Assembly: GCA_903929755.1 (NCBI GenBank)
Contig: CAIYVZ010000114.1
Span: 1-64,000 of the forward strand
Source: an uncultured Acidobacteriia bacterium
GTDB taxonomy: Bacteria > Acidobacteriota > Terriglobia > Bryobacterales > Bryobacteraceae
Direction of reading: 5' to 3'
DNA length: 64,000 nt
Numbering within the stretch: the first letter of the stretch is position 1; each line of letters begins with the position of its first letter. A program made the translations under genes and the position numbers. Positions 1 through 64,000 of the stretch are shown here, piece after piece. The notes beneath the pieces were generated by a model. It did no database searches and was not told the DNA's origin. It was given only the letters and a program-made list of their open reading frames with translations.

Positions 1-282
1 GGCGCTCCGAGCCCGGCTAATGTGACGACGTCGAGCGTTGCCACCGGCACCGTGTTCACCCAGGTTCTCTCTGGTGTGGCCGCTGGCTTCCAGGGTTACG
101 TCATTGCCCAGTGCAACTTCCAGTACGCTCACGGCTTCGCCTTCATCACGAACGCCGGCGCTTCGAACAACGCTGTTGCTCAGGGTTACCTCGCTGGTGT
201 CATCCTCGACACCAACCAGGTTTCGCGGGCGACTACGACGGGGGAATCGTTCGGCTACAAGCCGGGGGAACTGTATTATTGA
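1..282 (+). CDS. Secreted/surface protein, C-terminal fragment (5' end outside window)
   Basis: The reading frame is open from base 1 and ends at TGA 280-282, so only about the last 93 residues are visible. They contain repeated small-residue stretches and the segment AQCNFQYAHGFAFITNAGA. This resembles the C-terminal end of large secreted proteins that are abundant in Solibacter/Bryobacter-type Acidobacteriota (family memory, not a search). A GTG at 22 could be read as a start, but the frame continues upstream without a stop and the fragment has no signal peptide, so truncation by the window edge is more likely. A strong hairpin terminator follows 18 bases later. Function unknown; an extracellular or cell-surface location is inferred. 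Confidence 0.6.
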   Translation, partial: GAPSPANVTTSSVATGTVFTQVLSGVAAGFQGYVIAQCNFQYAHGFAFITNAGASNNAVAQGYLAGVILDTNQVSRATTTGESFGYKPGELYY

Positions 283-300
283 GTGGAAGCGATCACAAAA

Positions 301-340
301 GCAATAAAAAGAGGGGGCTTCGGCCCCCTCTTTTTATTGC
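301..340 (+). terminator. Perfect 18-bp hairpin with UUCG tetraloop, bidirectional terminator
   Basis: Bases 301-318 and 323-340 are exact reverse complements, separated by the loop TTCG. The GC core GAGGGGGC/GCCCCCTC is flanked by A5 on the left and T5 on the right, so it reads as an intrinsic terminator on both strands. It sits between the convergent partial gene ending at 282 and the minus-strand gene ending at 379, so it probably serves both. Confidence 0.93.
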
Positions 341-378
341 TGCGAGCTTAATGAACGCGATGGCTTATGGATACAGGA

Positions 379-1197
379 CTAATTGGACTCTACCTGGATA
401 TTGAAGGTGCGGTGGAGGGGTTCGGTGGTGACGATGATCACATCTTTTTGCTTGCCTGCCGGCTGCGGTTTTGCGTCACCGGATAGTCTTGGCTCCGGCC
501 GACGACGGATGGTGATGACGCCTTTGGCCCCGGCTTCGAGGTGGGAGGGGGTGAGTTCTACCTGGAAGAGTTTGCTGGTCAAACTGTGGGGATCGAGGCT
601 GACGTCCAAAGGGCCGGGCAGGCCATTGGTGATGGTTACGGTCCGGCTGGGTTCCTGAGCAGAGAGGGAAACGGAGGTCTGGTCGAGCTTGATTTGGTTG
701 ATGAGCGCGCCGATATCGGGATTGTCGATGCCACCGGGAGCGGCTCCCTTCATGTCCATGCCTGTGCCTGTCCCGGCAGCACTGTTTGGTTGCATTTTGC
801 CGAACGGCGTCAAACCCTTCGTCTCAGCGGGAATATACCAATTCCAGGCCCCGTTCTCCAGCTTCCAATAGGTTGCAGACGGCACGTCGAAGATCTGCGC
901 GCCGGCCCCGGGCATCAAGACGAGGACTTTGATTCGAATGGTGACCTTGGCGGTGGTCTCTGTCTGCAGGTCCAGCATGGTAATTTCAAAGGCCTTGATT
1001 TCAGGCTTCTGGCCGGCATAGTAGTCGTCTTTGGACTCTTCGGCAACCATCGCTTCGGCCTGGCGATACTTCTTCTCCACCATGAGCTGGTAGTACTGCC
1101 GGACTCGGTCCCGGAGGGCTTCCGCGGCAGGTTGGGCTGGCTGTTGTTGTGCCCAGGCGGTGATGGCAATTACGGGGAAGAGGAGTCTGCGATCCAT
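379..1197 (-). CDS. Secreted hypothetical protein
   Basis: 272 residues. The start is ATG with a short signal peptide (hydrophobic LLFPVIAITAWA followed by QQQPAQPA). Residues ~25-130 form an alpha/beta region (YYQLMVEKKYRQAEAMVAEE, then strands and a WKLENGAWNWYIP segment) that recalls SnoaL/NTF2-like or DUF-type periplasmic folds. A Gly/Met-rich linker follows (TGTGMDMKGAAPGG). The last ~90 residues are beta-rich (TSVSLSAQEPSRTVTITNG) and resemble an Ig-like domain of the DUF1573/choice-of-anchor kind. I do not recognise a named family. It is monocistronic, with the hairpin at 301-340 as its terminator. Confidence 0.8.
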   Translation of the reverse strand: MDRRLLFPVIAITAWAQQQPAQPAAEALRDRVRQYYQLMVEKKYRQAEAMVAEESKDDYYAGQKPEIKAFEITMLDLQTETTAKVTIRIKVLVLMPGAGAQIFDVPSATYWKLENGAWNWYIPAETKGLTPFGKMQPNSAAGTGTGMDMKGAAPGGIDNPDIGALINQIKLDQTSVSLSAQEPSRTVTITNGLPGPLDVSLDPHSLTSKLFQVELTPSHLEAGAKGVITIRRRPEPRLSGDAKPQPAGKQKDVIIVTTEPLHRTFNIQVESN

Positions 1198-1251
1198 ATC
1201 TATATGGTAGACGCAGCAGGAGGGCTGATAGTTTGGCGGGGGGCGGGTGGT

Positions 1252-1677
1252 TTAGAAGGGTTTGCGCCAGCGGAGGTGGGGGAAGCGGGCGAAGTCGGTG
1301 TCGCAGGAGATCAGTTCGGCGCGGTATTCGAGGGCGAGGGCGGCGAGGTGGGCGTCGGTGGTCAGGTTGCCAGCGGTGCCGAGGTTTTCCAGAAAGCTGA
1401 ACAAAATGTCCGCATGGCGTTCCCCGGGATGGAGAATGCGCACAGCGGGGCGTTGCAGCCACTCCCGGACATGCCCCATGGCCGTGGCTACTGTCATGGC
1501 TGGCCCGCCGCGCCCGCGATTGGTCATGATCCGAATAAATCCCAACGTCGATACCCAGGGCAGGCCCACCGGCGTACCATCGTCCATGAGTTTCCGCCAC
1601 CATGCCGCCGCCTCCTGGTGAACCGGTGACGCAGTGTTGTAAGCGTGGATCAGGACATTGACGTCAGGAATGATCAT
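1252..1677 (-). CDS. vapC: PIN-domain ribonuclease toxin, VapC family
   Basis: 141 residues, the usual size of a VapC toxin. The N-terminus MIIPDVNVLIHAYN carries the first catalytic Asp of the PIN fold. NLTTDAHLAALALEY and ISCDTDFARF carry the later conserved acidic residues. VapC proteins are Mg-dependent RNases, many cutting tRNA or rRNA. The start codon overlaps the stop of the upstream antitoxin gene by 4 bases, the usual order of antitoxin then toxin. Autoregulation by the antitoxin-toxin complex is expected from the family; I did not identify an operator. Confidence 0.9.
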   Translation of the reverse strand: MIIPDVNVLIHAYNTASPVHQEAAAWWRKLMDDGTPVGLPWVSTLGFIRIMTNRGRGGPAMTVATAMGHVREWLQRPAVRILHPGERHADILFSFLENLGTAGNLTTDAHLAALALEYRAELISCDTDFARFPHLRWRKPF

Positions 1678-1958
1678 TTACTCCGCGCCATTTGACTCTC
1701 CAGCCTGCGCACTTCTTCAAAATAGTGCATCGTGTCCAGATCATCGAGCCACTGATGCAGTTTGTTGGGGTCGACCCCGGGCGGGAACCCGAGGTGGATC
1801 GGGCGAATCTGAAACGGCGGGAGTGTCGGCGGCGAGGCTGAAGCGATGCCACGGCGAATCACGTCGTTCACAACCTGCTTCAGCGTTACGGAAGATGTTG
1901 CAAGCCGCTCCTTGATATGGAGAGCGACATCGGGGTGCAGTGTCAGCGTAGTCCGCAT
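1674..1958 (-). CDS. vapB: Antitoxin of the VapBC pair (ribbon-helix-helix type)
   Basis: 94 residues. The N-terminal beta strand MRTTLTLHPDVALHIKERL and the following helices (TLKQVVNDVIRRGI) fit a ribbon-helix-helix DNA-binding domain. The C-terminal half (LDDLDTMHYFEEVRRLESQM) is acidic and helical, as expected for the part that wraps the toxin. It overlaps vapC by 4 bases. The next upstream gene (1963-2199) is a paralog of its N-terminal domain. Confidence 0.85.
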   Translation of the reverse strand: MRTTLTLHPDVALHIKERLATSSVTLKQVVNDVIRRGIASASPPTLPPFQIRPIHLGFPPGVDPNKLHQWLDDLDTMHYFEEVRRLESQMARSK

Positions 1959-1962
1959 GGGG

Positions 1963-2199
1963 TCAGGCCTGGTTTAGCTCCGCCTGGTTTAGCTCCGCCT
2001 GGTTTTTTTGCGGTTGGTTCGTCTTCGCCTGGGGCATCTGCGCCTGGTCATGAGCGGTAGTGCCGGGGGCTGGCATGCTGGCTGCGATGCCGCCCCGCAT
2101 CACCTCATTCACAACCGCTTTGAAGGTAGCGCCGGAACTGGCCATGCGTTCTCGAACCATCAAATCAACGTCCGGGTCAAGGGTTACCGTGATGCGCAT
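1963..2199 (-). CDS. Orphan RHH antitoxin paralog with pentapeptide-repeat tail
   Basis: 78 residues. Residues 1-41 (MRITVTLDPDVDLMVRERMA..FKAVVNEVMRGG) are clearly paralogous to the RHH domain of the antitoxin at 1674-1958. From about residue 50 the sequence becomes a run of pentads of the form xQAxx ending NQAELNQAELNQA, encoded by a 15-bp tandem repeat. No toxin-binding segment of the kind seen in the neighbour is present, and no separate toxin gene follows: the next gene starts 4 bases downstream. It is probably a relic or regulatory antitoxin whose C-terminus was replaced by repeat expansion. Confidence 0.7.
   Translation of the reverse strand: MRITVTLDPDVDLMVRERMASSGATFKAVVNEVMRGGIAASMPAPGTTAHDQAQMPQAKTNQPQKNQAELNQAELNQA
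1967..2056. repeat. 15-bp tandem array, six units decaying outward
   Basis: GCCTGGTTTAGCTCC occurs exactly at 1967-1981 and 1982-1996, with a third partial copy from 1997. The core GCCTGG recurs in register at 2027 and 2042, and a degenerate GGTTGG occupies 2012. The array encodes the pentapeptide tail of the orphan antitoxin on the minus strand. Confidence 0.85.
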
Positions 2200-2238
2200 A
2201 CGTTCAGTGTGCCGCCCCCTTCAGTTGATGTCAAGATA

Positions 2239-4875
2239 TCAGCCACCCAGCACGAGGCCGGAGGGGAGGTCTTCGCCGAAGATGCGGCCGAGGGCTCGTT
2301 CGTCGCGGGCGGTGTCGCCTTCGAGCTGGGCGATGGCGGAGGCGTCGGAAACACGGCTTCTGGCGATGGCGAAGGCGGCGGCGGGGACGTCACGGACGGG
2401 GTCTCCGGTGCGGCGGGCGAGGGAGACCATGGCGTCTTCAGTGTTGGGGACGGCGGCGAGAGCTTCAATCCACCTTGCAGCGATGGCAGGGGCCAGGACC
2501 TGGTTGGCCGGGCCGTAGAAGAGCTGGCGGGCTCCGAGGCGCCCGATGCACCAGAGGACGACTGGATTGAAACCGGTCTGTTTGGCTTCCTTGAGGAGCG
2601 AGTCACCCAGCTGGACTCGGGTGGCGGCGGGGATGAGTTCCAGGCTGGAGGCGGTGCGCCACATTTCCCGGAGCAGACTGTTGTTGAGGCGCTGGGGCTT
2701 CTTTCCCTGTTTTGGCATCAGGAACGGGAGCAGGCGCTGGGCGATGTCACCCTGCTGGTTCCGGTTCATGCCGCCGGCGAGACGGCCCCAGAAGATCCAC
2801 CAATCGATCTCGTTTTGGGTCTGGTTGGCGAACTGGGGGCCACCGGAGTAGATGCGGCGGGCCTGTTCGAGGCGGAATTCGTCGCCCATGTAGCCGAAGC
2901 CGGGGCGGAGACAGAAGCCGCCGAGGTTGAGCCAGCGGATTTCGCAGGGGGCGGAACGTTTGCGGCGTTCGATGAGTTCCAGGAAGAGGTCGGCTATTTT
3001 GCGGGCGACGTCGACGGGCCAGGAGTTGCGGCCCAGGCCGAGGGCGGCTTCCAGTTTGGCGGGGAGTTCTTCGGGGGCAACGCTGCCGGTTTCGAACGTG
3101 GCGCGAACCAGGTTGAGGGCGGCATCCACGGCTTCCTGGCTGACGATGGCGGCGGGGCGGCCGGAGGTCGGGTTTTTGGCCGATTGCTTCCTGAGTTGGA
3201 ACTGCAGACGCCAGCGGTTATCGCTGATCTTGGAATCGCACCAGGTTTCGAGGGTGCCGATTTCGGTGAGACGCGCGCCGAGCTTGACGGGGACGAGGCG
3301 TTCGCCTCCCTTGCCGAAGCGGATGACGGCTTCGAGGGGGGCGTGCTGGTGGAGGTCTTCGCCTTCAGGGAAGTCGACGACCTGGCCGGGGACGTCGTCG
3401 GTACGGGTGAGGGAACTGAGCAGGCGGAAGGCGACGGGTTTGTTGGCGACGAGTTGGAGGTCTTCGCGGTCCACTTCGACGGTGTTGCCTTCTTCGGCTC
3501 CGCGGGGGACGAGGCAGACGCCGGAATTGTCTTTGCCGTCTGCCGAGCTGATCCCGATGTAATAGGCGCGGGGGAGGCCGCCGCGGACGAGGATGCCGGA
3601 GCCGGTGGAGCGGGCGTAAGAGTAGTAGGCGGCACCGGTGGCGACGGCGAGATCGAGGTCGCGGTTTTCGAAGATTTCGGGGCGCTTGCCGTACCAGTGT
3701 TCGAGGAGGTCGGCGACGCGGGTCCGGAGGATTTCGGGGATGAAGAAGCCGCCGTTGAAGAGGATGGCGTCGGGGATTTGCCCCTTTGCTTCAGAGCCAG
3801 CGGACTCGAGGAAGGCGGAAAGGTGGCGGCTGATGGCGGGGTCGGCCACATAGGGGAGGCCGAGTTCGCGGAAGAGGCTGCGTTTCTCTTCTTTGGGCTT
3901 TTCGCCGCGCGGGGTGAGGGGGAGGAAGCCATCGAGGGCCAGTTCCAGGGCTTCGGCGCGGGTGATTTCGGTTTTGAGCGTGCCGCCGATGATGGAAGAG
4001 CCGGTGCCCAGGATACTGATTTCAACGCTTTGGCGGCGTTCGTCGCAGAGCAGGAGTTCTTTGGCGGCGGAGCACTGGCGGCGGAGGCCGCTGCGCTGGC
4101 GGATGGAGAGTTGCTTGTTGAGCTTGGTTTCGGCGAGCCAGGCGAGGGTGAGATCGAGGTTGTCGCCACCGAGGAGGAGGTGCTTACCGACGGCGGTACG
4201 GGTGAAGTTGATGCGGTCGCCCTCGCGGGAGACCTTGATGAGGGAGAAATCGCTGGTGCCGCCGCCCACGTCGCAGATGAGGACGATCTGGCCATCGAAT
4301 AGCAGCCGGCGGGAGCGGGCGAAGTTGTTGGCGATCCAGGAGTAGAACGCGGCGGCGGGTTCTTCGAGGAGGGTGAGTTTGGTGAGACCGGCCTCTTCGG
4401 CGGCCTTTACGGTGAGTTCGCGGGCTTCTTCGTCGAAGGATGCGGGGACGGTGAGGACGATGTCCTGTTCGGCGAGGGGGCCGTATCTGCCGTCGCTATC
4501 CCAAGCTTCTCGCATGGTGGAGAGCAGCTTGGCCGAGACTTCGACGGGGGACATGACGCGGCCCGCTTCGCCGGCGTCCCAGGGGAGGATTTTGGCGGTG
4601 CGGTCCACCTCCGAGTTGGAGAGCCAGGATTTTGCGCTGTGGACGAGGCGGGTGGGGACAATGGCGCCCTGTTCGCGGGCGTAAGTGCCGACGGGCTGGC
4701 CTTCGTCCAGGAGCACGAAGGACGGCAGGGTACGCCGCGACTCGACGCGACCGGGCGCGACCATTTGAGGGATATCGAAAACCTGAATGGGCGGGAAGCT
4801 GGTATCTTCGGCGTCGGCTGGGTCTATCCAGGCGAGGGCCGAGTTGGTGGTTCCGAGGTCAATGCCGACTTTCAT
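2239..4875 (-). CDS. Hsp70-family ATPase with C-terminal DUF3731-type region
   Basis: 878 residues, much longer than DnaK. The N-terminus MKVGIDLGTTNSALAWID is the phosphate-1 motif of the Hsp70 nucleotide-binding domain. VILICDVGGGTSDFSLIKV is phosphate-2, and FNGGFFIPEILRTRV is the adenosine-site region. After ~residue 480 the sequence is not a canonical DnaK substrate domain. Residues ~560-878 (PVDVARKIADLFLEL..RSAPCEIRWLNLGGFCLRPGFG) fit the DUF3731/'DnaK-related' region. The start ATG overlaps the stop of the second Hsp70 gene upstream, so the two are translationally coupled. No J-protein or GrpE is nearby, which suggests a specialised chaperone. Confidence 0.88.
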   Translation of the reverse strand: MKVGIDLGTTNSALAWIDPADAEDTSFPPIQVFDIPQMVAPGRVESRRTLPSFVLLDEGQPVGTYAREQGAIVPTRLVHSAKSWLSNSEVDRTAKILPWDAGEAGRVMSPVEVSAKLLSTMREAWDSDGRYGPLAEQDIVLTVPASFDEEARELTVKAAEEAGLTKLTLLEEPAAAFYSWIANNFARSRRLLFDGQIVLICDVGGGTSDFSLIKVSREGDRINFTRTAVGKHLLLGGDNLDLTLAWLAETKLNKQLSIRQRSGLRRQCSAAKELLLCDERRQSVEISILGTGSSIIGGTLKTEITRAEALELALDGFLPLTPRGEKPKEEKRSLFRELGLPYVADPAISRHLSAFLESAGSEAKGQIPDAILFNGGFFIPEILRTRVADLLEHWYGKRPEIFENRDLDLAVATGAAYYSYARSTGSGILVRGGLPRAYYIGISSADGKDNSGVCLVPRGAEEGNTVEVDREDLQLVANKPVAFRLLSSLTRTDDVPGQVVDFPEGEDLHQHAPLEAVIRFGKGGERLVPVKLGARLTEIGTLETWCDSKISDNRWRLQFQLRKQSAKNPTSGRPAAIVSQEAVDAALNLVRATFETGSVAPEELPAKLEAALGLGRNSWPVDVARKIADLFLELIERRKRSAPCEIRWLNLGGFCLRPGFGYMGDEFRLEQARRIYSGGPQFANQTQNEIDWWIFWGRLAGGMNRNQQGDIAQRLLPFLMPKQGKKPQRLNNSLLREMWRTASSLELIPAATRVQLGDSLLKEAKQTGFNPVVLWCIGRLGARQLFYGPANQVLAPAIAARWIEALAAVPNTEDAMVSLARRTGDPVRDVPAAAFAIARSRVSDASAIAQLEGDTARDERALGRIFGEDLPSGLVLGG

Positions 4876-6734
4876 CTTTTTTCACGCACGTCAAATTCCA
4901 GTTTCCAGCGCTGGGCGTCGCGGCTTTTACACCAAAGCTGCAGGACGCCGGTTTCGGTGATGGTGGTTTCGAAGGTAACGGGGACGAAGGTAACGGGGAC
5001 GAATCCCGCTCCTGCCAACAAGCTTTCGGGGTTACCGGAGGCCGGCAACGTTACCTGTACGGGGGGGAGTTCGTCGAGATCGCCCAACATGTCTTCGATG
5101 AGCTCGCCGGGGGGATCGTTCTTGCGGGATGAGGAAGAGAAGAAGCGGAACTCGGCGGGTTCGCCGACGGCGAGACCGAATTCACGGCCCGGAATGGCGA
5201 CCGAGGTGCCTTCTTCCATGCCGAATTGGGCGACGGCGAGGGCTTTCAGCGGGGCAGGGATGCCGGGGACAGCGGGCATGGCGGACTCAATGCCAACGTA
5301 ATAGGAACGGGCGATGCCGCCGCGAATCCGGACGCCTTTGCCGCGACGGGCGGCGCCGTAATAGGCGGCTCCACGGGCGACGGCGTGGTCGAGATCTTCG
5401 CCTGGAAGCAGTTCCGCAGCAGGAAAACCCTCGTCCGCGAGCCAGCCGGTTAAGACTTCGGCAAGACGTTCGCGAACCACCGTGGGATACAGGACGCCGC
5501 CGTTGAAGAGGACGTGGGTGGGGCAGGCGAGACCGCTGGGACCTCTGCGCACGGCTCCGTGCTCGGAATCGGCGGCGCGCTGGCGCAGGAATTTGGCCAG
5601 GTGCCGGGTGATGGCCGCATCCTGGGCGTAAGGGAGGCCGATTTCGTGCAGGCCGGCGCGGCGGGCGGTCTCCGGCATGTCATTGCTTCCAACCCGAGGC
5701 AGGAAACTCTCCACTACGGCTTCGAGTTGTGGACGAGAGAGGCGGGTGCGGAGGGTGCCGCCGATGAGGCTGGAGCCTTTACCCAGAATGGTGATGGGGG
5801 CTTCGGTTTCGGTGGAGGCTGGAGTGAGGAGCTTTTCCTTGGCGATGCGGCACTGGCTGCGAAGGGCCTGCATTTGGAACGCATCGAGCTTGGTGCCGCG
5901 TCCGGCGAGTTCGGCGTTGACGGCGTGCGCCAAAGTGAGATCGATGTTGTCGCCACCCAGCAGGATGTGGTCGCCGACGGCGACGCGTTCCAGGTCCAGT
6001 TGGCCGTCGCGTTCGGTGACGGTGATGAGGGTGAAGTCGGTGGTGCCGCCGCCGATATCGATGACGAGGACGAGATCACCCTTGCCGAGATGGCTGCGCC
6101 AGTCGGGGTGGCGTTCGAGCCAGGCGTAGAAGGCGGCCTGGGGCTCTTCGAGAAGCACGGGATCGAGGTAACCGGCTGCGGCGGCAGCGCGCTGGGTCAG
6201 ATCGCGGGCGATGGCGTCGAACGATGCCGGGACGGTGACGAAAACGTCCTGGTCGTCGAAGGGTGCGTCGGGATGTTCCTCGTTCCAGGCGTTGCGGAGG
6301 TGGCGGAGGTAAGCGGCGGAGGCATCCACGGGCGAGACGCGCTGGACGCCTTCCGGGGCTTGCTGGGGGAGCAGGGCGGAGGTGCGGTCAACCGCCGTGT
6401 AGGAAAGCCAGCTCTTGGCGGAAGCGACGAGGCGACCAGATACTTCGGCCCCGCGACGCTGGGCAAATTTGCCGACGATATAGCCGGGTTCCGCGTCCCA
6501 GGGCAGGGCGGTGGCTCCGGGCTGAAATTCCTTTTCGCCGTGCAGGTAGAGGAATGACGGCAGGAGCGCTTCCGGTGAGGTTTCGTTGGGGGCCGTCAGC
6601 TGCGGGATGGTGGCAACTACAACGGCGGGGAGATCGGAACCGAATTCGGCGAAGGCGAGGGCACTATTCGTGGTGCCGAGGTCTATTCCGATAGAAAACC
6701 GAGGTGATGCGGAACGAGGTGATGCGGAAGACAA
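4872..6734 (-). CDS. Hsp70-family ATPase, DnaK/YegD-like
   Basis: 620 residues. The N-terminus has FSIGIDLGTTNSALAF. LVLVIDIGGGTTDFTLITV is the second phosphate-binding motif, and HVLFNGGVLYPTVVRERL follows. The C-terminal ~150 residues are beta-rich and end without the DnaK lid helices. The only plausible start is TTG at 6734, two bases after the stop of the DUF2760 gene. Its first codons consist of a 15-bp duplication (SASPRSASPR), and a second 15-bp duplication (FVPVTFVPVTF) lies near the C-terminus. Its partner is the second, longer Hsp70 downstream; the 4-base overlap implies stoichiometric production. Confidence 0.88.
   Translation of the reverse strand: MSSASPRSASPRFSIGIDLGTTNSALAFAEFGSDLPAVVVATIPQLTAPNETSPEALLPSFLYLHGEKEFQPGATALPWDAEPGYIVGKFAQRRGAEVSGRLVASAKSWLSYTAVDRTSALLPQQAPEGVQRVSPVDASAAYLRHLRNAWNEEHPDAPFDDQDVFVTVPASFDAIARDLTQRAAAAAGYLDPVLLEEPQAAFYAWLERHPDWRSHLGKGDLVLVIDIGGGTTDFTLITVTERDGQLDLERVAVGDHILLGGDNIDLTLAHAVNAELAGRGTKLDAFQMQALRSQCRIAKEKLLTPASTETEAPITILGKGSSLIGGTLRTRLSRPQLEAVVESFLPRVGSNDMPETARRAGLHEIGLPYAQDAAITRHLAKFLRQRAADSEHGAVRRGPSGLACPTHVLFNGGVLYPTVVRERLAEVLTGWLADEGFPAAELLPGEDLDHAVARGAAYYGAARRGKGVRIRGGIARSYYVGIESAMPAVPGIPAPLKALAVAQFGMEEGTSVAIPGREFGLAVGEPAEFRFFSSSSRKNDPPGELIEDMLGDLDELPPVQVTLPASGNPESLLAGAGFVPVTFVPVTFETTITETGVLQLWCKSRDAQRWKLEFDVREKR
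4971..5003. repeat. 15-bp tandem duplication inside Hsp70 gene
   Basis: GAAGGTAACGGGGAC is present twice without mismatch (4971-4985, 4986-5000), followed by GAA. It encodes the duplicated pentapeptide in FVPVTFVPVTF near the C-terminus of the 620-residue Hsp70. Confidence 0.9.
6700..6729. repeat. 15-bp tandem duplication at Hsp70 start
   Basis: CGAGGTGATGCGGAA is present twice without mismatch (6700-6714, 6715-6729). It encodes SASPR-SASPR immediately after the TTG start of the 620-residue Hsp70. Confidence 0.9.
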
Positions 6735-6736
6735 AG

Positions 6737-7243
6737 CTACTCCACTTCAATTTCGGCGGGGGCGAGGACGGTGAAATCCTGCTTGCTGCCGAGTTTGGGC
6801 ATGACGACGGAATTGGCGCGCCAGCCCTTGTGGCGGAGGATTCCGCTCTTCGGCTGCCCGGAGGCGGGCACGTTGCCGATGAATTTCGCCGTGTTGGCGC
6901 CGCCCGAGGGGGCCTGAACGGTGCTGCCTTCCACGGCATCAATCACGGGGCCGGGGGTGAAGTGGCGGGTGAGGACGTCGCGGGCGTTGGACTGGACGTC
7001 GCGTGCGGCGGCGCCAATCTGTTCGTCCGAGTACGGGGAGAGGTCTTCCATCAGGAAATCGAGAATGCGCGACTCGCGTTGCAACATGGCAAGCAGCTGG
7101 AGCGCACCGTCTTCAATTTTCACCTCCGGCTTGGGAGGTACGGGCTTCGGGATGGAGGCTTTCGCGACCAGGTTGAGGGCCTGTACCAAATCACTCGGCA
7201 GGACTCCGCCGAACAAGAGCCCAAAGAAGGCCCGAAATGCCAT
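6737..7243 (-). CDS. DUF2760 domain protein, first gene of the Hsp70 operon
   Basis: 168 residues from ATG 7243 (MAFRAFFGLLFGGVLPSDL). A TTG at 7258 would add five residues and neither start has a clear ribosome site. The sequence has an N-terminal amphipathic or membrane-proximal helix, a variable middle (LLAMLQRESRILDFLMEDL, YSDEQIGAAARDVQSNARD) and a beta-rich end. That layout and the fixed association with two Hsp70 genes identify it as DUF2760 (recognition from family memory). Function is unknown; a dedicated co-factor or substrate of the two Hsp70s is inferred from the conserved neighbourhood and 2-base spacing. Confidence 0.8.
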   Translation of the reverse strand: MAFRAFFGLLFGGVLPSDLVQALNLVAKASIPKPVPPKPEVKIEDGALQLLAMLQRESRILDFLMEDLSPYSDEQIGAAARDVQSNARDVLTRHFTPGPVIDAVEGSTVQAPSGGANTAKFIGNVPASGQPKSGILRHKGWRANSVVMPKLGSKQDFTVLAPAEIEVE

Positions 7244-7341
7244 AACAATACGGTTCAAGGTATTAAAGACTCCAAACTTTCAGGATACCAGCGGGCGAAG
7301 ACTCGGCCCCACGTGGTGGCATATCGGATAATCCTCAGATA

Positions 7342-8613
7342 GTGAGCCATTCCGTTCTTTCATTTGACCAGATCCGTACAGCGGTAGCCGAGGAACTCCA
7401 GGCCGCCCAGTTCATTGACATCCATACGCACCTGTACAAGGCGTCTTTGGGGCCCATTGGGTTATGGGGTATCGATGAACTGATTACTTATCATTACCTG
7501 GAGGCGGAATTGTTCCGGTTCTCCGATATTACGCCGGGGCAGTACTTCCAGCTGTCGAAACTGGCGAAGGCCGACCTGATCTGGAAGACTCTTTTCATTG
7601 AGAATACACCGATTTCGGAGGCGACTCGCGGCGTGATCGCCGTGTTGAACGCCTTCGGCTTACCAACGTCGGGGGATTTGACGGAAGCACGCGCCTTCTT
7701 CGCTTCGCGCAACCTGGCGGACCACACGCGCGAAGTGTTCCGGCTGGCGGGGATCAGCGAAGCGGTGATGACGAACGATCCTCTGGATCCGGACGAAGCT
7801 CCAGCCTGGGAGCGCGGGACTGAGACGGACCCGCTGTTCCGCCCGGTGCTGCGCCTGGACCGCATCCTGAACAAATGGGATCAGCACTGGCATATTTTGC
7901 GGGCGAAGGGCTACGATGTCCACGCGGACGGTTCCGGGAGGACGATGGCGGAAGTTCGCCGTTTTCTGGAAAGCTGGACCGACCTGATCAGCCCCGTCTA
8001 CATGGCCGTTTCGCTGCCCGATACGTTTGTGTACCCGGAACCGAGCCTGCGCGTTCGTTTCCTGCGGGAATCGGTGCTGCCGATTTGTTTGGCGCGCAGT
8101 ATTCCCATGTCGCTGATGATCGGTGTGCGTTATCTGGTGAATCCGGAGCTGAAACTGGCTGGCGATGGTGTGGGCAAAGCGGATCTGCGGGCGGTGGAAC
8201 GCATGTGCCTCGATTTCCCCGAGAATCGTTTCTTCATCAGCCTGTTGAGCCGCGAGAACCAGCATGAACTCTGCGTGTATGCGCGGAAGTTCGCCAATCT
8301 GATGCCGTTTGGCTGCTGGTGGTTCCTGAATAACCCGTCGGTGGTGGAAGAGATGACGCGGGAGCGCCTGGAGATGCTGGGCACCAGCTTTATTCCGCAG
8401 CACTCGGACGCACGCGTTCTGGAGCAGGTCATCTACAAATGGAAGAACACGCGGCGCACGTTGACGCCGATTCTGGCCAGTACCTATCAGAATTTGCGGG
8501 AGGACGGTCGGGGTGTGACGCGCGAGGATATTCGGCGCGATATCAACCGGCTCTTCCGGGCGAATTTTGAGAATTTCATCCTGCCTAAGGCCCACGTATG
8601 CCCGCACGAGTAG
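7342..8613 (+). CDS. uxaC: Glucuronate/uronate isomerase, UxaC-like amidohydrolase fold
   Basis: 423 residues starting with GTG. FIDIHTHLYKA gives the HxH metal motif of the amidohydrolase superfamily. GCWWFLNNPSVVEEMTRERL and GTSFIPQHSDARVL are hallmark UxaC segments. Family members isomerise D-glucuronate to D-fructuronate or galacturonate to tagaturonate, the first cytosolic step of hexuronate catabolism. The gene overlaps the following MFS transporter by 16 bases, which fits an uptake-isomerisation pair. The protein is slightly shorter than E. coli UxaC, and substrate choice cannot be told from sequence alone. Confidence 0.85.
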   Translation: MSHSVLSFDQIRTAVAEELQAAQFIDIHTHLYKASLGPIGLWGIDELITYHYLEAELFRFSDITPGQYFQLSKLAKADLIWKTLFIENTPISEATRGVIAVLNAFGLPTSGDLTEARAFFASRNLADHTREVFRLAGISEAVMTNDPLDPDEAPAWERGTETDPLFRPVLRLDRILNKWDQHWHILRAKGYDVHADGSGRTMAEVRRFLESWTDLISPVYMAVSLPDTFVYPEPSLRVRFLRESVLPICLARSIPMSLMIGVRYLVNPELKLAGDGVGKADLRAVERMCLDFPENRFFISLLSRENQHELCVYARKFANLMPFGCWWFLNNPSVVEEMTRERLEMLGTSFIPQHSDARVLEQVIYKWKNTRRTLTPILASTYQNLREDGRGVTREDIRRDINRLFRANFENFILPKAHVCPHE

Positions 8614-9905
8614 CTCCCTTAAACCGACCGGGTAATCAGCCTGGGATTTTTGGCGAAAAAGTGCGTTGGGCTGTTTGCGGCCTGCTCTTTTTTGCCACCA
8701 CCGTTAATTATCTGGATCGCCAGGTTCTCGGCATCCTGAAGCCTACTCTCGAAAAAGAGTTGGGGTGGAATGAAAATGACTACGGGACGATTGTTTCCAC
8801 GTTCCAAATCGCCTACGCGCTGATGATGCCGATAGCGGGCCGGCTGATTGACTGGATGGGGACACGGCTGGGCTATGCGGTGGCGGTGGCATTTTGGAGT
8901 GTCGCCTCCGTGCTGCATTCGTTTGCCGGGACACCGTTTCAGTTCGCTTTGGCGCGGTTCGGGCTTGGGTTGGGCGAGGCGGCGAACTTCCCTGCGGCGC
9001 TGAAGGCAACGGCGGACTGGTTTCCGCGCAAAGAGCGGGCGTTCGCGACCGGGATTTTCAATAGCGGGACCAATTTGGGGGCGCTGATCGCGCCGCTCCT
9101 CGTACCTTTCGTGGCCACGCACTTTGGGTGGCGAATGTCGTTCATCGCCACGGCCAGTTTTGATTTGGTTTGGTTGGTGTTGTGGCTGGCGTGGTTCCGT
9201 CGCCCGGAAGAACACAAGTCGCTGACCACGGTGGAGCGCGAGTTCATTGAAGCGGACCGGACTGTGGTCGAGGACGCTGTTAAGGTTCCGATGATGTGGG
9301 TGGTAAAGCAGCGGGCTTCGTGGGCTTATTTGGCGGGTAAGTTTTTGACGGACCCTGTGTGGTGGTTTTATCTGTTCTGGGTGCCGGGCTTCCTGCATGA
9401 CGCGTACGGTTTGAATTTGACGCAACTGGGCTTGCCGCTGGTGATCATCTACCTGGCGGCGGATGTTGGTTCGGTGCTGGGCGGCTGGATCTCCCGTGGC
9501 CTGATGGATCGAGGCTGGGAAGCTTCGAAAGCGCGTAAGACGGCGATGCTGATTTGCGCATGCTCGGTGACTCCGGTGAGCATGGTGATGTTCACGAACG
9601 GCAATTTGTGGGCGACTGTGGCGCTGCTGAGTTTGGCGACTGCGGCGCACCAGGGCTGGATGGCGAATCTGTTTACGCTGCCTTCCGATACGTTTCCCCG
9701 GAAGGCAGTGGCCTCGGTGGTGGGTTTCGGCGGGATGGGCGGCGCGTTTGCGGGAGGGATGGTGGCGAAGGCGGTGGGGATGTGGCTGGATTACTCGCAC
9801 AAGTCGTATGGCCCACTGTTTGTCTGGGCGGGGTCAGCGTATTTGCTTGCCCTGCTGATCATCCATTCGCTGGTGCCGAAGCTGCGGCCTGCGGACGCGG
9901 AGTAG
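8598..9905 (+). CDS. MFS transporter, ExuT-like hexuronate permease (anion:cation symporter family)
   Basis: 435 residues with about 12 hydrophobic segments. The first half contains NYLDRQVLGILKPTLEKELGW, the classic ACS-family (ExuT/GudP/DgoT) start of TM1, and RFGLGLGEAANFPAALKA, a TM4 signature of the same family. It overlaps the UxaC-like gene by 16 bases, so uronate or aldonate uptake in symport with H+ or Na+ is the most likely role. The start ATG 8598 is inside the upstream gene. An internal start is possible, but would remove only the poorly conserved leader before TM1. Confidence 0.88.
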   Translation: MPARVAPLNRPGNQPGIFGEKVRWAVCGLLFFATTVNYLDRQVLGILKPTLEKELGWNENDYGTIVSTFQIAYALMMPIAGRLIDWMGTRLGYAVAVAFWSVASVLHSFAGTPFQFALARFGLGLGEAANFPAALKATADWFPRKERAFATGIFNSGTNLGALIAPLLVPFVATHFGWRMSFIATASFDLVWLVLWLAWFRRPEEHKSLTTVEREFIEADRTVVEDAVKVPMMWVVKQRASWAYLAGKFLTDPVWWFYLFWVPGFLHDAYGLNLTQLGLPLVIIYLAADVGSVLGGWISRGLMDRGWEASKARKTAMLICACSVTPVSMVMFTNGNLWATVALLSLATAAHQGWMANLFTLPSDTFPRKAVASVVGFGGMGGAFAGGMVAKAVGMWLDYSHKSYGPLFVWAGSAYLLALLIIHSLVPKLRPADAE

Positions 9906-9988
9906 CAGTAGCCGAACTCCGGGTGCGGGTAGGTGCCGCTCCGTTGGTTTTCGGTACCTCTCCCTTTACGGTCGCGGCTCGGCTACTG
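9906..9988. other. Long-range inverted repeat in convergent gap
   Basis: CAGTAGCCGA (9906-9915) and TCGGCTACTG (9979-9988) are exact reverse complements enclosing about 63 bases that contain a further weak stem (AGGTGCC / GGTACCT). It lies between the convergent transporter and pilC genes and reaches into the pilC stop codon. It has no T-run, so if it ends transcription it is not a standard intrinsic terminator. Confidence 0.4.
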
Positions 9989-11197
9989 GATGGAATCGGC
10001 CAGCGAGAAGATGGGCAGGTAGAGCGCGATGAGCACGAACGCTACGAAAATCCCCATGAAAACCATGATCAGCGGTTCGATGAGGGAGAGAGCCGCCGTC
10101 ATTTTGGTATTGACGTCTTCTTCGTAGAATTCGGCGACGGAACTCAGCATGGCGGGGAGCGCGCCGGTGGATTCGCCCACTTCAATCATGTCCACCGCGA
10201 GCGGCGGGAAGATTTTCGTGGCTTGTAAAGAGAGCGACAGCGGTTGCCCTTCCTTCACCATCCGGCTGGCCTTTTCGAGCGTCTTGCGCAGCAGGGGCGT
10301 GCCGAGGGATTCGGCAGCCGTTTCCAGGCCCTGGACCAGCGGGATACCGCCCGTCAGCAGCGTCCCCAGGACGCGGGAAAACTGCGCAACCTGGTACTTG
10401 ATCCAGATATCGCCGAACAGCGGGACACGGATCTTGACGCGGTCGATCTTTTCCTGGGCCGCCTCCGCACGCGACCACCACATGAACAGGGCGATGAGCC
10501 CGAACAGCCCCAGCGCCCCACCTGCGATGCCGCCGCGCGCCGTGGTCCCGATGGCGATTAAATAGACGGTGATTTGCGGCAATTTCGCCGACATGCTGCT
10601 GTACAGAGTGGCGAAGCTGGGGACCACGGACGTGACCAGAAACACCATCAGCGCAATCACCAGCAGGACGAGCATGCACGGGTACATCAGCGAAACCAGG
10701 ACCTTTTTTCGAACGGACAGCGCCAGCTTCTGGTAGGTGATGTACCGTTCCAGAACCTCTACCAGGCTGCCCGATTTCTCGCCCGCCATTACCGAAGTGA
10801 CGTAGATCTTGGGGAAAATTCCCTGCCCTTTGAACGCTTCAGAAAGCAGGACGCCTTTGCGCACGTCTTCGCGGACGGCGTTGATGTAAGGCCTGAGTTT
10901 CTCATCGGTGAGGCGTTCGGCGAGGAGGTCGAGCGATTTCAGAATGGGCAAGCCGGCGCGGATCAGCGTAACGAACTGCTGGTTGAAGATGAGGAATTTT
11001 TCGAGGTTGAGTTTCTTGCGGCCGGGCAGCGCGATTTCGCCCGAGAGGCTGAGGCCGGCCTGCTTCGGCTTCACGGAATAGACCAGGAAGCCCTGGCGAT
11101 TGAAGCGGTCGCGGATCTCCTGCTCGGTGGTGCCCTGCACGGCTTGCGTGTGGGTCTGGCCGTGGGCATCGGCGTACTTCATGACGAAATCAGCCAT
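9983..11197 (-). CDS. pilC: Type IV pilus / type II secretion inner-membrane platform protein (PilC/GspF)
   Basis: 404 residues, the standard length. Two homologous T2SSF domains are visible. The first is around residues 65-190 (FNQQFVTLIRAGLPILKSL, then MAGEKSGSLVEVLERYITY). The second is around 270-390 (FSRVLGTLLTGGIPLVQGL, then MIEVGESTGALPAMLSSVAEFYEE). Three membrane segments are visible, and the C-terminal hydrophobic helix LIMVFMGIFVAFVLIALYLP is typical. The family forms the inner-membrane platform that couples the assembly ATPase to pilin or pseudopilin polymerisation. The ATPase and pilin genes are not in this window. It follows lolA with one base between. Confidence 0.92.
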   Translation of the reverse strand: MADFVMKYADAHGQTHTQAVQGTTEQEIRDRFNRQGFLVYSVKPKQAGLSLSGEIALPGRKKLNLEKFLIFNQQFVTLIRAGLPILKSLDLLAERLTDEKLRPYINAVREDVRKGVLLSEAFKGQGIFPKIYVTSVMAGEKSGSLVEVLERYITYQKLALSVRKKVLVSLMYPCMLVLLVIALMVFLVTSVVPSFATLYSSMSAKLPQITVYLIAIGTTARGGIAGGALGLFGLIALFMWWSRAEAAQEKIDRVKIRVPLFGDIWIKYQVAQFSRVLGTLLTGGIPLVQGLETAAESLGTPLLRKTLEKASRMVKEGQPLSLSLQATKIFPPLAVDMIEVGESTGALPAMLSSVAEFYEEDVNTKMTAALSLIEPLIMVFMGIFVAFVLIALYLPIFSLADSIQ

Positions 11198-11198
11198 A

Positions 11199-11846
11199 TT
11201 AGCGGTCGCTCTCCACGAGGGGGATCCCGGCGGGCGGCTGGAATGCGAACAGGGACGGGGCGACGGGCGTGTTTAGCTTTTCGCCGGAGAAGGTGAATTC
11301 CAGCCGGGAGCGGTCCTGGCCTGTGATGCGGACGCGGCGGATCTCGCCGGCGGCCGTGGCCAGAAATTCCACTTTGGTGTACGCGAGATTGGGGGATTTA
11401 GGCTCGGCGGCGATCCACGTTCCGTCCGCGTCCTGGGTACTGGCGAAGGTCTTGAATTCGCGCGCGAAATCGAGTTTGCCCAGCAGGAACGCGAGGGGCG
11501 CGCGCATGTCGGCGGATTCTTTCAACGCACTCTTCTCGGCGCGGGGTTCGCCCGGAGTGTAGAGGTAGACGTTCTTGCCGTCGGACACAAAGAGCTTTCC
11601 GGAAGGGTCGGAATACTGCCAGCGCATGCGCCCTGGTTTTTTCAGGTAAAGCGTGCCCGCTTCGGTCCGCGCCGGGCGGCGTGCCCCCGAGTAGCTCTCA
11701 GAAAAGGCCAGCGTAAGAGACTGCGCCTTGTTGTAGCGATTTTCAATGGCGTGCAGCTGGTCGCGAACATCGGCTCCGGCCACCGGACGGGCGGCTGCAA
11801 GGAGCGAAAGCGTGAGCAGCAGGCCAGATGTCCGCAGAGAGTCCAT
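11199..11846 (-). CDS. lolA: Outer-membrane lipoprotein carrier LolA
   Basis: 215 residues with a signal peptide (LLLTLSLLAAARPVAG-AD). LHAIENRYNKAQSLTLAFSE, LYLKKPGRMRWQYSDPSGK and FVSDGKNVYLYTPGE follow the LolA beta-strand pattern, with the conserved aromatic/proline 'KPGRMRW' motif. LolA shuttles lipoproteins across the periplasm from LolCDE to the outer membrane. The gene ends one base before pilC. Linking lipoprotein delivery with a secretion platform in one transcript is unusual but may simply be convenience. Confidence 0.88.
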   Translation of the reverse strand: MDSLRTSGLLLTLSLLAAARPVAGADVRDQLHAIENRYNKAQSLTLAFSESYSGARRPARTEAGTLYLKKPGRMRWQYSDPSGKLFVSDGKNVYLYTPGEPRAEKSALKESADMRAPLAFLLGKLDFAREFKTFASTQDADGTWIAAEPKSPNLAYTKVEFLATAAGEIRRVRITGQDRSRLEFTFSGEKLNTPVAPSLFAFQPPAGIPLVESDR

Positions 11847-11945
11847 AACCTTATGACGGCGCGGGGGCGTAAAACGTTGATCTCTGCATAACCAAAGGCA
11901 GGGGATTTCGCCCCGTGCAGGCCGCGGCCCAATATATTCGGAGTA

Positions 11946-12710
11946 CTACATCAGGTGCATGCCGGAATCGACGAACAGGACATTGCCTGTCATCCCCCGG
12001 CTGAGGCGGCTGGCGAGGAAGACGGCGGCATCGCCGACTTCGCCGGATTCGGTCACGTGACGGAGCGGGGAATGTTCCTTCGTGGCATCCAGCATGACGC
12101 TGAGGTCTTTCACGGCGCGGGCGGAGGCGGTTTTCACGGCTCCCGCGGAGATGGTGTTGACGCGGATTTTGCTGGGGCCCAGGTCATTCGCCAGATAGCG
12201 GACAGAGGCTTCGAGCGCGGCCTTCGCCACGCCCATCACGTTGTAGTTCTGGCGGACACGGATAGACCCGAGGTAGCTGAGGGTCATAATGGACCCGCCT
12301 TCCGTCATGAACGGCGCCACCGCGCGCGACATGGCCACCAGCGAATAGGCACTGATGCTGTGAGCGAGCAGGAAGCCATCGCGGTCGGTTTCCACAAACG
12401 GACGCCCCAGGTCTTCGCGATTGGCGAAGGCCAGGCTGTGAACGAGCGCATTGATGGGGCGGCCGAGGGCGCGGAGGTGTTCCGTGAGGGCAACAATCTC
12501 CTCGTCCTTCGAAACATCGCAGGGAATGAGCTTGATGACGGGCAGATGGCCGACAATCGATTCAATCGTTTCGCGTTGCTTCTCGTTCAGGTACGTCAGA
12601 ACGAGTGACGCGCCCTCACGTGCGAACGATTCGGCAATTCCGAACGCAATACTCCACTTGTTAGCAATCCCGGCGATAACCGCCGTTTGACCATCGAGCA
12701 ATCCAGGCAT
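11946..12710 (-). CDS. fabI: Enoyl-[acyl-carrier-protein] reductase (NADH), FabI
   Basis: 254 residues from ATG 12710; a TTG one codon upstream would also be in frame. The start GLLDGQTAVIAGIANKWSIA has the atypical FabI dinucleotide-binding glycine motif. The Y-x6-K type catalytic motif lies in NYNVMGVAKAALE, and the C-terminal GMTGNVLFVDSGMHLM is diagnostic for FabI. It carries out the last reduction of fatty-acid elongation. Because the family is clear, this genome may be triclosan sensitive unless other reductases exist. Confidence 0.94.
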   Translation of the reverse strand: MPGLLDGQTAVIAGIANKWSIAFGIAESFAREGASLVLTYLNEKQRETIESIVGHLPVIKLIPCDVSKDEEIVALTEHLRALGRPINALVHSLAFANREDLGRPFVETDRDGFLLAHSISAYSLVAMSRAVAPFMTEGGSIMTLSYLGSIRVRQNYNVMGVAKAALEASVRYLANDLGPSKIRVNTISAGAVKTASARAVKDLSVMLDATKEHSPLRHVTESGEVGDAAVFLASRLSRGMTGNVLFVDSGMHLM

Positions 12711-12735
12711 CAACTACTTAGGGTACTTCAGACGG

Positions 12736-13656
12736 TTACTTCAGAAGGCCGTTGACGCGCAGCCAGTTCGCGAGCAGGCCCGGCCACTGCGACAGGGCGA
12801 AGTCATCCATTCCCAGGCCGACGCCGTGCGGACCTCTCTGGAAGACGTGCATTTCGGCCACAACACCGGCCTTGCGGAGCGCCAGGTAGTAGTAAATGCT
12901 GTTTTCGGCGGGAACGCCGGTATCGCCGTTGGTATGAAAAAGGAAGGTGGGCGGCGTCTGTGCCGTCACCGCGTTTTCGCCGGAAAGGCTCTTTGCCAGA
13001 GCAGGGTCGGCGTTATCGCCCAGCAGGTTTTTCTTCGAGCCCTGATGCGTCCAGGGTTCGGTGAGGGAGATGACGGGGTAGCCGAGCACGGCGAAGTCGG
13101 GCCTTGCGGAAACGCGCTCAATCGGATCGGACGCGGCGGCATCGCCCCCTTTGAATAAGGTGGAAGCGGTCATGGCCAGGTGGCCGCCGGCGGAGAAGCC
13201 CATGATGCCGATACGGTCCGGGTTGATGTGCCACTCGGCGGCTTTGGCGCGGACGGTGCGGATGGCGCGCTGCGCGTCACCGAGCTCCACCGGGTGGTGA
13301 TACTTCGGGCCCAGGCGGTACTTCAGAACGAACGCGGCGATGCCGAGCCCGTTCAGGTAATTCGCCACCTGGCGGCCTTCATGGTTTGACGCGAGGGCAC
13401 CGTACCCGCCACCCGGGGCCACGATGACTGCGGTGACCGGCGCGGCAAGCGAGCGCGGCATGTAAGCGGTGATGGTGGGGATGTCGCGGTCTTCGGTTCC
13501 CTGGGCGCCTGGCGCGGGGCCCTGCCAGAGGGGCATGGTCTGCGTGTCCTGAATGCTTGCGGGGGTGGGGCCTCCTCTGCCTTGCGCAGCGCCCGCGGGG
13601 GCTTGAGCCGCAGCCGTAGCCGCGAAGAGAAGCGAGAGGAAGAGGAAGTGTTTCAT
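12736..13656 (-). CDS. Secreted alpha/beta-hydrolase (esterase/acetylxylan-esterase type)
   Basis: 306 residues from ATG 13656 (MKHFLFLSLLFAATAAAQA signal peptide). A longer frame to 13722 exists, but it would run into the divergent VanZ-like gene and lose the signal peptide. VIVAPGGGYGAL is the oxyanion-hole HGGG-type motif, GIMGFSAGGHLAM holds the nucleophile Ser, and FLFHTNGDTGVP and FQRGPHGVGL hold the Asp and His. This is the BD-FAE/DUF3089-like esterase group often associated with hemicellulose deacetylation. The substrate cannot be assigned. Confidence 0.85.
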   Translation of the reverse strand: MKHFLFLSLLFAATAAAQAPAGAAQGRGGPTPASIQDTQTMPLWQGPAPGAQGTEDRDIPTITAYMPRSLAAPVTAVIVAPGGGYGALASNHEGRQVANYLNGLGIAAFVLKYRLGPKYHHPVELGDAQRAIRTVRAKAAEWHINPDRIGIMGFSAGGHLAMTASTLFKGGDAAASDPIERVSARPDFAVLGYPVISLTEPWTHQGSKKNLLGDNADPALAKSLSGENAVTAQTPPTFLFHTNGDTGVPAENSIYYYLALRKAGVVAEMHVFQRGPHGVGLGMDDFALSQWPGLLANWLRVNGLLK

Positions 13657-13664
13657 AGTTTGAA

Positions 13665-14855
13665 GTGGATTCACAGCGATGGTATCAGCATCCGCCGGGC
13701 TACCATCAAGTCTTGCCTGCAATTTTCTTTACTGTCGTCGCCCTGATTGTTTACGGGTCGTTGTACCCGTGGTTTTTTCGGATTCCCCCCGGCCCGGTTG
13801 ACCCGGTTGGGGCGCTGCTCCAGTCCTGGTCCGTTGTGGCCGTCTTTAACCGGCGCTACCTGGCGGACGTGATCATTAACCTCGCGCTGTACGTGCCTCT
13901 GGGCATGAGCGGTTATCTGGCGTTCCACAAAGTTCGCAATCAGGCGCTTCGGATCGGCGGTTTGGTGCTGTTCGGGTTCGTCCTGTCGGCGTCCATTGAG
14001 ATGCTGCAACTGCTGGTCCCCGGCCGCCGCTGCGGTGCCATCGACCTTCTGAATAACACGATTGGCACGGCTGGCGGGGTTATTGCGGCCACGCTTTTCG
14101 AGGCCGTTGTGGGGCGGAAATGGATGGATGGGCACAGCCGGCGCGCGGTGGACCGTTCCGCCCTGGCGCTGCTGCTGATCTGGGTGGGTTCGCTCCTGTT
14201 TCCGCTGTTTCCGGTGATGTGGCTGGCCGTTTTTGAGGGGAAGCTGGTATCCATCTCGCAGGCGCCACTATTTGAATTCGGGCCATTTGTGGCGGCGCTG
14301 GCGAGTTGGTACGCCGCGGGTTTCATGCTGCGGTCAGTGGTTTCCGAACGCTTCTGGCTGTGGGCGTCGGTGGCGCTCATTCCGGCGCAGTTCTTCATTA
14401 TGTCGAGAGTTCCGTCCCTCTCCGCGCTGGTTGGCGCAATAGCCGGGGTTGTTCTCTTCGTCACACTGAAGCGAAGGCCGGTTGGGTGGATCTTTCTCGC
14501 TCTGATGGTGCTGCGGGGCCTGTCGCCCTTTCGTGTGGGAGCGCCTCACAGTTTTTCGCTGGTTCCGTTTGGGGGCTTCCTGAGTATGGACTGGCAGACG
14601 GGGATTCGCGTTCTGTTGGAGAAATTCTGGAATATGGGCGCGGCGGTCTGGATTTTCCGGGCGGAACGTATGCCGCTTGATCGGGCCATCGTGATTGTTA
14701 CAGTAGTGGCCGCCCTGCTCGAAGTCGGCCAGATGTTCCTGGCGGGGCGAACGGCGGAAATTACTGATCCGATGTTGGTGGTTTTGGCAGGCCTGGCAAT
14801 TCGGGCTCTGGGGAGACCCGCCGCTGTTACCGGACCTCGCGCACGGGTATCGTAA
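13665..14855 (+). CDS. VanZ-like integral membrane protein with duplicated domain
   Basis: 396 residues with about ten hydrophobic segments. The first VanZ-like unit has NRRYLADVIINLALYVPLG and SASIEMLQLLVPGRRC..DLLNNTIGTAGG. The second, near residues 325-385, repeats the core as LEVGQMFLAGRTAEITDPML. GTG 13665 is used as start, but TTG 13713 is also possible since no good ribosome site precedes either. VanZ-like proteins are linked to glycopeptide (teicoplanin) tolerance in some Gram-positives; here the role is unknown. The 5' end lies 9 bases from the divergent esterase gene, and the 3' end overlaps the convergent gene by 29 bases. Confidence 0.78.
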   Translation: MDSQRWYQHPPGYHQVLPAIFFTVVALIVYGSLYPWFFRIPPGPVDPVGALLQSWSVVAVFNRRYLADVIINLALYVPLGMSGYLAFHKVRNQALRIGGLVLFGFVLSASIEMLQLLVPGRRCGAIDLLNNTIGTAGGVIAATLFEAVVGRKWMDGHSRRAVDRSALALLLIWVGSLLFPLFPVMWLAVFEGKLVSISQAPLFEFGPFVAALASWYAAGFMLRSVVSERFWLWASVALIPAQFFIMSRVPSLSALVGAIAGVVLFVTLKRRPVGWIFLALMVLRGLSPFRVGAPHSFSLVPFGGFLSMDWQTGIRVLLEKFWNMGAAVWIFRAERMPLDRAIVIVTVVAALLEVGQMFLAGRTAEITDPMLVVLAGLAIRALGRPAAVTGPRARVS

Positions 14856-15747
14856 ACGCCACGGTGTTCACCACACCCAGCCTTTGGAACTGCACCCACA
14901 CCTTGTAGGTGGCTTCGCGGGGGAAGAACAGGTTGAACTGGATTTCCTGTTTGCCTTCCACCTGACGGACTTCCGCGAAGGCCGGGTGTTCGTGGATGGA
15001 GTCGATCAGATCATGGCTCATGGCCAGCATGTGGCCCCAGGCGCCCAGGTACTGTTCCAGGCCGTCGCCCGGGGAGATGGTGAAAAACAGCATGGTTTTC
15101 CGGCCGGGTAGCGGTTCGGGCGGATCCATGCGGAGCGTGACCTCCATGTTTTGCCCTTTTTGCGGCCCGGTGTCGGCCGGTGGGGGGGCGATGGTTTCGC
15201 TGATGGACTTCGGATAGCCCGCGGTCGTCAGGAAAGCAGGGAGCAGTTGTGGGGTCGCTCCGGAGGGGTACGAATCGGTCAGGACTTTGTAGATTCCGGC
15301 CTCTGGCAGCGAGGTGCGGAGGCGAAAACGTCCAGCCCCGAACGATTCCGGATGCACGTGCTGGAAATGCTGCAAATCCGCTGAGACCAGGAAAAGGTGG
15401 AAGAGTTTTTCATGGACCAGTTCGTACTTTGTGGCCAGTTTGCCGGTTTTTGGGTCGATCAGCTCGAATTGCAGGTCCACGGGTTTACCGGCCGGTATCG
15501 CAGCCGGGCTGGCTCGGAGCTTCAGTCGGTATTCCACGGGTTCGCGGATTCCGGCTTCCAGGGGCATCCCGCAGCGGGGGCATTTGCCTGGGGTTTTCGA
15601 GCGGATGTCCTTGTCCATAGGACAAACGAATTCGATTGCGGGCGCAGTTGCCGCAGCCTGAAAAGCCGGCGCCTGAAAAGCCGGTGCCTGAAAAGCCGCA
15701 GCCTGCAAGAACGACGCCAACAGGACGACAGTGGGAGCGAAAGGCAC
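14827..15747 (-). CDS. Secreted protein with N-terminal heavy-metal-binding (CPMD..CPRCGM) domain
   Basis: 306 residues from GTG 15747, three bases after the SDR stop. Starts further upstream would lie inside the SDR gene. A signal peptide (VVLLASFLQA) is followed by a pentapeptide array (QAAAF-QAPAF-QAPAF). Then comes EFVCPMDKDIRSKTPGKCPR and CGMPLE, the zinc/copper-binding HMBD motif found in CusB-like and P-type ATPase proteins. The rest is beta-rich with HEKLFHLFLVSADLQHFQHV and HPES, a His-rich segment shared by FixH/YtkA-like periplasmic proteins. It is likely a periplasmic metal-handling protein. No efflux pump is adjacent. Confidence 0.8.
   Translation of the reverse strand: MPFAPTVVLLASFLQAAAFQAPAFQAPAFQAAATAPAIEFVCPMDKDIRSKTPGKCPRCGMPLEAGIREPVEYRLKLRASPAAIPAGKPVDLQFELIDPKTGKLATKYELVHEKLFHLFLVSADLQHFQHVHPESFGAGRFRLRTSLPEAGIYKVLTDSYPSGATPQLLPAFLTTAGYPKSISETIAPPPADTGPQKGQNMEVTLRMDPPEPLPGRKTMLFFTISPGDGLEQYLGAWGHMLAMSHDLIDSIHEHPAFAEVRQVEGKQEIQFNLFFPREATYKVWVQFQRLGVVNTVAFTIPVREVR
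15657..15705. repeat. 15-bp tandem array (three units plus partial)
   Basis: CCTGAAAAGCCGGCG, CCTGAAAAGCCGGTG and CCTGAAAAGCCGCAG are consecutive at 15657-15701, with a degenerate fourth unit beginning CCTG at 15702. On the minus strand they encode the pentapeptide repeat after the signal peptide of the metal-binding secreted protein. Confidence 0.9.
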
Positions 15748-15752
15748 TTGGT

Positions 15753-16532
15753 TTAGGTGTTCGGCGTCGCGACAGGCCACTTGGCGGTTGTGGTGGCGCC
15801 GCCATCCACGGCAATCACCTGGCCGGTGATGTAGTTCGACCCCGGCGCGGCCAGGAACACTGCCAGCGGCGAGATATCTTCCGGGCAACCCAACCGGTCA
15901 ATCGCCTGGATTCCCTTGCGCCACGAATCCATGGCCTCGCTCTGCCACATGGCACGGTTCAGGTCCGTCAGAATAAAGCCCGGCGCGATGCAGTTCACCT
16001 GAATGTTGTGGCAGGCCCATTCGGCGGCCAGCACCTTGGTTAACTGCCCCACCGCGCCCTTGGTCATGGCGTAAACCGAGACCCATGGCAGGCCCGTAAA
16101 TGTGGTAAAGCTGCCGATGTTGATGATCTTACCGCCCTGGGCGCGGACGATCATCTTCTTACCGATCAGCTGCGTTAGCTGGAACAGACCGTGCAGGTTG
16201 GTCTGCATAATCCGGTCGTACTGCTCCTGGGTGTAATCTTCAGCGCGGCCACGGATGTTCATCCCGGCCACGTTGGCCAGAATGTCGATGTCACCCACTT
16301 CGGCGGCCGCACGTTTGATGGACTCGGGGTCGGCGATGTCGAGTTCCAGAGCCCGGCATCGTCCATCCGGCCCCCCGATTTCGGCCGCCAGGGCCTCCAG
16401 TTTTTCTTTCGAGCGGGACGCCAGCACGACTTCGGCCCCCGCCTCGCGCATAGCCCGCGCAATCGCCAGGCCAATGCCCCGGCTCGCGCCTGTAACCAGC
16501 GCCGTTTTACCTGCAAGCGAAAAAGGACTCAC
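15753..16532 (-). CDS. Short-chain dehydrogenase/reductase (gluconate 5-dehydrogenase-like)
   Basis: 259 residues. TGASRGIGLA is the NAD(P)-binding motif, NVAG the structural motif, IINIGS holds the catalytic Ser region and YAMTKGAVGQLTK the Tyr/Lys pair. IAPGFILTDLN and ITGQVIAVDGG complete the classical SDR pattern. The tail resembles gluconate/2-dehydro-3-deoxygluconate 5-dehydrogenases, which would suit the uronate genes at 7-10 kb, but this is only suggestive. The downstream metal-binding gene begins 5 bases after its stop, so the two are co-transcribed. Confidence 0.9.
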   Translation of the reverse strand: MSPFSLAGKTALVTGASRGIGLAIARAMREAGAEVVLASRSKEKLEALAAEIGGPDGRCRALELDIADPESIKRAAAEVGDIDILANVAGMNIRGRAEDYTQEQYDRIMQTNLHGLFQLTQLIGKKMIVRAQGGKIINIGSFTTFTGLPWVSVYAMTKGAVGQLTKVLAAEWACHNIQVNCIAPGFILTDLNRAMWQSEAMDSWRKGIQAIDRLGCPEDISPLAVFLAAPGSNYITGQVIAVDGGATTTAKWPVATPNT

Positions 16533-16588
16533 CAGCCGCTATTCTCGCACGGCCCAAAATTGCGAACTTGGTAAAGTGAAAGAACCTT

Positions 16589-18034
16589 ATGAGCTTTTCC
16601 GATTCCTTTTTCGCCGCCCGGTTCGGCATTTCGCGGCGGGATCTGGAAAACTACCTTTCCGAAGCCCTGTCGCGTGGCGGTGACTACGCCGATCTGTACT
16701 TCGAGTACATTGCCACCAGTTCCATCGGCATTGATGAATCCATTGTGAAAAGCGCCACGCAGGGGGTCACCCTGGGGGTTGGCGTACGCGTGATTGCGGG
16801 CGAACGTACTGGTTACGCTTACGCGGGCGATCTGAGTCCGGAGAAGATCAAACACGCCGCACAGGTGGCGGCGATGATCGCGGCCGGCCCGGCCAAGGTG
16901 GAGTCCGTTCCCCTGGATGAAGGCCCGCGGCGCAATCTTTACCCGGTTCTGACGTCGCCGAACGAGACTTCCTTCGCCGAACGCGTTGCTTTGGTGCAGC
17001 GAGCCGATCAGGCTGCACGTGCGGCAGATTCGCGAGTGTTTCAGGTGCAGGCGAGCTACGCCGATTCTCTGCGGCAGATTCTGATCGCCACTTCGGACGG
17101 CGTGATTTCGTATGACCGTCAGCCGATGGCGCGGATGTCGGTCTACGTTCTGGCCCGCGCCGCGGATGGTGTTCCGCAGCAGGGCCACTCGGGTGGCGGT
17201 GGACGCTACGAACTGGAGTGGTTCCGGACGGAGCGCACGCCGGAGTATTTTGCGAAAGAGGCGGTTCGCCAGGCCATTGTGCAGTTGGGCGCGGTTGACG
17301 CCCCGGCGGGCGAGAACGTAGTGGTTCTTGGCCCCGGCTGGCCCGGCGTTCTGCTCCACGAAGCGGTTGGCCATGGCCTCGAAGCGGACTTTAACCGCAA
17401 GGGTGTCTCGGCCTTTTCGGGCCGTATCGGCCAGTTGGTGGCGAGTCCCTTGTGCACCGTCATCGACGACGGGACACTGGGTGGATCCGCGCTTGGCGGG
17501 CGCCGCGGCTCCATTAACGTGGACGACGAAGGCAACTTGACGCAGCGCAATGTCCTGATCGAAAACGGAATCCTGCAGGGTTACCTGCAGGACAAGCTTT
17601 CCAGCCGCGTCACGGGCGCTGCCGCCACTGGCAGCGGACGCCGCGAAAGCTACGAACATATCCCCATGCCGCGCATGACCAACACGTTCATGCTGGCCGG
17701 GGAGAGTGACCCCGAAGAGATCATCCGCTCCGTGCCCCGGGGGCTCTACTGCGCGAGTTTTGCGGGTGGCCAGGTGGATATTACCAGCGGCAACTTCGTC
17801 TTCTCGGCTTCAGAAAGCTATCTCATTGAAGACGGCAAACTGACCCGGCCCGTGAAGAACGCCACGCTGATCGGCAATGGCCCGGAAGCGTTGAAATACA
17901 TCAGCATGGTGGGCAACGATCTGAAGCTGGATGAAGGTATTGGCATTTGTGGCAAAGAAGGCCAGAGCGTTCCGGTTGGTGTTGGGATCCCCACGGTTCG
18001 TATCGACAAGATGACCGTGGGAGGTACGGCATGA
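16589..18034 (+). CDS. tldD: Metallopeptidase TldD
   Basis: 481 residues, the standard TldD length. The zinc motif HEAVGH (H257, E258, H262) lies in VLLHEAVGHGLEADFNRKG. The C-terminal GGQVDITSGNFVFSASESY and LIGNGPEALKYISMVGNDL are family hallmarks. TldD pairs with TldE to degrade unfolded peptides; in E. coli they process microcin B17 and CcdA. Its stop overlaps the tldE start by 4 bases (ATGA), ensuring co-expression. No antibiotic-peptide precursor is visible nearby, so a housekeeping role is more likely. Confidence 0.96.
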   Translation: MSFSDSFFAARFGISRRDLENYLSEALSRGGDYADLYFEYIATSSIGIDESIVKSATQGVTLGVGVRVIAGERTGYAYAGDLSPEKIKHAAQVAAMIAAGPAKVESVPLDEGPRRNLYPVLTSPNETSFAERVALVQRADQAARAADSRVFQVQASYADSLRQILIATSDGVISYDRQPMARMSVYVLARAADGVPQQGHSGGGGRYELEWFRTERTPEYFAKEAVRQAIVQLGAVDAPAGENVVVLGPGWPGVLLHEAVGHGLEADFNRKGVSAFSGRIGQLVASPLCTVIDDGTLGGSALGGRRGSINVDDEGNLTQRNVLIENGILQGYLQDKLSSRVTGAAATGSGRRESYEHIPMPRMTNTFMLAGESDPEEIIRSVPRGLYCASFAGGQVDITSGNFVFSASESYLIEDGKLTRPVKNATLIGNGPEALKYISMVGNDLKLDEGIGICGKEGQSVPVGVGIPTVRIDKMTVGGTA

Positions 18035-19395
18035 GTTCCCGGTCAGAGTTGGACAACCTGCAGGAAATTGCTCGTGACGCTATTCAGCAGGCGCTTTCGG
18101 CGGGCGCGACGGATGCGGAATGCACGCTTGCGGAAGGCTCGGAATTTTCGGCGAATGTTCGCATGGGCGAACTGGAAACGCTGAAAGAAGCCGGTTCCCG
18201 GGGCGCCGGACTGCGAGTTCTGATTGGCAAGAAGACGGGTTCTTCGTACACCTCGGACCTGACGCCTGAAGGTGTCCGCCACATGGTTGCGGCAGCGGTG
18301 GAACTGGCCGCGCTTACTACGGAAGATCCGCATGTCGGTTTACCGGATGCTTCTGAACTGGGTAGTATCCCGGGTGATCTGCGGCTGTTTTCCGAAGATG
18401 TGGCGAAGCTTCCGGCCGCGCAGAAGATCGATGCCGCGAGGCGCGCCGAAGCCGCTGCTCTGGCTTACGATCCCCGGATTACCAAGTCCGAAGGCGGCTC
18501 CTTCGAATCCAGCACGGCTTCCCGCATTTTTGCCAATTCGCGGGGCTTCTCCGGAGCTTATGCGGCCACCTGGTGCTCGCTGACCGCTGTGCCCGTCGCT
18601 TCACAAGGCGAGGCCATGGAACGCGACTACTGGTATTCGCTGGCGCGTGATTTCGCCGGGCTGGAAGATCCGGAAAGCGTAGGCCGCCGGGCCGCCGAAC
18701 GGGCCGTCCGCCGCCTGGGTGCCGTTAAGGTGGAAACCACCAAAGCTCCTGTTATTTTCGAACCCCGCATCGCCCGTTCCCTGCTCGGCAATCTGTTTGA
18801 AGCGGTGGAAGGCAAGTCGATTTACCGCGAAGCCTCGTTCCTTGCGGGCAAACTCGGGGAAAAGATCGCAGATGAACGCTTCACGCTGATTGACGATGGC
18901 ACGCTGCCGGGCCTGTTTGGGTCACAGCCGTTTGATGATGAGGGCGTCCCCACGCGGCGCACGCCGGTGATCGAAAAGGGCGTGTTGAAAAACTACCTTC
19001 TGAACACGTACACGGCCCGTAAACTCGGCATGAAGACCACCGGTAACGCTTCGCGCGGCATCACGGGTAACGCGGGTATCGGCCACGGTAACTTCTATCT
19101 GGAACCGGGCACGAAGAGCCCGGAAGAGATGATCGCCGGCATAAAAGACGGTTTTTATGTGACCGAATTGATCGGTTCCGGTGTCAACACCGTAACGGGC
19201 GACTATTCGCGCGGCGCGGCCGGGGTTTGGATCCGCAACGGTGAGCTGGCCTTCCCGGTTTCCGAAGTTACCATCGCGTCCACTTTGCAGGAAATGCTGA
19301 ACGGAATCGGTGAGATTGGCAATGACCTGGAATTCCGCGGATCCACGTCAGCCCCTACCATCATGATTGGAGAGATGACCATTGCCGGACGTTAA
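18031..19395 (+). CDS. tldE: TldE/PmbA, non-catalytic partner of TldD
   Basis: 454 residues from ATG 18031, which overlaps the tldD stop; a longer frame from 17947 would lie inside tldD. It has the TldD/PmbA fold but lacks the HExxxH motif, as expected for the E subunit. GSGVNTVTGDYSRGAAGVWI and IGNDLEFRGSTSAPTIMIGE match the C-terminal domain. Together the two form the heterodimeric protease. Confidence 0.95.
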   Translation: MSSRSELDNLQEIARDAIQQALSAGATDAECTLAEGSEFSANVRMGELETLKEAGSRGAGLRVLIGKKTGSSYTSDLTPEGVRHMVAAAVELAALTTEDPHVGLPDASELGSIPGDLRLFSEDVAKLPAAQKIDAARRAEAAALAYDPRITKSEGGSFESSTASRIFANSRGFSGAYAATWCSLTAVPVASQGEAMERDYWYSLARDFAGLEDPESVGRRAAERAVRRLGAVKVETTKAPVIFEPRIARSLLGNLFEAVEGKSIYREASFLAGKLGEKIADERFTLIDDGTLPGLFGSQPFDDEGVPTRRTPVIEKGVLKNYLLNTYTARKLGMKTTGNASRGITGNAGIGHGNFYLEPGTKSPEEMIAGIKDGFYVTELIGSGVNTVTGDYSRGAAGVWIRNGELAFPVSEVTIASTLQEMLNGIGEIGNDLEFRGSTSAPTIMIGEMTIAGR

Positions 19396-19837
19396 GCTTT
19401 CGCCGACAACCCTTGTTCTGACTCTCGGCGCCGCCCTGATTATTGGCCTCTTCGGCTGGCTGACCTTTGGGCCCGCGCCCGCCGCGCCGCCTCCGCCCAA
19501 ACTCTCGCAGGAAGGCCGGGCCTACCTGCCCAGTCTGAAGCTCGACAACGTCCACATGCAGGCGGCGGAAAGCTATGTGAACTCCCGCCTGGTGGAAATT
19601 CTGGGCGATATCACCAATGGGGGCACCCGTACGGTGAAGCTCGCCGAAGTGATTTGTGTGTTCCGCGATTACAACGGGCAGGAAGTGGCTCGGGAACGCG
19701 CGATCGTGATCGGCGGACGCCAGGGATCGTTGCCACCTGGCCAGAAGCGTGAGTTCCGGTTGCCGTTCGATACCATTCCGCCCACGTGGAATCAGGCGAT
19801 GCCGACGCTGGTGATCGCGCAGATTCAGTTCGAATAA
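19382..19837 (+). CDS. Small membrane-anchored hypothetical protein (FxLYD/DUF2393-like)
   Basis: 151 residues from TTG 19382, overlapping tldE by 14 bases. The N-terminal membrane helix (LVLTLGAALIIGLFGWLTF) is followed by a Pro/Ala linker and a beta-rich extracytoplasmic domain. ESYVNSRLVEILGDITNGGT and VICVFRDYNGQEV match the pattern of FxLYD/DUF2393 domains. The role is unknown; the overlap with tldE suggests co-translation. Confidence 0.75.
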   Translation: MPDVKLSPTTLVLTLGAALIIGLFGWLTFGPAPAAPPPPKLSQEGRAYLPSLKLDNVHMQAAESYVNSRLVEILGDITNGGTRTVKLAEVICVFRDYNGQEVARERAIVIGGRQGSLPPGQKREFRLPFDTIPPTWNQAMPTLVIAQIQFE

Positions 19838-20923
19838 ATGCTGTTCCCTGTTTTACTGCTCGCCGCGCTGGCTGTCGATCTTCCTCCGGGAGTCGTCATC
19901 GACCACCAGCCTGCCGCCACCCGCCAGTACATCGGCTCGCCGTCAATCATCATCTTGCCGGGCGGTGACTATGTGGCAAGCCACGATTTCTTTGGCGCTG
20001 GCTCCACGCAGAGCGTTTCCGCCGTTTCCCGGGTCTTCCGTTCCACCGATAAAGGCGCAACCTGGAAGCAGGCGGCTGAATTCAAAGATCAGTTCTGGTC
20101 GAACCTCTTCCTGCATAAAGACGCCCTGTATCTGATGGGCACTACTTACGAATACGGTCGTATGATGATCCGTAAGTCGACCGATAAGGGCTTCACCTGG
20201 AGCGCCGCCTCGTATCTGACGGACACCCCCGGCTTCCACACAGCGCCGGTCCCGATGGCGATCTCAAAAGGCCGCATTTGGCGCGCATTTGAATTTCATC
20301 CGGAAGGCGCGTGGGGAAACTTTGAAGCCTTCCTGGTATCGGCGTCGCTACACGCGGACCTGACGAAACCCGGCAGCTGGAAAATGACGCAGCGCCTGGC
20401 GTATCCAGGAGCCGCTGCCCCGCCAGGGCAGACCTGGCTTGAAGGCAACGCAGTGGTTGGCCCCCGGGGCGAAATCTTCGACATCCTGCGCGTTCACGAC
20501 ACGGAAAAGGCCGCCATCACCCGACTGGAAGGCGACGCCCTGCGCTTCGTGGAACTGGTCGAGTTCCCCGGCGGCGCGAAGAAGTTCACCATCCGGTGGG
20601 ACAAGAAATCCAGGCGCTACTGGACGCTCTCCAACCCCGCACTCCCCGAATTCCCGCTCTCGGCGAAGAACCCGGCCTCCGTGCGCAACACGCTGGCCCT
20701 GATGTCGTCCCCGGACCTGCGCGCATGGAGGGTGGAGCGAAGGGTTCTGCAGCATCCCGACGTTGCCAAACATGCCTTCCAGTACGTGGACTGGCAGTTT
20801 GACGGCGCCGATTTGGTAGCCGCCATCCGGACCGGTTTCGACGATGAAGAAGGTGGTCCGCCGCGAGCCCACGACGCCAACTTTCTTACATTCTTCCGTG
20901 TGGCAAACTTCCGACGGCCTTAA
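19838..20923 (+). CDS. Secreted sialidase-like (BNR/Asp-box) protein
   Basis: 361 residues with a short signal peptide (LFPVLLLAALAVDLP). Two Asp-boxes, STDKGATW and STDKGFTW, lie in the first half, and the fold pattern is that of the exo-alpha-sialidase six-bladed propeller. The catalytic Arg triad and Tyr/Glu pair cannot be assigned confidently, so a glycosidase role is not proven. It directly follows the small membrane protein (stop and ATG adjacent). Its 3' end overlaps the convergent hydrolase gene by 38 bases. Confidence 0.82.
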   Translation: MLFPVLLLAALAVDLPPGVVIDHQPAATRQYIGSPSIIILPGGDYVASHDFFGAGSTQSVSAVSRVFRSTDKGATWKQAAEFKDQFWSNLFLHKDALYLMGTTYEYGRMMIRKSTDKGFTWSAASYLTDTPGFHTAPVPMAISKGRIWRAFEFHPEGAWGNFEAFLVSASLHADLTKPGSWKMTQRLAYPGAAAPPGQTWLEGNAVVGPRGEIFDILRVHDTEKAAITRLEGDALRFVELVEFPGGAKKFTIRWDKKSRRYWTLSNPALPEFPLSAKNPASVRNTLALMSSPDLRAWRVERRVLQHPDVAKHAFQYVDWQFDGADLVAAIRTGFDDEEGGPPRAHDANFLTFFRVANFRRP

Positions 20924-21839
20924 GCACCTCAAGCACTTCCTGAACAGCCGCCACCACCATGTCGGGAGCGTCCAGTTGCACCCAGTGCCCGGCCTCTTTC
21001 GCCACCAGACACCGGCCGTGGACGGACAAACCCGCATCGCGCAAATGCTCCGGATTCGCGCGTCCGCCCAAAGCTTTGCCGGATGACACAATCCGCAGGG
21101 GCAGCGCGCCCATCAGCCGCGCTTCATCGAGTTGCGTTACCGAGACCGGCAGGCCCTCCAGGTTTCGCGCCATGGCGGCGAACGATTCCGGCTGGCTCCA
21201 GTGCTGCGCAATGGCCGGCCACAGCTCCCGCGGCATCTTCCGGACCTCACCCACCAGACGATCTGTTACGCTGGCGCCTCTGCCCGCTGAGACCTTCGCC
21301 AATAATTTCGGGATCTTCTGATTCCCGCTGGTGAGCAATTTCAGCGCGAGTTTCACGATACCCAGGCGCGCCAGCGTCGCCCCGCGCCGGGACAGCATCA
21401 CGCCCCGGCCCAGCATGGCCACGCGGTCCGGACTCATGCCCTTCCATTCGGCGCGAACCACCGGGTCCACCAGCACCAGGCCCGCCACGCGCTCTGGCCA
21501 AAGCTGCTGGAAGATCCGCACAATCAGGCCACCGTACGAATGCCCTACCAGCACCACGGCCTGTGGCCCCACCGCGGCATCCAGCATCCGGCCCAGATCG
21601 TGCGCCGCGTCGAAAGCGGTTTTATGCCCTTTAGCCGCCTCGCTCCAGCCAAAACCTGCCCTGTCATAACTCATCGTCCGGCTGAATTCCGCCACCTGAT
21701 TCTGCACCAGTTGCCAGCTCAGCGAACTCGCGGCAATACCCGCTTCAAAAACCACCACAGGCGCGCCGGCACCCCGCTCCAGCACGTGCAGGGCCCGTCC
21801 GCCAACGTCGTACATCTTTCCTGGTGCTTCAATACCCAC
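20886..21839 (-). CDS. Alpha/beta-hydrolase
   Basis: 317 residues. VVFEAGIAASSLSWQLVQ, TMSYDRAGFGWSE and VLVGHSYGGLIVRIF (nucleophile Ser in GHSYGG) form a classic alpha/beta-hydrolase. AGLVLVDPVVRAEW follows, and the C-terminal VAKEAGHWVQLDAPD contains the catalytic His. No signal peptide is seen. The substrate is unknown. It is divergent to uppP with only about 20 bases between start codons, and convergent with the sialidase-like gene. Confidence 0.88.
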   Translation of the reverse strand: MGIEAPGKMYDVGGRALHVLERGAGAPVVVFEAGIAASSLSWQLVQNQVAEFSRTMSYDRAGFGWSEAAKGHKTAFDAAHDLGRMLDAAVGPQAVVLVGHSYGGLIVRIFQQLWPERVAGLVLVDPVVRAEWKGMSPDRVAMLGRGVMLSRRGATLARLGIVKLALKLLTSGNQKIPKLLAKVSAGRGASVTDRLVGEVRKMPRELWPAIAQHWSQPESFAAMARNLEGLPVSVTQLDEARLMGALPLRIVSSGKALGGRANPEHLRDAGLSVHGRCLVAKEAGHWVQLDAPDMVVAAVQEVLEVLKAVGSLPHGRM

Positions 21840-21862
21840 TGGCCATAAGCTACCATTCCCTT

Positions 21863-22726
21863 TTGAACGACTATTTACTCTCCGTTATCCTCGGCATCGT
21901 CGAGGGGCTTACTGAATTCCTGCCCGTCAGTTCCACGGCTCACCTGCGCATCAGCGAGGCGCTGTTGGGGCTCGACCTCGGCAACGGTTTCTGGAAGATG
22001 TTCACCATCGTCATCCAGTTGGGACCCATTCTCTGTCTTCCCCTCCTGTTCATGGGACGTATCCGCAGCTTCTTCGAAACGTTCCCGGTGGGAAAGAACG
22101 GTACCCGGACGCTTTTCACGCACCCTCTGTCGCTGACGCTGATCTCCTTCGTCTGCACCGCCGTTCCTTCGCTGCTGCTCAAGAAGGTGATCGGCAAGAA
22201 TCTGGAAAACCTGACGCTGATGGGTTGCGCGCTGTTCCTCGGCGGCATCGTGATGTGGTTTGTGGACGCACAGTTCGGCGCGACCGGCAGCACGCGCGAC
22301 GTGGAGGACACCACCGTCACGCAGGCCGTCGCCGTGGGCCTTTGCCAGAGCCTGGCACCCATCTTTCCCGGCACTTCACGGTCTATGGCAACCATCGTGG
22401 CCGGGCAGTTGACCGGCTTCACCCGCTCGGCGGCGCTCGAGTTTTCCTTCCTGCTCTCCATCCCGACTATGTTCGCCGCCACCGGTTACGATCTGCTGAA
22501 GTTCCTGAAGCCCTCGGCGGGGGGGGGAAGTGCGGGTCCTGGCCCGATCGACGCACATGGCTGGACGTTGCTCGCCATCGGTTTCGTGGTCTCGTTCCTC
22601 GTGGCTTACGCGACGGTTGCCTGGCTCCTGAACTGGGTCCGTACGCGCGGCTTCGTGCCGTTCGCGATTTATCGCCTGGCTGCCGGCGCCGCTGTCATCG
22701 GCTGGGCCCTGGGACACGCGCAGTAA
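21863..22726 (+). CDS. uppP: Undecaprenyl-diphosphatase UppP/BacA
   Basis: 287 residues from TTG 21863; an ATG at 21824 would overlap the divergent gene and add residues absent from the family. ILGIVEGLTEFLPVSSTAHL is the first catalytic motif with its Glu residues. IFPGTSRSMATIVAGQLTG is the second (PGxSRS). About eight membrane helices are present. UppP recycles undecaprenyl pyrophosphate to the monophosphate carrier for peptidoglycan and O-antigen synthesis, and overproduction gives bacitracin resistance. Confidence 0.93.
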   Translation: MNDYLLSVILGIVEGLTEFLPVSSTAHLRISEALLGLDLGNGFWKMFTIVIQLGPILCLPLLFMGRIRSFFETFPVGKNGTRTLFTHPLSLTLISFVCTAVPSLLLKKVIGKNLENLTLMGCALFLGGIVMWFVDAQFGATGSTRDVEDTTVTQAVAVGLCQSLAPIFPGTSRSMATIVAGQLTGFTRSAALEFSFLLSIPTMFAATGYDLLKFLKPSAGGGSAGPGPIDAHGWTLLAIGFVVSFLVAYATVAWLLNWVRTRGFVPFAIYRLAAGAAVIGWALGHAQ

Positions 22727-22751
22727 GCTCTTTGGTTTCAAACTCCGGAAG

Positions 22752-23087
22752 CTACAGCGTCAGCACAAACGCGACTACGTCTTCTTTTTCCTGCTCGGTA
22801 AGGCGATCTTTCAGCTTGGGCATCTCGGCCGGACCGTCGTTCACAATATCCAGCAACCGGTCGTGCGTCGCTTTGCGCCCCGTCGGCAGTTGCCCGTTTT
22901 TGATCCCCTGCAACCCCGGCCCGACCTTCTCTTCGCGGCTGTAAGCCTCGTGGCATTCGCCGCAAATATTCTCAAAGACGATCTTGCCGCGCGCGATGTC
23001 ACCGACCGGTCGCTTCGCCGGCGGTTCGTCCGCGGCAAAGCTACAAAAGATCGGCACGAGCGCGAGACACGCCAAAGAGAACTTCAT
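22752..23087 (-). CDS. Small periplasmic c-type cytochrome
   Basis: 111 residues with a signal peptide (LACLALVPIFCSFAA). The heme motif CGECH is preceded by GKIVFENI. A Met ligand is likely in GPAEMPKLKDRL, and the C-terminal helix EKEDVVAFVLTL is typical of class I cytochrome c. Its ATG overlaps the stop of the large FGE-sialidase gene by 4 bases. It is probably an electron carrier for the molybdopterin oxidoreductase at the head of this operon, matured by the Ccm system 20 kb away (inference). Confidence 0.9.
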   Translation of the reverse strand: MKFSLACLALVPIFCSFAADEPPAKRPVGDIARGKIVFENICGECHEAYSREEKVGPGLQGIKNGQLPTGRKATHDRLLDIVNDGPAEMPKLKDRLTEQEKEDVVAFVLTL

Positions 23088-25402
23088 CGGACCAGGTTCC
23101 CCTTCGCAAACTCGAACTTCCCCACCGAATTCCCGGCCATGTCAAATGCCTCCGCGGGACCCTCCGCCACCCAGTCCTGCCACGTGGAAAGATGCCGCAT
23201 CTTCCCGTTCGGCCAGTACTGTTTCCAGGTGCTGACCTTCTCCTCGTGGAGCCATTCCCACCGGATCTGCCCCGCCTCATCGCGGTAAATTTCTTTCCCC
23301 GTTTTTCGGCCGTTCTTCCACGTCACTTCATACTGTGTGGCGCCGTTCGGGTAGTACCAGGTTTCGGGACCATCCAGCAGATACTGTCCCGCCGTAGTCT
23401 GCCCGCCCGTCCATGTTGCTTCAGGCTTCGTCGTTTCAGGCTTCGTTGCTTCAGGCTTCAGATCCGCGAACTTCTGCGCCGCCGCCACCCGCCGCATGAC
23501 AGTTCCATTCGCAACGGGAGCCCCTCCCGCCAGAATCCACGCCTCGTTGAATTCGAACTCCAGGTTGGGATGATTCATGCTGGTCAGGACGTGGATCAAC
23601 CCGTCCGGCCCCTGCACCACATTCACGTACCCAAACGTCCCCCACTCGTGATAATCCTCAGCCCAGCCCTTCCGCTTCGGCAAAACATGCGCTTCATGGG
23701 GTAGAGCCTGTGCGATAGTCCGGGTCTTCCACGTCTTGCCTTCATCTTCCGACAAAGCCACAAACGCGCCGTGCTCCGTAATCCCCGCCGCCTGCTTCCC
23801 ACGCCTTTCCTGCCAGTCCGACGCAAAAAGCAACTTCCCGCTTCTCAGCCGCAGAATCATGGGCCGCTGGTTTGACCCGAGGGCGGGGAACTGTGTCTTC
23901 GAGACGGTCCACGTCTTCCCGCCGTCCTTCGAAATCGACTGCGGCATGAACCCGTCAAGATTCGAATTCTTCCCGCCCATGCCCAGAATCGAGCCATCGC
24001 GCAGCACGACGAAGGTGGTGTGCCGCCCCCCGGTTCTGCCTTGCGTGTCTGACCAGGTCTTGCCCCCGTCATCACTTGTCCAGAGCAGGGACTCCGCATC
24101 CACGCCATCGGAACCCAGGAACCAGCGGCCGGCGCGGTCGCGGAACGCGTTGGTGATTGGCTGCGGTGTGTAGCCTCCCACGGGCCCGCGGACCAGCGGG
24201 AGTTCGGGAGCCGTCCACGTCCGCCCGCTGTCCGTGGAGAGTTGTTGCCGGAAGGGTACGCCGTCCAGCCCGGCGCCGCCGCCGAAGAATCTCACTTTGC
24301 CGCCGTCATTCCAGAGCAGCGCCGACTGGTCATTTACATCCGCGAAGTCATAGAACAGTGTCGGCATATCCCATTGCTCACTGCCGAAGCGCCGCCGATA
24401 TGCCACAAATGTGGTATTCGGCAGGTACTCGGTAGAGGTGGAATCGGCAGAGAAAGCGATCTCCAGAATGTCCCCGTTCGGCATTACAGCCGCCCCGGCC
24501 GAATGGTTATGGGCCATCACCCCGGCGTCAATACCCGCTGCCGCGATCGTAGCCTCATCGGTATTCTCGGGCGGAACCGGCAGCATGGAGCGCTGCCGGA
24601 ACCATGCCTTCTTCGGGTCAGGCCCCAGCGTGAAAGGCACATTGGCCTGCTTCACAAACTGTTGCCACAGCTTCGGCTCCACCTTCGTGGGGGCGGTTTT
24701 GGGGCTCGCTCCCATCACGATACGGAACCCGATGCCATGCCTCCCCGCCAAACCTGGCGCCACGCTCGCTCGATTCGCCGTGCGCCGGTACTGCGGCATC
24801 CAGCCGGAAGGGCCCTTCGAATAGGTCCCCATAATTCCGCCACCCCGCACCACGCGGGACCAGCCACTGGCCGGGCCAACCGGATCTGTCGCGGCGTCTC
24901 CGGAATAGGGTCCGTACCAATCCGCCACCCACTCCGCCGCCGCCGAATCAAAGTTCAGCAACTTCAGCGAACCGGCCTTCTTCGCCGAATACTCCCACTC
25001 AGCTTCTGTCGCCAGGCGATAAGGCAGCTCTTCCTTGCGGCTCAGCCATTCGCAGAACAACCCCGCTTCCTGCCAGCTCATACCGGTGGCGTAGGGCGAG
25101 AACAGGCCGATATCCTGGGCATCGGCGCGGAATTCAGCAAACTGCGCCACGGTGATCTCGGTCTGCGAGACGAAAAACTCCTGCGAGATAGTAACGTCGT
25201 GCGAGGGTCGCTCGTCGTATTCGCCGCGTCGGGTATCTTCGCCCATGCGGAACGTTCCGGCGGGCACGCGGACCATCTGGATCCCCAGGCTGTTCTTATA
25301 CGCCGCAGCCCCTGGAGGCACCACTTGCTTCTTCGCCGCCAGCCCCAACAGTGCTGCCGTTGCCGCCGCTGCCACCAGCGTGCCTCGCTTAAACCAGTTC
25401 AT
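23084..25402 (-). CDS. FGE/SUMF1-sialidase-MORN fusion protein, secreted
   Basis: 772 residues. A signal peptide or membrane anchor (LVAAAATAALLGLAAKK) is followed by an FGE/SUMF1 domain at ~30-230 (IQMVRVPAGTFRMGEDTRRG, RLATEAEWEYSAKKAG, RRTANRASVAPG). A BNR sialidase-like propeller at ~260-640 has four Asp-boxes (STDSGRTW, TSDDGGKTW, SKDGGKTW, SEDEGKTW). A linker of KPEAT/KPETT pentads precedes a C-terminal MORN-like repeat region at ~680-772 (WYYPNGATQYEVTWKNGRKT). I saw no paired active-site cysteines, so the FGE domain may be non-catalytic. It starts 4 bases after the oxidoreductase gene. Confidence 0.85.
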   Translation of the reverse strand: MNWFKRGTLVAAAATAALLGLAAKKQVVPPGAAAYKNSLGIQMVRVPAGTFRMGEDTRRGEYDERPSHDVTISQEFFVSQTEITVAQFAEFRADAQDIGLFSPYATGMSWQEAGLFCEWLSRKEELPYRLATEAEWEYSAKKAGSLKLLNFDSAAAEWVADWYGPYSGDAATDPVGPASGWSRVVRGGGIMGTYSKGPSGWMPQYRRTANRASVAPGLAGRHGIGFRIVMGASPKTAPTKVEPKLWQQFVKQANVPFTLGPDPKKAWFRQRSMLPVPPENTDEATIAAAGIDAGVMAHNHSAGAAVMPNGDILEIAFSADSTSTEYLPNTTFVAYRRRFGSEQWDMPTLFYDFADVNDQSALLWNDGGKVRFFGGGAGLDGVPFRQQLSTDSGRTWTAPELPLVRGPVGGYTPQPITNAFRDRAGRWFLGSDGVDAESLLWTSDDGGKTWSDTQGRTGGRHTTFVVLRDGSILGMGGKNSNLDGFMPQSISKDGGKTWTVSKTQFPALGSNQRPMILRLRSGKLLFASDWQERRGKQAAGITEHGAFVALSEDEGKTWKTRTIAQALPHEAHVLPKRKGWAEDYHEWGTFGYVNVVQGPDGLIHVLTSMNHPNLEFEFNEAWILAGGAPVANGTVMRRVAAAQKFADLKPEATKPETTKPEATWTGGQTTAGQYLLDGPETWYYPNGATQYEVTWKNGRKTGKEIYRDEAGQIRWEWLHEEKVSTWKQYWPNGKMRHLSTWQDWVAEGPAEAFDMAGNSVGKFEFAKGNLVR
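23416..23460. repeat. 15-bp tandem array, three units
   Basis: TTGCTTCAGGCTTCG, TCGTTTCAGGCTTCG and TTGCTTCAGGCTTCA are consecutive. They encode the KPEAT/KPETT/KPEAT linker between the propeller and MORN-like regions of the 772-residue fusion protein. Confidence 0.9.
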
Positions 25403-25406
25403 TCAG

Positions 25407-27467
25407 CTAGTCTAATCGTTCTGTTTCCACCAGTCTTTCTGCCTCCACCAGGCAGTTATAAAACGCGGGCCCGCCACCCAAATCCGCCAGCCTCTGCGTG
25501 GTCAGCATGTTCACCGAATTCCCGCCTGGCGAAAGCTTCGGCCAGCGCACCGCCGTCGCTGAGATCACGCCGACTGCAACCTTCTCCGCCACTTCAGCCG
25601 TCAGCACGCAGGTTCCGCGATCATTCCGCAGCCGGACCTGGTCGCCCGACACAATGCCGCGCGGGGCCGCGTCCGCCGGATGCATCACCAGTACGGCGGT
25701 CTGGGCATCCACATCTGCCTTGTATCCGAACGTTCCGTTCATGCTGTCGTCATTCTTCGGCGTAATCAGTTCCAGCGGGAAGCGTCGCGCCAGGGTCTGA
25801 TCGCCCGCGCGTGATTCCACCGGAGCTTCGTAACTCAGAGATTCCGCGCGGAACTCGCACTTCCCTGAAGGCGTCCCAAAGCCGCCATTCGCAAACGGCA
25901 GGAAAGTTTCCCCAAGATTCAGCCGGACAGAATGCTCGGCCTCCAGCCTTTCCAGCGTGATGCCGTTGAGGAACGGGTGGCCGCCGGTCAACAGCGTCCG
26001 GATCATGTCGTCGTCCGACGCCTGGAAACAGGGCTCGTCAAAGCCCATCCGGGCCGCCAGTTGCCGGAAGACTTCGGTGTTCCGCCTGGCCTCGCCAGGG
26101 GGCGCCAGCGCGGGGCGCGCCAGTTGCAGATGGTGATGGCCATACGCGTAGTACAGATCCGAGTGTTCCAGGAACGTGGTCGCGGGCAGCACCACGTCAG
26201 CGAAATCCACTGTATCCGTCTGAAACTGCTCCAGTACTACGGTGAACAAATCCTCGCGGCGCAGACCCTTTCGAACCGCGTTCTGGTCGGGAGCAATTGC
26301 CGCCGGGTTCGAGTTGTAGACCACCATTGCCTTCACCGGGGGCGAATCCAGCTTCGTGAGCGCATCGCCCAGCTGGCTCATATTCACCAGTCGCGCCTCG
26401 CGACCCAGGGGCGACTTCATCTGCAGGTCCGCCATCTCCAGCGCCGCGCGGTTCAACTGAAACGCCGCCGAAGTGGAAAGCTGCAGGCCTCCTCCTGCTT
26501 CGCGCCACGCCCCCACCAGCGCCGGCAGCAGCGCAATCGTGCGGACCGACATGGCGCCCCGCTCCGAACGCTGCACGCCATAGTTCAGGCGGATCGCCGC
26601 TGGCCGGGTGGTCGCATACTCGCGCGCCAGTTCCACAATGTCCTCGGCCGGAATTCCAGTCGCTTCCGCAGCGCGGCGCGGATCCCATTCCTTCACCTTT
26701 TCCTTCAGTTCCGCAAAACCCAGCGTGTGCGCTGCCACGTAGGGCTTGTCTTCCAGACCCTCGGACGTAATCACGTGCATCATCGCCAGCGCGAGGGCCG
26801 CGTCGGTGCCGGGGCGGATCGCATAGTGCCGGTCCGCCAGCTTCCCGGTCCGGTTCTGCCGGGGATCAATTACATAAAATTTCGCCCCGTTCCTCCGGGC
26901 CTCCACCACAAACGGCCACAAGTGGACATTCGTGCCCAGGATGTTGGCGCCCCACGCAAGAATCAGCTTCGCGTGCCGGAAGTGCTCGGTGTCCATCGAA
27001 TACCGAACTCCCAGCGCCTCGGTCAGGCCCGCCGCGCCGGTTGACGAGCAAATCGTGCGGTCCAGCCGTGAAGCGCCCAGGCGATGGAAAAAGCGCCGGT
27101 CCATGCCGCCGAAATTGATCAGCCCCATCGTGCCGGCATAGCTGTAGGGCAGAATCGCTTCCGGGCCGAATTCGGCAGCCACGTCCCCCAGGCCGCCGGC
27201 GATCAGGTCCAGAGCCGCATCCCAGCTGATCCTCTCGAACCGCCCCTCACCCTTGGCTCCAACCCGCCGCATCGGGTACAGCAGTCTGTCGGGCGAGTAC
27301 TCGCGCTCCAGATAGCGTGCCACTTTGCCGCACAGGAAGCCCTGCGTGATCGGGTGGTTCGGATTCCCCCGCAGCCGGGAGCCGCGCCCGGTTTCATCCA
27401 CATTAATCAGCAGAGAGCAAGCGTCCGGGCAATCCAGGGCGCACACAGAATGCAATGTCGAAGCCAT
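25407..27467 (-). CDS. Molybdopterin-dependent oxidoreductase (formate dehydrogenase/NarB-like family)
   Basis: 686 residues. An N-terminal [4Fe-4S] motif, VCALDCPDAC (C9, C13, C17) plus C near residue 47 (GFLCGK), precedes the molybdopterin domains. WGANILGTNVHLWPF, VYNSNPAAIAPDQN and ADVVLPATTFLEHSD are signatures of the superfamily. RTICSSTGAAG probably holds the metal ligand. No Tat motif is present, so it is likely cytoplasmic. Substrate unknown: it resembles the 'anaerobic dehydrogenase' group rather than a true formate dehydrogenase. The fusion gene and cytochrome c follow in the same transcript. The C-terminus has an 18-bp duplication (LVEAER/LVETER). Confidence 0.87.
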   Translation of the reverse strand: MASTLHSVCALDCPDACSLLINVDETGRGSRLRGNPNHPITQGFLCGKVARYLEREYSPDRLLYPMRRVGAKGEGRFERISWDAALDLIAGGLGDVAAEFGPEAILPYSYAGTMGLINFGGMDRRFFHRLGASRLDRTICSSTGAAGLTEALGVRYSMDTEHFRHAKLILAWGANILGTNVHLWPFVVEARRNGAKFYVIDPRQNRTGKLADRHYAIRPGTDAALALAMMHVITSEGLEDKPYVAAHTLGFAELKEKVKEWDPRRAAEATGIPAEDIVELAREYATTRPAAIRLNYGVQRSERGAMSVRTIALLPALVGAWREAGGGLQLSTSAAFQLNRAALEMADLQMKSPLGREARLVNMSQLGDALTKLDSPPVKAMVVYNSNPAAIAPDQNAVRKGLRREDLFTVVLEQFQTDTVDFADVVLPATTFLEHSDLYYAYGHHHLQLARPALAPPGEARRNTEVFRQLAARMGFDEPCFQASDDDMIRTLLTGGHPFLNGITLERLEAEHSVRLNLGETFLPFANGGFGTPSGKCEFRAESLSYEAPVESRAGDQTLARRFPLELITPKNDDSMNGTFGYKADVDAQTAVLVMHPADAAPRGIVSGDQVRLRNDRGTCVLTAEVAEKVAVGVISATAVRWPKLSPGGNSVNMLTTQRLADLGGGPAFYNCLVEAERLVETERLD

Positions 27468-27514
27468 ACCCGATATTAACTTTCCTTTCCATCCAGCAGG
27501 ATATTCCCCTTCGT

Positions 27515-27543
27515 GTAACTGTGGGCTCCAAAATAGTTATAAT
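27515..27543 (+). promoter_or_regulatory. Candidate sigma-70 promoter for the TMTC-like gene
   Basis: A perfect -10 TATAAT at 27538-27543 lies 17 bases after a weak -35 GTAACT (27515-27520). It sits in the 130-base gap between the divergent oxidoreductase and glycosyltransferase genes. Transcription would begin near 27550, which favours ATG 27598 over the TTG at 27553 as the start. Confidence 0.5.
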
Positions 27544-27597
27544 TGGATTGCTTTGACCCTGGAAAAGTTAGCAGAAGTAAAAAAACAGCCCGAGATA

Positions 27598-29733
27598 ATG
27601 GAAACTCCGGACTATCTCTTCTGGTGGCTTTCTCCTGTTCTTCTTCTTGTTCTCGGCGCTTTCTGCTGGTCAAATCACTTCGACTCCGGGTTTCACCGCG
27701 ACGACTTCCCTAACATCGTTAACAATCGCTACATCCAGAACGCCGATGTTTTGTCGCTCGTTTCATCTCCGGCTGCGTTCAGCCAGGATAGCGGACGCGC
27801 CGACTTTCGGCCGCTGCTGCCCCTCCTTTTCGTGTTTGACAACAGTTTGCGTCATGACGGCAGCCCCTCCATCTTCCAGCTGAGTTCTTTTTTGTGGTTC
27901 CTGCCGCTACCTTTCCTCATCTATGTACTGGTACGTCTGGTGCCCGACGCAAAGCACCAGACAGCTCTGTTGACGGCAATCCTGTTTGCCGTCCATCCAG
28001 TTGTTTCCGATACCCTGAACTACATTTCCAGGCGAGGCGAGCTGATCGCCGCCGGAGCTGTGACGGCGGCCCTGGTGATTTGGCTTCTGTGGCCTGACCG
28101 TCTGCCCTCCACGCTCGGCCTCGACCGGTACAAGATCCCCGAGACGTGGACAGAGGCATGGCTGCTGAAGAACGGGACGCACCTGGAAGCTGGCTACAAG
28201 AAGCTTCGCCAGTGTCCTGAGCTCTTCTACTTTGTCCCGCTTCTCATCGGGGTGCTCTGCTCGCCCGCAGCCGCCGCCTTTGCTGCGGTGGCGGCCGCAT
28301 GGCTGTGGGTCTATCCCCGCAATAGTACGCCCTCAACGGTTCGTTCCGGGGGGCTGTGGCGCAGGCTTGCTGTTCCCGGCGCTTTCTGCGCTTTTTGGCT
28401 GGTTCTCCATACTGCGCTCACCTGGACCTGGGTGGCGCCCCTTCGTCTGCCCGCCATTCAGTACTGGCTGGGCCAGCCGCGGGTTGTGGTGCAGTACTTC
28501 ATCTGGTTCTTCACTCCCTTTAATATGAGCGCGGATGCCGGGCTGCTGCCGGAGCTCCGCTTCTGGCCCCCCGACATGCTGCTCGGAATGCTGGGGACGG
28601 GGGCCCTCGTCTCCCTTGCTGTCGTGGCGCGCCGCAGGGAACGTTGGCGGCCCGTAGCTTTTGGCCTCGCCTGGTTCCTGGCAGCCCAGCTTCCTTTCGT
28701 CCTGGTTCCCCAAACCACGGCTGATTCCGGAGCTCGTATGTTCATCCCTTCCATCGGCCTGGCCCTGGCTCTCGGCCACACCATCATGTGGGCTATCCAG
28801 CGAGCGCAGCAACTTCCCAAACTGGGTGTGCCGGCGGCTTTCTCCCTGTCGATCGCGTCTTTCTTCCTGCTCTGCGGCATGGGCTGGATGACCTTTGAGC
28901 GCAATATCATCTGGGCCGACGATCGTTCCCTCTGGTTCGATACCGTCTCACGTAGTCCAGGCAACCAGCGGGCCCTGATCAACTATGCCTTGGAAATGGT
29001 TCGGGATGAGGACCTGACCACTGCTGCGGAGTACGCTCAGCGGGCAGACACGGCCGTGCCTCAGGATGCCCAGTCTGAAGTGCTTGTGGCGGAAGTCCTT
29101 GATCGACTGGGGCTGGATTCCCGGGCCGAGTTCCACTATTCCCGCGCCGTCTCTCTCTGGCCGAAGTACGCGTCGGCCATGTCCTCCTACGGCAAGTGGC
29201 TGCTTGCCCGGCAGCGCTATGCCGAGGCCACTGACTGGTCCGTGAAAGCCCTCCGCCTGAACAAACGAGACAACCTCGCGAGGGTCAACCTGATTGACGC
29301 TCACTCGGCGGCTTTTGAGTGGGACGCAGTGCATCGCCTTGCGCTGGAGGCTCTCGCGATTGATCCGGATAACCAGCGTGCCAAGCTGGCCGTTATCACC
29401 TCCGAAGATGCCCTGAATCGCGTGCGTCGCGCCGAGCACAGTGTTGGGGGCGATGCCAACTTTAACGACTATCTCACCCTCTCGGTAGCCTATTTTCGCG
29501 CCAGGCGCTATGAAGACTGCATCGCAGCGGCCCAAAACGCTCTCAAACTCAATAAAGATCTGGCCGAAGCGCATTCCAATATCTCCGCCTGCCAGCACGC
29601 CCTTGGTCGCGACGATGAGGCCATCGCCTCGCTTCGCGAAGTGGTTCGGTTGCGCCCCGATATGAGCGTTGCCTGGTCCAACCTGTCGATCCTCGAAGAA
29701 GACCGCCGGAAGAAGCGTCTCCAGATCAAGTGA
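27598..29733 (+). CDS. TMTC-like membrane O-glycosyltransferase with C-terminal TPR repeats
   Basis: 711 residues from ATG 27598. A longer frame reaches 27325 but runs into the divergent gene. The N-terminal ~420 residues contain about ten membrane helices. DSGFHRDDFPNIVNN carries the acidic catalytic pair in the first periplasmic loop, as in GT-C/TMTC enzymes, and HPVVSDTLNYISRRGEL is a TMTC hallmark. Residues ~480-711 are TPR repeats (NLARVNLIDAHSAAFEWDAV, DLAEAHSNISACQHALGRDD). Family members transfer mannose or similar sugars from lipid carriers to proteins. Two more GT-C proteins lie within 8 kb. Confidence 0.85.
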   Translation: METPDYLFWWLSPVLLLVLGAFCWSNHFDSGFHRDDFPNIVNNRYIQNADVLSLVSSPAAFSQDSGRADFRPLLPLLFVFDNSLRHDGSPSIFQLSSFLWFLPLPFLIYVLVRLVPDAKHQTALLTAILFAVHPVVSDTLNYISRRGELIAAGAVTAALVIWLLWPDRLPSTLGLDRYKIPETWTEAWLLKNGTHLEAGYKKLRQCPELFYFVPLLIGVLCSPAAAAFAAVAAAWLWVYPRNSTPSTVRSGGLWRRLAVPGAFCAFWLVLHTALTWTWVAPLRLPAIQYWLGQPRVVVQYFIWFFTPFNMSADAGLLPELRFWPPDMLLGMLGTGALVSLAVVARRRERWRPVAFGLAWFLAAQLPFVLVPQTTADSGARMFIPSIGLALALGHTIMWAIQRAQQLPKLGVPAAFSLSIASFFLLCGMGWMTFERNIIWADDRSLWFDTVSRSPGNQRALINYALEMVRDEDLTTAAEYAQRADTAVPQDAQSEVLVAEVLDRLGLDSRAEFHYSRAVSLWPKYASAMSSYGKWLLARQRYAEATDWSVKALRLNKRDNLARVNLIDAHSAAFEWDAVHRLALEALAIDPDNQRAKLAVITSEDALNRVRRAEHSVGGDANFNDYLTLSVAYFRARRYEDCIAAAQNALKLNKDLAEAHSNISACQHALGRDDEAIASLREVVRLRPDMSVAWSNLSILEEDRRKKRLQIK

Positions 29734-29777
29734 TCCCTTTCATCGATCCCGCACACCGGGACGATAAAGTAATTCTT

Positions 29778-30389
29778 ATGCGATCCCTCCGCTTTGGTTT
29801 CTTCCTTACTCTCCTGTTGGCCGTTCCCTCCTTCGCGCAAAAGGAAGCAGCCTTGACGCTGGGCTCTGTCTCCGGCCCCACCAGAACCACGACTTCCGGC
29901 TCCACCCTCACGCTGTCGAATGCAGTCGCGTTTCAGGGCAGCTATGCCCGGCAGGTGCGTACTTATAAGTATGCGGACCTTTACGGCGAGGTAAACGCCG
30001 TGCTCAGCCCCTATCAGTCGGTTTCAGGCACGGCAACGTCCGCGACCAAAGATTTTACGGCGCTCTACATCACGCCTGGCGTGCGCCTCAAGTTCTATCC
30101 GAAGAAGAAACTCTCCCCGTGGGTCGTCGGCGGTGGTGGTTATGCACTTTACTCGGCCAGTTCGAAGACGATCGCTGGTGGCAACAGCGCAGCTTCCGGC
30201 ACTTCCAGCAGCGGCGCTCTGGAATTTGGTGGCGGTCTGGATTACCGGTGGAGTTCCCGCCTGTCCTTCCGCTTTGAGGCCCGCGATTTCTACACCGGTA
30301 CCCCGCACTACAACTTGCCGGTCTCTGGCAAAGGCCAATTCAATTTCCTCGCCGGCGGCGGCCTGGTATTTCATTTGGGCGCGAAATAG
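29778..30389 (+). CDS. Outer-membrane beta-barrel protein
   Basis: 203 residues from ATG 29778 with a clear signal peptide (MRSLRFGFFLTLLLAVPSFA). The frame opens earlier (29730), but the extra residues would precede the signal peptide. Alternating strands, GALEFGGGLDYRWSSRLSFR and a final strand ending FLAGGGLVFHLGAK fit an eight-stranded OmpW/OmpA-like barrel. Function unknown. It is 44 bases after the TMTC-like gene and may be co-transcribed. Confidence 0.82.
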   Translation: MRSLRFGFFLTLLLAVPSFAQKEAALTLGSVSGPTRTTTSGSTLTLSNAVAFQGSYARQVRTYKYADLYGEVNAVLSPYQSVSGTATSATKDFTALYITPGVRLKFYPKKKLSPWVVGGGGYALYSASSKTIAGGNSAASGTSSSGALEFGGGLDYRWSSRLSFRFEARDFYTGTPHYNLPVSGKGQFNFLAGGGLVFHLGAK

Positions 30390-30987
30390 CTTTTTAGCTG
30401 ACCACCCGGAAAGTTAACCCACTACCCCTCCGTTGCGGGGAACCGTTGCGTTGAAGCTGCGGTTGCCAAAACCCTGTCCCACCGCTCCGGCGTTGTCACG
30501 GCTCGGTAGCGCGATGGTGCTCAATGCGTCACGCAGGGCGTCTCTTGTTTCCGGACCACGCCCGAAAAATGGTTTCGGGAATCTTCCAGCATCCGTTCAG
30601 GCTGTCGCACCCTTGCAGGCGGACCCGCTGTGGCGGGGCGTCGGCCAGGTATCGCGGCCAGTCGTGCGTGTGTTTGCGTACGGTTTTGCAGGCCAGGCCA
30701 GAGCCGGTATCATCACAGCCGCCAGGCGGTCGCGCGCTTCCTTGTGCGCCGTAAGCGCTGTATCTGCCAGGCGCATCTCCGCTGCAAGCGCCGCTTTATC
30801 TGCGGCACAGGCCAGAGACGCGGCCAGTTTGTGCACGGTATTGGTGTGCCGGGAGAACGTCTCCCAGGTTTTGCGGTAGTCGTACCGCAAGGCTTTTGTT
30901 GTATCCATTATTCATTTAGACGGTTGAGCTGGCCAAATCGTTCGTTAATGCTCGAACATTCCCCAGCCTGGCCGATAAGTCCTGCGG
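30390..30987. other. Sparse region with degraded-looking reading frames
   Basis: About 600 bases without a convincing gene. On the minus strand three frames each show short stretches that read like protein: 30597-30908; the same frame continuing past its stop to about 30428 and ending FNATVPRNGGVVG; and another frame with HDWPRYLADAPPQRV. Together they suggest one decayed minus-strand gene with frameshifts and a stop, but no family is recognisable. Confidence 0.35.
30597..30908 (-). CDS. Possible small protein, unknown (may be a decayed gene)
   Basis: 103 residues from ATG 30908. The first ~65 residues look coding: YRKTWETFSRHTNTVHKLAA, then an Ala-rich helical stretch EMRLADTALTAHKEARDRLA with high third-position GC. 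The remainder (ANTRTTGRDTWPTPRHSGS) looks out of frame, as if a frameshift followed residue 65. There is no clear ribosome site. It matches no family I know. Treat as uncertain. Confidence 0.35.
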   Translation of the reverse strand: MDTTKALRYDYRKTWETFSRHTNTVHKLAASLACAADKAALAAEMRLADTALTAHKEARDRLAAVMIPALAWPAKPYANTRTTGRDTWPTPRHSGSACKGATA

Positions 30988-31344
30988 ATGGATTTATTCA
31001 GGGAACGTGCCGCTGAGATTCTGGACCTTGCAAAAGTCGGGCGGGCGGAGAGTGTTACCGTGCTGTTCCACGATAACGGCCCGGGCCTGCCGCCGGGTCT
31101 CCATTTGATCATGGACGAGGCCCGCGCAGCCGCACCGTGGCGTTCCCAGGATACCACCACCGCCGTCTATCAGGTCACGCGGGCTGGCGGGACCGTCCTG
31201 GTTCAGGCCCGCCAGGGGACACGTTCCTGTGAGCTGCAGGGCAAAGTTGCGCCCCGTCTCCTGCAGCCTCTTCTTCTGAATAACCAGGCCCTGTATCGTC
31301 TGGAAGCCACCCCGGCCCTGTCCGCGCGGAGTTTAGCCGTTTAA
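30988..31344 (+). CDS. Hypothetical cytoplasmic protein
   Basis: 118 residues from ATG 30988 (MDLFRERAAEILDLAKVGRA). A predicted alpha/beta pattern (ESVTVLFHDNGPGLPPGLHL, AVYQVTRAGGTVLVQARQGT) with consistent codon use supports a real gene. It has no signal peptide or membrane segment. No family is recognised. The lipoprotein gene follows 9 bases downstream, and the two may be one transcript with the GT-C gene after it. Confidence 0.6.
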   Translation: MDLFRERAAEILDLAKVGRAESVTVLFHDNGPGLPPGLHLIMDEARAAAPWRSQDTTTAVYQVTRAGGTVLVQARQGTRSCELQGKVAPRLLQPLLLNNQALYRLEATPALSARSLAV

Positions 31345-31353
31345 ACTGGTTCT

Positions 31354-31893
31354 GTGAAATCCCGCCTGAACCGTGTCTGCTGTTTTTTCCTGGTCCTTCT
31401 GCTGGCCGTCTCCTGTCGTGGTCGGCACAGCCGCGCCCAGGTGAGCAACGAAGAGCCCGAGGCCGCGCCCTCTGTTGCCTCGGTTCTCAAAATGAGTGAC
31501 CAGGCTGCTTCCGTCCAGCTCCTGAAGGGTTTCCATTCTCTGGAAGGAGGCGCATGGCGCTGGACTGCCGGGAAGTTTCAGGTTCTCCTCCGGCCCCCAA
31601 CAGCTGCCGCGCAAAAGGGCGCTACGCTCTCCTTCGCCTTCAGCCTGCCAGATGTCGTAATTCAGAAGCTCAGCGCACTTTCACTCTCCGCCTCCATTGG
31701 TAATACCAAACTGAAGACCGAGAAATACTCCAAACCCGGCCCTTACACGTTTTCAGCCGATGTCCCGGCCGCCCTTCTTGTCGGGGACGCGGTTACGGTG
31801 GACTTTGAGTTCGATAAAAGCCTCCCCTCGGGCTCCGTGGACCAGCGCGAACTCGCTGCCGTCGCCACTTCGATCGGACTCGAAAGTAAGTGA
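31354..31893 (+). CDS. Small lipoprotein of unknown function
   Basis: 179 residues from GTG 31354. The signal peptide VCCFFLVLLLAVSC ends in a lipobox (LAVS-C), so it should be lipidated and anchored in a membrane. The rest is one beta-rich domain (GATLSFAFSLPDVVIQKLSA, GDAVTVDFEFDKSLPSG). Its stop overlaps the next gene's GTG (GTGA), which is a membrane glycosyltransferase-like protein. A role as accessory lipoprotein or target is inferred only from this coupling. Confidence 0.75.
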   Translation: MKSRLNRVCCFFLVLLLAVSCRGRHSRAQVSNEEPEAAPSVASVLKMSDQAASVQLLKGFHSLEGGAWRWTAGKFQVLLRPPTAAAQKGATLSFAFSLPDVVIQKLSALSLSASIGNTKLKTEKYSKPGPYTFSADVPAALLVGDAVTVDFEFDKSLPSGSVDQRELAAVATSIGLESK

Positions 31894-33818
31894 CCGCCGC
31901 TCCCTCTCCGGCTTCGCCCCGGGGTTCTCTGCAATCGCGCCTGCTGCGTCTGGCGGTCCTGCTCTCCCCGGTCGTCTTTCTGTTGTGGCTGTATCGCGAA
32001 GGCCTGGATATCTGGTTCATGCAGGACGACTTCGCCTGGCTCGGCCTGTTGCGTCAGGTGCACAGCCCGTCCGATGTCATCCGCGTTCTCTTTGAGCCAG
32101 CTGCCCAGGGGACTATCCGGCCCTGGAGTGAACGTGGTTTCTTCCTGCTCTTTGAATATTTGTTCGGGCTGGACAGCTTTCCGTTTCGCGTAACCGCATT
32201 TGCTACCGCCGCCGCCGACATTTTGCTGATCGGCTGGATCATCCGGCGTCTTACGGGGTCCATGGTGGCGGGTGCCGTCGCAGGCATCTGCTGGGCGGCC
32301 AACGCTTCCCTCGTCGTCGCCATGACGTGGAGCTCCGCATGGAATGAACTGCTCTGCCCCTGCTTTCTCCTCACCGCCCTGGTTCTGTTCATTCGGTTTG
32401 TGGAAACGGGACGCGCCGTGTTTTGGTGGTGGCAACTGGTGGTTTTCCTTCTGGGCTTCGGGGTTCTCGAAATCAATGTCGTTTACCCGGCCATCGCCAT
32501 TTCGTGGGTTCTGTTCGTGGTCCAGGCGGAAAGACGCAGGTTCCTGCTCTCCCAAATCCCCCTCTGCGTCCTTTCCGTCATCTATTTTGGGATTCACCGA
32601 GCGGTGGCCCCCCTGCAGACCTCCGGAGCGTATGCGCTCCACTTTGATACAGAGATCCTGAAAACGCTCGCGCTCTACGCAAAGTGGTCTCTGGTTCCGG
32701 CCGATTGGGTTGCCTGGAAACACTCCGTCCTCAGTGGACGCCTGATTCTCGCCTCAGGGGTTGTCGGGATTCTTGCCCTGCTCGTCGTGGAGCTTCGGCG
32801 CCGCCGTACCGTGATCCTGTTCTTCGCCGCATGGTTCCTTGCCACGCTGGGCCCCCTTCTACCTCTGTCTGGCCACCGCAGCGACTATTACCTGACCATT
32901 CCGGTTATCGCCGTCGGCATGCTGGCGGGTTGGAGCGTTGGCTGTGCCCTGGACGATAAAAACACGGCCGTGTCCCGGCGTGCATGGCAGACGGTTTCTG
33001 TAATTTGTGTAGGTGTTTATCTGGTTGGCATGGTCCCCGTTGCGCGGACTGCCACGGCCTGGTGGTGGGTGCGCGCCGAGTCCGTGCGTAGTCTCGTGTT
33101 GGGCGTGGAGGCCGCACACCGCACTCATCCCGATGCCGTTATCGTCCTCGATGGTGTAAACACTGAGCTTTTCAATAATGCGATCGGCCATTCGCCCTTC
33201 TACCCGCTGGGTCTCGACAAAGTCTATTTGACTCCCGGTTCCGCGGCGAAGATCGAAGCCGTCCCCGATCTGGCGGAGTTTCGCGACGTGGAACTGGACC
33301 CAGTAGTACTGCAACACGCTTTGACGACCAATCGCGCCGTGATATACTCCATTGTGGGCGATCATCTTCGAAATATCACGGAGAGTTACAAGCGATCTGC
33401 TCCCGATCCGCTTGTGGGTCGTTTGCCGCGTCGCATCGACGTCGGTAATGCGTTGTACTCATGGCTGGTTGGCCCTGAATGGCTCCCGCTTGAGACCGGT
33501 TTCCGTTGGATGCCGGCACGTGCGACTGTCCGCATCAGTGGCCCGGATGTCGGCGGGAATGAACTCAGTCTCGACGGGTATTGTCCTGAAGAGCAATTGA
33601 AGCGCGCTCCTCGTCACATCACTGTCCTCATGGATGGTATAGTACTCGGACACTCGCAAATTATAAATCCGGAAAGCACTTTTCATCGTCGATTCCATAT
33701 ACCGGACTCGCTGATTGGGAAGAAGGCGGTGGAAGTGGAAATTCGGGTGGATCCGGTGTCACGTATCGGGAACAGGGAGCTGGGCCTGATCTTCGGGAAA
33801 ATTGAAATTCTTCCGTAA
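31890..33818 (+). CDS. GT-C-type membrane protein (glycosyltransferase-like) with C-terminal beta domain
   Basis: 642 residues from GTG 31890. About eleven membrane helices span ~20-400. The first loop has DIWFMQDDFAWLGLLRQV with the acidic pair expected of GT-C enzymes. Residues ~400-530 are a soluble segment. The last ~100 residues (ARATVRISGPDVGG, SLDGYCPEEQL, HITVLMDGIVLGH) form a beta-sandwich resembling a carbohydrate-binding module. No named family is assigned. It is translationally coupled to the lipoprotein gene upstream. Confidence 0.75.
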   Translation: MTAAPSPASPRGSLQSRLLRLAVLLSPVVFLLWLYREGLDIWFMQDDFAWLGLLRQVHSPSDVIRVLFEPAAQGTIRPWSERGFFLLFEYLFGLDSFPFRVTAFATAAADILLIGWIIRRLTGSMVAGAVAGICWAANASLVVAMTWSSAWNELLCPCFLLTALVLFIRFVETGRAVFWWWQLVVFLLGFGVLEINVVYPAIAISWVLFVVQAERRRFLLSQIPLCVLSVIYFGIHRAVAPLQTSGAYALHFDTEILKTLALYAKWSLVPADWVAWKHSVLSGRLILASGVVGILALLVVELRRRRTVILFFAAWFLATLGPLLPLSGHRSDYYLTIPVIAVGMLAGWSVGCALDDKNTAVSRRAWQTVSVICVGVYLVGMVPVARTATAWWWVRAESVRSLVLGVEAAHRTHPDAVIVLDGVNTELFNNAIGHSPFYPLGLDKVYLTPGSAAKIEAVPDLAEFRDVELDPVVLQHALTTNRAVIYSIVGDHLRNITESYKRSAPDPLVGRLPRRIDVGNALYSWLVGPEWLPLETGFRWMPARATVRISGPDVGGNELSLDGYCPEEQLKRAPRHITVLMDGIVLGHSQIINPESTFHRRFHIPDSLIGKKAVEVEIRVDPVSRIGNRELGLIFGKIEILP

Positions 33819-33997
33819 GGTTGGTAACTCCAGCAACGGGTCAAGCGACTTATAAATCTTGATCTCCCCGGGTGGCACGAAGTAGAATCGGTTTGGCTGT
33901 CAAATTGCTATTGGGTAGGGGCGGCCGGGATGAAGTAGAAGGCCGGTAGCAAAGATTACCAAAGGTTAAGCTTCTGGCACTAAGATTTTTTGAAACT

Positions 33998-34025
33998 TTG
34001 AGCGCAGATCATCGTCTGTTATCTT
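33998..34025 (+). promoter_or_regulatory. Candidate promoter for the TraR/DksA-type gene
   Basis: -35 TTGAGC (33998-34003), a 16-base spacer and -10 TATCTT (34020-34025). The leader to ATG 34181 would be about 150 bases. Confidence 0.45.
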
Positions 34026-34044
34026 AACGAGACAGTTAAAGATA
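34020..34044. promoter_or_regulatory. Inverted repeat over the putative -10 and start site
   Basis: TATCTTAAC and GTTAAAGATA are complementary with one bulged base around a 6-base centre. Lying over the -10 and transcription start, it could be an operator or a 5' hairpin. No regulator can be named. Confidence 0.4.
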
Positions 34045-34180
34045 CTCTGCGACGCAAAGCTTAAGTAACCAGAGTTGAAAATGGCCAGCCGCGAATCGGG
34101 TTGGCAGGGTGCCGCCGGGTGAATCCGGGGGCAACGTCGGCGAAAGTCGGCATGGAAGAAGACAGGCAGGTAACACTAAA

Positions 34181-34558
34181 ATGACCAAGGTTGAACTGGA
34201 GAAGGCGAAACACGTACTGGAGGTAAAGATGGCGGAACTGTCGGGTTCTCTCCGGAACCGCGACGAAATCGTCATCGAGAAGGCGCCAGACGCACTCGAC
34301 GAAGTGCAGTTGGCGGGAGAACGGGAACTCGCGATCCGCAATTTGGACCGTGACTCGAACATGCTGCGGCAGATTCGCCGGGCACTGAACCGGATTGCAG
34401 ACGGATCCTACGGGATTTGTTTGCACTGTGAAGAGGAAATCTCGCCGAAGCGCGTTGTCGCTGTACCGTGGGCCGCTTATTGCATTAAGTGCCAGGAACA
34501 GGTCGATCGTCACGAGATTCACGTGGATGAGTCCGCCGAGCTTTTCGCGGCAGCCTAA
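34181..34558 (+). CDS. TraR/DksA-family zinc-finger protein
   Basis: 125 residues from ATG 34181; upstream in-frame starts lack family similarity. The N-terminal coiled-coil helices (ELEKAKHVLEVKMAELSG, QLAGERELAIRNLDRD) precede a C4 zinc finger CLHC...CIKC and the motif RIADGSYGICLHCEEEI. DksA-type proteins bind the RNA polymerase secondary channel and adjust transcription with ppGpp. The acidic DxxDxA tip of classical DksA is only loosely seen (DALDE), so the precise subgroup is open. Confidence 0.9.
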   Translation: MTKVELEKAKHVLEVKMAELSGSLRNRDEIVIEKAPDALDEVQLAGERELAIRNLDRDSNMLRQIRRALNRIADGSYGICLHCEEEISPKRVVAVPWAAYCIKCQEQVDRHEIHVDESAELFAAA

Positions 34559-34581
34559 GCCACGCAAAAAAAGAACTACCA

Positions 34582-34620
34582 AAGGGCGGACCCTGACTTT
34601 TCGGTCAGGCGTCCGCCCTT
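34582..34620. terminator. Bidirectional hairpin terminator between dksA/traR-like and pgeF
   Basis: Left arm AAGGGCGGACCCTGAC and right arm GTCAGGCGTCCGCCCTT pair with a single bulge around TTTTCG. A weak T-stretch follows on the plus strand and an A7 run precedes it for the minus strand. The two genes converge here. Confidence 0.8.
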
Positions 34621-34633
34621 CGTGTTTTCCCGC

Positions 34634-35260
34634 TTAGTCGATGCCGATGTATGAAATCATGCGCCCGGCCTGTTCTTTCTCCCGGCGAAACGAGAAGAAG
34701 TCGGAGCAGCAAAATGTGCAGTCTTGAGCTAGCCACACGTTCCTGACCCCCAACGAGCCCAACTGCCGTTGGTTGACTAGCTTCAAATCCAACAGTGTCC
34801 GCCCGTCCAACTGTTCCATATCGCGCACCCATGTCCCGAATTGGCCCGCCACATCGGGACTAACCTCATAGCAGCAGCCTCCGATTGACGGTCCGATCGC
34901 AGCCACCACATCCTCTGGCCGGGTTCCAAATCGCGATTTCATCCGTTGCACCGCCTCCGGCACAATCCCGGCTGCCGTCCCCCGCCAGCCCGCGTGAATA
35001 GCCGAAACTACTCGGTTCACCGGGTCGGCCAGTAAAACCGGCACACAATCGGCCGTTCGGACGCCCACCATCATCCCCGCCTGGCCCGTCACCAGACCAT
35101 CACCTTCGGCAATTCGGTCACCGCCAGGGCCCTCCACCTCCAGCACGACACAGGAGTGAATTTGGCGTACGGTGGTAATTTTTTCCGGATATACGGAATC
35201 GCGGCAACCGAAGCCGTGCCTGAGCCAGCTGAGTTCGGAGAGATTGGGGGCGGTGATCAT
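34634..35260 (-). CDS. pgeF: Peptidoglycan editing factor PgeF (laccase-domain, YfiH family)
   Basis: 208 residues. TVRQIHSCVV, VRTADCVPVLLADP, AIHAGWRGTAAGI and GPSIGGCCYEV are the metal-binding and catalytic motifs of the YfiH/PgeF family. It is slightly shorter than typical members (~240), mainly at the N-terminus. E. coli PgeF removes misplaced L-Ser from peptidoglycan precursors; other members were described as purine nucleosidases or polyphenol oxidases. It is convergent with the DksA-like gene and divergent from the next. Confidence 0.92.
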   Translation of the reverse strand: MITAPNLSELSWLRHGFGCRDSVYPEKITTVRQIHSCVVLEVEGPGGDRIAEGDGLVTGQAGMMVGVRTADCVPVLLADPVNRVVSAIHAGWRGTAAGIVPEAVQRMKSRFGTRPEDVVAAIGPSIGGCCYEVSPDVAGQFGTWVRDMEQLDGRTLLDLKLVNQRQLGSLGVRNVWLAQDCTFCCSDFFSFRREKEQAGRMISYIGID

Positions 35261-35283
35261 GAAGTAAACTTCGATCTTAAGAC

Positions 35284-36903
35284 ATGCTCCAGAGGCTCAA
35301 ACATTTCTCGGCTCCCCTCCTCGCCTGTCTGGTGTTTTTTTTCACCGGGCTGGCCCTGTTACCCTGGCCTGGCCCCCAGAACGACGAACTTTTCTTCGCC
35401 GGGCCAATTTATGCCCCGGATTCCGCTTTTTTCCAAATCGAAATCGGTGCCTGGAAGATTCCGTTCATGGTGATGAGCTATTCGGGGGCGCTCAAGACCT
35501 GGCTTTACGCCGGGCTTTTTCACTTCCTCGCCGCGGACCAGTGGTCCCTGCGTCTGCCCGTCCTGCTGATGGGCCTCGGGTCGATTTGGCTCACCTGGAG
35601 TCTGGTATGCCGCCTGGCAGGCTCAAGAGCGGCTGCCGTCACCGTGGCGCTGCTTGCCACCGATACCATGTTTCTGCTGACCAACCTGTTCGACTGGGGT
35701 CCTGTCGCTATCCAGCACCTTCTGCTGCTGGGTGGGTTGCTGGCCGCCCACCTGTGGCTGTCGTCGCGCAGTACGAAATACCTGGTAATCGCCGCCGTCT
35801 GCTGGGGGCTGGGGCTTTGGGATAAAGCGTTGCTCATCTGGCCTCTTGCCGGCCTTGGCGTGGCTTCGTTTTTTCTTTACCCGCGTGAGTTATTTCAGGC
35901 CCTGCGTCCAAAGACCCTGGGCCTGGCGCTGGCTTCGTTCTTTCTGGCTGCGGCCCCCCTGGTCTGGTACAACTTAGCTCGACCCGGCGAAACTGCTACC
36001 CAGAACACGCACCTCGCCTTCTCGGAGCTGCAGGGGAAGGTCCAGGTTTTGCGCCAGACGGTCAACGCCACCAGCCTGTATAACTACATGATTTTTAGGG
36101 ATCCGGCCGATTCGCCCCGCCCCCCGCGCACTCGTTTGGAGCGTCTCAGCGTCCGCCTGTCCACCCTGGCTGGCGATCATTACTCCAACTGGATGCTCCC
36201 CGTCTGGGTCCTTGGCTTCGTTTGTTCCCTCGCCCTCTGGCGCTCCACTCATTACCGTTTGCTCTTCTTTCTGCTGGTCGCAACGTTCATCTGTTGGGTT
36301 CTGATGGCGCTCACGAAGGGCGCGGGCACCTCCCCGCACCACACAATTCTGCTCTGGCCCTTCCCGGCGATGATCCTGGGTATCGTTTTCTCCGAACTCG
36401 CCGCCCGCATCCCCAGGTTCGGGGTCCCGGTCCTGTGGACCGTTATCACCGTCCTCTGTGCCCAAAATCTGCTCACCACCAACCAGTACCTGGCCCGCTT
36501 CATCGTCAATGGTGCGGGTGGAGGTTGGACCGACGCCGTCTATCGCCTGGCCGAGACCGCCGACCATAAGAACGCCAGCTGGTACGGTCTGGTCGATTGG
36601 GGCTACTTAAACGCCCTCCGCCTCCTGCACGAGGGCGATCTTCCCCTGTTTTTGCCCGCCATCCCGGCAGAAGGCCAGGTTCTGAACGATACCGATAAGC
36701 AGGAACTAACCCGGCAGATCAGCAACCACGATTTCGTCTTCATCCAGCACACTGCCGATAAAGAGATGTTCAAAGGCATCAATGAACGCTTCCGGAAAGC
36801 TGCCTCCGAGCTGGGTTATACCGAAGTCCTGGAGCGAACTGTCCCGGATCGCAACGGGCGCCCCGTATTCGAACTCTTCCGCTTCCGAAAAGAAGGTACC
36901 TAA
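35284..36903 (+). CDS. GT39-type membrane glycosyltransferase (ArnT/PMT-like)
   Basis: 539 residues. The first hydrophobic helix is followed by GPQNDELFFAGPIYA, with the acidic pair of the GT39 first loop. TMs extend to ~410 (about ten), and a soluble tail follows (NHDFVFIQHTADKEMF). ArnT/PMT enzymes use undecaprenyl or dolichyl phosphosugars to modify lipid A or proteins. It is the third GT-C protein within 9 kb and sits directly upstream of sixA. Confidence 0.85.
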   Translation: MLQRLKHFSAPLLACLVFFFTGLALLPWPGPQNDELFFAGPIYAPDSAFFQIEIGAWKIPFMVMSYSGALKTWLYAGLFHFLAADQWSLRLPVLLMGLGSIWLTWSLVCRLAGSRAAAVTVALLATDTMFLLTNLFDWGPVAIQHLLLLGGLLAAHLWLSSRSTKYLVIAAVCWGLGLWDKALLIWPLAGLGVASFFLYPRELFQALRPKTLGLALASFFLAAAPLVWYNLARPGETATQNTHLAFSELQGKVQVLRQTVNATSLYNYMIFRDPADSPRPPRTRLERLSVRLSTLAGDHYSNWMLPVWVLGFVCSLALWRSTHYRLLFFLLVATFICWVLMALTKGAGTSPHHTILLWPFPAMILGIVFSELAARIPRFGVPVLWTVITVLCAQNLLTTNQYLARFIVNGAGGGWTDAVYRLAETADHKNASWYGLVDWGYLNALRLLHEGDLPLFLPAIPAEGQVLNDTDKQELTRQISNHDFVFIQHTADKEMFKGINERFRKAASELGYTEVLERTVPDRNGRPVFELFRFRKEGT

Positions 36904-36906
36904 CCG

Positions 36907-37389
36907 ATGGAACTCTACCTGATGCGCCACGGCATCGCCGAAGATGGCGAACCGGGCACGCAAGATTCTGAGCGTCGCCTCACGCCCGAGGGTAAGACCC
37001 GGGCTGCGGCGATCCTGAAGCTCGCTCGCCGCACCGGCGTAAAACCCGACCTGATTCTCTCCAGCCCCTATCTGAGGGCCATGCAAACCGCCCGTATCGC
37101 CCAGCAAGAGTTGTCGGTGGCGGAATCGATCCTGGAATTCCCGGCGCTGGTCCCTTACGGGTCGCCCGAAGATACCTGGAAGCAACTGCGCGATTATGCG
37201 CAGTATTCCTCGCTGCTTCTAACCGGTCACGAGCCCCAAATCAGCCACCTGATCGCGTATTTGCTCAATTCCCCCGCCCTCCTGGTAGAGGTAAAAAAGG
37301 CTGCCATCATCCGGATTGATCTGGTGTCCACCGGGGCCACCCCAAGAGGAGTGTTGCGCTGGATGCTGGTACCTGCCATGGTTGATTAG
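36907..37389 (+). CDS. sixA: Phosphohistidine phosphatase SixA
   Basis: 160 residues, the usual SixA length. LYLMRHGIAEDGEPG has the RHG catalytic motif of the histidine phosphatase superfamily. RRLTPEGKTRAAAI, LILSSPYLRAMQTARI and LLLTGHEPQI match SixA. In E. coli SixA dephosphorylates HPt domains or the nitrogen phosphotransferase system. It starts 3 bases after the GT39 gene. Confidence 0.9.
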   Translation: MELYLMRHGIAEDGEPGTQDSERRLTPEGKTRAAAILKLARRTGVKPDLILSSPYLRAMQTARIAQQELSVAESILEFPALVPYGSPEDTWKQLRDYAQYSSLLLTGHEPQISHLIAYLLNSPALLVEVKKAAIIRIDLVSTGATPRGVLRWMLVPAMVD

Positions 37390-37404
37390 GCAGGTTTATT
37401 AATT

Positions 37405-37689
37405 ATGGCGAGTGGTTGGGAAAGTAAAGCGGTTGAAATGCAGATTGAGGAGCGTACGGCACCGCCCGTTCCCCACGGCAATCACCGTGCCGGTGCCGCC
37501 GAAGACCGGCAGCGCGAGTTGCTGGAAATGACGCGCCGCCGCTTGGTCTTTGAGCTCGACGCAGCCTCGCATCCCCGGCATCGCGAACAGAAGCAAAAAG
37601 CCATCACCCACCTGGATGAACAACTGGAGCAACTCCGCCTGCTGCAACTCAGCCTGCTGCAACTCCAGCCACAACCAGGTCCGCGTTAG
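37405..37689 (+). CDS. Small helical hypothetical protein with LLQL repeat
   Basis: 94 residues from ATG 37405. The central helix ELLEMTRRRLVFELDAASHP and EQKQKAITHLDEQLEQLR suggest a coiled coil. The C-terminus is an expanded pentapeptide stretch (LEQLR-LLQLS-LLQLQ) encoded by 15-bp repeats. There is no signal peptide or known family. It lies between sixA and an MFS gene on the same strand. Confidence 0.6.
   Translation: MASGWESKAVEMQIEERTAPPVPHGNHRAGAAEDRQRELLEMTRRRLVFELDAASHPRHREQKQKAITHLDEQLEQLRLLQLSLLQLQPQPGPR
37624..37668. repeat. 15-bp tandem array, three units
   Basis: CTGGAGCAACTCCGC, CTGCTGCAACTCAGC and CTGCTGCAACTCCAG are consecutive and encode LEQLR-LLQLS-LLQLQ in the small helical protein. 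Confidence 0.85.
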
Positions 37690-37697
37690 CATTAAGG

Positions 37698-38882
37698 TTG
37701 CCGGGTTCCCCTCTTCTTCCCATTTTTCTGATTGTTCTGGTTGACGTGCTTGGGATGAGTATCATCATCCCTTTGTTGCCGTTCTATGCCGAGCATTTTG
37801 GCGCGTCCGCCACCATCGTCGGCACGCTCGTGTCGTCTTTCGCTTTTTGCCAGCTCATCGCGGGCCCTATCCTGGGCAAACTGTCTGACAGGATGGGCCG
37901 CAAGCCCCTCCTCATCGTCAGCCAGATCGGCACCTGCATTGGCTTCCTGATTCTGGCCAGTGCGCAATCGCTCTGGACGGTCTTCCTGTCGCGCATTATC
38001 GACGGCGCGACGGCCGGCAATCTTTCCCTGGCGCAGGCCTATATCGCGGACGTCACCAAACCGGAGGAACGCACCAAATCGTTCGCCGTCATCGGGATAG
38101 CCTTCGGTATCGGATTTCTGATTGGCCCGGCTCTGTCGGGCTGGCTGTCCCACTACAGCTATACGTACCCCATCCTGGTGGCGGCCGCACTGTCGGCCGG
38201 AAGCGTGATTTGCACCTCCCTGCTGCTGCCTTCCGTAGAGCCCCACACCCTGAACCAGTCCGGCCCTGGCGGTAAACGCCTGGGCGTTCTGGACTGGAAG
38301 ACCTACGCTCAGTATTTCTCGCGTCCGGAACTCGGCCCCCTGCTACTGCAGTTCTTCTTCTTCGCCTTCTCGTTCTCCATGTTTGTGAACGGCTTCGCGT
38401 TGTTTTCCCAGCGCCGCTTCCAATGGCACGGCAAGCCTTTTGACGCCATGCAGGTTGGCTTCATCCTCGCCTGGGTCGGATTCCTCAGTATTATTTTGCA
38501 GGGCGGTCTGATCGGCCGTCTGGTGAAGCGCTTTGGCGAGCTGTCGCTGGTCCGCGGCGGCTTCCTGGTGACGGCTGTGACGTCGTTCTGGCTCGCGAGA
38601 ATCGATTCCATCGGCGAACTCGTGGCGAATACCGGAATTTCTTCCTACGGAACCGGCGTGGTTCGGCCCGCTGTAACCGCGCTGATCACCCAAAAGGCCT
38701 CGAAGCAGGAACAGGGCGTGGTTCTTGGCCTGACACAGTCGCTGACGTCAATCTCGGCGATCATCGCGCCCGTAATTGCAGGCGCGCTGATCGACCGAGG
38801 CTGGCTCGCCGCATGGGCCATAGGCGTTGGTCTGATGGCCCTCTGCGGCATGATCGCAGCGTATCGCTACAAAGAGGCTTAA
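37698..38882 (+). CDS. MFS transporter, DHA1/TetA-like
   Basis: 394 residues from TTG 37698, with twelve hydrophobic segments. GPILGKLSDRMGRKPLLIV is the motif-A loop between TM2 and TM3, and the first helix DVLGMSIIIPLLPFYAEHFG is typical of TetA-like DHA1 drug:H+ antiporters. The substrate is unknown. The stop is 4 bases from the convergent SMP-30 gene. Confidence 0.88.
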   Translation: MPGSPLLPIFLIVLVDVLGMSIIIPLLPFYAEHFGASATIVGTLVSSFAFCQLIAGPILGKLSDRMGRKPLLIVSQIGTCIGFLILASAQSLWTVFLSRIIDGATAGNLSLAQAYIADVTKPEERTKSFAVIGIAFGIGFLIGPALSGWLSHYSYTYPILVAAALSAGSVICTSLLLPSVEPHTLNQSGPGGKRLGVLDWKTYAQYFSRPELGPLLLQFFFFAFSFSMFVNGFALFSQRRFQWHGKPFDAMQVGFILAWVGFLSIILQGGLIGRLVKRFGELSLVRGGFLVTAVTSFWLARIDSIGELVANTGISSYGTGVVRPAVTALITQKASKQEQGVVLGLTQSLTSISAIIAPVIAGALIDRGWLAAWAIGVGLMALCGMIAAYRYKEA

Positions 38883-38886
38883 CGCC

Positions 38887-39939
38887 TCAGCAAATGTGGG
38901 CGCCGCGGGTTTCCACGTAGACCGAGTAAACCGACTGGCTGGCCGTCATGAACAGGCGATTGCGGTGACGGCCCCCGAAGCAGAGATTCGCACAGGTTTC
39001 CGGCAGCAGAATCTGTGCCAGCAGGTCGCCGTTCGGGGCGAAAACGTGCACACCGTCATAGCCCGGTCCAACCCAGCCTAAACCGGCCCAGATGTTCCCC
39101 TGCATGTCGGCGCGGATGCCGTCGGCAAAGCCCGTGCCTTTGCCTTTGATCGCCGTGTTGATGAAGACCTTGCTGTTCTTCACCTTCGTGCCGTCGATAT
39201 CGTACTGCTGGATGATATTGGGCAGGCCAGGCTCGTGGGTGGAGCCGGTGTCGCAGACGTACAGCTTTTTGTAATCCGGCGAGAAGCAGATGCCGTTGGG
39301 CTTGTGCAGATCGTCAGAAAGCTTGGTAATCTGCCCGGTCTTATCCACGCGGTACACCGCTTCTTTGAGCAACATCTTGTCCACATGGCCTTCGTAGGCG
39401 GAGAGGATGCCGTAGCCTGGGTCAGTGAACCAGATGCTGCCGTCGGGGTGGACCACAACATCGTTCGGCGCGTTCAGGAGCTTGCCTTCGAACTTATCGG
39501 CGATCACGGTGACGGCGCCGGAGGGCTCGTAGCGCACCACACGGCGGGTGTCGTGCTCGCAGGAAAGCTGGCGGCCTTCGTAATCGAACGTATTGCCGTT
39601 GCTGTAATTCGCATTCGGGCGATAGGTGCTCACGTGGCCGTCTTCCACATTCAGGCGCAACTGGCGGTTGTTCGGGATATCGCTCCACACCAGGCACTGC
39701 GCGTTGCCGTTCCAGGCCGGACCTTCGGCCCAGCGGCAACCGACGTAGAGGCGCTCAATGGAGCCATTTGTGATCCGCGCTTTGAAGCGCTTCGCATCGT
39801 GGACGATGAAGTCGGGGTCGGGATAGGCGACGGGATCTTTCCCGGTCCAGTCCCGTTTGGATTGGGCGGCGAGCGTGGTGACGGCTGCGGCTCCAAGAGC
39901 TGTGGTGAAGAGTGAACGGCGTGTCGGGTTGGTGGACAT
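38887..39939 (-). CDS. SMP-30/gluconolactonase family protein, Tat-secreted
   Basis: 350 residues from ATG 39939 (MSTNPTRRSLFTTALGAAAV). Earlier in-frame starts reach 40041 but pass into capA's divergent territory. The RRSLF leader suggests Tat export. RWAEGPAWNGNAQCLVWSDI, NAPNDVVVHPDGSIWFTDP and LHKPNGICFSPDYKKLYVCD are the SMP-30/LRE hallmarks with the metal-binding Glu, Asn and Asp. These hydrolyse sugar lactones. Confidence 0.9.
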   Translation of the reverse strand: MSTNPTRRSLFTTALGAAAVTTLAAQSKRDWTGKDPVAYPDPDFIVHDAKRFKARITNGSIERLYVGCRWAEGPAWNGNAQCLVWSDIPNNRQLRLNVEDGHVSTYRPNANYSNGNTFDYEGRQLSCEHDTRRVVRYEPSGAVTVIADKFEGKLLNAPNDVVVHPDGSIWFTDPGYGILSAYEGHVDKMLLKEAVYRVDKTGQITKLSDDLHKPNGICFSPDYKKLYVCDTGSTHEPGLPNIIQQYDIDGTKVKNSKVFINTAIKGKGTGFADGIRADMQGNIWAGLGWVGPGYDGVHVFAPNGDLLAQILLPETCANLCFGGRHRNRLFMTASQSVYSVYVETRGAHIC

Positions 39940-39982
39940 CAAGTGAAGTATATCGCTGTCGTGGCGGACAATGAGGGAGCAC

Positions 39983-40885
39983 ATGACAAGACGGCACGCA
40001 CTGGCCCTGTTCGCCGCCGCAGCGAGCAAGGCGGAGACCAAAATACTGTTCGGTGGTGACGTGCTGCTGGCCCGCGGCGTGGCGCTGGCCGCCAGGGTTC
40101 ACAACGATTATTCCTGGCCGTTCCGTGAGATTGCGCCGCAGTTCCGGGACGCCGATATCGCGTTCGTGAATCTGGAAGGCCCGTTCGCTGCCATGCCCAA
40201 CCCTCGAAGCACGAACATGGTCTTTCGTGCGCAGCGGGAGATGGTGGCGGGTCTTGCAACCGCCGGAATTGATGTTGTCTCGACAGCGAATAACCATGCC
40301 CGTGACGCCGGGGCACAGGGCGTGGAGCTGACGCTCTCCGTTCTGCGCGAACAAGGCATTGCCGCGGCCGGCACCGGAAGGGATTTCAACGAAGCCCACG
40401 CCGGCGTGGTGCTGCCGCGCAACGGCATCCGCTTCGGCTTTCTGGCCTACACGTACGATGCCAATAACGGCATCTACACCGATATCGACCCGCGGATCGC
40501 GCTGGCCGACGCAGCGCAAATGCGCGTGGATGTGGCCAGCCTGCGGCAGCGCGCGGATGTCGTCATCGTCTCCATGCACCACGGCTGGGAGTATTACACG
40601 ACCGCCAATCCACATCAAAAAGCCTTCGCCAAAGCCGCGATTGATGCCGGTGCCTCGGTGGTGGTGGGACATCACCCGCATGTGGTCCAGCCATGGGAAC
40701 GCTGCGGTGCTGGCGTGATCTTCTATTCGTTGGGGAATCTGGTTTTCGACCAGAGTGAACCGGCTGCAACAAAAAGAGGGCTGCTCGCGGAAGTGACCTT
40801 CCGGGGAGCAGCCCTCTTGGATGTAAAAGCAATTCCGGTCGAAATCACGGGGTGTTCCCCCCGCCTTTCTCAACCTACTGCTTAA
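39983..40885 (+). CDS. CapA family (poly-gamma-glutamate synthesis-type) metallophosphatase-like protein
   Basis: 300 residues from ATG 39983, preceded by a good ribosome site GGGAG; an ATG 12 bases earlier is less well placed. ILFGGDVLLARGV, FVNLEGPF, STANNHARDAG and VVVGHHPHVVQPWE with YSLGNLVFDQ are the CapA motifs. The C-terminal coding sequence contains the hairpin terminator used by the opposite-strand gene. CapA-like proteins are tied to exopolymer or peptide amidation, and their enzymology is unresolved. Confidence 0.88.
   Translation: MTRRHALALFAAAASKAETKILFGGDVLLARGVALAARVHNDYSWPFREIAPQFRDADIAFVNLEGPFAAMPNPRSTNMVFRAQREMVAGLATAGIDVVSTANNHARDAGAQGVELTLSVLREQGIAAAGTGRDFNEAHAGVVLPRNGIRFGFLAYTYDANNGIYTDIDPRIALADAAQMRVDVASLRQRADVVIVSMHHGWEYYTTANPHQKAFAKAAIDAGASVVVGHHPHVVQPWERCGAGVIFYSLGNLVFDQSEPAATKRGLLAEVTFRGAALLDVKAIPVEITGCSPRLSQPTA
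40771..40818 (-). terminator. Intrinsic terminator of the enolase-superfamily gene, embedded in capA
   Basis: On the minus strand a 13-bp arm AAGAGGGCTGCTC / GAGCAGCCCTCTT plus an inner 6-bp stem CGGAAG/CTTCCG around a 4-base loop is followed by TTTTT. It lies 57 bases after the minus-strand stop at 40875, inside the coding region of the convergent capA gene. Confidence 0.88.
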
Positions 40886-42260
40886 TGATTTGACCGTCGC
40901 GCTTGCGAACTTCGCCCCAGCCGCCATTCAGATTGCCGCGGCCATTGCCTGTGCCACTGCTGGGCGCCGCGCCGCTGCCGGGATTGGCCACAAACGGGAA
41001 CTTCGCCGCAGCCTTTTCGTCGATTTCGATACCCCAGCCTGGCTTGGTGCTGGGCCAGACGTAGCCATCTTCCAGTTCCGGCACGCCGTGGAAGACTTCG
41101 CGCGAGTTGGCGTTGAATTCCGAGTATTCCTGAACCCCGAAGTTGTAGCTGACCACGTCGAGCGTCACGTTGGCCATGTGGCCGATGGGCGAGACGTCGC
41201 CGGGGCCGTGCCAGGCGGTCTTGACGCCGAACATTTCACCCATGATCGCCACCTTGCGGCAAGGCGTAAAGCCGCCGGCCTGGGAGACGTGGATGCGGAT
41301 GTAGTCGATCAGCCGCTCGCTCATCAGCGGAATCCATTCGTGGGGGCTGTTGAAGAGTTCGCCCATCGCGATGGGGGTGGCGCATTGCTGGCGGATGAGG
41401 CGGAAGTAGGCGATGTCTTCCGGCGAGAGCACGTCCTCCAGGAAGAACAGCTTGAACTTCTCGCAATCCTTCGCGAACTGGACGGCCTGGTTGGGTGAGA
41501 CGCGCTCATGCACATCGTGCAGGAGTTCGATTTCTTCGCCCAACTGCTTGCGGCATTCTTCGAAAAGCTTCAGCGCGCGGCGTATGTAAGGCTGGGATTC
41601 GAAAACGGAACCCGTGTCGCGCAGACCCTTCACCTGCGCGCCTCCACGGCCCCCGGCAGCGCCGTAACCTTCATACCCGGGCGTGCCAACCTGCACCCGG
41701 ATGTTCCGAATGCCCTGGGCCTGGAACTGCTTCGCCTGGTCGATGCACTGCTGGAAATCGGCCCCGGACGCGTGACGATAGACATCGGCCGCCTCACGGC
41801 ACTTGCCGCCGACGAGGTCATACACGGGCATCTTGGCCATGCGGCCTTTGATATCCCAGAGAGCCTGGTCCACGCCACTGATGGCGTTATTCAGCACCGG
41901 ACCGTTCTTCCAGTACGAGCTGTCGTAGCACATCTGCCAGGTGTCTTCGATGCGGTCGACCGGATGGTTCAGCAGCAGTGGCTTCAGGTAGCGCTCCACG
42001 GCGGGCTTCACCAGATCGGCGCGCTGCGTAAACGTGGCGCAGCCGTAGCCGTAGAGGCCATCCTGGTCGGTGAGAATCTTGACGACTGACAGGCGGACGC
42101 CGGCGGGGGCAGTCTCGATGACCTGAATGTCCTTAATCTTCGGGGCGGGCAGGCCGCGGACGGCCTTTTGGACGGTGGTCTGCGCCTGTTGTTCACGAGG
42201 CGTGATGAGCCCCCCGAAGCCGGCGGCGGCAATTGACTTCAGCAGATTACGGCGTTGCAT
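40875..42260 (-). CDS. Enolase-superfamily dehydratase (mandelate racemase/RspA-like), exported
   Basis: 461 residues from ATG 42260, 10 bases after GGAGA; a TTG start at 42287 has no ribosome site. The Tat-like leader MQRRNLLKSIAAAGFGGLI is followed by an enolase N-domain (LVKPAVERYLKPLLLNHPVD) and barrel. The metal-binding residues lie in LLHDVHERVSPNQ, FFLEDVLSPED and TPIAMGELFNSPHEW, with HGPGDVSPIGHMAN near the catalytic His. It resembles D-mannonate/D-galactonate dehydratases of the RspA/ManD type, and could act with the SMP-30 lactonase nearby. Confidence 0.88.
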   Translation of the reverse strand: MQRRNLLKSIAAAGFGGLITPREQQAQTTVQKAVRGLPAPKIKDIQVIETAPAGVRLSVVKILTDQDGLYGYGCATFTQRADLVKPAVERYLKPLLLNHPVDRIEDTWQMCYDSSYWKNGPVLNNAISGVDQALWDIKGRMAKMPVYDLVGGKCREAADVYRHASGADFQQCIDQAKQFQAQGIRNIRVQVGTPGYEGYGAAGGRGGAQVKGLRDTGSVFESQPYIRRALKLFEECRKQLGEEIELLHDVHERVSPNQAVQFAKDCEKFKLFFLEDVLSPEDIAYFRLIRQQCATPIAMGELFNSPHEWIPLMSERLIDYIRIHVSQAGGFTPCRKVAIMGEMFGVKTAWHGPGDVSPIGHMANVTLDVVSYNFGVQEYSEFNANSREVFHGVPELEDGYVWPSTKPGWGIEIDEKAAAKFPFVANPGSGAAPSSGTGNGRGNLNGGWGEVRKRDGQIIKQ

Positions 42261-42297
42261 GAGGCTAAATTCTCCAGTTGTTTGCAATGATCGCTAG

Positions 42298-42329
42298 CGG
42301 GAACGATCTTTATCGGGAACGATCTCTGT
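42298..42329. repeat. 16-bp tandem duplication at the ccmD 3' end
   Basis: CGGGAACGATCTTTAT and CGGGAACGATCTCTGT are adjacent copies. They cover the end and stop codon of ccmD, and either copy supplies a stop. Unlike the others, the period is 16, not 15. Confidence 0.75.
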
Positions 42330-42468
42330 CCGCGACGAGCGACTTGAGCCTGTCCAGCTCGCGATCAATGCGGCGTCCCCTGCTGACCAGCAGGAACACA
42401 AACGCCGTGATGATAATCCACGCGGCCGAATAGCCGTAGAACAGAAATGTGAGATTCGTAATGTCCAT
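42310..42468 (-). CDS. ccmD: Heme exporter small subunit CcmD
   Basis: 52 residues (MDITNLTFLFYGYSAAWIII, TAFVFLLVSRGRRIDRELDR, LKSLVADRDRSR), one membrane helix followed by a basic segment. This is the classic CcmD layout, and the gene sits directly after ccmC, 39 bases from its stop. CcmD helps release holo-CcmE from CcmABC. The gene is too short for routine ORF calling and is easily missed. Confidence 0.88.
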   Translation of the reverse strand: MDITNLTFLFYGYSAAWIIITAFVFLLVSRGRRIDRELDRLKSLVADRDRSR

Positions 42469-42507
42469 CGCAGGAAGCCTTTTGATTCTATAACGTCTTG
42501 CTTGTGT

Positions 42508-43188
42508 TTATATCGAATGCAGTTCGCGGCGCAGCGAGTCGATTTCGCGCTGAGCCGTTTCCTGATGCTGCCGGATCAGGATAAGTGCGGTGCAGATGAG
42601 GAAAACAGCCAGAACGCCCAGCCCGAAGGGGGCGCGGAATTCCGGGGCCATGGTGCCGGTTTCCAGAACCGGGCCGGGGTGTTGTGTGCGCACGTTCGGC
42701 AGGCGGATGGCCATAAGAACGAGCGGAATATCGGCGTAGGCAAAGATGGCGACGAAGGCCGAAAGCGTGGCCCGCTGCGTGGGCTCGGCAATGGCAGGGC
42801 GGACCAGCAGGTAGCCGAGATAGAGCAGGAAACACATGAGCTGACTGGTCATGCGGAGGTCCCACGCCCACCAGATGCCCCACTGGTTGCGGCCCCAGAT
42901 GCTGCCGGTGACCAGGTTGACCACCACGAGCATGGTGCCCACCTCAATGCAGGAGACCGAAATGGAGTCCCACAGAAAATTCTTCTTCACCAGGAAGAGG
43001 ATGCTGGTGACCAGGGAAACCGTGAAGAAGACCTGCGCGTTGATGGCCGCCGGAACGTGGATGAAGATGATGCGGTAAATAGCCCCCTGCATGGCTTCGT
43101 CGGGCAGGCCCATGAAGACCGTTTTCAGGTTGGGGATCATGACCAATGCGGCCAGAATTGCCAGGATGTAGATCGCTTTTTCTCGCAT
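42508..43188 (-). CDS. ccmC: Heme lyase/exporter subunit CcmC
   Basis: 226 residues with about six helices. WGIWWAWDLRMTSQLMCFLL is the tryptophan-rich WWD heme-handling motif. IIFIHVPAAINAQVFF and IEVGTMLVVVNLVTGSIWG hold the flanking His ligands. CcmC loads heme onto CcmE. It is 10 bases after ccmB. Confidence 0.95.
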   Translation of the reverse strand: MREKAIYILAILAALVMIPNLKTVFMGLPDEAMQGAIYRIIFIHVPAAINAQVFFTVSLVTSILFLVKKNFLWDSISVSCIEVGTMLVVVNLVTGSIWGRNQWGIWWAWDLRMTSQLMCFLLYLGYLLVRPAIAEPTQRATLSAFVAIFAYADIPLVLMAIRLPNVRTQHPGPVLETGTMAPEFRAPFGLGVLAVFLICTALILIRQHQETAQREIDSLRRELHSI

Positions 43189-43198
43189 TCGTTTCTCC

Positions 43199-43897
43199 TC
43201 AGACTATCAGGATGAACTCAATCATGTAGAGCGCCAGGGACGTATAGATGACGTCGAACCCGATCAGGAGGCGGAGGGAGGCGAAGGCTTCTCCCGTCGC
43301 CCCTGGGCCAAACATAGGTTCTCCCTGCAACAGGGCCGTGGTGGTGCCCATCGCGCCGATCAGCAACGGGATCAGGATGGGGTAAAGCAGGACGGGCAAC
43401 ATCAGTTCGCGCAGGCGGATGTTGACGGTGACTGCCGAGAACGCAGTGCCGACGACCGTGATGCCCCAGGTGGCAAGCGCCATCACGAGCAGCAGGCCGG
43501 GAAAATTCTGCGTCCAGTGGATGTTGTAAAAAAGGCCGAAGACGGGCAGCGAAATCAGTTCGACGATGAAGAGCAGGAAGAAGGCTGCAACGGACTTGCC
43601 GAGGAAGATGGACCAGGCGGGGGCGGGGGAGGCGATCAGCACGTCGAGGCAGTCGTTGGGCAGTTCGCGGGCGAAGCTGCGGTTGACGATGAGGGCTCCG
43701 GCGAACGAGAACACGAGCCAGAGCAGGCCGCCGGCGATGGCGTAGAGTTCTTCGCGGCCAAGGTCGAAGGCGAAGCTGAACAGGACGAGGATGACGAGCG
43801 CGAAACTGGCGCTGGCGTTGATGGATTCCTTGGTCCGGAGTTCGGTCTGGAGATCTTTCCTCGCGATGGCGAGGGCGGTGAGGAGGCCTCTGTTCAT
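43199..43897 (-). CDS. ccmB: Heme exporter CcmB
   Basis: 232 residues with six to seven helices. IARKDLQTELRTKESINASA is the characteristic CcmB N-terminus, and LPVLLYPILIPLLIGAM the later conserved stretch. It is the transmembrane subunit of the CcmAB ABC complex that releases holo-CcmE. It starts directly at the ccmA stop. Confidence 0.93.
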   Translation of the reverse strand: MNRGLLTALAIARKDLQTELRTKESINASASFALVILVLFSFAFDLGREELYAIAGGLLWLVFSFAGALIVNRSFARELPNDCLDVLIASPAPAWSIFLGKSVAAFFLLFIVELISLPVFGLFYNIHWTQNFPGLLLVMALATWGITVVGTAFSAVTVNIRLRELMLPVLLYPILIPLLIGAMGTTTALLQGEPMFGPGATGEAFASLRLLIGFDVIYTSLALYMIEFILIV

Positions 43898-44608
43898 TTA
43901 TTCAGCCACCTGCCTGTCGCCATAGGTTCGGTAGAGCCATCCGGGGTCACCCAGCATTTCGGGGGTTTGCGGTCCGGTATGAACGATCTTGCCACGCTCC
44001 AGGAGCGCCACGTCGGTGGCCAGTTCCATGGCTTCACGGATCTGGTGGGTGGACATGACGATGGTGGAACCGCGCGCGAGGGCGTCTTTCAACAGCGACT
44101 GCAGCACGGCGATGGCGCGGTCATCGAGTGAGGTAAACGGTTCGTCGAGCAGGAGGAGTTCGGGTTGGTGCAGAAACGCCCGGGCGACTGCGAGGCGCTG
44201 GCGCATGCCACGGGAAAATTCACGGGCCATGCCGTCCTTCACCCGTTCCAGGCCGACGCGTTCCAGGGCTTCGATTGCCGCTTTTTGCGGATTCTCCACG
44301 CCCAGCAGACGGCCGAACAGCAGGAGATTTTCCATGGCGGAAAGATCGTCGTAAACGCCGATGCCATGCCCCAGATAGCCGGTCTTGCGGCGGACGACGT
44401 CTCCGCGCGAGGCGTCACCGAATATCTTCACTTCGCCACGCGTGGCGCGGGAGAGATTGGCGAAGATGCGCAGCAGCGTAGTTTTGCCGGCCCCGTTGCG
44501 ACCCAGCAGAGCCATGCAGGCGCCTTGCGGTACCTGGAGACTGCTGCCGCGCAGGGCAGGGTAGTCCCCAAAGTACTTCCAGACGCGATCAGCTTCGACC
44601 GCGAGCAT
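43898..44608 (-). CDS. ccmA: ABC transporter ATPase CcmA
   Basis: 236 residues from ATG 44608 (MLAVEADRVWKYFGDYPALR). The frame extends upstream, but that part has no family similarity and lies in the previous gene. Walker A is LLGRNGAGKTT, the signature FSRGMRQRLAVARAF, Walker B LLLLDEPF and the switch STHQ. It overlaps the upstream carboxypeptidase-regulatory-like gene by 20 bases. Confidence 0.94.
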   Translation of the reverse strand: MLAVEADRVWKYFGDYPALRGSSLQVPQGACMALLGRNGAGKTTLLRIFANLSRATRGEVKIFGDASRGDVVRRKTGYLGHGIGVYDDLSAMENLLLFGRLLGVENPQKAAIEALERVGLERVKDGMAREFSRGMRQRLAVARAFLHQPELLLLDEPFTSLDDRAIAVLQSLLKDALARGSTIVMSTHQIREAMELATDVALLERGKIVHTGPQTPEMLGDPGWLYRTYGDRQVAE

Positions 44609-45722
44609 TCTTGGAGGCTTTCCTTCCGGCCGCGGCTTCTGCCGCCGCTTCCTTTGCTGCCTGTGCCTGGGCGGCCGGTACCGTCTTCCGGTACAACAAA
44701 ACGAAGCCAAGCGTCAGCATGAAGAATATGCTGAGCAGGATCCATTTGACCGCCAGTGCCGTGGTCCAGAAATCGGCTGAGCCGAGCGCCAGACCGTAGA
44801 GTCGGGGCAGGTTCATGGTGAGTGCCGGCTGGCCGGTGCCGCTTTCGCCACCACCGCCTCCACCACCCTCGCCACCGCCCGCAGGCGCGGAATCGGCCAG
44901 CGAACCGGCACCTTCCACCTGGAACTTGATGGTGGGGCCGTCAGCGCCCCAAATGGTTGCCTTGGTGCGGGGCTCCTGGCCGAGATTCTTCAGGCTGTCG
45001 CCTTTGAACGTAACGCCAACCGGCGCGATGATTCTGGTCTGGCCACCCTTGCTCAGAATCTGGTAGACGAAGTCAGCAGGCGTCTTGAAGGGCATGGTCC
45101 ACTGCATGTCCACGCGGGATTCGCCGGGTTTAATGGGGAAATCGAGCTTAAAGGTGTTCGGCTTCGGACCTGCATCCGGAGCTTTCCGCAGCGGCAGGCC
45201 GCCGGGAGCCAGAGCGTTGACCTCCACCTTGCCCTGCGCGGCCGCGGGCAGCGCAAACTGCAGCGTGCCGGCGTCGGGATTGTTCCACGTCGTCTTCCCG
45301 TCGTTGCGGAAGACGTAGCTTTCGCTCACCGTCAGGTTGCCATCCGCCGAAGGTTCCAGCAGGATCATGTGCTGGTCGATTTTGGCTCCGCCAGCTGCTT
45401 TCGATGACTCGAAAACAGGGATTTCCACTGCGGTGAGCGGTGAGCCGGGGGGCAGCATCTTGTTGTACTGCACGCCGCCGTAAACTGCCTGAAGCAGCAG
45501 CGGTCCGCCGCCACGCCCCGGAGCCACATCTTCGGTGAAGACGAACTTACCTTGTGCGTCGGTCTTGACGCTGTTCAGAAATTGCGGGCCCTGCTGGCTG
45601 GTCTGGAACAGGGTAACGGTTGCGCCGGAAGCCGGCTTGCCGGACGTGGCGTTGGTCACGATGCCGTCAACACCAGCTATCGCAAAGGGGGCACAGACAA
45701 GAAGGGCGGTAAATAGCCTCAC
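44589..45722 (-). CDS. Membrane-anchored carboxypeptidase-regulatory-like protein inside the ccm operon
   Basis: 377 residues from GTG 45722, sharing one base with the previous stop (TAGTG). A signal peptide, a CarboxypepD_reg-like beta-sandwich (GIVTNATSGKPASGATVTLF, KTDAQGKFVFTEDVAPG), further beta domains, a Gly-rich linker (GGGEGGGGGGGESG) and one C-terminal membrane helix (AVKWILLSIFFMLTLGFVLL) followed by an Ala/Lys-rich tail. Its conserved position between ccmI-like and ccmA suggests a role in cytochrome c maturation, but none is known. Confidence 0.82.
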   Translation of the reverse strand: MRLFTALLVCAPFAIAGVDGIVTNATSGKPASGATVTLFQTSQQGPQFLNSVKTDAQGKFVFTEDVAPGRGGGPLLLQAVYGGVQYNKMLPPGSPLTAVEIPVFESSKAAGGAKIDQHMILLEPSADGNLTVSESYVFRNDGKTTWNNPDAGTLQFALPAAAQGKVEVNALAPGGLPLRKAPDAGPKPNTFKLDFPIKPGESRVDMQWTMPFKTPADFVYQILSKGGQTRIIAPVGVTFKGDSLKNLGQEPRTKATIWGADGPTIKFQVEGAGSLADSAPAGGGEGGGGGGGESGTGQPALTMNLPRLYGLALGSADFWTTALAVKWILLSIFFMLTLGFVLLYRKTVPAAQAQAAKEAAAEAAAGRKASKNARGRS

Positions 45723-46165
45723 TAAGCCACCTCGCCTTTAGCCAAAATTGGTTTACCGCATTCTCCGCAGAATTTTAAAGCTTTCTCAAACTGCGCGCCG
45801 CAGCTGGGGCAAACATTCTTTTTCACGGCGACAGGAGTCGGCGCGGGGACTGCCATTGCGGGCGCAGCCGACCTGCCGGGGAGTTGGCCCAATTCGAGCT
45901 TCAAACGATCTTCCTCGGCTCTCACCTTTGCCAGTTCCTTCTGGAGTTCAATCTTGGTGGTGTTGTAATCCTCGTCGGACAACTTGTCGAGGCGATACTC
46001 AAACTGCAGATCCCGCAGGTTCTCGTAGATGGCGGCTTTTCGCTCATCCAGATGGCGGAAGGGGGAGACGGGGGCTGCTTTCGGCAGGTCGCCAGGGCGA
46101 ATGAGCACAAGGTAGCCGACCATTGCGGCTCCAAGCAAGGCTCCAAAGATCAGGCTAGGATCCAC
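45722..46165 (-). CDS. CcmI-like zinc-ribbon membrane protein
   Basis: 147 residues. An N-terminal membrane helix (LIFGALLGAAMVGYLVLI), then a helical segment (ENLRDLQFEYRLDKLSDEDY) that matches the CcmI/CycH coiled-coil start, then a Pro-rich linker and a C-terminal zinc ribbon CPSCGAQF...CGECGKP. It lacks the TPR domain of full CcmI. It follows ccmH by 8 bases. Likely a substitute for CcmI in apocytochrome handling (inference). Confidence 0.75.
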   Translation of the reverse strand: MDPSLIFGALLGAAMVGYLVLIRPGDLPKAAPVSPFRHLDERKAAIYENLRDLQFEYRLDKLSDEDYNTTKIELQKELAKVRAEEDRLKLELGQLPGRSAAPAMAVPAPTPVAVKKNVCPSCGAQFEKALKFCGECGKPILAKGEVA

Positions 46166-46173
46166 TTAGTTAG

Positions 46174-46689
46174 TTATTCCAGTCTTTCCGTATCCCGTTC
46201 GATCTCGGCGCGATACTTCGCATAGACCGGATCTTCGGGTTCGAGAGGTGCGCCACCGGCACTGGGGTGACCAGCTGCGGCGGGCTGAAGCGATTGCGGG
46301 CCCCGCATCTTCCGGATCACAACCCACACCACACCGCCGCCAACCAGCAGCGACAGGTACGGGATCATCCAAAAGTACGAACTGGGGTCCTGGCGAAAAA
46401 TCTTCTCGCCATATTCCTTCACAAATGAAGCGACAATGGCCGCGTCGCTCGCGCCATCGTGCTGCATTTGGTAAATCTTCGTCCGGGCCGGTTTACAGAA
46501 ATGACACTGGCCGGAGGACATGTTGCAATTCAGGTTTTCCTGGCACGAACCGCACTGGCAAGAAAGCTTACTGCCGATGCGTTTTACTTCATCGCTTTCA
46601 ATCTGCGATGCGGTCTGGGCGAACGCTGCACCGCTCTGCAGTAACAGAGCGATGAGCAGCAGGGGGAGACTAAACTTCAACCGGCGCAT
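46174..46689 (-). CDS. ccmH: CcmH-like thiol-reducing subunit with six-cysteine motif
   Basis: 171 residues from ATG 46689 (MRRLKFSLPLLLIALLLQSG signal). The frame opens 42 bases earlier. Instead of the usual LRCxxC, the active region reads LSCQCGSCQENLNCNMSSGQ followed by CHFC: C44, C46, C49, C55, C62, C65. The helix AIVASFVKEYGEKIFR and a C-terminal membrane helix match CcmH. It overlaps the ccmF end by 20 bases. CcmH reduces or presents the CxxCH thiols of apocytochromes. Confidence 0.85.
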   Translation of the reverse strand: MRRLKFSLPLLLIALLLQSGAAFAQTASQIESDEVKRIGSKLSCQCGSCQENLNCNMSSGQCHFCKPARTKIYQMQHDGASDAAIVASFVKEYGEKIFRQDPSSYFWMIPYLSLLVGGGVVWVVIRKMRGPQSLQPAAAGHPSAGGAPLEPEDPVYAKYRAEIERDTERLE

Positions 46690-48676
46690 TTGCTTTGGCC
46701 ACTCCCACAACTTCCGTCCGCGTATAGGCACGCGCGACTTTGCTCGGCACCAGGCACACCAGCGTGCCGCCGATTACAACCAGAATACCGATCCAGATCC
46801 ATTCGACTAACGGGAAGACATACGCCTGCAGCGTAGCTTTGTCGCCGCTGCGCGCCGCGTAGTTGATGTACAGATCTTCGTTCAGGCGGCTGCGGAGAGC
46901 AACCACCGCAGTTGCCTGCTGTGCTGCCTTGTAGAAGCGCCGAGTCGGTTCCACGATTTCCAGGAATTCACCATTCTTCGTGACTTCCAGCTTGGCCGTC
47001 TCCCACGAATAGTTGGACATTTCGCCTTCCGTGAGATCCAGAACCTTCAGCTTGTAAGAACCAACCTGCATCACAGCGCCCTTGGCTACTTCGCCGACGG
47101 CGGTCTGATTGAAGGGGTGTCCGCTCCAGCCGATGAACAGCAGCACCATGCCCATGTGGACCAGATAGCCGCCGTAGCGTCGCGTGTTGCGGTGCGTGAG
47201 TTCGATAACGGCCGGAATGAAGCCCGATTTCGTCTTCTCACTGATCGCGTTGGCGCCGCGGAAGAATTCGAGCACGATGGTGGCGGTAACGAAGAAGCAG
47301 AGGCTCAAAGAAATGATTGAGTAGGGGTACCGCATGCCAAAGGCGAACAGCGTCGCGGCGGTCACGAGCGTCCCGATACCGGGCCACTGGAAGTTCTTGC
47401 GCAGGCTGTCGATGGAGGTGCGGCGCCAGGCGAACAGCGGTCCAACGCCCGTCAGGAACAGCAGCGCCAGGCCGATCGGCACCATCAGGCGGTTAAACCA
47501 AACCGCGTCCAGGCTGATCTTTTCGTTGGAGAGCTTTTCGGTGATTACGGGGAACAGCGTGCCCCAGAGCACAGCGAAACAGCTGGCCAGCAGGATCAGG
47601 TTGTTAAACAGGAAGCTGGATTCGCGGGAAACAACGCTTTCGAGGTCGGATTCGCTGCGGAGGTAGTTCAGGCGATCCAGAATCAGCCAAACGGTGGACG
47701 CAATGCTCAGCGCGAGGAAAGCGACGAAGTACTTGCCGATCGGCGATTCCGCGAAGGCGTGAACGGAGCTGACAATACCGGAACGCGTCAGGAATGTACC
47801 GAAGATGCAGAGGAAGAACGTGGAGGAGATCAGCACCATGTTCCACACCTTCATCATGCCCTTCTTTTCCTGCATCATGACGGAGTGGAGGAAGGCAGTC
47901 GCGGCGAGCCACGGCAGCAGGGAGGCGTTTTCCACCGGATCCCACATCCAGTAACCGCCCCAGCCCAGCACGTGATAGGCCCATGCCGAGCCCAGACCAA
48001 TGCCCATACCCTGGAACAGCCAGGTCACGATAGACCAGCGACGCGTGGTGTGGATCCAGCTCTCGCCCGGAGCTTTTTCGATGAGCGAGGCCATCGCGAA
48101 GGCGAAGGGAACTGCAAAGCCGACATACCCGAGGTAGAGGAATGGGGGGTGAATCACCATCGCCCAGTACTGCAGCAGCGGATTGAGGCCCATGCCATCG
48201 GCCACCGAGGTGACCACGCGGTCCACCGCCAGAACCTGGAAGGGGCTGGCAATAAACGTGTTCAAAATCAGGAAGAACAGCTGGATTGTGGAGAGGATCG
48301 CCACCACCCAGGGCAGCAGATTCCGGTGAGTTTTCCGCGACGTGAGGACGGCAACGGCGGCATAACTGGAAAGCAGCCAGCTCCAGAAGAGCAGTGAGCC
48401 TTCCTGCCCGCCCCACCATGCGGCGAACTTGTAGAAGCCGGGCATCTCGCGATTGGTGTGGCTGGCCACGTAGGCCATCCGGTAATCGCCTGTCAGCAGC
48501 GCGTAAACAAGTATGCCGGCTGCGGTAGAAACCAGAGCCCAGACGGCGAGGACTGCACGTTCTCCGCTCAAAGTGAGGAACGGCTTCCCTTTCAGCCGCC
48601 CCACAACGCTTGAAACGATCGCGTACAACGAGATGCAGAACGCCAGCAGAAGCGCAAGTGCGCCTACGTTTTCCAT
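46670..48676 (-). CDS. ccmF: Cytochrome c heme lyase CcmF
   Basis: 668 residues with about fifteen helices, the normal CcmF size. WGGYWMWDPVENASLLPWL is the WWD domain. WAMVIHPPFLYLGYVGFAVP and TRSGIVSSVHAFAESPIG are flanking signatures with conserved His. CcmF ligates heme from holo-CcmE to the apocytochrome presented by CcmH. It overlaps ccmH by 20 bases and follows ccmE by 57 bases. Confidence 0.96.
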   Translation of the reverse strand: MENVGALALLLAFCISLYAIVSSVVGRLKGKPFLTLSGERAVLAVWALVSTAAGILVYALLTGDYRMAYVASHTNREMPGFYKFAAWWGGQEGSLLFWSWLLSSYAAVAVLTSRKTHRNLLPWVVAILSTIQLFFLILNTFIASPFQVLAVDRVVTSVADGMGLNPLLQYWAMVIHPPFLYLGYVGFAVPFAFAMASLIEKAPGESWIHTTRRWSIVTWLFQGMGIGLGSAWAYHVLGWGGYWMWDPVENASLLPWLAATAFLHSVMMQEKKGMMKVWNMVLISSTFFLCIFGTFLTRSGIVSSVHAFAESPIGKYFVAFLALSIASTVWLILDRLNYLRSESDLESVVSRESSFLFNNLILLASCFAVLWGTLFPVITEKLSNEKISLDAVWFNRLMVPIGLALLFLTGVGPLFAWRRTSIDSLRKNFQWPGIGTLVTAATLFAFGMRYPYSIISLSLCFFVTATIVLEFFRGANAISEKTKSGFIPAVIELTHRNTRRYGGYLVHMGMVLLFIGWSGHPFNQTAVGEVAKGAVMQVGSYKLKVLDLTEGEMSNYSWETAKLEVTKNGEFLEIVEPTRRFYKAAQQATAVVALRSRLNEDLYINYAARSGDKATLQAYVFPLVEWIWIGILVVIGGTLVCLVPSKVARAYTRTEVVGVAKANAPVEV

Positions 48677-48733
48677 GATTTTTTTGGACCCTCAGCTTTA
48701 CAAAAGTTACTTAACAGCTTACACATGAGCAGC

Positions 48734-49195
48734 TTACAAGCTGGAACGGTACGACGAACTCTGGGCTTCCGGCACCAGCTTCTTCTGCAAACCCTCCGGA
48801 GCCTGGCCCGGTTTCGGTGCATACTTCGAAGCGCATTTCGCCTGAACTTCCTGAGCGTGGAACACGCCGGAATCGTCGAGACGTCCGCCAGCCAACGCCT
48901 GCGCGCCGTCTTTAAAGGTATCGGGCAGAGGATCGCGGCCTTCGTACACCACCGACAGAACCTTCGTTTCCTGGACCAGATTGAACTTCACAACACCGGC
49001 GGTGCGGACAATCGAGTTTTGCTGGATATCGCCGCCCACACGGACCCGCTTCGACGAAGCCTGGTGGCCCATCTTGTTTAATTCGGTGATCGTGACGTAA
49101 TAGGTCTTCGAGCTCTGAATGGAAGCGGTTGCGACCCATACCAGCGAACCGACGATGAGCGTGATCAGGATTCCGAACTTTGCGTACTTGTGCAT
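48734..49195 (-). CDS. ccmE: Heme chaperone CcmE, Cys variant
   Basis: 153 residues with an N-terminal anchor helix (FGILITLIVGSLVWVATA) and the OB-fold (KRVRVGGDIQQNSIVR, VYEGRDPLPDTFKDG). The heme-binding motif normally written HxxxY is AKCASKY here (C121, Y125), so the covalent ligand His is replaced by Cys. Such CxxxY CcmE proteins are known from Desulfovibrio and archaea. A good ribosome site (AGGAAAGAAGGG) precedes the ATG. It is the first gene of the ccm operon. Confidence 0.95.
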   Translation of the reverse strand: MHKYAKFGILITLIVGSLVWVATASIQSSKTYYVTITELNKMGHQASSKRVRVGGDIQQNSIVRTAGVVKFNLVQETKVLSVVYEGRDPLPDTFKDGAQALAGGRLDDSGVFHAQEVQAKCASKYAPKPGQAPEGLQKKLVPEAQSSSYRSSL

Positions 49196-49254
49196 AGACC
49201 CTTCTTTCCTTGTGAGCGACCAGCGCAGCTTACACCGCGCACATCTAATTCTTT

Positions 49255-49283
49255 AGTATACCGCCGTTAAATTCCGACCTGAA
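49255..49283 (-). promoter_or_regulatory. Candidate promoter of the ccm operon
   Basis: On the minus strand -10 TATACT (49255-49260) follows a weak -35 TTCAGG (49278-49283) with a 17-base spacer, 60 bases before ccmE. A standard promoter here would not exclude control by the adjacent ECF sigma factor from a second site. Confidence 0.4.
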
Positions 49284-49290
49284 GCCAGCG

Positions 49291-49932
49291 CTAAAGCCAA
49301 TGGCTGCCCTCGGAATGGCACAACAAGCATGCCTCACGGGCCGACGAGCCTTCTGCCGGAACCGCTGCGAAAATATTTTCACCCTGCGACCATGAAACCA
49401 TTTCGGACCCTGCCCGCGTTGCCTCATGCCTGCCTGTAAAGGGTTTCCCGCTTTTCCAGACCAGCATTGTGCCTCCCCGTTCGGAGTTGTCACCAGCTTC
49501 ATATCTCACTGAAGCAACCAACGTGCCACGGATATTGGCGATTCTGGCTCCAGTCACTCGCGCGGAGGGGGAGTGAGCCGGAAGCTCTAACTCTATGCCA
49601 CTGTGGGACTTAATCCATTGGCGGATGTGGACGGGGTCATTCGAGTTCAACTCGCAGGCTTCCGGAGAAGCTGCAAGTGCCGCAAGTTCTGCCGCGTCCG
49701 GTTGCGCGATTTGGCGCAAACCACCCCGGGCCTTGCTGAACTCCCAAAGCAGATCGGCCGACGCCAGCAGCATAAGGAGCGCGATTGCCGGCCACAATAG
49801 CCGGGTCGGGTCCGATTCAGCGCGGCGCCCTGCCCCCGGTGCCTGGATTTTGCTCCAAAGCCCCGCTGGTGCCGATACCGGACGCAGTTGTTCCCGCAAG
49901 TTTACTTCCAGCCAACTGTCTTCGGCCATCAT
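49291..49932 (-). CDS. Membrane anti-sigma factor with C-terminal CxxCH heme motif
   Basis: 213 residues. A short cytoplasmic N-terminus (~45 residues, no zinc HxxxCxxC motif), one membrane helix (LLWPAIALLMLLASADLLWE) and a ~145-residue periplasmic part. The periplasmic region (VRYEAGDNSERGGTMLVWK, GSEMVSWSQGENIFAAVP) resembles the C-terminal domain of RsgI/FecR-like anti-sigma factors. It ends EACLLCHSEGSHWL: C202, C205, H206, a CxxCH c-type heme attachment motif plus a further His. Its ATG overlaps the ECF sigma stop. It lies directly upstream of ccmE. Confidence 0.85.
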   Translation of the reverse strand: MMAEDSWLEVNLREQLRPVSAPAGLWSKIQAPGAGRRAESDPTRLLWPAIALLMLLASADLLWEFSKARGGLRQIAQPDAAELAALAASPEACELNSNDPVHIRQWIKSHSGIELELPAHSPSARVTGARIANIRGTLVASVRYEAGDNSERGGTMLVWKSGKPFTGRHEATRAGSEMVSWSQGENIFAAVPAEGSSAREACLLCHSEGSHWL

Positions 49933-50492
49933 GAGAGCCTCGCTCCAATTCTTTTCTTCAGGCGTTTCTCTAAAATGCTGTGGGCGCGGCTGAGTCTGGA
50001 CGCCACGGTTCCCGGCGGGCAGGCCAGAATTGCCGCGATCTCCTCATAGGGAAGATCCAGCGAGTAGCGCAGGACCACCACCATGCGGAATTCGGGCTCC
50101 AGTTTCGCGATCGCATCCCGCACCAGGCTGCTTTGTTCGGTTCGGAGCAGGTCTTCCAGCGGGCAGCGCGCGGGACTTCTGAGGAATTCGACCAGACTAT
50201 CCACCAGGGGAAGCAGTCGCCGGACCTTCCTTTTGTGGTCAAAACAGGTATTTACCACCACACGGTACAGCCAGGAATCGAAGCCCGAATTGCCCCGGAA
50301 CCCGCCGATGGCGGCGAAAAGTTTCACGAAACTGTCCTGCGTCACATCGTCGGCAGTTGCGGGATCACCCGAATAGCGCAGGGCGATGGTGTAGACGCGG
50401 TCCTTATAAAGGTCGAAGAGCGCTCGCTGCGCTTCCGTCTCGCCCCGGCGGCAAGCGTCAATCAGGCCAGACTGTGTGTCTTCGAGCAGCAA
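49929..50492 (-). CDS. ECF RNA polymerase sigma factor
   Basis: 187 residues from TTG 50492 with GAGG upstream. Region 2 is ALFDLYKDRVYTIALRY..ADDVTQDSFVKLFAAI, and region 4 is LEPEFRMVVVLRYSLDLPYE then PPGTVASRLSRAHSILEKRL. Group assignment is not possible by eye. It is translationally coupled (4-base overlap) to the heme-motif anti-sigma gene, so the two form a sigma/anti-sigma switch. Confidence 0.93.
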   Translation of the reverse strand: MLLEDTQSGLIDACRRGETEAQRALFDLYKDRVYTIALRYSGDPATADDVTQDSFVKLFAAIGGFRGNSGFDSWLYRVVVNTCFDHKRKVRRLLPLVDSLVEFLRSPARCPLEDLLRTEQSSLVRDAIAKLEPEFRMVVVLRYSLDLPYEEIAAILACPPGTVASRLSRAHSILEKRLKKRIGARLS

Positions 50493-50508
50493 ATTGCCTC
50501 AGCATTCT

Positions 50509-51231
50509 TTAGACGCCGGAATCGCTGAGATTCTTCCGGGTTTTTTTCGGGTCGCCACCTTTTTTTCGTTCCAGCAGCCAGCCAAGCCCGACAACGCCCA
50601 GGGCGCAGCCAGCTTCGAAACCGTAGTGCAGCGCGGCGGAGGGGTGGAAGGTGGCCTGAAACCAGGGGTCGCCCGCGATCATGTCGCCGCCCACCCGTCC
50701 CAGAATCAGGGAGCCAATCCAGATGATGACCGGATACTTGTCCATCAGTTTCGCCAGCAGACTGCTGGTGAAGGCGACAAACGAAATGCTGAGGATCAGG
50801 CCGAAGATCAAAAGTCCCAGGTTTCCCTTTGAGGCTCCCGCTACCGCCAGAATATTATCCACCGACATCGTAATGTCAGCGACCAGGATCAGCCAGATGG
50901 CGTGCTTCAGGGACTGGACATGATGCTCGGCGCCGACCGCTTCTTCGGCTTCAGTCAGCAGTTTCACTGCGATCCAGAGGATGACCAGACCGCCCCCCAG
51001 CCTGAGGAACTGGACCTGCAATAGCTGTGAGGCGAAAAACGTCAGAACAATGCGGAGGACCACCGCCGCCCCGGTCCCGAACAAAATACCCAGCTTCCGC
51101 TGCTTGTCCGGCAGGGATTTGACTGCGAGCGCGATGACGACGGCGTTATCGCCGCCCAGCAGGACGTCGATCAGAATGATCGAGAGGGCGTCCAGGAAGA
51201 AAGTCGAGGTGATCGCGGGTATCGACGGCAC
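50509..51231 (-). CDS. TerC-family membrane protein (YjbE-type metal exporter)
   Basis: 240 residues from GTG 51231 with about seven helices. DVLLGGDNAVVIALAVKSLP and DITMSVDNILAVAGASKGN are the paired GGDNA/DN motifs of TerC/YjbE. Family members export Mn2+ or assist metalation of exported proteins. It lies 16 bases upstream of the ECF sigma gene on the same strand. No yybP-ykoY riboswitch is seen before it; the upstream DNA is a gene remnant. Confidence 0.88.
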   Translation of the reverse strand: MPSIPAITSTFFLDALSIILIDVLLGGDNAVVIALAVKSLPDKQRKLGILFGTGAAVVLRIVLTFFASQLLQVQFLRLGGGLVILWIAVKLLTEAEEAVGAEHHVQSLKHAIWLILVADITMSVDNILAVAGASKGNLGLLIFGLILSISFVAFTSSLLAKLMDKYPVIIWIGSLILGRVGGDMIAGDPWFQATFHPSAALHYGFEAGCALGVVGLGWLLERKKGGDPKKTRKNLSDSGV

Positions 51232-51267
51232 TTCCTTGATGATCCCATTGCAGCCCTGGGCCGCGGC

Positions 51268-51468
51268 TTAAACCGTCTGGGGCACCACGAACGGCCTGCG
51301 GTACTGCCGGGTGAACATGGCGGTAGCTTCCTTATCGCCCGGGCACGTGTACGTCTTCGCGTCGAAGTTGACGGAGCGGCCCCGTCGGTACGAAATATTC
51401 GCCAGGTGGACCAGGCTGGTGGAGATGGCGCCTTCTTCAATCTCGGCCCACTTCACGTGGACGTTCAT
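51268..51468 (-). pseudogene. Remnant of a Gfo/Idh/MocA oxidoreductase (C-terminal ~66 residues)
   Basis: The minus-strand frame reads KWAEIEEGAISTSLVHLANI then SYRRGRSVNFDAKTYTCPGD and TRQYRRPFVVP, the recognisable C-terminus of Gfo/Idh/MocA family proteins (IEEGHxSxSLCHLANISYRLGR). The remaining ~350 residues, including the NAD-binding domain, are absent. It ends 36 bases before terC. Interpreted as a degraded gene. Confidence 0.7.
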
Positions 51469-51574
51469 GGGTGACTCTTCCGCGCGAACGATTGCCCTGG
51501 TAAGTCTGGCCGCAGTGGCCACCTGGATCGGCTTCTTTGTCGTCCGCCGCCGCCTGTCGCACTCCGGACTCTAA
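51467..51574 (+). CDS. Possible 35-residue single-pass membrane protein
   Basis: ATG 51467 to TAA 51574: MGDSSARTIALVSLAAVATW then IGFFVVRRRLSHSGL. One membrane helix, a basic RRR anchor and coding-like codon use. GTGGA lies 5 bases before the ATG. It sits exactly where the Gfo/Idh/MocA remnant begins and its stop overlaps the convergent gene by 4 bases. It could be chance, so confidence is limited. Confidence 0.4.
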   Translation: MGDSSARTIALVSLAAVATWIGFFVVRRRLSHSGL

Positions 51575-52683
51575 GTCTTGCCTGCAAAGAAGAACCCCAG
51601 TTCAATCACCAGGATGATCACCACGATCAACTCCAGCACGAAGCCTCGGCTCGCGTTGAACTGGTCCATCAGGAACGTATACAAATCGCCAGCCGTGTGG
51701 AGCTTGCTCTCCACCAGCCGGCGATAGTCTTCCACGCCGATTCTCGCGGCCGCCATGCGGTACTGCCGGGTGGAGAACATGTCGCTCAGGAATTTTATCG
51801 ACGTGTCCATTTTCTCGGTCAGTTCGCGGACGTCCAGGCGGATCTGGTTCAGGCCTTGCGCCTCCCTTGCCAGTCGCCAGCGCCGGAACAAACCTCTCCG
51901 GCCCAATGTCCCGTGTACGCGCTCCAGGACGCGGCTCAAAGCGGCATCGTAGTAACGGAATTCCAGAAGTTGCGTGTTCGCGTATTCCAAAAGCTGGACG
52001 CTGGGGATCGCTCCGGCCGCCGTGTCGCAGAGAAAAGCTGCATTCCAGCCAGCCACCATCAGGTCATGCGGATAGTACGACATCGGGTTAGCCAGAATTT
52101 CGCGCTGTTCTTCCGCCGAAAGCTCTGCGGACTCCCCGCGGACAATTTGGGCGATCTCACCGCCGTGTTGGGCGATGAGTTCTGCTCCCCGAAACCGGTA
52201 CGTCCCGTCGGGCGCTGGTTCGTTCAGCAAATGGATGATGTAGTAATCCTCGGTCAGCCATTCCGCATTGGGTTTTACCAGAGCCGCTTTGGCTTTCTCC
52301 ACCGCCTTACGCGCCAGTTGCAGGGCCGCAGCTTCCAGGGTTTGCGAGGCAATCCAGCGGCTGGAAAGCGATACCAGTTCCGGCCAGGTGAGCGAGAACG
52401 GGACTTCCAGTTTCACGCTGACAGCGCCGTACTCGTAGTAATTTACTTCGCCGGAAAAGATCCCACCGCCGGGAAGCGTCGAGTCGCCCACGGTGACCTG
52501 GCCGAGGGGGTGGATCAGCGGGGGGCGTTCAAACCGGATGTACTCAGGCGAGGCGGGGCGCCCCGGAGGCAACCGTTTTACATCCACGCCGACGAGGTCG
52601 CGCAGCCTGTCGAGGTGGATCTCCTCGCAGACGTCGTAGAGGAACAGGATGCGGAATGAGCCCTGCAACGCGGCATCAGGCAT
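51571..52683 (-). CDS. RMND1/DUF155-like protein
   Basis: 370 residues from ATG 52683 (MPDAALQGSFRILFLYDVCE); a GTG 33 bases upstream is possible. LLEYANTQLLEFRYYDAALS, the helical arm LDVRELTEKMDTSIKFLSDM and a C-terminal membrane helix preceded by FNASRGFVLELIVVIILVIE match the RMD1/RMND1 (DUF155) family, best known from mitochondrial translation and yeast meiosis. The bacterial function is unknown; membrane association is predicted. Confidence 0.75.
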   Translation of the reverse strand: MPDAALQGSFRILFLYDVCEEIHLDRLRDLVGVDVKRLPPGRPASPEYIRFERPPLIHPLGQVTVGDSTLPGGGIFSGEVNYYEYGAVSVKLEVPFSLTWPELVSLSSRWIASQTLEAAALQLARKAVEKAKAALVKPNAEWLTEDYYIIHLLNEPAPDGTYRFRGAELIAQHGGEIAQIVRGESAELSAEEQREILANPMSYYPHDLMVAGWNAAFLCDTAAGAIPSVQLLEYANTQLLEFRYYDAALSRVLERVHGTLGRRGLFRRWRLAREAQGLNQIRLDVRELTEKMDTSIKFLSDMFSTRQYRMAAARIGVEDYRRLVESKLHTAGDLYTFLMDQFNASRGFVLELIVVIILVIELGFFFAGKT

Positions 52684-52752
52684 GGCGTGCCGATTATAGC
52701 GGGTCAGGGTGTCCACCCCTCGAAGATCATCCGCAATCCGCTCACTACTCGG

Positions 52753-54249
52753 CTATTTTGGCGCCACGCACGAGAAGTTCAGCGCCTCGTCAATACTGCC
52801 CGTCCCCTTGTATCGCGCTACCTGCGGATAAGGGCACAAGGGGCGGGTTCTCGTCGTCTTACCCCCTTCCACATGGGCCCCCGTGATCACTGTCGGGGCT
52901 TTTCCTTTTTCCACCCATTCCATCGCTGCCGCCAACCAGTCGGCGGTATTGCAGCCCGGGCCGCCATTGCAGTGGTACATTCCCGGGATCATGAAGACCC
53001 GATAGAAATCCCTTGTCGCTTCGTCCCCAAAACGCTTGCTCACGGTCTCGTAGTATTCGATTCCGGGAAGGGGATTCACCTGCTGGTCGGCCCAGCCGGA
53101 GTACTGCACAATCTTTGAACCCCGCGTCTTCAACGGCGTCAGGTCCGTGTTGACTGCGTTCAGCTGCGCGGCAGCGCGTGCAATCTTTGCCGGGTCCGTG
53201 TCGAAGTTGAACTGTGTGAATTTCCAGTCCGGACCCGGTGCCGGGTCCATGTAGGCGAACTTGAGCTGGCTCTCGGCGCGGGGCAGCACTGTCTTATCAG
53301 GCGCGATCAGGTTGTCGGGCCAAACCGGCTCAGCTCCTACCGGGTCTCCAGGATAGAGCAACTGGCCCTTGGAATTCCTGACTCCGCCATAGATCTTCGT
53401 CAGCGCCCCCAGCTGCGCCGTGGTGAAGCAGTCGGCGCCATCCCCCCCGGCGCATTTCTTCAGGTCCTTGTTGGGGTTGAAGCTACACTTGCGCGGATCA
53501 TCGATCAGCCCGTCCTTCAGCCCATCCAGCGCGTCGCATTTCTCATAAATAGCTTTAGTCAGCAATGGCAGCTTGGCTTCGGGGATTGCACCATCCCCCG
53601 TCTGCGTCTGGCCGATCCACAGGCGTCGCATAGAGTTGTAAGTCGTCACCAGGCTGGGAGCCCCAATCACCAGACCATCGAAATCTTCCGGATACCGCTG
53701 GGCTTCCTGCAGACCCTGCCTGCCCCCGGTGGAGCAGCCAACCCAATACGAATAACGTGGCGCGACGCCATAGTACGCCTGAATAATCTGCTTCGAAAGC
53801 ACTGCGGTTTCATGCACAGACATCCACGCGAAGTCCAGCAGCTTCCGCCGGGCGTTGGGGTTCTGCGGGGTCTCCCAGGCGAACGTGGCCAGCGGCTCTT
53901 TCGCCGCGTCGTGGCCCGTGTCGGTGGATGAAGCCGCAAAACCCTGGCGAACCGCGTTGTCCACCGCTCCAACCGAGATCGTGCCCGCCGTCCCGCCGTT
54001 GCCCACCATCTGGAAACGGCTATTCCAAACCGCGGGGAGCTTCAGCGCGAACTGCGCTTCCGGGAAAATCACGCCACGCACCTCGCAGTGTTCCGGCAGA
54101 TTTCCTTTCGCCGCCACCTGCACAGCGGAACGCAGTTTCACGTCGTCGCCGAACGACTTCGCCAGCAGCGCATCACATTTCATTGCCGGAGCGGCTGCGG
54201 AAAGCGTGCCGACGGTGGCGGCCAACAAGAGAAAATAACGGTGTCGCAT
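52753..54249 (-). CDS. Tannase/feruloyl esterase family protein, secreted
   Basis: 498 residues from ATG 54249; starts further upstream lie in the divergent RidA gene. Signal peptide MRHRYFLLLAATVGTLSAAA. SYWVGCSTGGRQGLQEAQRY contains the nucleophile Ser in a CSTGG motif typical of tannases. PLKTRGSKIVQYSGWADQQV carries the catalytic Asp and FMIPGMYHCNGGPG the His with its neighbouring Cys. Such enzymes hydrolyse esters of gallic, ferulic or related acids from plant matter. Confidence 0.9.
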   Translation of the reverse strand: MRHRYFLLLAATVGTLSAAAPAMKCDALLAKSFGDDVKLRSAVQVAAKGNLPEHCEVRGVIFPEAQFALKLPAVWNSRFQMVGNGGTAGTISVGAVDNAVRQGFAASSTDTGHDAAKEPLATFAWETPQNPNARRKLLDFAWMSVHETAVLSKQIIQAYYGVAPRYSYWVGCSTGGRQGLQEAQRYPEDFDGLVIGAPSLVTTYNSMRRLWIGQTQTGDGAIPEAKLPLLTKAIYEKCDALDGLKDGLIDDPRKCSFNPNKDLKKCAGGDGADCFTTAQLGALTKIYGGVRNSKGQLLYPGDPVGAEPVWPDNLIAPDKTVLPRAESQLKFAYMDPAPGPDWKFTQFNFDTDPAKIARAAAQLNAVNTDLTPLKTRGSKIVQYSGWADQQVNPLPGIEYYETVSKRFGDEATRDFYRVFMIPGMYHCNGGPGCNTADWLAAAMEWVEKGKAPTVITGAHVEGGKTTRTRPLCPYPQVARYKGTGSIDEALNFSCVAPK

Positions 54250-54273
54250 CTTTCGCATCCTATCGCATGCATC

Positions 54274-54302
54274 TTGTCGCAATTGAGGCAGCCGATTAGA
54301 AT
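54274..54302 (+). promoter_or_regulatory. Candidate sigma-70 promoter for ridA
   Basis: -35 TTGTCG (54274-54279), a 17-base spacer and -10 TAGAAT (54297-54302), 16 bases before ATG 54319, in the gap between divergent tannase-like and ridA genes. This implies a very short leader. Confidence 0.5.
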
Positions 54303-54318
54303 TTAGAGACAACCTTCT

Positions 54319-54759
54319 ATGACACCGCAACAAATCGCCGAACAGCTCGGCATCAAGTTTGAGAAGCAGTCCGTCACCTACCTGAACCTCTGTGTGAAGT
54401 CGGGCAACCAGCTCATGACTTCCGGACACGTAAGCACGATGAAGGGTAAGCTTGGCGCTGACCTGACAACTGAAGAGGGCTACGCCGCCGCTCGTGACTG
54501 TGTAGCGAAGATCCTGAACTCCGTATGGAACACGCACGGCACCCTCGACGGCCTTCGTGCCCTGAAGCTTTTCGGCTGCGTGAATTCCACGCCGGAATTC
54601 ATTGAGCACCACCTCGTTATCAACGGGGCCTCCGATCTGATCCACGAGATCTTCGGCAAGACCGGCGACGGCTACCACGCTCGTTCCGCTCTCGGCTTCG
54701 TTTCTCTCCCCACCGGAGTCGCCGTGGAAGTAGAAGCGATTTTCGAGATTAAGGCTTAA
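54319..54759 (+). CDS. RidA/YjgF family protein
   Basis: 146 residues, close to the ~130-155 of this group. SGHVSTMKGKLGADLTTEEG, GTLDGLRALKLFGCVNSTPE and the C-terminal ARSALGFVSLPTGVAVEVEA match the RidA fold. RidA deaminates reactive enamine/imine intermediates; the classical Arg is expected in HARSALG. It is followed at 8 bases by an SDR gene, hinting at amino-acid or aromatic catabolism. Confidence 0.9.
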   Translation: MTPQQIAEQLGIKFEKQSVTYLNLCVKSGNQLMTSGHVSTMKGKLGADLTTEEGYAAARDCVAKILNSVWNTHGTLDGLRALKLFGCVNSTPEFIEHHLVINGASDLIHEIFGKTGDGYHARSALGFVSLPTGVAVEVEAIFEIKA

Positions 54760-54767
54760 GGCGAGAC

Positions 54768-55568
54768 ATGCGAAAAGGCAGGGTTGAAGGAAAAGTAATC
54801 GTTGTAACCGGGGCTGCGCAGGGTATTGGCTTCGAGTGTGCCCGAATGCTGGCCGAAGAGGGCGCGGAAATCGTCCTCTCCGATCTGCGGGCCCCCGAAG
54901 GCCAGGCCGCCACCGCGCAGATAGTCGCGGCGGGAGATAAGGCCACTTTTATCCAGGCCGACGTCACCAGCGAGTCCGACTGCGCTCACCTGATGGACGA
55001 AACTGCCCGGCGCTTCGGTCGGCTCGACGGTCTGCTCAACAACGCAGGCTGGTACCCGCGCGCCACGCTCGAAAATACCACTACAGACCTCTGGGAAGCC
55101 ATCCAGCAGGTGAATCTTCGCGGACCCTTCTACTGCTGTAAATACGCCGTCCCGCACCTGCGCGCCGCCGGGGGGGGCAGCATCCTGAACATGGGCTCCA
55201 TCAACGGCTTGCAGGGCCTGCCCAATTTGGTGGCGTATTCCGCCGCAAAGGGTGGCCTCTTAACCCTTACTCGTACTCTTGCCGGGGCGCTGGCTCCGGA
55301 CCGCATCCGGGTCAACTATCTCATCCCTGGGTGGGTCCTCACGGAAGGCGAGATCGCGCTCCACGGGGGCAATGGCATTTCACTGGAAGCCCTCCTGAAA
55401 GCCGGCGAAACCCTCGCGCTGGGACGCCACCAAACCCCAAAAGACTCCGCCTATGCTTCCGTCTACCTGCTGTCGGATGAATCGCCCCAGGTGACCGGAA
55501 TAATTCTCAATGTCGATGCTGGCGGCAGCACGCTGCCCATCCCGCCGTCAGCACCCTATGTACTTTAA
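54768..55568 (+). CDS. Short-chain dehydrogenase/reductase
   Basis: 266 residues. VTGAAQGIGFECARMLAEEG is the cofactor motif, NNAG is present, and YSAAKGGLLTLTRTLAGALA has the Tyr-x3-Lys pair. VTGIILNVDAGGS closes the fold. Substrate unknown. It is co-directional with ridA, and its stop overlaps the convergent chorismate-mutase-like gene by 4 bases. Confidence 0.9.
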   Translation: MRKGRVEGKVIVVTGAAQGIGFECARMLAEEGAEIVLSDLRAPEGQAATAQIVAAGDKATFIQADVTSESDCAHLMDETARRFGRLDGLLNNAGWYPRATLENTTTDLWEAIQQVNLRGPFYCCKYAVPHLRAAGGGSILNMGSINGLQGLPNLVAYSAAKGGLLTLTRTLAGALAPDRIRVNYLIPGWVLTEGEIALHGGNGISLEALLKAGETLALGRHQTPKDSAYASVYLLSDESPQVTGIILNVDAGGSTLPIPPSAPYVL

Positions 55569-55879
55569 TGCCGCGCGTTGTCGTTGATTTCCAGCCAGCG
55601 TTTGTGCTCTTCGCCAACGCTGTAAGCGACCAGTTCGCGGTATAAACCTTCCACCACATCGCCACTCAAACCAGCGGCTTCGGCCCACTCGCGGCGGGTT
55701 TTTAAAACCGCCGCCACCCGGTCCGGAGCCGCCACATTTGCGGAACTCGTCTTGAACTTCGCCGCATTCCGGACATACTCCACCCGCCGCGCGATGAGCG
55801 CCACAATCTCACGATCAATGGCGTCCATCCCGGCGCGGATCTCATCCAGATTACTGCAGGCATCCGGAGGCAAAGGCAT
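55565..55879 (-). CDS. Chorismate mutase type II / PchB-like isochorismate pyruvate lyase
   Basis: 104 residues from ATG 55879; a longer frame reaches 55927. LDEIRAGMDAIDREIVALIA, RRVEYVRNAAKFKTS and the basic/acidic residues in APDRVAAVLKTRREWAEAAG follow the AroQ-alpha/PchB pattern, more like PchB in the FKTS and ERRAWA regions. No siderophore genes are nearby, so whether it makes salicylate or prephenate is open. Confidence 0.8.
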   Translation of the reverse strand: MPLPPDACSNLDEIRAGMDAIDREIVALIARRVEYVRNAAKFKTSSANVAAPDRVAAVLKTRREWAEAAGLSGDVVEGLYRELVAYSVGEEHKRWLEINDNARH

Positions 55880-55883
55880 AATA

Positions 55884-56318
55884 TTATGCGTTCGGCGTTT
55901 CGGGCGCACAGTGCTGCTTGAACGCATCCGCTAACATGCTGGCAATCTGGAAAGGATCGCGCATTTCCACATCACGGCGATGCACGATAAATACCGGCTT
56001 GCCATCCTTGAACAGCGCCATGGAAGGCGAACTCGGCGGAACGTCCTTCAGGATCGACCGCAGGTGCGCCACAGCCGCTTCATCCGCGCCCGCAAAAACT
56101 GTTGCCGTCTTGTCGGGCCGAATTGCGTTCTGCAACGCCATCCCAATGCCGGGCCGGGCTTTTCCTGCCGCGCAGCCGCAAACCGAATTGGTAATCATCA
56201 GCACCGTGCCGGGTTCAGCCAGAACGCGGTCCACATCCTGAGGGGTACGCGTTTCTTCCACGCCGTAACGGGCCAAATCCTGGCGCATGGGAGCGATGAG
56301 CATTTCTGAGTAAGGCAT
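55884..56318 (-). CDS. Bacilliredoxin BrxA/BrxB (YphP/YqiW family)
   Basis: 144 residues from ATG 56318, with GGAGG only one base upstream; a second ATG five codons later is less well placed. LMITNSVCGCAAGKARPGIG has the CGC active site, and MPYSEMLIAPMRQDLARYGV and VFAGADEAAVAHLRSILKDV match the family. It removes bacillithiol from proteins in Firmicutes; a related low-molecular-weight thiol would be expected here. It ends 4 bases before the chorismate-mutase-like start. Confidence 0.88.
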   Translation of the reverse strand: MPYSEMLIAPMRQDLARYGVEETRTPQDVDRVLAEPGTVLMITNSVCGCAAGKARPGIGMALQNAIRPDKTATVFAGADEAAVAHLRSILKDVPPSSPSMALFKDGKPVFIVHRRDVEMRDPFQIASMLADAFKQHCAPETPNA

Positions 56319-56411
56319 TCCTCCATTGTCGCCGATAAGCGGCGCCGGCGGTTGCCCTTGTTCAGTCGATTCTGGTTCAGAACGAAGAAAGGGCCCCGGG
56401 TCCTCTGTTGT

Positions 56412-56434
56412 AATTGAGGCGGTGCGCCTCAATT
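56412..56434. other. Perfect 10-bp hairpin between two minus-strand genes
   Basis: AATTGAGGCG and CGCCTCAATT pair around the loop GTG. No T-run follows on either strand, so it may be a processing or attenuation hairpin, an operator upstream of the bacilliredoxin gene, or a weak terminator for the methyltransferase operon ending at 56470. Confidence 0.55.
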
Positions 56435-56469
56435 CAATCAGGAAATACTGGCCGCTCCGCAGCGCTCGC

Positions 56470-57036
56470 CTACCAGTGCCCGAAAGTGCGAGTCACCAAC
56501 CACCCGGCGCTCAGCAGCCAGCCGCCCAGCGCCTCATACTCCCGGTTCTTGCGGTACTGCGCGAACGAAAACGAGTCGGGCCCCAGCCCATTCACCGGAA
56601 GTGTAGGCACCAGTAGCGGCACCCGCTCCGCGTACGCCGCGTAATCCGGCAGGATCGCCGTCAAATGCTGCTCTTCCAGCTCAATCGCCGGCAGATAAAC
56701 CAGCAGGAACAAGCTGGCGAAGAGCAACCCCAAACCCGCACAGTCCCCGGCCGCCGCCAGCCCAAGAGCCGTAATCAGCGTCCCCAGATACAACGGATTC
56801 CGCGTGAAGGCATACGGTCCGGAAGTCGCCAGTTTCTGGTTTTTCCGCAAATGCCCCGCCGCCCATGCACGCAGCGCCAGCCCTCCCAGCGAAATCGGTA
56901 TACCCAGCAGCAACGACTCCCGCGTTGGCACCGAAAAATATCCAAATGCAGCCACCATCACAAACCCCGCCGGAACCCGCAGGCGTGACACCAGATCCGC
57001 GTACGGCTTGGGAAACCAATGCTTGCGAGCGGGCAT
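56470..57036 (-). CDS. Isoprenylcysteine carboxyl methyltransferase-type membrane protein
   Basis: 188 residues from ATG 57036, sharing one base with the heptosyltransferase stop. Four to five helices. AAGHLRKNQKLATSGPYAFT, RNPLYLGTLITALGLAAAG and the PAIELEEQHL segment are the ICMT/PEMT motifs that bind S-adenosylmethionine. It probably methylates a lipid or small molecule; the LPS operon context suggests an envelope role. Confidence 0.85.
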   Translation of the reverse strand: MPARKHWFPKPYADLVSRLRVPAGFVMVAAFGYFSVPTRESLLLGIPISLGGLALRAWAAGHLRKNQKLATSGPYAFTRNPLYLGTLITALGLAAAGDCAGLGLLFASLFLLVYLPAIELEEQHLTAILPDYAAYAERVPLLVPTLPVNGLGPDSFSFAQYRKNREYEALGGWLLSAGWLVTRTFGHW

Positions 57037-57059
57037 CAGGCGTGACACCCGATCCGCGT
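56980..57059. repeat. 23-bp direct repeat flanking the gene junction
   Basis: CAGGCGTGACACCAGATCCG plus CGT at 56980-57002 recurs at 57037-57059 with one mismatch (22/23). The second copy lies across the end of the heptosyltransferase gene, the first inside the methyltransferase N-terminus, 57 bases apart. Confidence 0.8.
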
Positions 57060-57980
57060 TTCCAGCGCCCGCAATACCTGCTCCGGCGTGATTGCCCGCA
57101 TGGACGCGTCAATCACCGTACCTCTGCGATGCGTCGTTGCCACTCCCGCCATCCGAAAAACCTCAAAATCTCCGCCATAAGGCCCGTTTCGCGCCGGATC
57201 GGTGGGCCCAAATATCGCAGCCCCCGCCTTTCCCAGCGCTGCCGCCAAATGCAGCGGGCCGCTGTCTACTCCAACCACCAGCGCGGCTCGCCGCGTAGCG
57301 TCAATCAACCCCGCTATCCCACTTTCATGAGCCAACGTGCCCGCCACCGGGGGCACCGCACCCGGCGCACCATTCAAAACCAAAGGCATTCCAAGACTCT
57401 TCCTCACCAGCTCTGCCAATTTTCCCCAATACTCCAGCGGCCACTGTTTCGATTGCCAGCCAGCCAGCGGACTTGCCAGCACAAACGGCCCTGCCGGCAG
57501 TTCGCCTTCCGGCGCGCCCTGCGCCAGCGGAAAGCCTCGAACCACTTGCCTCGCCCCCGCCCCTGCCGCCAGATCCAGCGCCTGGTCCACCACATGGGTC
57601 GCCGCAGTATGTACCCGCGTTGAATAGAACAGCCCCGCCGCGCGCTCCCGTATCACTCCGGAACCAAACCCGGCCAGCCGCTCCGGCTTGGCGAAATGCG
57701 CAATGAGAGCGGACTTTATCAAACCCTGAAAATCTACGGCCAGGTCGTAATGCGTGCTCTGTAATTCGGCCCTCGTGCGCCACCACGACCGGTAGTCATG
57801 CCGGTGAAAGAACACGAACCGATCCACGAACCCATTGCCTTCCAGCAGCGGGACCCACTTCGGATCAATTACCCAGGTGACACGTGCCGCCGGGAAACTG
57901 TGCTTCAGTGAGGCGGCTCCGGGCAGCGAGTGGATAATATCCCCCATCGCGCCCAGCCGGACAATGAGTATTTCTTTCAA
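57036..57980 (-). CDS. waaC: Lipopolysaccharide heptosyltransferase I (GT9, WaaC-like)
   Basis: 314 residues. ILIVRLGAMGDIIHSLPGAA is the diagnostic start, FQGLIKSALIAHFAKPERLA and VVGVDSGPLHLAAALGKAGA the GT9 donor site, and IFGPTDPARNGPYG the end motif. It adds the first heptose to Kdo of the LPS inner core, so an LPS outer membrane is expected. A second GT9 gene (WaaF-like) is 42 bases upstream. Confidence 0.88.
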   Translation of the reverse strand: MKEILIVRLGAMGDIIHSLPGAASLKHSFPAARVTWVIDPKWVPLLEGNGFVDRFVFFHRHDYRSWWRTRAELQSTHYDLAVDFQGLIKSALIAHFAKPERLAGFGSGVIRERAAGLFYSTRVHTAATHVVDQALDLAAGAGARQVVRGFPLAQGAPEGELPAGPFVLASPLAGWQSKQWPLEYWGKLAELVRKSLGMPLVLNGAPGAVPPVAGTLAHESGIAGLIDATRRAALVVGVDSGPLHLAAALGKAGAAIFGPTDPARNGPYGGDFEVFRMAGVATTHRRGTVIDASMRAITPEQVLRALETRIGCHA

Positions 57981-58022
57981 CCCCGTAGTCTAACACCCAC
58001 AAAAATCCATGGCTGGCGTCAA

Positions 58023-59039
58023 TCAGGCGCTCAGGATGCGAAACGCTTCCGCTGTCACCCGTTCCGCCGTCACTCGCGTCATGCAGCGATGGTCAATCGG
58101 GCACTCCCGCTTCTTGCAGGGCGCGCACTCCACCGGCTCCCGCAACAGGTGCGCGGTCAAACTGCAAGGCCCCGTAGCCGTCTCATCGGTGGGGCCAAAT
58201 ACCGTAATGGACGGCACCCGCAGCGCTGCCGCAATATGCATCGCCCCGGAGTCATTCGTCAGGAAAAAGCGGCACGCCGACGTCAAATCAATAAACTCGC
58301 GCAAGGTTGTCGCGCCAGCCAGATTGCGCCCACCGGATAAGGCCGCAACCTCCTCGCACATCGCCCACTCACCCTCTGACCCGAAAATCAAAACCTGCGC
58401 GCCCAGGCGTTCCGCTACCGCTCTGGAAGCGGCGGCAAAATGCTCCGGCAGCCACTGTTTCGCGCCCCCGAAAGCCGCCCCCGGGCTGACCCCGATCACC
58501 GCTTCGCCAAACCCCTTCGCCTGCAGCAATTCCCGACCGCGTTCCCTCGACGCCTCAATACCCTCGAAGTGGATCTCTTCAATCTCAGGCAACGCCTCCA
58601 GGATCCCGGCCCGCCGCAACAGTTCCGGATAGTAATACCGTTCATGTCGGGGAATCTCGCCTGGCTCGGGCACCGCAATCGCGTCCGTCAGCAGCAAACT
58701 CCGCCCGTCCCGCGCATACCCCACGCGCCGGGTGATTCCACTCGCAAACACCAGTGCCGCACTCTCAAACGAATTCGGCAGCAGCACCGCCAGATCAAAC
58801 TTCTCCCGCCGAAGCTCAGCTGCCTGCCGCCACTTCGCCGCAAGATCTTTCGCCCCGGCCCTGCCCCTCAGGGGAATAATGCGGTCAATCGCTGCCTCCC
58901 CCAGGTAGAGGTCGGAAACCCAGCCACGCGCCAGCACGGCAATCTCAGCTTGCGGATATCTCCCCCGCAGAGCCCGGACCGCACCTAAAGACATTACTGC
59001 GTCGCCAATCCAGTTCGTGGCGCGTACCAGGATCTTCAC
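58023..59039 (-). CDS. waaF: Lipopolysaccharide heptosyltransferase II (GT9, WaaF-like)
   Basis: 338 residues. ILVRATNWIGDAVMSLGAVR is the WaaF start, GVSPGAAFGGAKQWLPEHFA and FLTNDSGAMHIAAALRVPSI are conserved, and ECAPCKKRECPIDHRCMTRV is the C-terminal Cys cluster typical of WaaF. The C-terminus carries a 15-bp duplication (RVTAE-RVTAE). It overlaps the BlaI-like gene by 4 bases. Confidence 0.92.
   Translation of the reverse strand: MKILVRATNWIGDAVMSLGAVRALRGRYPQAEIAVLARGWVSDLYLGEAAIDRIIPLRGRAGAKDLAAKWRQAAELRREKFDLAVLLPNSFESAALVFASGITRRVGYARDGRSLLLTDAIAVPEPGEIPRHERYYYPELLRRAGILEALPEIEEIHFEGIEASRERGRELLQAKGFGEAVIGVSPGAAFGGAKQWLPEHFAAASRAVAERLGAQVLIFGSEGEWAMCEEVAALSGGRNLAGATTLREFIDLTSACRFFLTNDSGAMHIAAALRVPSITVFGPTDETATGPCSLTAHLLREPVECAPCKKRECPIDHRCMTRVTAERVTAEAFRILSA
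58047..58076. repeat. 15-bp tandem duplication in waaF
   Basis: TTCCGCTGTCACCCG and TTCCGCCGTCACTCG are adjacent (13/15 identical) and encode RVTAE-RVTAE near the C-terminus of the WaaF-like protein. Confidence 0.8.
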
Positions 59040-59407
59040 GGCAACAGGGGGGTGTTTACCGAAGCCGCGTCCGAAGCCGAGGCCTCTGCGGGTGCGACGG
59101 TCAAAAATGCCTGCAATGCGGCACTGTTGCCGCCAAAATGATTCTCCAGTAACTGAAACACCGCGATTCGCCGCAGCTTTTCCCGATCCGCCGTGGCACG
59201 ATAGCGGAATCCCCGGCCTTCCTTACGCCGCGACACCGCACCTCGTTTGGAAAGCCGCTCCAGCAGCGTCAGGACCGTGGTGTAGGCCAGCGTTTTCTCC
59301 GCCGTTACCTTGCCCCGGACCTCTTCCACATTGCCCTCGCCCAGCTGCCAAAGCGCGTTCAGGCAAGCCATTTCCAGCGGCGGAGGCAGCTCTTTTTCGC
59401 GCGCCAT
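59036..59407 (-). CDS. BlaI/MecI/CopY-family transcriptional repressor
   Basis: 123 residues. The winged-helix region PPPLEMACLNALWQLGEGNV, VRGKVTAEKTLAYTTVLTLL and ERLSKRGAVSRRKEGRGFRY is typical. The C-terminal half (KLRRIAVFQLLENHFGGNSA) forms the dimer helices. No BlaR/MecR sensor gene is adjacent, unlike classical bla loci. Its position between a YhaM-like gene and waaF with an ATGA overlap suggests control of an envelope operon. Confidence 0.88.
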   Translation of the reverse strand: MAREKELPPPLEMACLNALWQLGEGNVEEVRGKVTAEKTLAYTTVLTLLERLSKRGAVSRRKEGRGFRYRATADREKLRRIAVFQLLENHFGGNSAALQAFLTVAPAEASASDAASVNTPLLP

Positions 59408-59408
59408 C

Positions 59409-60518
59409 TTAGTCTTTGCCTAATGCCAGTTGCAGTTTGGAACCGAAGGGCGAATCGTTCCGCGCCGATTTGTGAACAGCTGGCTGCGCCGTCTCTGGTT
59501 TTGCAGCCCCAACAGGTGCGGGAACCGGAACGTCTGCCGGACCCGCTGCGGCCTCGTCCGGATTCCAGTAACGCGTCTTCCGCAACAGCGAACGCTCCAT
59601 AGACGAACTATACGCCGTAAACAGACCCTCCGCCAGGGGTTCCTTCTCTACCAGGACCCGCGTGCACTCCACCTTCGAATCCAGGTCGTCCAGATAATGC
59701 AGTACCAGCGCTTCGGCAAACACCGGCAGCCGTGGCGACCCGAACTCGTACTTCCCGTGGTGGCTCAGCACCAGGTGCTCAATCAGGTTCCGCAGCTCCG
59801 GCGGGAAATTCGGCAACTCCCGGAATTTGTCCGCCAGCATGCGGATCGCAATCGAGATGTGCCCCAGCAACTGCCCCTCAACCGTATAACTGAAAGCGCG
59901 GTCAAAGCTTAGCTCATAAATCTTGCCGATGTCATGCAGCACTACCCCGGCAAGCAGCAGATTCAGATCCAGCGTCTTATAGTGCCCCGCCACTGCCTTC
60001 GCCAGCCCCGCCAGCGACAATACATGCTCCAGCAGGCCGCTGCGAAACGCGTGGTGAATCGTCTTCGCGGCCGGTGCAAACTTGAACTTCGGCGCAATCT
60101 CCGGGTCATCCAGCACCAGGTCCAGCAACTGCCGGATATCCCGGTTTGTCAGCCCCGACACAATCGCCCGCAGCTCCGCCCACATCTCCTCGGGATCCCG
60201 AAGGGAAGCCGGGAAAAAATCCGACGGGTCAGCCTCACCGTTTTCCACGGGCCGGATTTTATGCACCGTGAACTGCATGCGGTTGTTATAGAGCGACGCA
60301 ATCCCGCGGACTTTTACGAAATCGTCCCGGTCGAACGTCGACATCACTTCCGCCACGCCATCCCACATCTTGGCTTCCATATCCCCGCTCCGGTCAGACA
60401 ATACGAGCGAAAGGTAGGGCTCCCCTGTTTTTTTCTGGCGGATCTCTTTCGATTGCACCAGAAAAATAGCAGTGGTTGTTTCGTTGGGCTTCAGGTCCCT
60501 CACCAGCGGGGATTTCAT
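59409..60518 (-). CDS. 3'-5' exoribonuclease YhaM-like (OB-fold plus HD domain)
   Basis: 369 residues. An N-terminal OB-fold (AIFLVQSKEIRQKKTGEPYL, SGDMEAKMWDGVAEVMSTF) precedes an HD hydrolase (LLEHVLSLAGLAKAVAGHY, LLLAGVVLHDIGKIYELSFD, EHLVLSHHGKYEFGSP) and a Pro/Ala-rich tail. YhaM trims RNA and single-stranded DNA from the 3' end. Its start overlaps the SurA-like stop by 4 bases, and the BlaI-like ATG follows one base after its stop. Confidence 0.88.
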   Translation of the reverse strand: MKSPLVRDLKPNETTTAIFLVQSKEIRQKKTGEPYLSLVLSDRSGDMEAKMWDGVAEVMSTFDRDDFVKVRGIASLYNNRMQFTVHKIRPVENGEADPSDFFPASLRDPEEMWAELRAIVSGLTNRDIRQLLDLVLDDPEIAPKFKFAPAAKTIHHAFRSGLLEHVLSLAGLAKAVAGHYKTLDLNLLLAGVVLHDIGKIYELSFDRAFSYTVEGQLLGHISIAIRMLADKFRELPNFPPELRNLIEHLVLSHHGKYEFGSPRLPVFAEALVLHYLDDLDSKVECTRVLVEKEPLAEGLFTAYSSSMERSLLRKTRYWNPDEAAAGPADVPVPAPVGAAKPETAQPAVHKSARNDSPFGSKLQLALGKD

Positions 60519-61762
60519 TTGGACGTTGGCGAAGAATCAGCGTTCTGCACGGGGTTCTGCTGAACCGGGGTCACAGTAGGCGGTGCCACATCGCTATAGT
60601 CCTTCACGCCCGTCCGCCCGTAGGGTACAACTTTCAGGAACTTCTTGAACCGGCGCTGATTCGCCACCGCTTCCTTCGTGGTGGTCTGCGGCTTCAACTG
60701 CGCCGGATCCTTCCATGTCGTATCTTTCCCCGGAGCCGCGCCGCTGTCCACATAGCCGGGCTTAATCTGCAGGAATGCCGTCTGCCGCAGGCCCGTCAGC
60801 AGTTCGCGCAACTTCGGCTGCACCCTGGGCTCGGCCAACCGGTTGCTGATCTCGGTCTGCACTTCTTCAAACGCAGCCTGACCTTCCACCGTGCGGTCTT
60901 CCACTCGCAGAATTTCAAAGCCCGCCGCCACCCGGATCGGCTCCGTCACGTAGCCTTTTTTCTGCGGAAACACGATCTTCTCAATCGCTTCATTCAACTG
61001 GCCCTTCGTAAAGGTCCCCAGCATGCCGTCTTCTTTGGCCGTTTCCGCATCCGAATACTGCCGCGCCAGATCGGCGAACTTTTCGTTCTTTTTCGCCCGG
61101 TCCGCAATCTCTTTCGCCTTCTTCTCTGCAGCCGTTACCTTGGCCGGGGAGTTGTCACCGGTGGAAATCATAATTTCCCGAACCGTCACCGTCTCCTGGC
61201 GCACAAACTCGGCCTTGTGGTCCTCATAATACTTCTGCAGTTCCGGCTTGGGGATCGTGACGTTGCGGTAAACTTCTTCTCCCACCACGCGCCGCGTCAA
61301 CAGGCTGTTCTTGTACTTCAGCTTCAAATCTTCAATCGCTTCGCCCGATTGCTCCCGCACCCAGGCGTGGAACTTATCCGTCTCCGCCATCCCGCTCGTG
61401 CGCTGCATATCCGCCACCCACCGGTTCACATCGGCATCGACATTGATATTCATGTCTTTACCCTTCTGCACCAGAAGAAGCTGGTCGATCTGATCGCGGA
61501 GCGCGTCGGCGAACACTTTGTTTACGCCTTCCTCCAGCGCCGTTCCCGTCATGCCCTGTTTCTTGGCCTCAGCCTCGATCAGCGCCCGCGTCGAAGTCAG
61601 TTCGCCGCGCGTGATGATCTGGCCGTTCACTTTAGCGACGATTTCTTCAATCACCTTGATGTCATTCGTGCGGTCCGCCGCCATGACAACGCCGGGCAGC
61701 GAGACGAGGGCCGCAAACACCGCAGGGAAGGCCAATTTCCGGATCAAGCTCTTGGTGAACAT
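60515..61762 (-). CDS. SurA-like periplasmic peptidyl-prolyl isomerase
   Basis: 415 residues from ATG 61762, preceded by GGTGGGG; a longer frame to 61816 lacks a ribosome site. The signal peptide SLIRKLAFPAVFAALVSLPG is followed by a SurA N-domain (EIVAKVNGQIITRGELTSTR, LIEAEAKKQGMT) and a parvulin domain (REIMISTGDN, DLARQYSDAETAKEDGMLGT, GQLNEAIEKIVFPQKKG). It chaperones outer-membrane proteins. The C-terminal tail is low complexity. Confidence 0.9.
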   Translation of the reverse strand: MFTKSLIRKLAFPAVFAALVSLPGVVMAADRTNDIKVIEEIVAKVNGQIITRGELTSTRALIEAEAKKQGMTGTALEEGVNKVFADALRDQIDQLLLVQKGKDMNINVDADVNRWVADMQRTSGMAETDKFHAWVREQSGEAIEDLKLKYKNSLLTRRVVGEEVYRNVTIPKPELQKYYEDHKAEFVRQETVTVREIMISTGDNSPAKVTAAEKKAKEIADRAKKNEKFADLARQYSDAETAKEDGMLGTFTKGQLNEAIEKIVFPQKKGYVTEPIRVAAGFEILRVEDRTVEGQAAFEEVQTEISNRLAEPRVQPKLRELLTGLRQTAFLQIKPGYVDSGAAPGKDTTWKDPAQLKPQTTTKEAVANQRRFKKFLKVVPYGRTGVKDYSDVAPPTVTPVQQNPVQNADSSPTSK

Positions 61763-62045
61763 ACCCCACCAGTATCGCAAATGAAAATGGAGGGTGTGTT
61801 CACCCCCACGCTGCACCTGCCTTGCGGCTGGAATCTAAGCGTAGCGGGACTCCGCAGAGCGCCGCGCGCTTGTGGGGCAGGTTGGTAAGCTGCGGCCGAT
61901 TGTCAATCGGCTTGCCTGTTGTGTTTGCAACAGAAAGCGGAGGTAACCAACCGCCGCCGGTTCCACTTCATATCTCGCGCACACCCCCTTGCCGGGGCCC
62001 CCGCGCGCCGCGACACTCGTTAAGGGATATGATCTTTAAGACGCT
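61763..62045. other. Gap with consecutive hairpins, possible structured RNA or leader
   Basis: 283 bases between divergent genes. Around 61897-61945 are successive hairpins: GCCGATT-GTC-AATCGGC (7 bp) and CTGTTG...CAACAG (6 bp), then GCGG...CCGC. TATGAT close to 62030 could be a -10 for the next gene. I do not recognise a known RNA family. Confidence 0.35.
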
Positions 62046-62378
62046 ATGCGACTCCTCCGACTTTTCATTCTCGCGGCCACGCTCGTATTTCTTACCGGAA
62101 CTGTCAGCGCACAGGTTCCCGTTAAGGCTCCGGTCAAGGCGGCTGATAAGGCCGCGAAGGCCGTTACCGGTAAGGCTGCTGATAAGGCTGCGGCCCTCAT
62201 CGACATCAACAGCGCCAGTGCCGCTGCATTGAAGGCGATTCCCGGAATTGGCGACGCCTATTCCGCAGCCATCATTAAGGGTCGCCCATACGCCAACAAG
62301 GCCCAGCTAACCAGCCGGGGCATTCTTCCAGCCGGTGTCTACGCCAAAATCAAAGATAAAATCATTGCCAAACAATAG
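62046..62378 (+). CDS. Secreted helix-hairpin-helix (ComEA/DUF655-like) protein
   Basis: 110 residues. Signal peptide MRLLRLFILAATLVFLTGTV, then a Lys/Ala-rich stretch of short degenerate repeats (VKAPVKAADKAAK) and a HhH domain (LIDINSASAAALKAIPGIGD, AYSAAIIKGRPYANKAQLTS). ComEA-like HhH domains bind DNA during competence; several acidobacterial secreted versions are of unknown role. The next gene overlaps its end. Confidence 0.85.
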   Translation: MRLLRLFILAATLVFLTGTVSAQVPVKAPVKAADKAAKAVTGKAADKAAALIDINSASAAALKAIPGIGDAYSAAIIKGRPYANKAQLTSRGILPAGVYAKIKDKIIAKQ

Positions 62379-62745
62379 ATTCCTTGCCGTTATCGTCTGC
62401 GCGCTGGTCTCCGCGCTCCTCGCCATCGCGGGGGGACGCGGCTTCCGCACGCAGCACGCGCTGGAAGAGCATTTTTTCAAGCACGGCAAAGACTTCGGCA
62501 ACATCACCCAGGAACAATATCTAAAGGCTGCCCAACAGCTTCGTGACGCTCACCCCGGCAAGAACGTTCTCGAAGTAAAACGCAAAGATGGCGGCGGAGC
62601 CAAGTTCGATACTCGTAATAACAACTTCGTCGCTTACGACGCCGATGGCACCCTCCGGACTTTCTTTATCCCCAACGACGGTATCCGCCATTTCGAACGA
62701 CTATCCCACGACCATGGCCAAGCCGACGGAAAATCCGGTCGCTGA
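62365..62745 (+). CDS. Secreted BECR-fold nuclease-like (barnase/EndoU-type) protein
   Basis: 126 residues from TTG 62365 (PNNRFLAVIVCALVSALLAI signal); GTG 62335 would also be in frame. EEHFFKHGKDFGNITQEQYL, GGGAKFDTRNNNFVAYDADG and TLRTFFIPNDGIRHFERL match the pattern of standalone secreted nuclease/toxin domains related to polymorphic-toxin tips (family memory). His and Arg/Thr in these segments are likely catalytic. It overlaps the HhH gene by 14 bases. Confidence 0.75.
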   Translation: MPNNRFLAVIVCALVSALLAIAGGRGFRTQHALEEHFFKHGKDFGNITQEQYLKAAQQLRDAHPGKNVLEVKRKDGGGAKFDTRNNNFVAYDADGTLRTFFIPNDGIRHFERLSHDHGQADGKSGR

Positions 62746-62914
62746 CCTCCTTCGCGCCCGCGGCCTCCCCTCCCTTGTCATCGCCCTCACCCACCTCGAC
62801 GCCGCAATTCAGGCCCCATGCTGTTGGCCGATCTCCGCACCGCCGGAATCCTCCAGCATTTCCCCGCCACTATCCGATGAACCCTCGAAAGTGACGTTGC
62901 CCATTCACCGGTAA
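62714..62914 (+). CDS. Possible small ORF, perhaps frameshifted (unknown)
   Basis: From ATG 62714 inside the BECR gene: MAKPTENPVADLLRARGLPS then LVIALTHLDAAIQAP. After that the frame becomes Cys/Pro/Ser-rich, while another frame from 62818 reads coding-like (MLLADLRTAGILQHFPATIR) to a stop at 62880. A one-base shift would join them into a ~55-residue helical protein, which could be a decayed immunity-like or C-terminal fragment. Confidence 0.25.
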   Translation: MAKPTENPVADLLRARGLPSLVIALTHLDAAIQAPCCWPISAPPESSSISPPLSDEPSKVTLPIHR

Positions 62915-62951
62915 TCAGCAACCTGGTGGGACCGGATTGCCTCCTCTCCGT

Positions 62952-64000
62952 TCAACTACCGACGACTGGGTCGGATCTCAGCAGGAACTCCGGGAAGGCC
63001 TTCGGTTCCTTCTGAAAGTAGATCTTGTACCGTCGGCTGAAGGCCGGAGGCGGAACGATATTGCGATCATCCATAAGTTTTTCGTGTATATTTTCCGCGA
63101 AGAACATGTCGACCTCACGCCCGTCCTTCGTTTTCACACGGCCACGCGGGGTGCAGCGGATGAAGTCCTTCACGCGGGCGTAGGTTCGTTCTGAAAGATT
63201 TACTCTGTTCGACTCGCCCGAGGACTCCATGCGCGAGGCAAAATTTACGGAGTCGCCCCAGATATCGAACGCGAACTTGTGGATACCGACGACGCCCGCG
63301 ATCACGGGGCCCGTATGCAAGCCGACTCGTATCTTCCAATCGACCAGTGCGCTGGGGCGGGCCATATTCTTCACGACCTCCACCATTTCGAGGGCGGCGA
63401 GAACGGCATCAACCGGATGCGAAGGTTGCCGCTCCGGCAGACCACTCGCGAACATGTAACTGTCACCGATCGTCTTCATTTTCTCGAGGCCGTAACGGGC
63501 CATGATGTGATCGAACGCCGTGAAGTACTCGTGCAGCAGCCCCACCAGCTCTTCGGCAGCTAATTGCTCAGTGGAAAGCGTAAATCCGACGAAATCAGTA
63601 AAGCCGATGGTGACATCTTCGAAATACATGGGTGCCACGGAGCCATGCTCCAGAAGCTCAGCCGCAACTTTTTCGGGCAGGATGTTTCGCAGCGTGCGTT
63701 CGGCCGCCTGCTTCTGTAATTCGGCCTCGCGGAAGGCGGCTTCCATGCGCACGGCGCGCTGTCGTTCTTCGTCGCGCAGTCTTTTTCGGTCCAGTAACGC
63801 CCCGATACGGGCGCGGAGCAGAACAGGGTCGAAGGGTTTGGGCAGATAGTCTTCTGCCCCCATTTCAATACACCGAACGACGTTGGCGATTTCATCCAGC
63901 GCGGAAATCATGATAACTGGAGTGTCTTTCCAGCGTGGATTTGAACGGAGTCGCTGCAGGACGGCAAAGCCATCCAGTTCCGGCATGATGATGTCGAGCA
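62952..64000 (-). CDS. Response-regulator adenylate cyclase (REC plus class III cyclase), 5' end outside window
   Basis: The frame is open to the window edge. The first visible residues, LDIIMPELDG, hold the phosphoacceptor Asp of a REC domain, followed by VIMISALDE and AEDYLPKPFDP (Lys of the switch). A coiled coil (RDEERQRAVRMEAAFREAEL) leads to the cyclase domain: IGFTDFVGFT (first metal Asp), EKMKTIGDSYMFA (Lys and second Asp), and FDIWGDSVNFASRMES (Asp, Asn, Arg). The Lys/Asp pair suggests ATP as substrate. It is probably phosphorylated by a histidine kinase not in this window. Confidence 0.9.
   Translation of the reverse strand, partial: LDIIMPELDGFAVLQRLRSNPRWKDTPVIMISALDEIANVVRCIEMGAEDYLPKPFDPVLLRARIGALLDRKRLRDEERQRAVRMEAAFREAELQKQAAERTLRNILPEKVAAELLEHGSVAPMYFEDVTIGFTDFVGFTLSTEQLAAEELVGLLHEYFTAFDHIMARYGLEKMKTIGDSYMFASGLPERQPSHPVDAVLAALEMVEVVKNMARPSALVDWKIRVGLHTGPVIAGVVGIHKFAFDIWGDSVNFASRMESSGESNRVNLSERTYARVKDFIRCTPRGRVKTKDGREVDMFFAENIHEKLMDDRNIVPPPAFSRRYKIYFQKEPKAFPEFLLRSDPVVGS

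Follow-up and report, generated by a model that had tools for sequence, protein, structure and literature searches.

Putative membrane anti-sigma factors with a conserved C-terminal c-type heme motif in Acidobacteriota

The 64,000-nucleotide stretch of DNA analysed here (the window) encodes, next to genes of cytochrome-c assembly, a membrane protein that is coupled to an ECF sigma factor and ends in a CxxCH motif. This motif is conserved in a subfamily found across the Acidobacteriota. The reading that we favor, and consider probable, is that of a membrane anti-sigma factor carrying a c-type heme, the heme serving as a sensor of periplasmic oxidant or of heme-c status and its response releasing the ECF sigma factor. 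Our sequence comparisons suggest that in Acidobacteriota a heme-bearing anti-sigma factor governs genes for cytochrome assembly or peroxide defence.

The sigma factor gene (positions 49929–50492, minus strand; 187 aa, TTG start) begins 16 bases past the stop codon of terC, and Pfam matches both sigma region 2 (Sigma70_r2, E 9e-18) and region 4 (r4_2, E 2e-13) in its ORF. The second gene of the pair (49291–49932, minus strand) was called as an ORF of 213 aa with an ATG start and overlaps the sigma ORF by 4 bases. Hydropathy reaches its maximum at about residues 45–63 (49744–49800, minus strand), a predicted transmembrane segment that appears as a helix of residues 42–68 in a low-confidence structure model. 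The c-type heme attachment motif, CLLCH, occupies residues 202–206 (49315–49329, minus strand) and is followed by seven residues, the C-terminus reading EACLLCHSEGSHWL; given the single hydrophobic segment, the motif would lie on the periplasmic side. ORFs and hydropathy thus agree with the first-pass annotation, which had described a 213-residue protein with one transmembrane helix, ending in CxxCH and coupled to an ECF sigma gene by a 4-base overlap. The window protein matches no Pfam family, zf-HC2 included. The name anti-sigma is used because of the gene coupling, the one transmembrane segment, and the existence of relatives with zf-HC2: this domain is found N-terminally and above cut-off in all three CxxCH relatives scanned (L036, L075, and L082) and also in two sisters without CxxCH (L054 and L059). 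We infer that the window protein is a membrane anti-sigma factor and that it would bind the adjoining sigma factor. Neighbor clustering covered 49 CxxCH loci, nine loci having lost the anti-sigma ORF in crude gene calling; with this crude calling, 36 of the 49 contain a member of the sigma cluster, as the preceding gene in 33.

Genome searches covered the Acidobacteriota. A match to the anti-sigma protein was found in 21 of 201 genomes (its own included), and 19 of the 21 reading frames have CxxCH near the end; of the two frames without it, L018 runs off the end of its contig and L021 is of the motif-less type. Named relatives lie on three MAG contigs labelled Terriglobia or Bryobacterales, an order of Acidobacteriota. 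When the window protein is aligned with 18 homologs (23–70% identity to it), C202, C205, and H206 are the only invariant columns, and the xx positions vary, as in cytochromes c. The C-terminal CxxCH is therefore conserved among homologous anti-sigma factors, the point that the first-pass annotation had proposed to check, and its occurrence by chance is ruled out because C, C, and H are the sole invariant columns in the 19 sequences. A profile search of the PDB gave no convincing relative: two designed proteins matched the N-terminal half (E 0.004), and reaction-centre cytochromes matched weakly around the motif (E 0.046).

The set was widened by scanning 399 genomes of the class and 396 of the phylum with profiles, seven candidates per genome being scored. 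The collection comprises 58 CxxCH members across the phylum, the window included, and 19 relatives that have the same domain with an ordinary last helix. Because CxxCH was the criterion by which the 58 were chosen, its presence in all of them carries no weight as evidence; the motif lies within the last 50 residues in 57 of them. Classification applies to these extracted matches (58 + 19), so the genome counts are no census. L018 is in neither group, the short N-terminal-only matches L066, L067, and L069 were omitted from the non-CxxCH group, and the script did not locate the second G508 match (L152), L154, and L157. In three members (L014, L017, and L068) the periplasmic domain is largely lost and CxxCH is retained.

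A tree was built without the motif columns from 51 CxxCH rows and 19 other rows, the seven shortened CxxCH members being left out. It shows two changes of type, against a shuffled mean of 16.8, and 0 of 500 shuffles were as low; a subfamily has thus kept the motif as a stable trait. A single CxxCH row on a long branch, L093, accounts for the second change; it sits beside motif-less rows. Relatives with the same periplasmic domain but without CxxCH had been named beforehand as a sign that the motif is coincidental. There are 19 such relatives, but none falls among the CxxCH rows on the tree, so coincidence is not borne out and a defined subfamily is indicated instead. The motif-less type as a single clade is not rejected (p-AU 0.49), and gain and loss of the motif are indistinguishable on the tree.

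The structure model of the window protein was built from four sequences and is of low confidence (pLDDT 62.7, pTM 0.52). It has two helices, six strands, and a short last helix (residues 199–205) that holds most of CxxCH. Searched with this weak model, Foldseek gave RseB and MucB as best fold matches, with a probability of up to 0.98 but E values of 0.07 or worse and a TM of about 0.3. No Cache protein is described among the 50 fold matches listed for the weak model, and the proteins scanned with Pfam (the window protein and relatives) gave no RseB/MucB-type match. As for the heme ligands, an extra histidine, H211, had been put forward as a possible distal ligand. This residue is kept only in the window protein and its three closest relatives and falls in no conserved column of the wider alignment, and we have abandoned it as a conserved ligand. 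His169 (49426–49428, minus strand) is likewise invariant in the four closest sequences, and a histidine is present in the loop before the last conserved Trp in 51 of 58 CxxCH members versus 9 of 19 sisters, with seven CxxCH members having none in this loop. H169 is the better, though unproven, candidate for the distal ligand.

In the window, the gene order on the minus strand is terC, sigma, anti-sigma, ccmE, ccmF, ccmH-like, ccmI-like, a gene for a protein with a carboxypeptidase-regulatory-like domain, and ccmA-, ccmB-, and ccmC-like genes. The gene for the heme chaperone CcmE (48734–49195; PF03100, E 3e-24) had been placed 96 bases beyond the anti-sigma gene on the same strand; order and strand stand, and the gap is 95 bases. 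It is followed by ccmF (46670–48676; PF16327, CcmF_C, E 7e-55), by a ccmH-like gene (46174–46731; NrfF model, E 7e-6, below its cut-off) that forms a neighbor cluster in nine loci, and by a ccmI-like gene with a zinc ribbon (45722–46165; ccmI model, E 0.002, below its cut-off). The genes for a ccmA-like ABC ATPase (43898–44710, its listed TTG start probably too early), a ccmB-like protein (43199–43897), and a ccmC-like protein (42508–43188), all on the minus strand, were named from their translations and form recurrent neighbor clusters. The terC-family gene upstream of sigma (50509–51231, minus strand; PF03741) has its own recurrence, its cluster being found upstream of the sigma/anti-sigma pair in six loci. 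The window CcmE is of the KCASKY variant, which is invariant across six aligned sequences; the Cys stands where classical CcmE has its heme-binding His, and a Cys-type of CcmE has been described as a variant. The CcmH-like protein has, behind its first cysteine cluster, a second one, QCHFC. By eye, no ccmG-like thioredoxin gene was recognized among the ORFs of window positions 42508–49195; thioredoxin-like genes are present elsewhere in the window genome.

CcmE profile coordinates were compared with those of the anti-sigma genes. On this measure the anti-sigma gene is directly followed by ccmE, in the same orientation, in 16 of the 58 CxxCH loci, all of them within the window's family (16 of 28), and ccmF lies behind ccmE in 12 of the 49 clustered loci. 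Conservation of the ccm neighborhood among homologs thus holds for part of the window's family but not for the other 12 of its 28 members, nor for the collected members outside that family.

An ECF-like promoter, GGAAGAA-N15-CGTCTAA, precedes the sigma gene (50509–50537, minus strand) and overlaps the terC stop codon. This strict pattern is the sole match in the window at one mismatch or fewer, with 0.12 expected and at least one match in 9 of 100 shuffles. Across ten genus genomes the strict pattern has nine matches, six of which are at the sigma locus (6 of 10 genomes), and a backwards control has three. In G008, the strict pattern stands directly before a thioredoxin-like gene (TlpA/ResA-like; Pfam AhpC-TSA/Redoxin); 12 of 14 positions are conserved, at an equal distance, in the site before the best match to this gene in G003, and no promoter site was found before the best match in the window genome. 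In G009, a thioredoxin-like gene lies directly behind the anti-sigma gene. A second strict match in the window genome is situated in coding sequence and was rejected as a target. No strict ECF-like site is found directly at ccmE in the window and no terminator-like site on the minus strand between 48600 and 50700; the ccm genes would therefore be reached by read-through. Nevertheless, ccmE may have its own promoter, a TATACT box that was seen by eye but not reported by the scan.

Loci of other classes have a different pattern, GGAATAA-N15-GTTAT, with nine matches in eight genomes, eight of them at the sigma/anti-sigma locus, and one match for the control pattern; in three of the eight genomes it is present on both strands. 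A looser form, GGAAT-N17-GT[TG]N[TA], was scored in 12 loci hand-picked by eye from the 40 (of 58) in which the script located the sigma gene. Of the 12, 10 have it before sigma and 7 have it on the divergent strand (shuffles averaged 0.04 and 0.05, respectively), and the seven divergent cases face genes for CCP (five), a MauG-like protein (one), and KatG (one). When all 40 loci are counted, 11 have the looser pattern before sigma and 8 have it on the other strand, the window being among the latter and taken for chance. The window-type pattern precedes sigma in 7 of the 40, and a pattern of either kind in 18. A slightly longer pattern gave 33 matches in 396 genomes, most away from the sigma/anti-sigma locus. 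One extra GGAATAA-N15-GTTATT site, at G222:C2:7573-7600, is within 3 kb of a CxxCH locus and lies upstream of a gene whose translation suggests a cupin-like protein.

Heme peroxidases are recurrent neighbors of the subfamily. By tblastn, peroxidase families are present in the stretches of 14 of 57 CxxCH loci (CCP in 8, MauG-like in 4, KatG in 2) versus 0 of 40 sister loci, a zero that partly reflects choice because the families were picked from the CxxCH loci themselves; locus counts are the same at E 1e-5. The stretches compared were mostly 20 kb, and at least 15 kb in 50 of 58 and 31 of 40. At some loci other than the 16 with ccmE, the pair lies beside, and is mostly divergent from, a di-heme CCP_MauG enzyme accompanied by a calcineurin-like phosphatase and a SoxA-like cytochrome. 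At others it lies beside a MauG-like protein (matched by NCBIfam only and weakly, with no Pfam match) or a catalase-peroxidase (KatG) with a signal-like N-terminus. None of the CCP, MauG-like, and KatG families has a match anywhere in the window. For the whole family, the most likely signal is peroxide or a similar oxidant, given that the promoter is shared by unrelated heme enzymes that consume H2O2.

The motif conservation, subfamily structure, gene order, and shared promoter-like motifs observed here are consistent with the following scheme. N-terminal cytoplasmic helices of the anti-sigma protein would hold the ECF sigma factor, and one transmembrane helix would lead to an RseB/MucB-like periplasmic domain whose last helix has been turned into a CxxCH heme site. 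The heme would be loaded by the host's cytochrome-c assembly, Ccm in the window host and System II in some other classes. As a sensory cofactor, this heme would let a periplasmic oxidant, most likely hydrogen peroxide, or else the loss of proper heme-c, alter the domain, and the sigma factor could be freed by conformational change or proteolysis. Free sigma would then transcribe its own operon from GGAAGAA-N15-CGTCTAA and the adjoining ccm genes by read-through. A divergent promoter for heme peroxidases may be fired as well by this circuit in other classes.

For the window's family, a loop in which missing heme-c frees sigma is conceivable because of the adjoining ccm genes. We regard it as possible, if doubtful, that a covalent-heme anti-sigma family spread over the phylum lets heme-c gate the ECF sigma factor and that its members in the window's family are both client and controller of a co-transcribed ccm operon in a homeostatic loop. 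The first-pass annotation had gone some way toward this, making the protein a Ccm client whose heme loading would control sigma, possibly with ccm or cytochrome genes in the regulon. The conserved motif and the adjacency of ccmE in 16 of 28 family members speak for that proposal; since heme peroxidases are the likely output in other classes, a ccm-specific heme-loading sensor is not the sole reading. The explanation closest to it is that the anti-sigma protein is a test client of cytochrome-c assembly, a maturation sentinel. Its apo-form, arising under a shortage of heme or of Ccm capacity, would be degraded or unable to hold sigma, and ccm would be raised by read-through until the protein is reloaded. 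The ccmE and ccmF adjacency fits such an arrangement, as do the promoter-like site before sigma, the stretch behind it in which no terminator-like site was found, and the thioredoxin-like genes of G008, G003, and G009, CcmG belonging to the broad thioredoxin-like class. However, the adjacency is confined to the window's family and incomplete there, and neighbors in other classes are peroxidases that include KatG, which is not known to carry heme c. We judge this explanation unlikely, and prefer the oxidant- or heme-c-responsive anti-sigma factor outlined above.

Heme attachment to that factor would depend on the assembly systems of its hosts. CcmE is present in 48 of the 58 genomes with a CxxCH member and ResB (System II) in all of the remaining 10; in a search that covered 20 of the 58 genomes, ResB was also found in 3 of 10 CcmE-positive genomes tested. 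With some hosts having CcmE and others ResB only, the trait is found alongside either of two assembly systems. CcmE is also present in 47 of 50 comparison genomes, so the host marker is necessary but not discriminating. It is improbable, in our estimation, that the protein has no heme and that CxxCH acts as a thiol/disulfide or metal switch like the zinc motifs of other anti-sigma factors. Redox-active and zinc-binding anti-sigma factors are known, according to the accessible text of a survey (PMC7406223), and the predicted domain is unlike a cytochrome fold, as far as the low-confidence model can be compared. On the other hand, the His that follows CxxC shows the same invariance as both cysteines, every host has a heme-c assembly marker, and the neighbors include cytochrome-assembly genes and heme peroxidases. 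We consider it very improbable that an attached heme binds NO as its ligand or reports on respiratory electron flow, as has been put forward for signalling proteins with heme-bearing Cache domains; those domains have NO-sensor properties (PMC12889525, in its accessible portion), but the neighbors that recur here are H2O2-consuming enzyme families.

Our literature search, largely of journals outside subscription, found no description of a heme- or cytochrome-bearing anti-sigma factor, in agreement with the first-pass annotation, to which none of this kind was known. In the survey of class I anti-sigma factors (PMC7406223), the words heme and cytochrome have no occurrences; the class I zf-HC2 proteins resemble the subfamily through zf-HC2 in L036, L075, and L082 but differ from the window protein, which is without it. 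The ECF/anti-sigma pairs HasI/HasS and HxuI/HxuR are linked to heme, but there heme is sensed by an outer-membrane receptor, and the available portions of two heme reviews describe receptor-based systems alone, HasS/HasI among them, and no heme site on the anti-sigma factors (PMC11442138, PMC12670364). The nearest published idea, going by the accessible part of a 2026 preprint, is that of Cache domains with CXXCH (PMC12889525): sCache_heme (DUF3365/Tll0287) is an extracytoplasmic sensor domain with a conserved CXXCH and with sister domains that lack it. The window's family is alike in having an extracytoplasmic domain with conserved CxxCH and motif-less sisters, but the predicted fold of the window protein weakly resembles RseB/MucB rather than Cache, and its output is an anti-sigma factor; the word sigma has no occurrences in the preprint's main text.

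RseA/RseB and MucA/MucB exert membrane anti-sigma control of an ECF factor. RseB and MucB, which act in the periplasm as partners of the anti-sigma factors RseA and MucA, are the best, though weak, fold matches of the predicted periplasmic domain, and the difference is that in the window protein the RseB-like domain would sit within the anti-sigma protein itself, together with CxxCH. If the proposed reading is true, ECF sigma signalling acquires a covalent metal cofactor on its input side, Cache is joined by a second sensor scaffold with a cytochrome motif, and heme itself ties cytochrome-c assembly or periplasmic peroxide defence to transcription.

We also considered whether CxxCH proteins are generally enriched near members of the CxxCH clade, and rejected this: such proteins lie within 5 kb of 18 of 58 members versus 12 of 40 sisters, which is no difference. 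The sister group itself often adjoins other c-type cytochromes, and it may also control cytochromes. At five sister loci (L163, L171, L172, L175, and L192), divergent genes for two-CxxCH proteins are located about 2.5 kb upstream of the anti-sigma gene.
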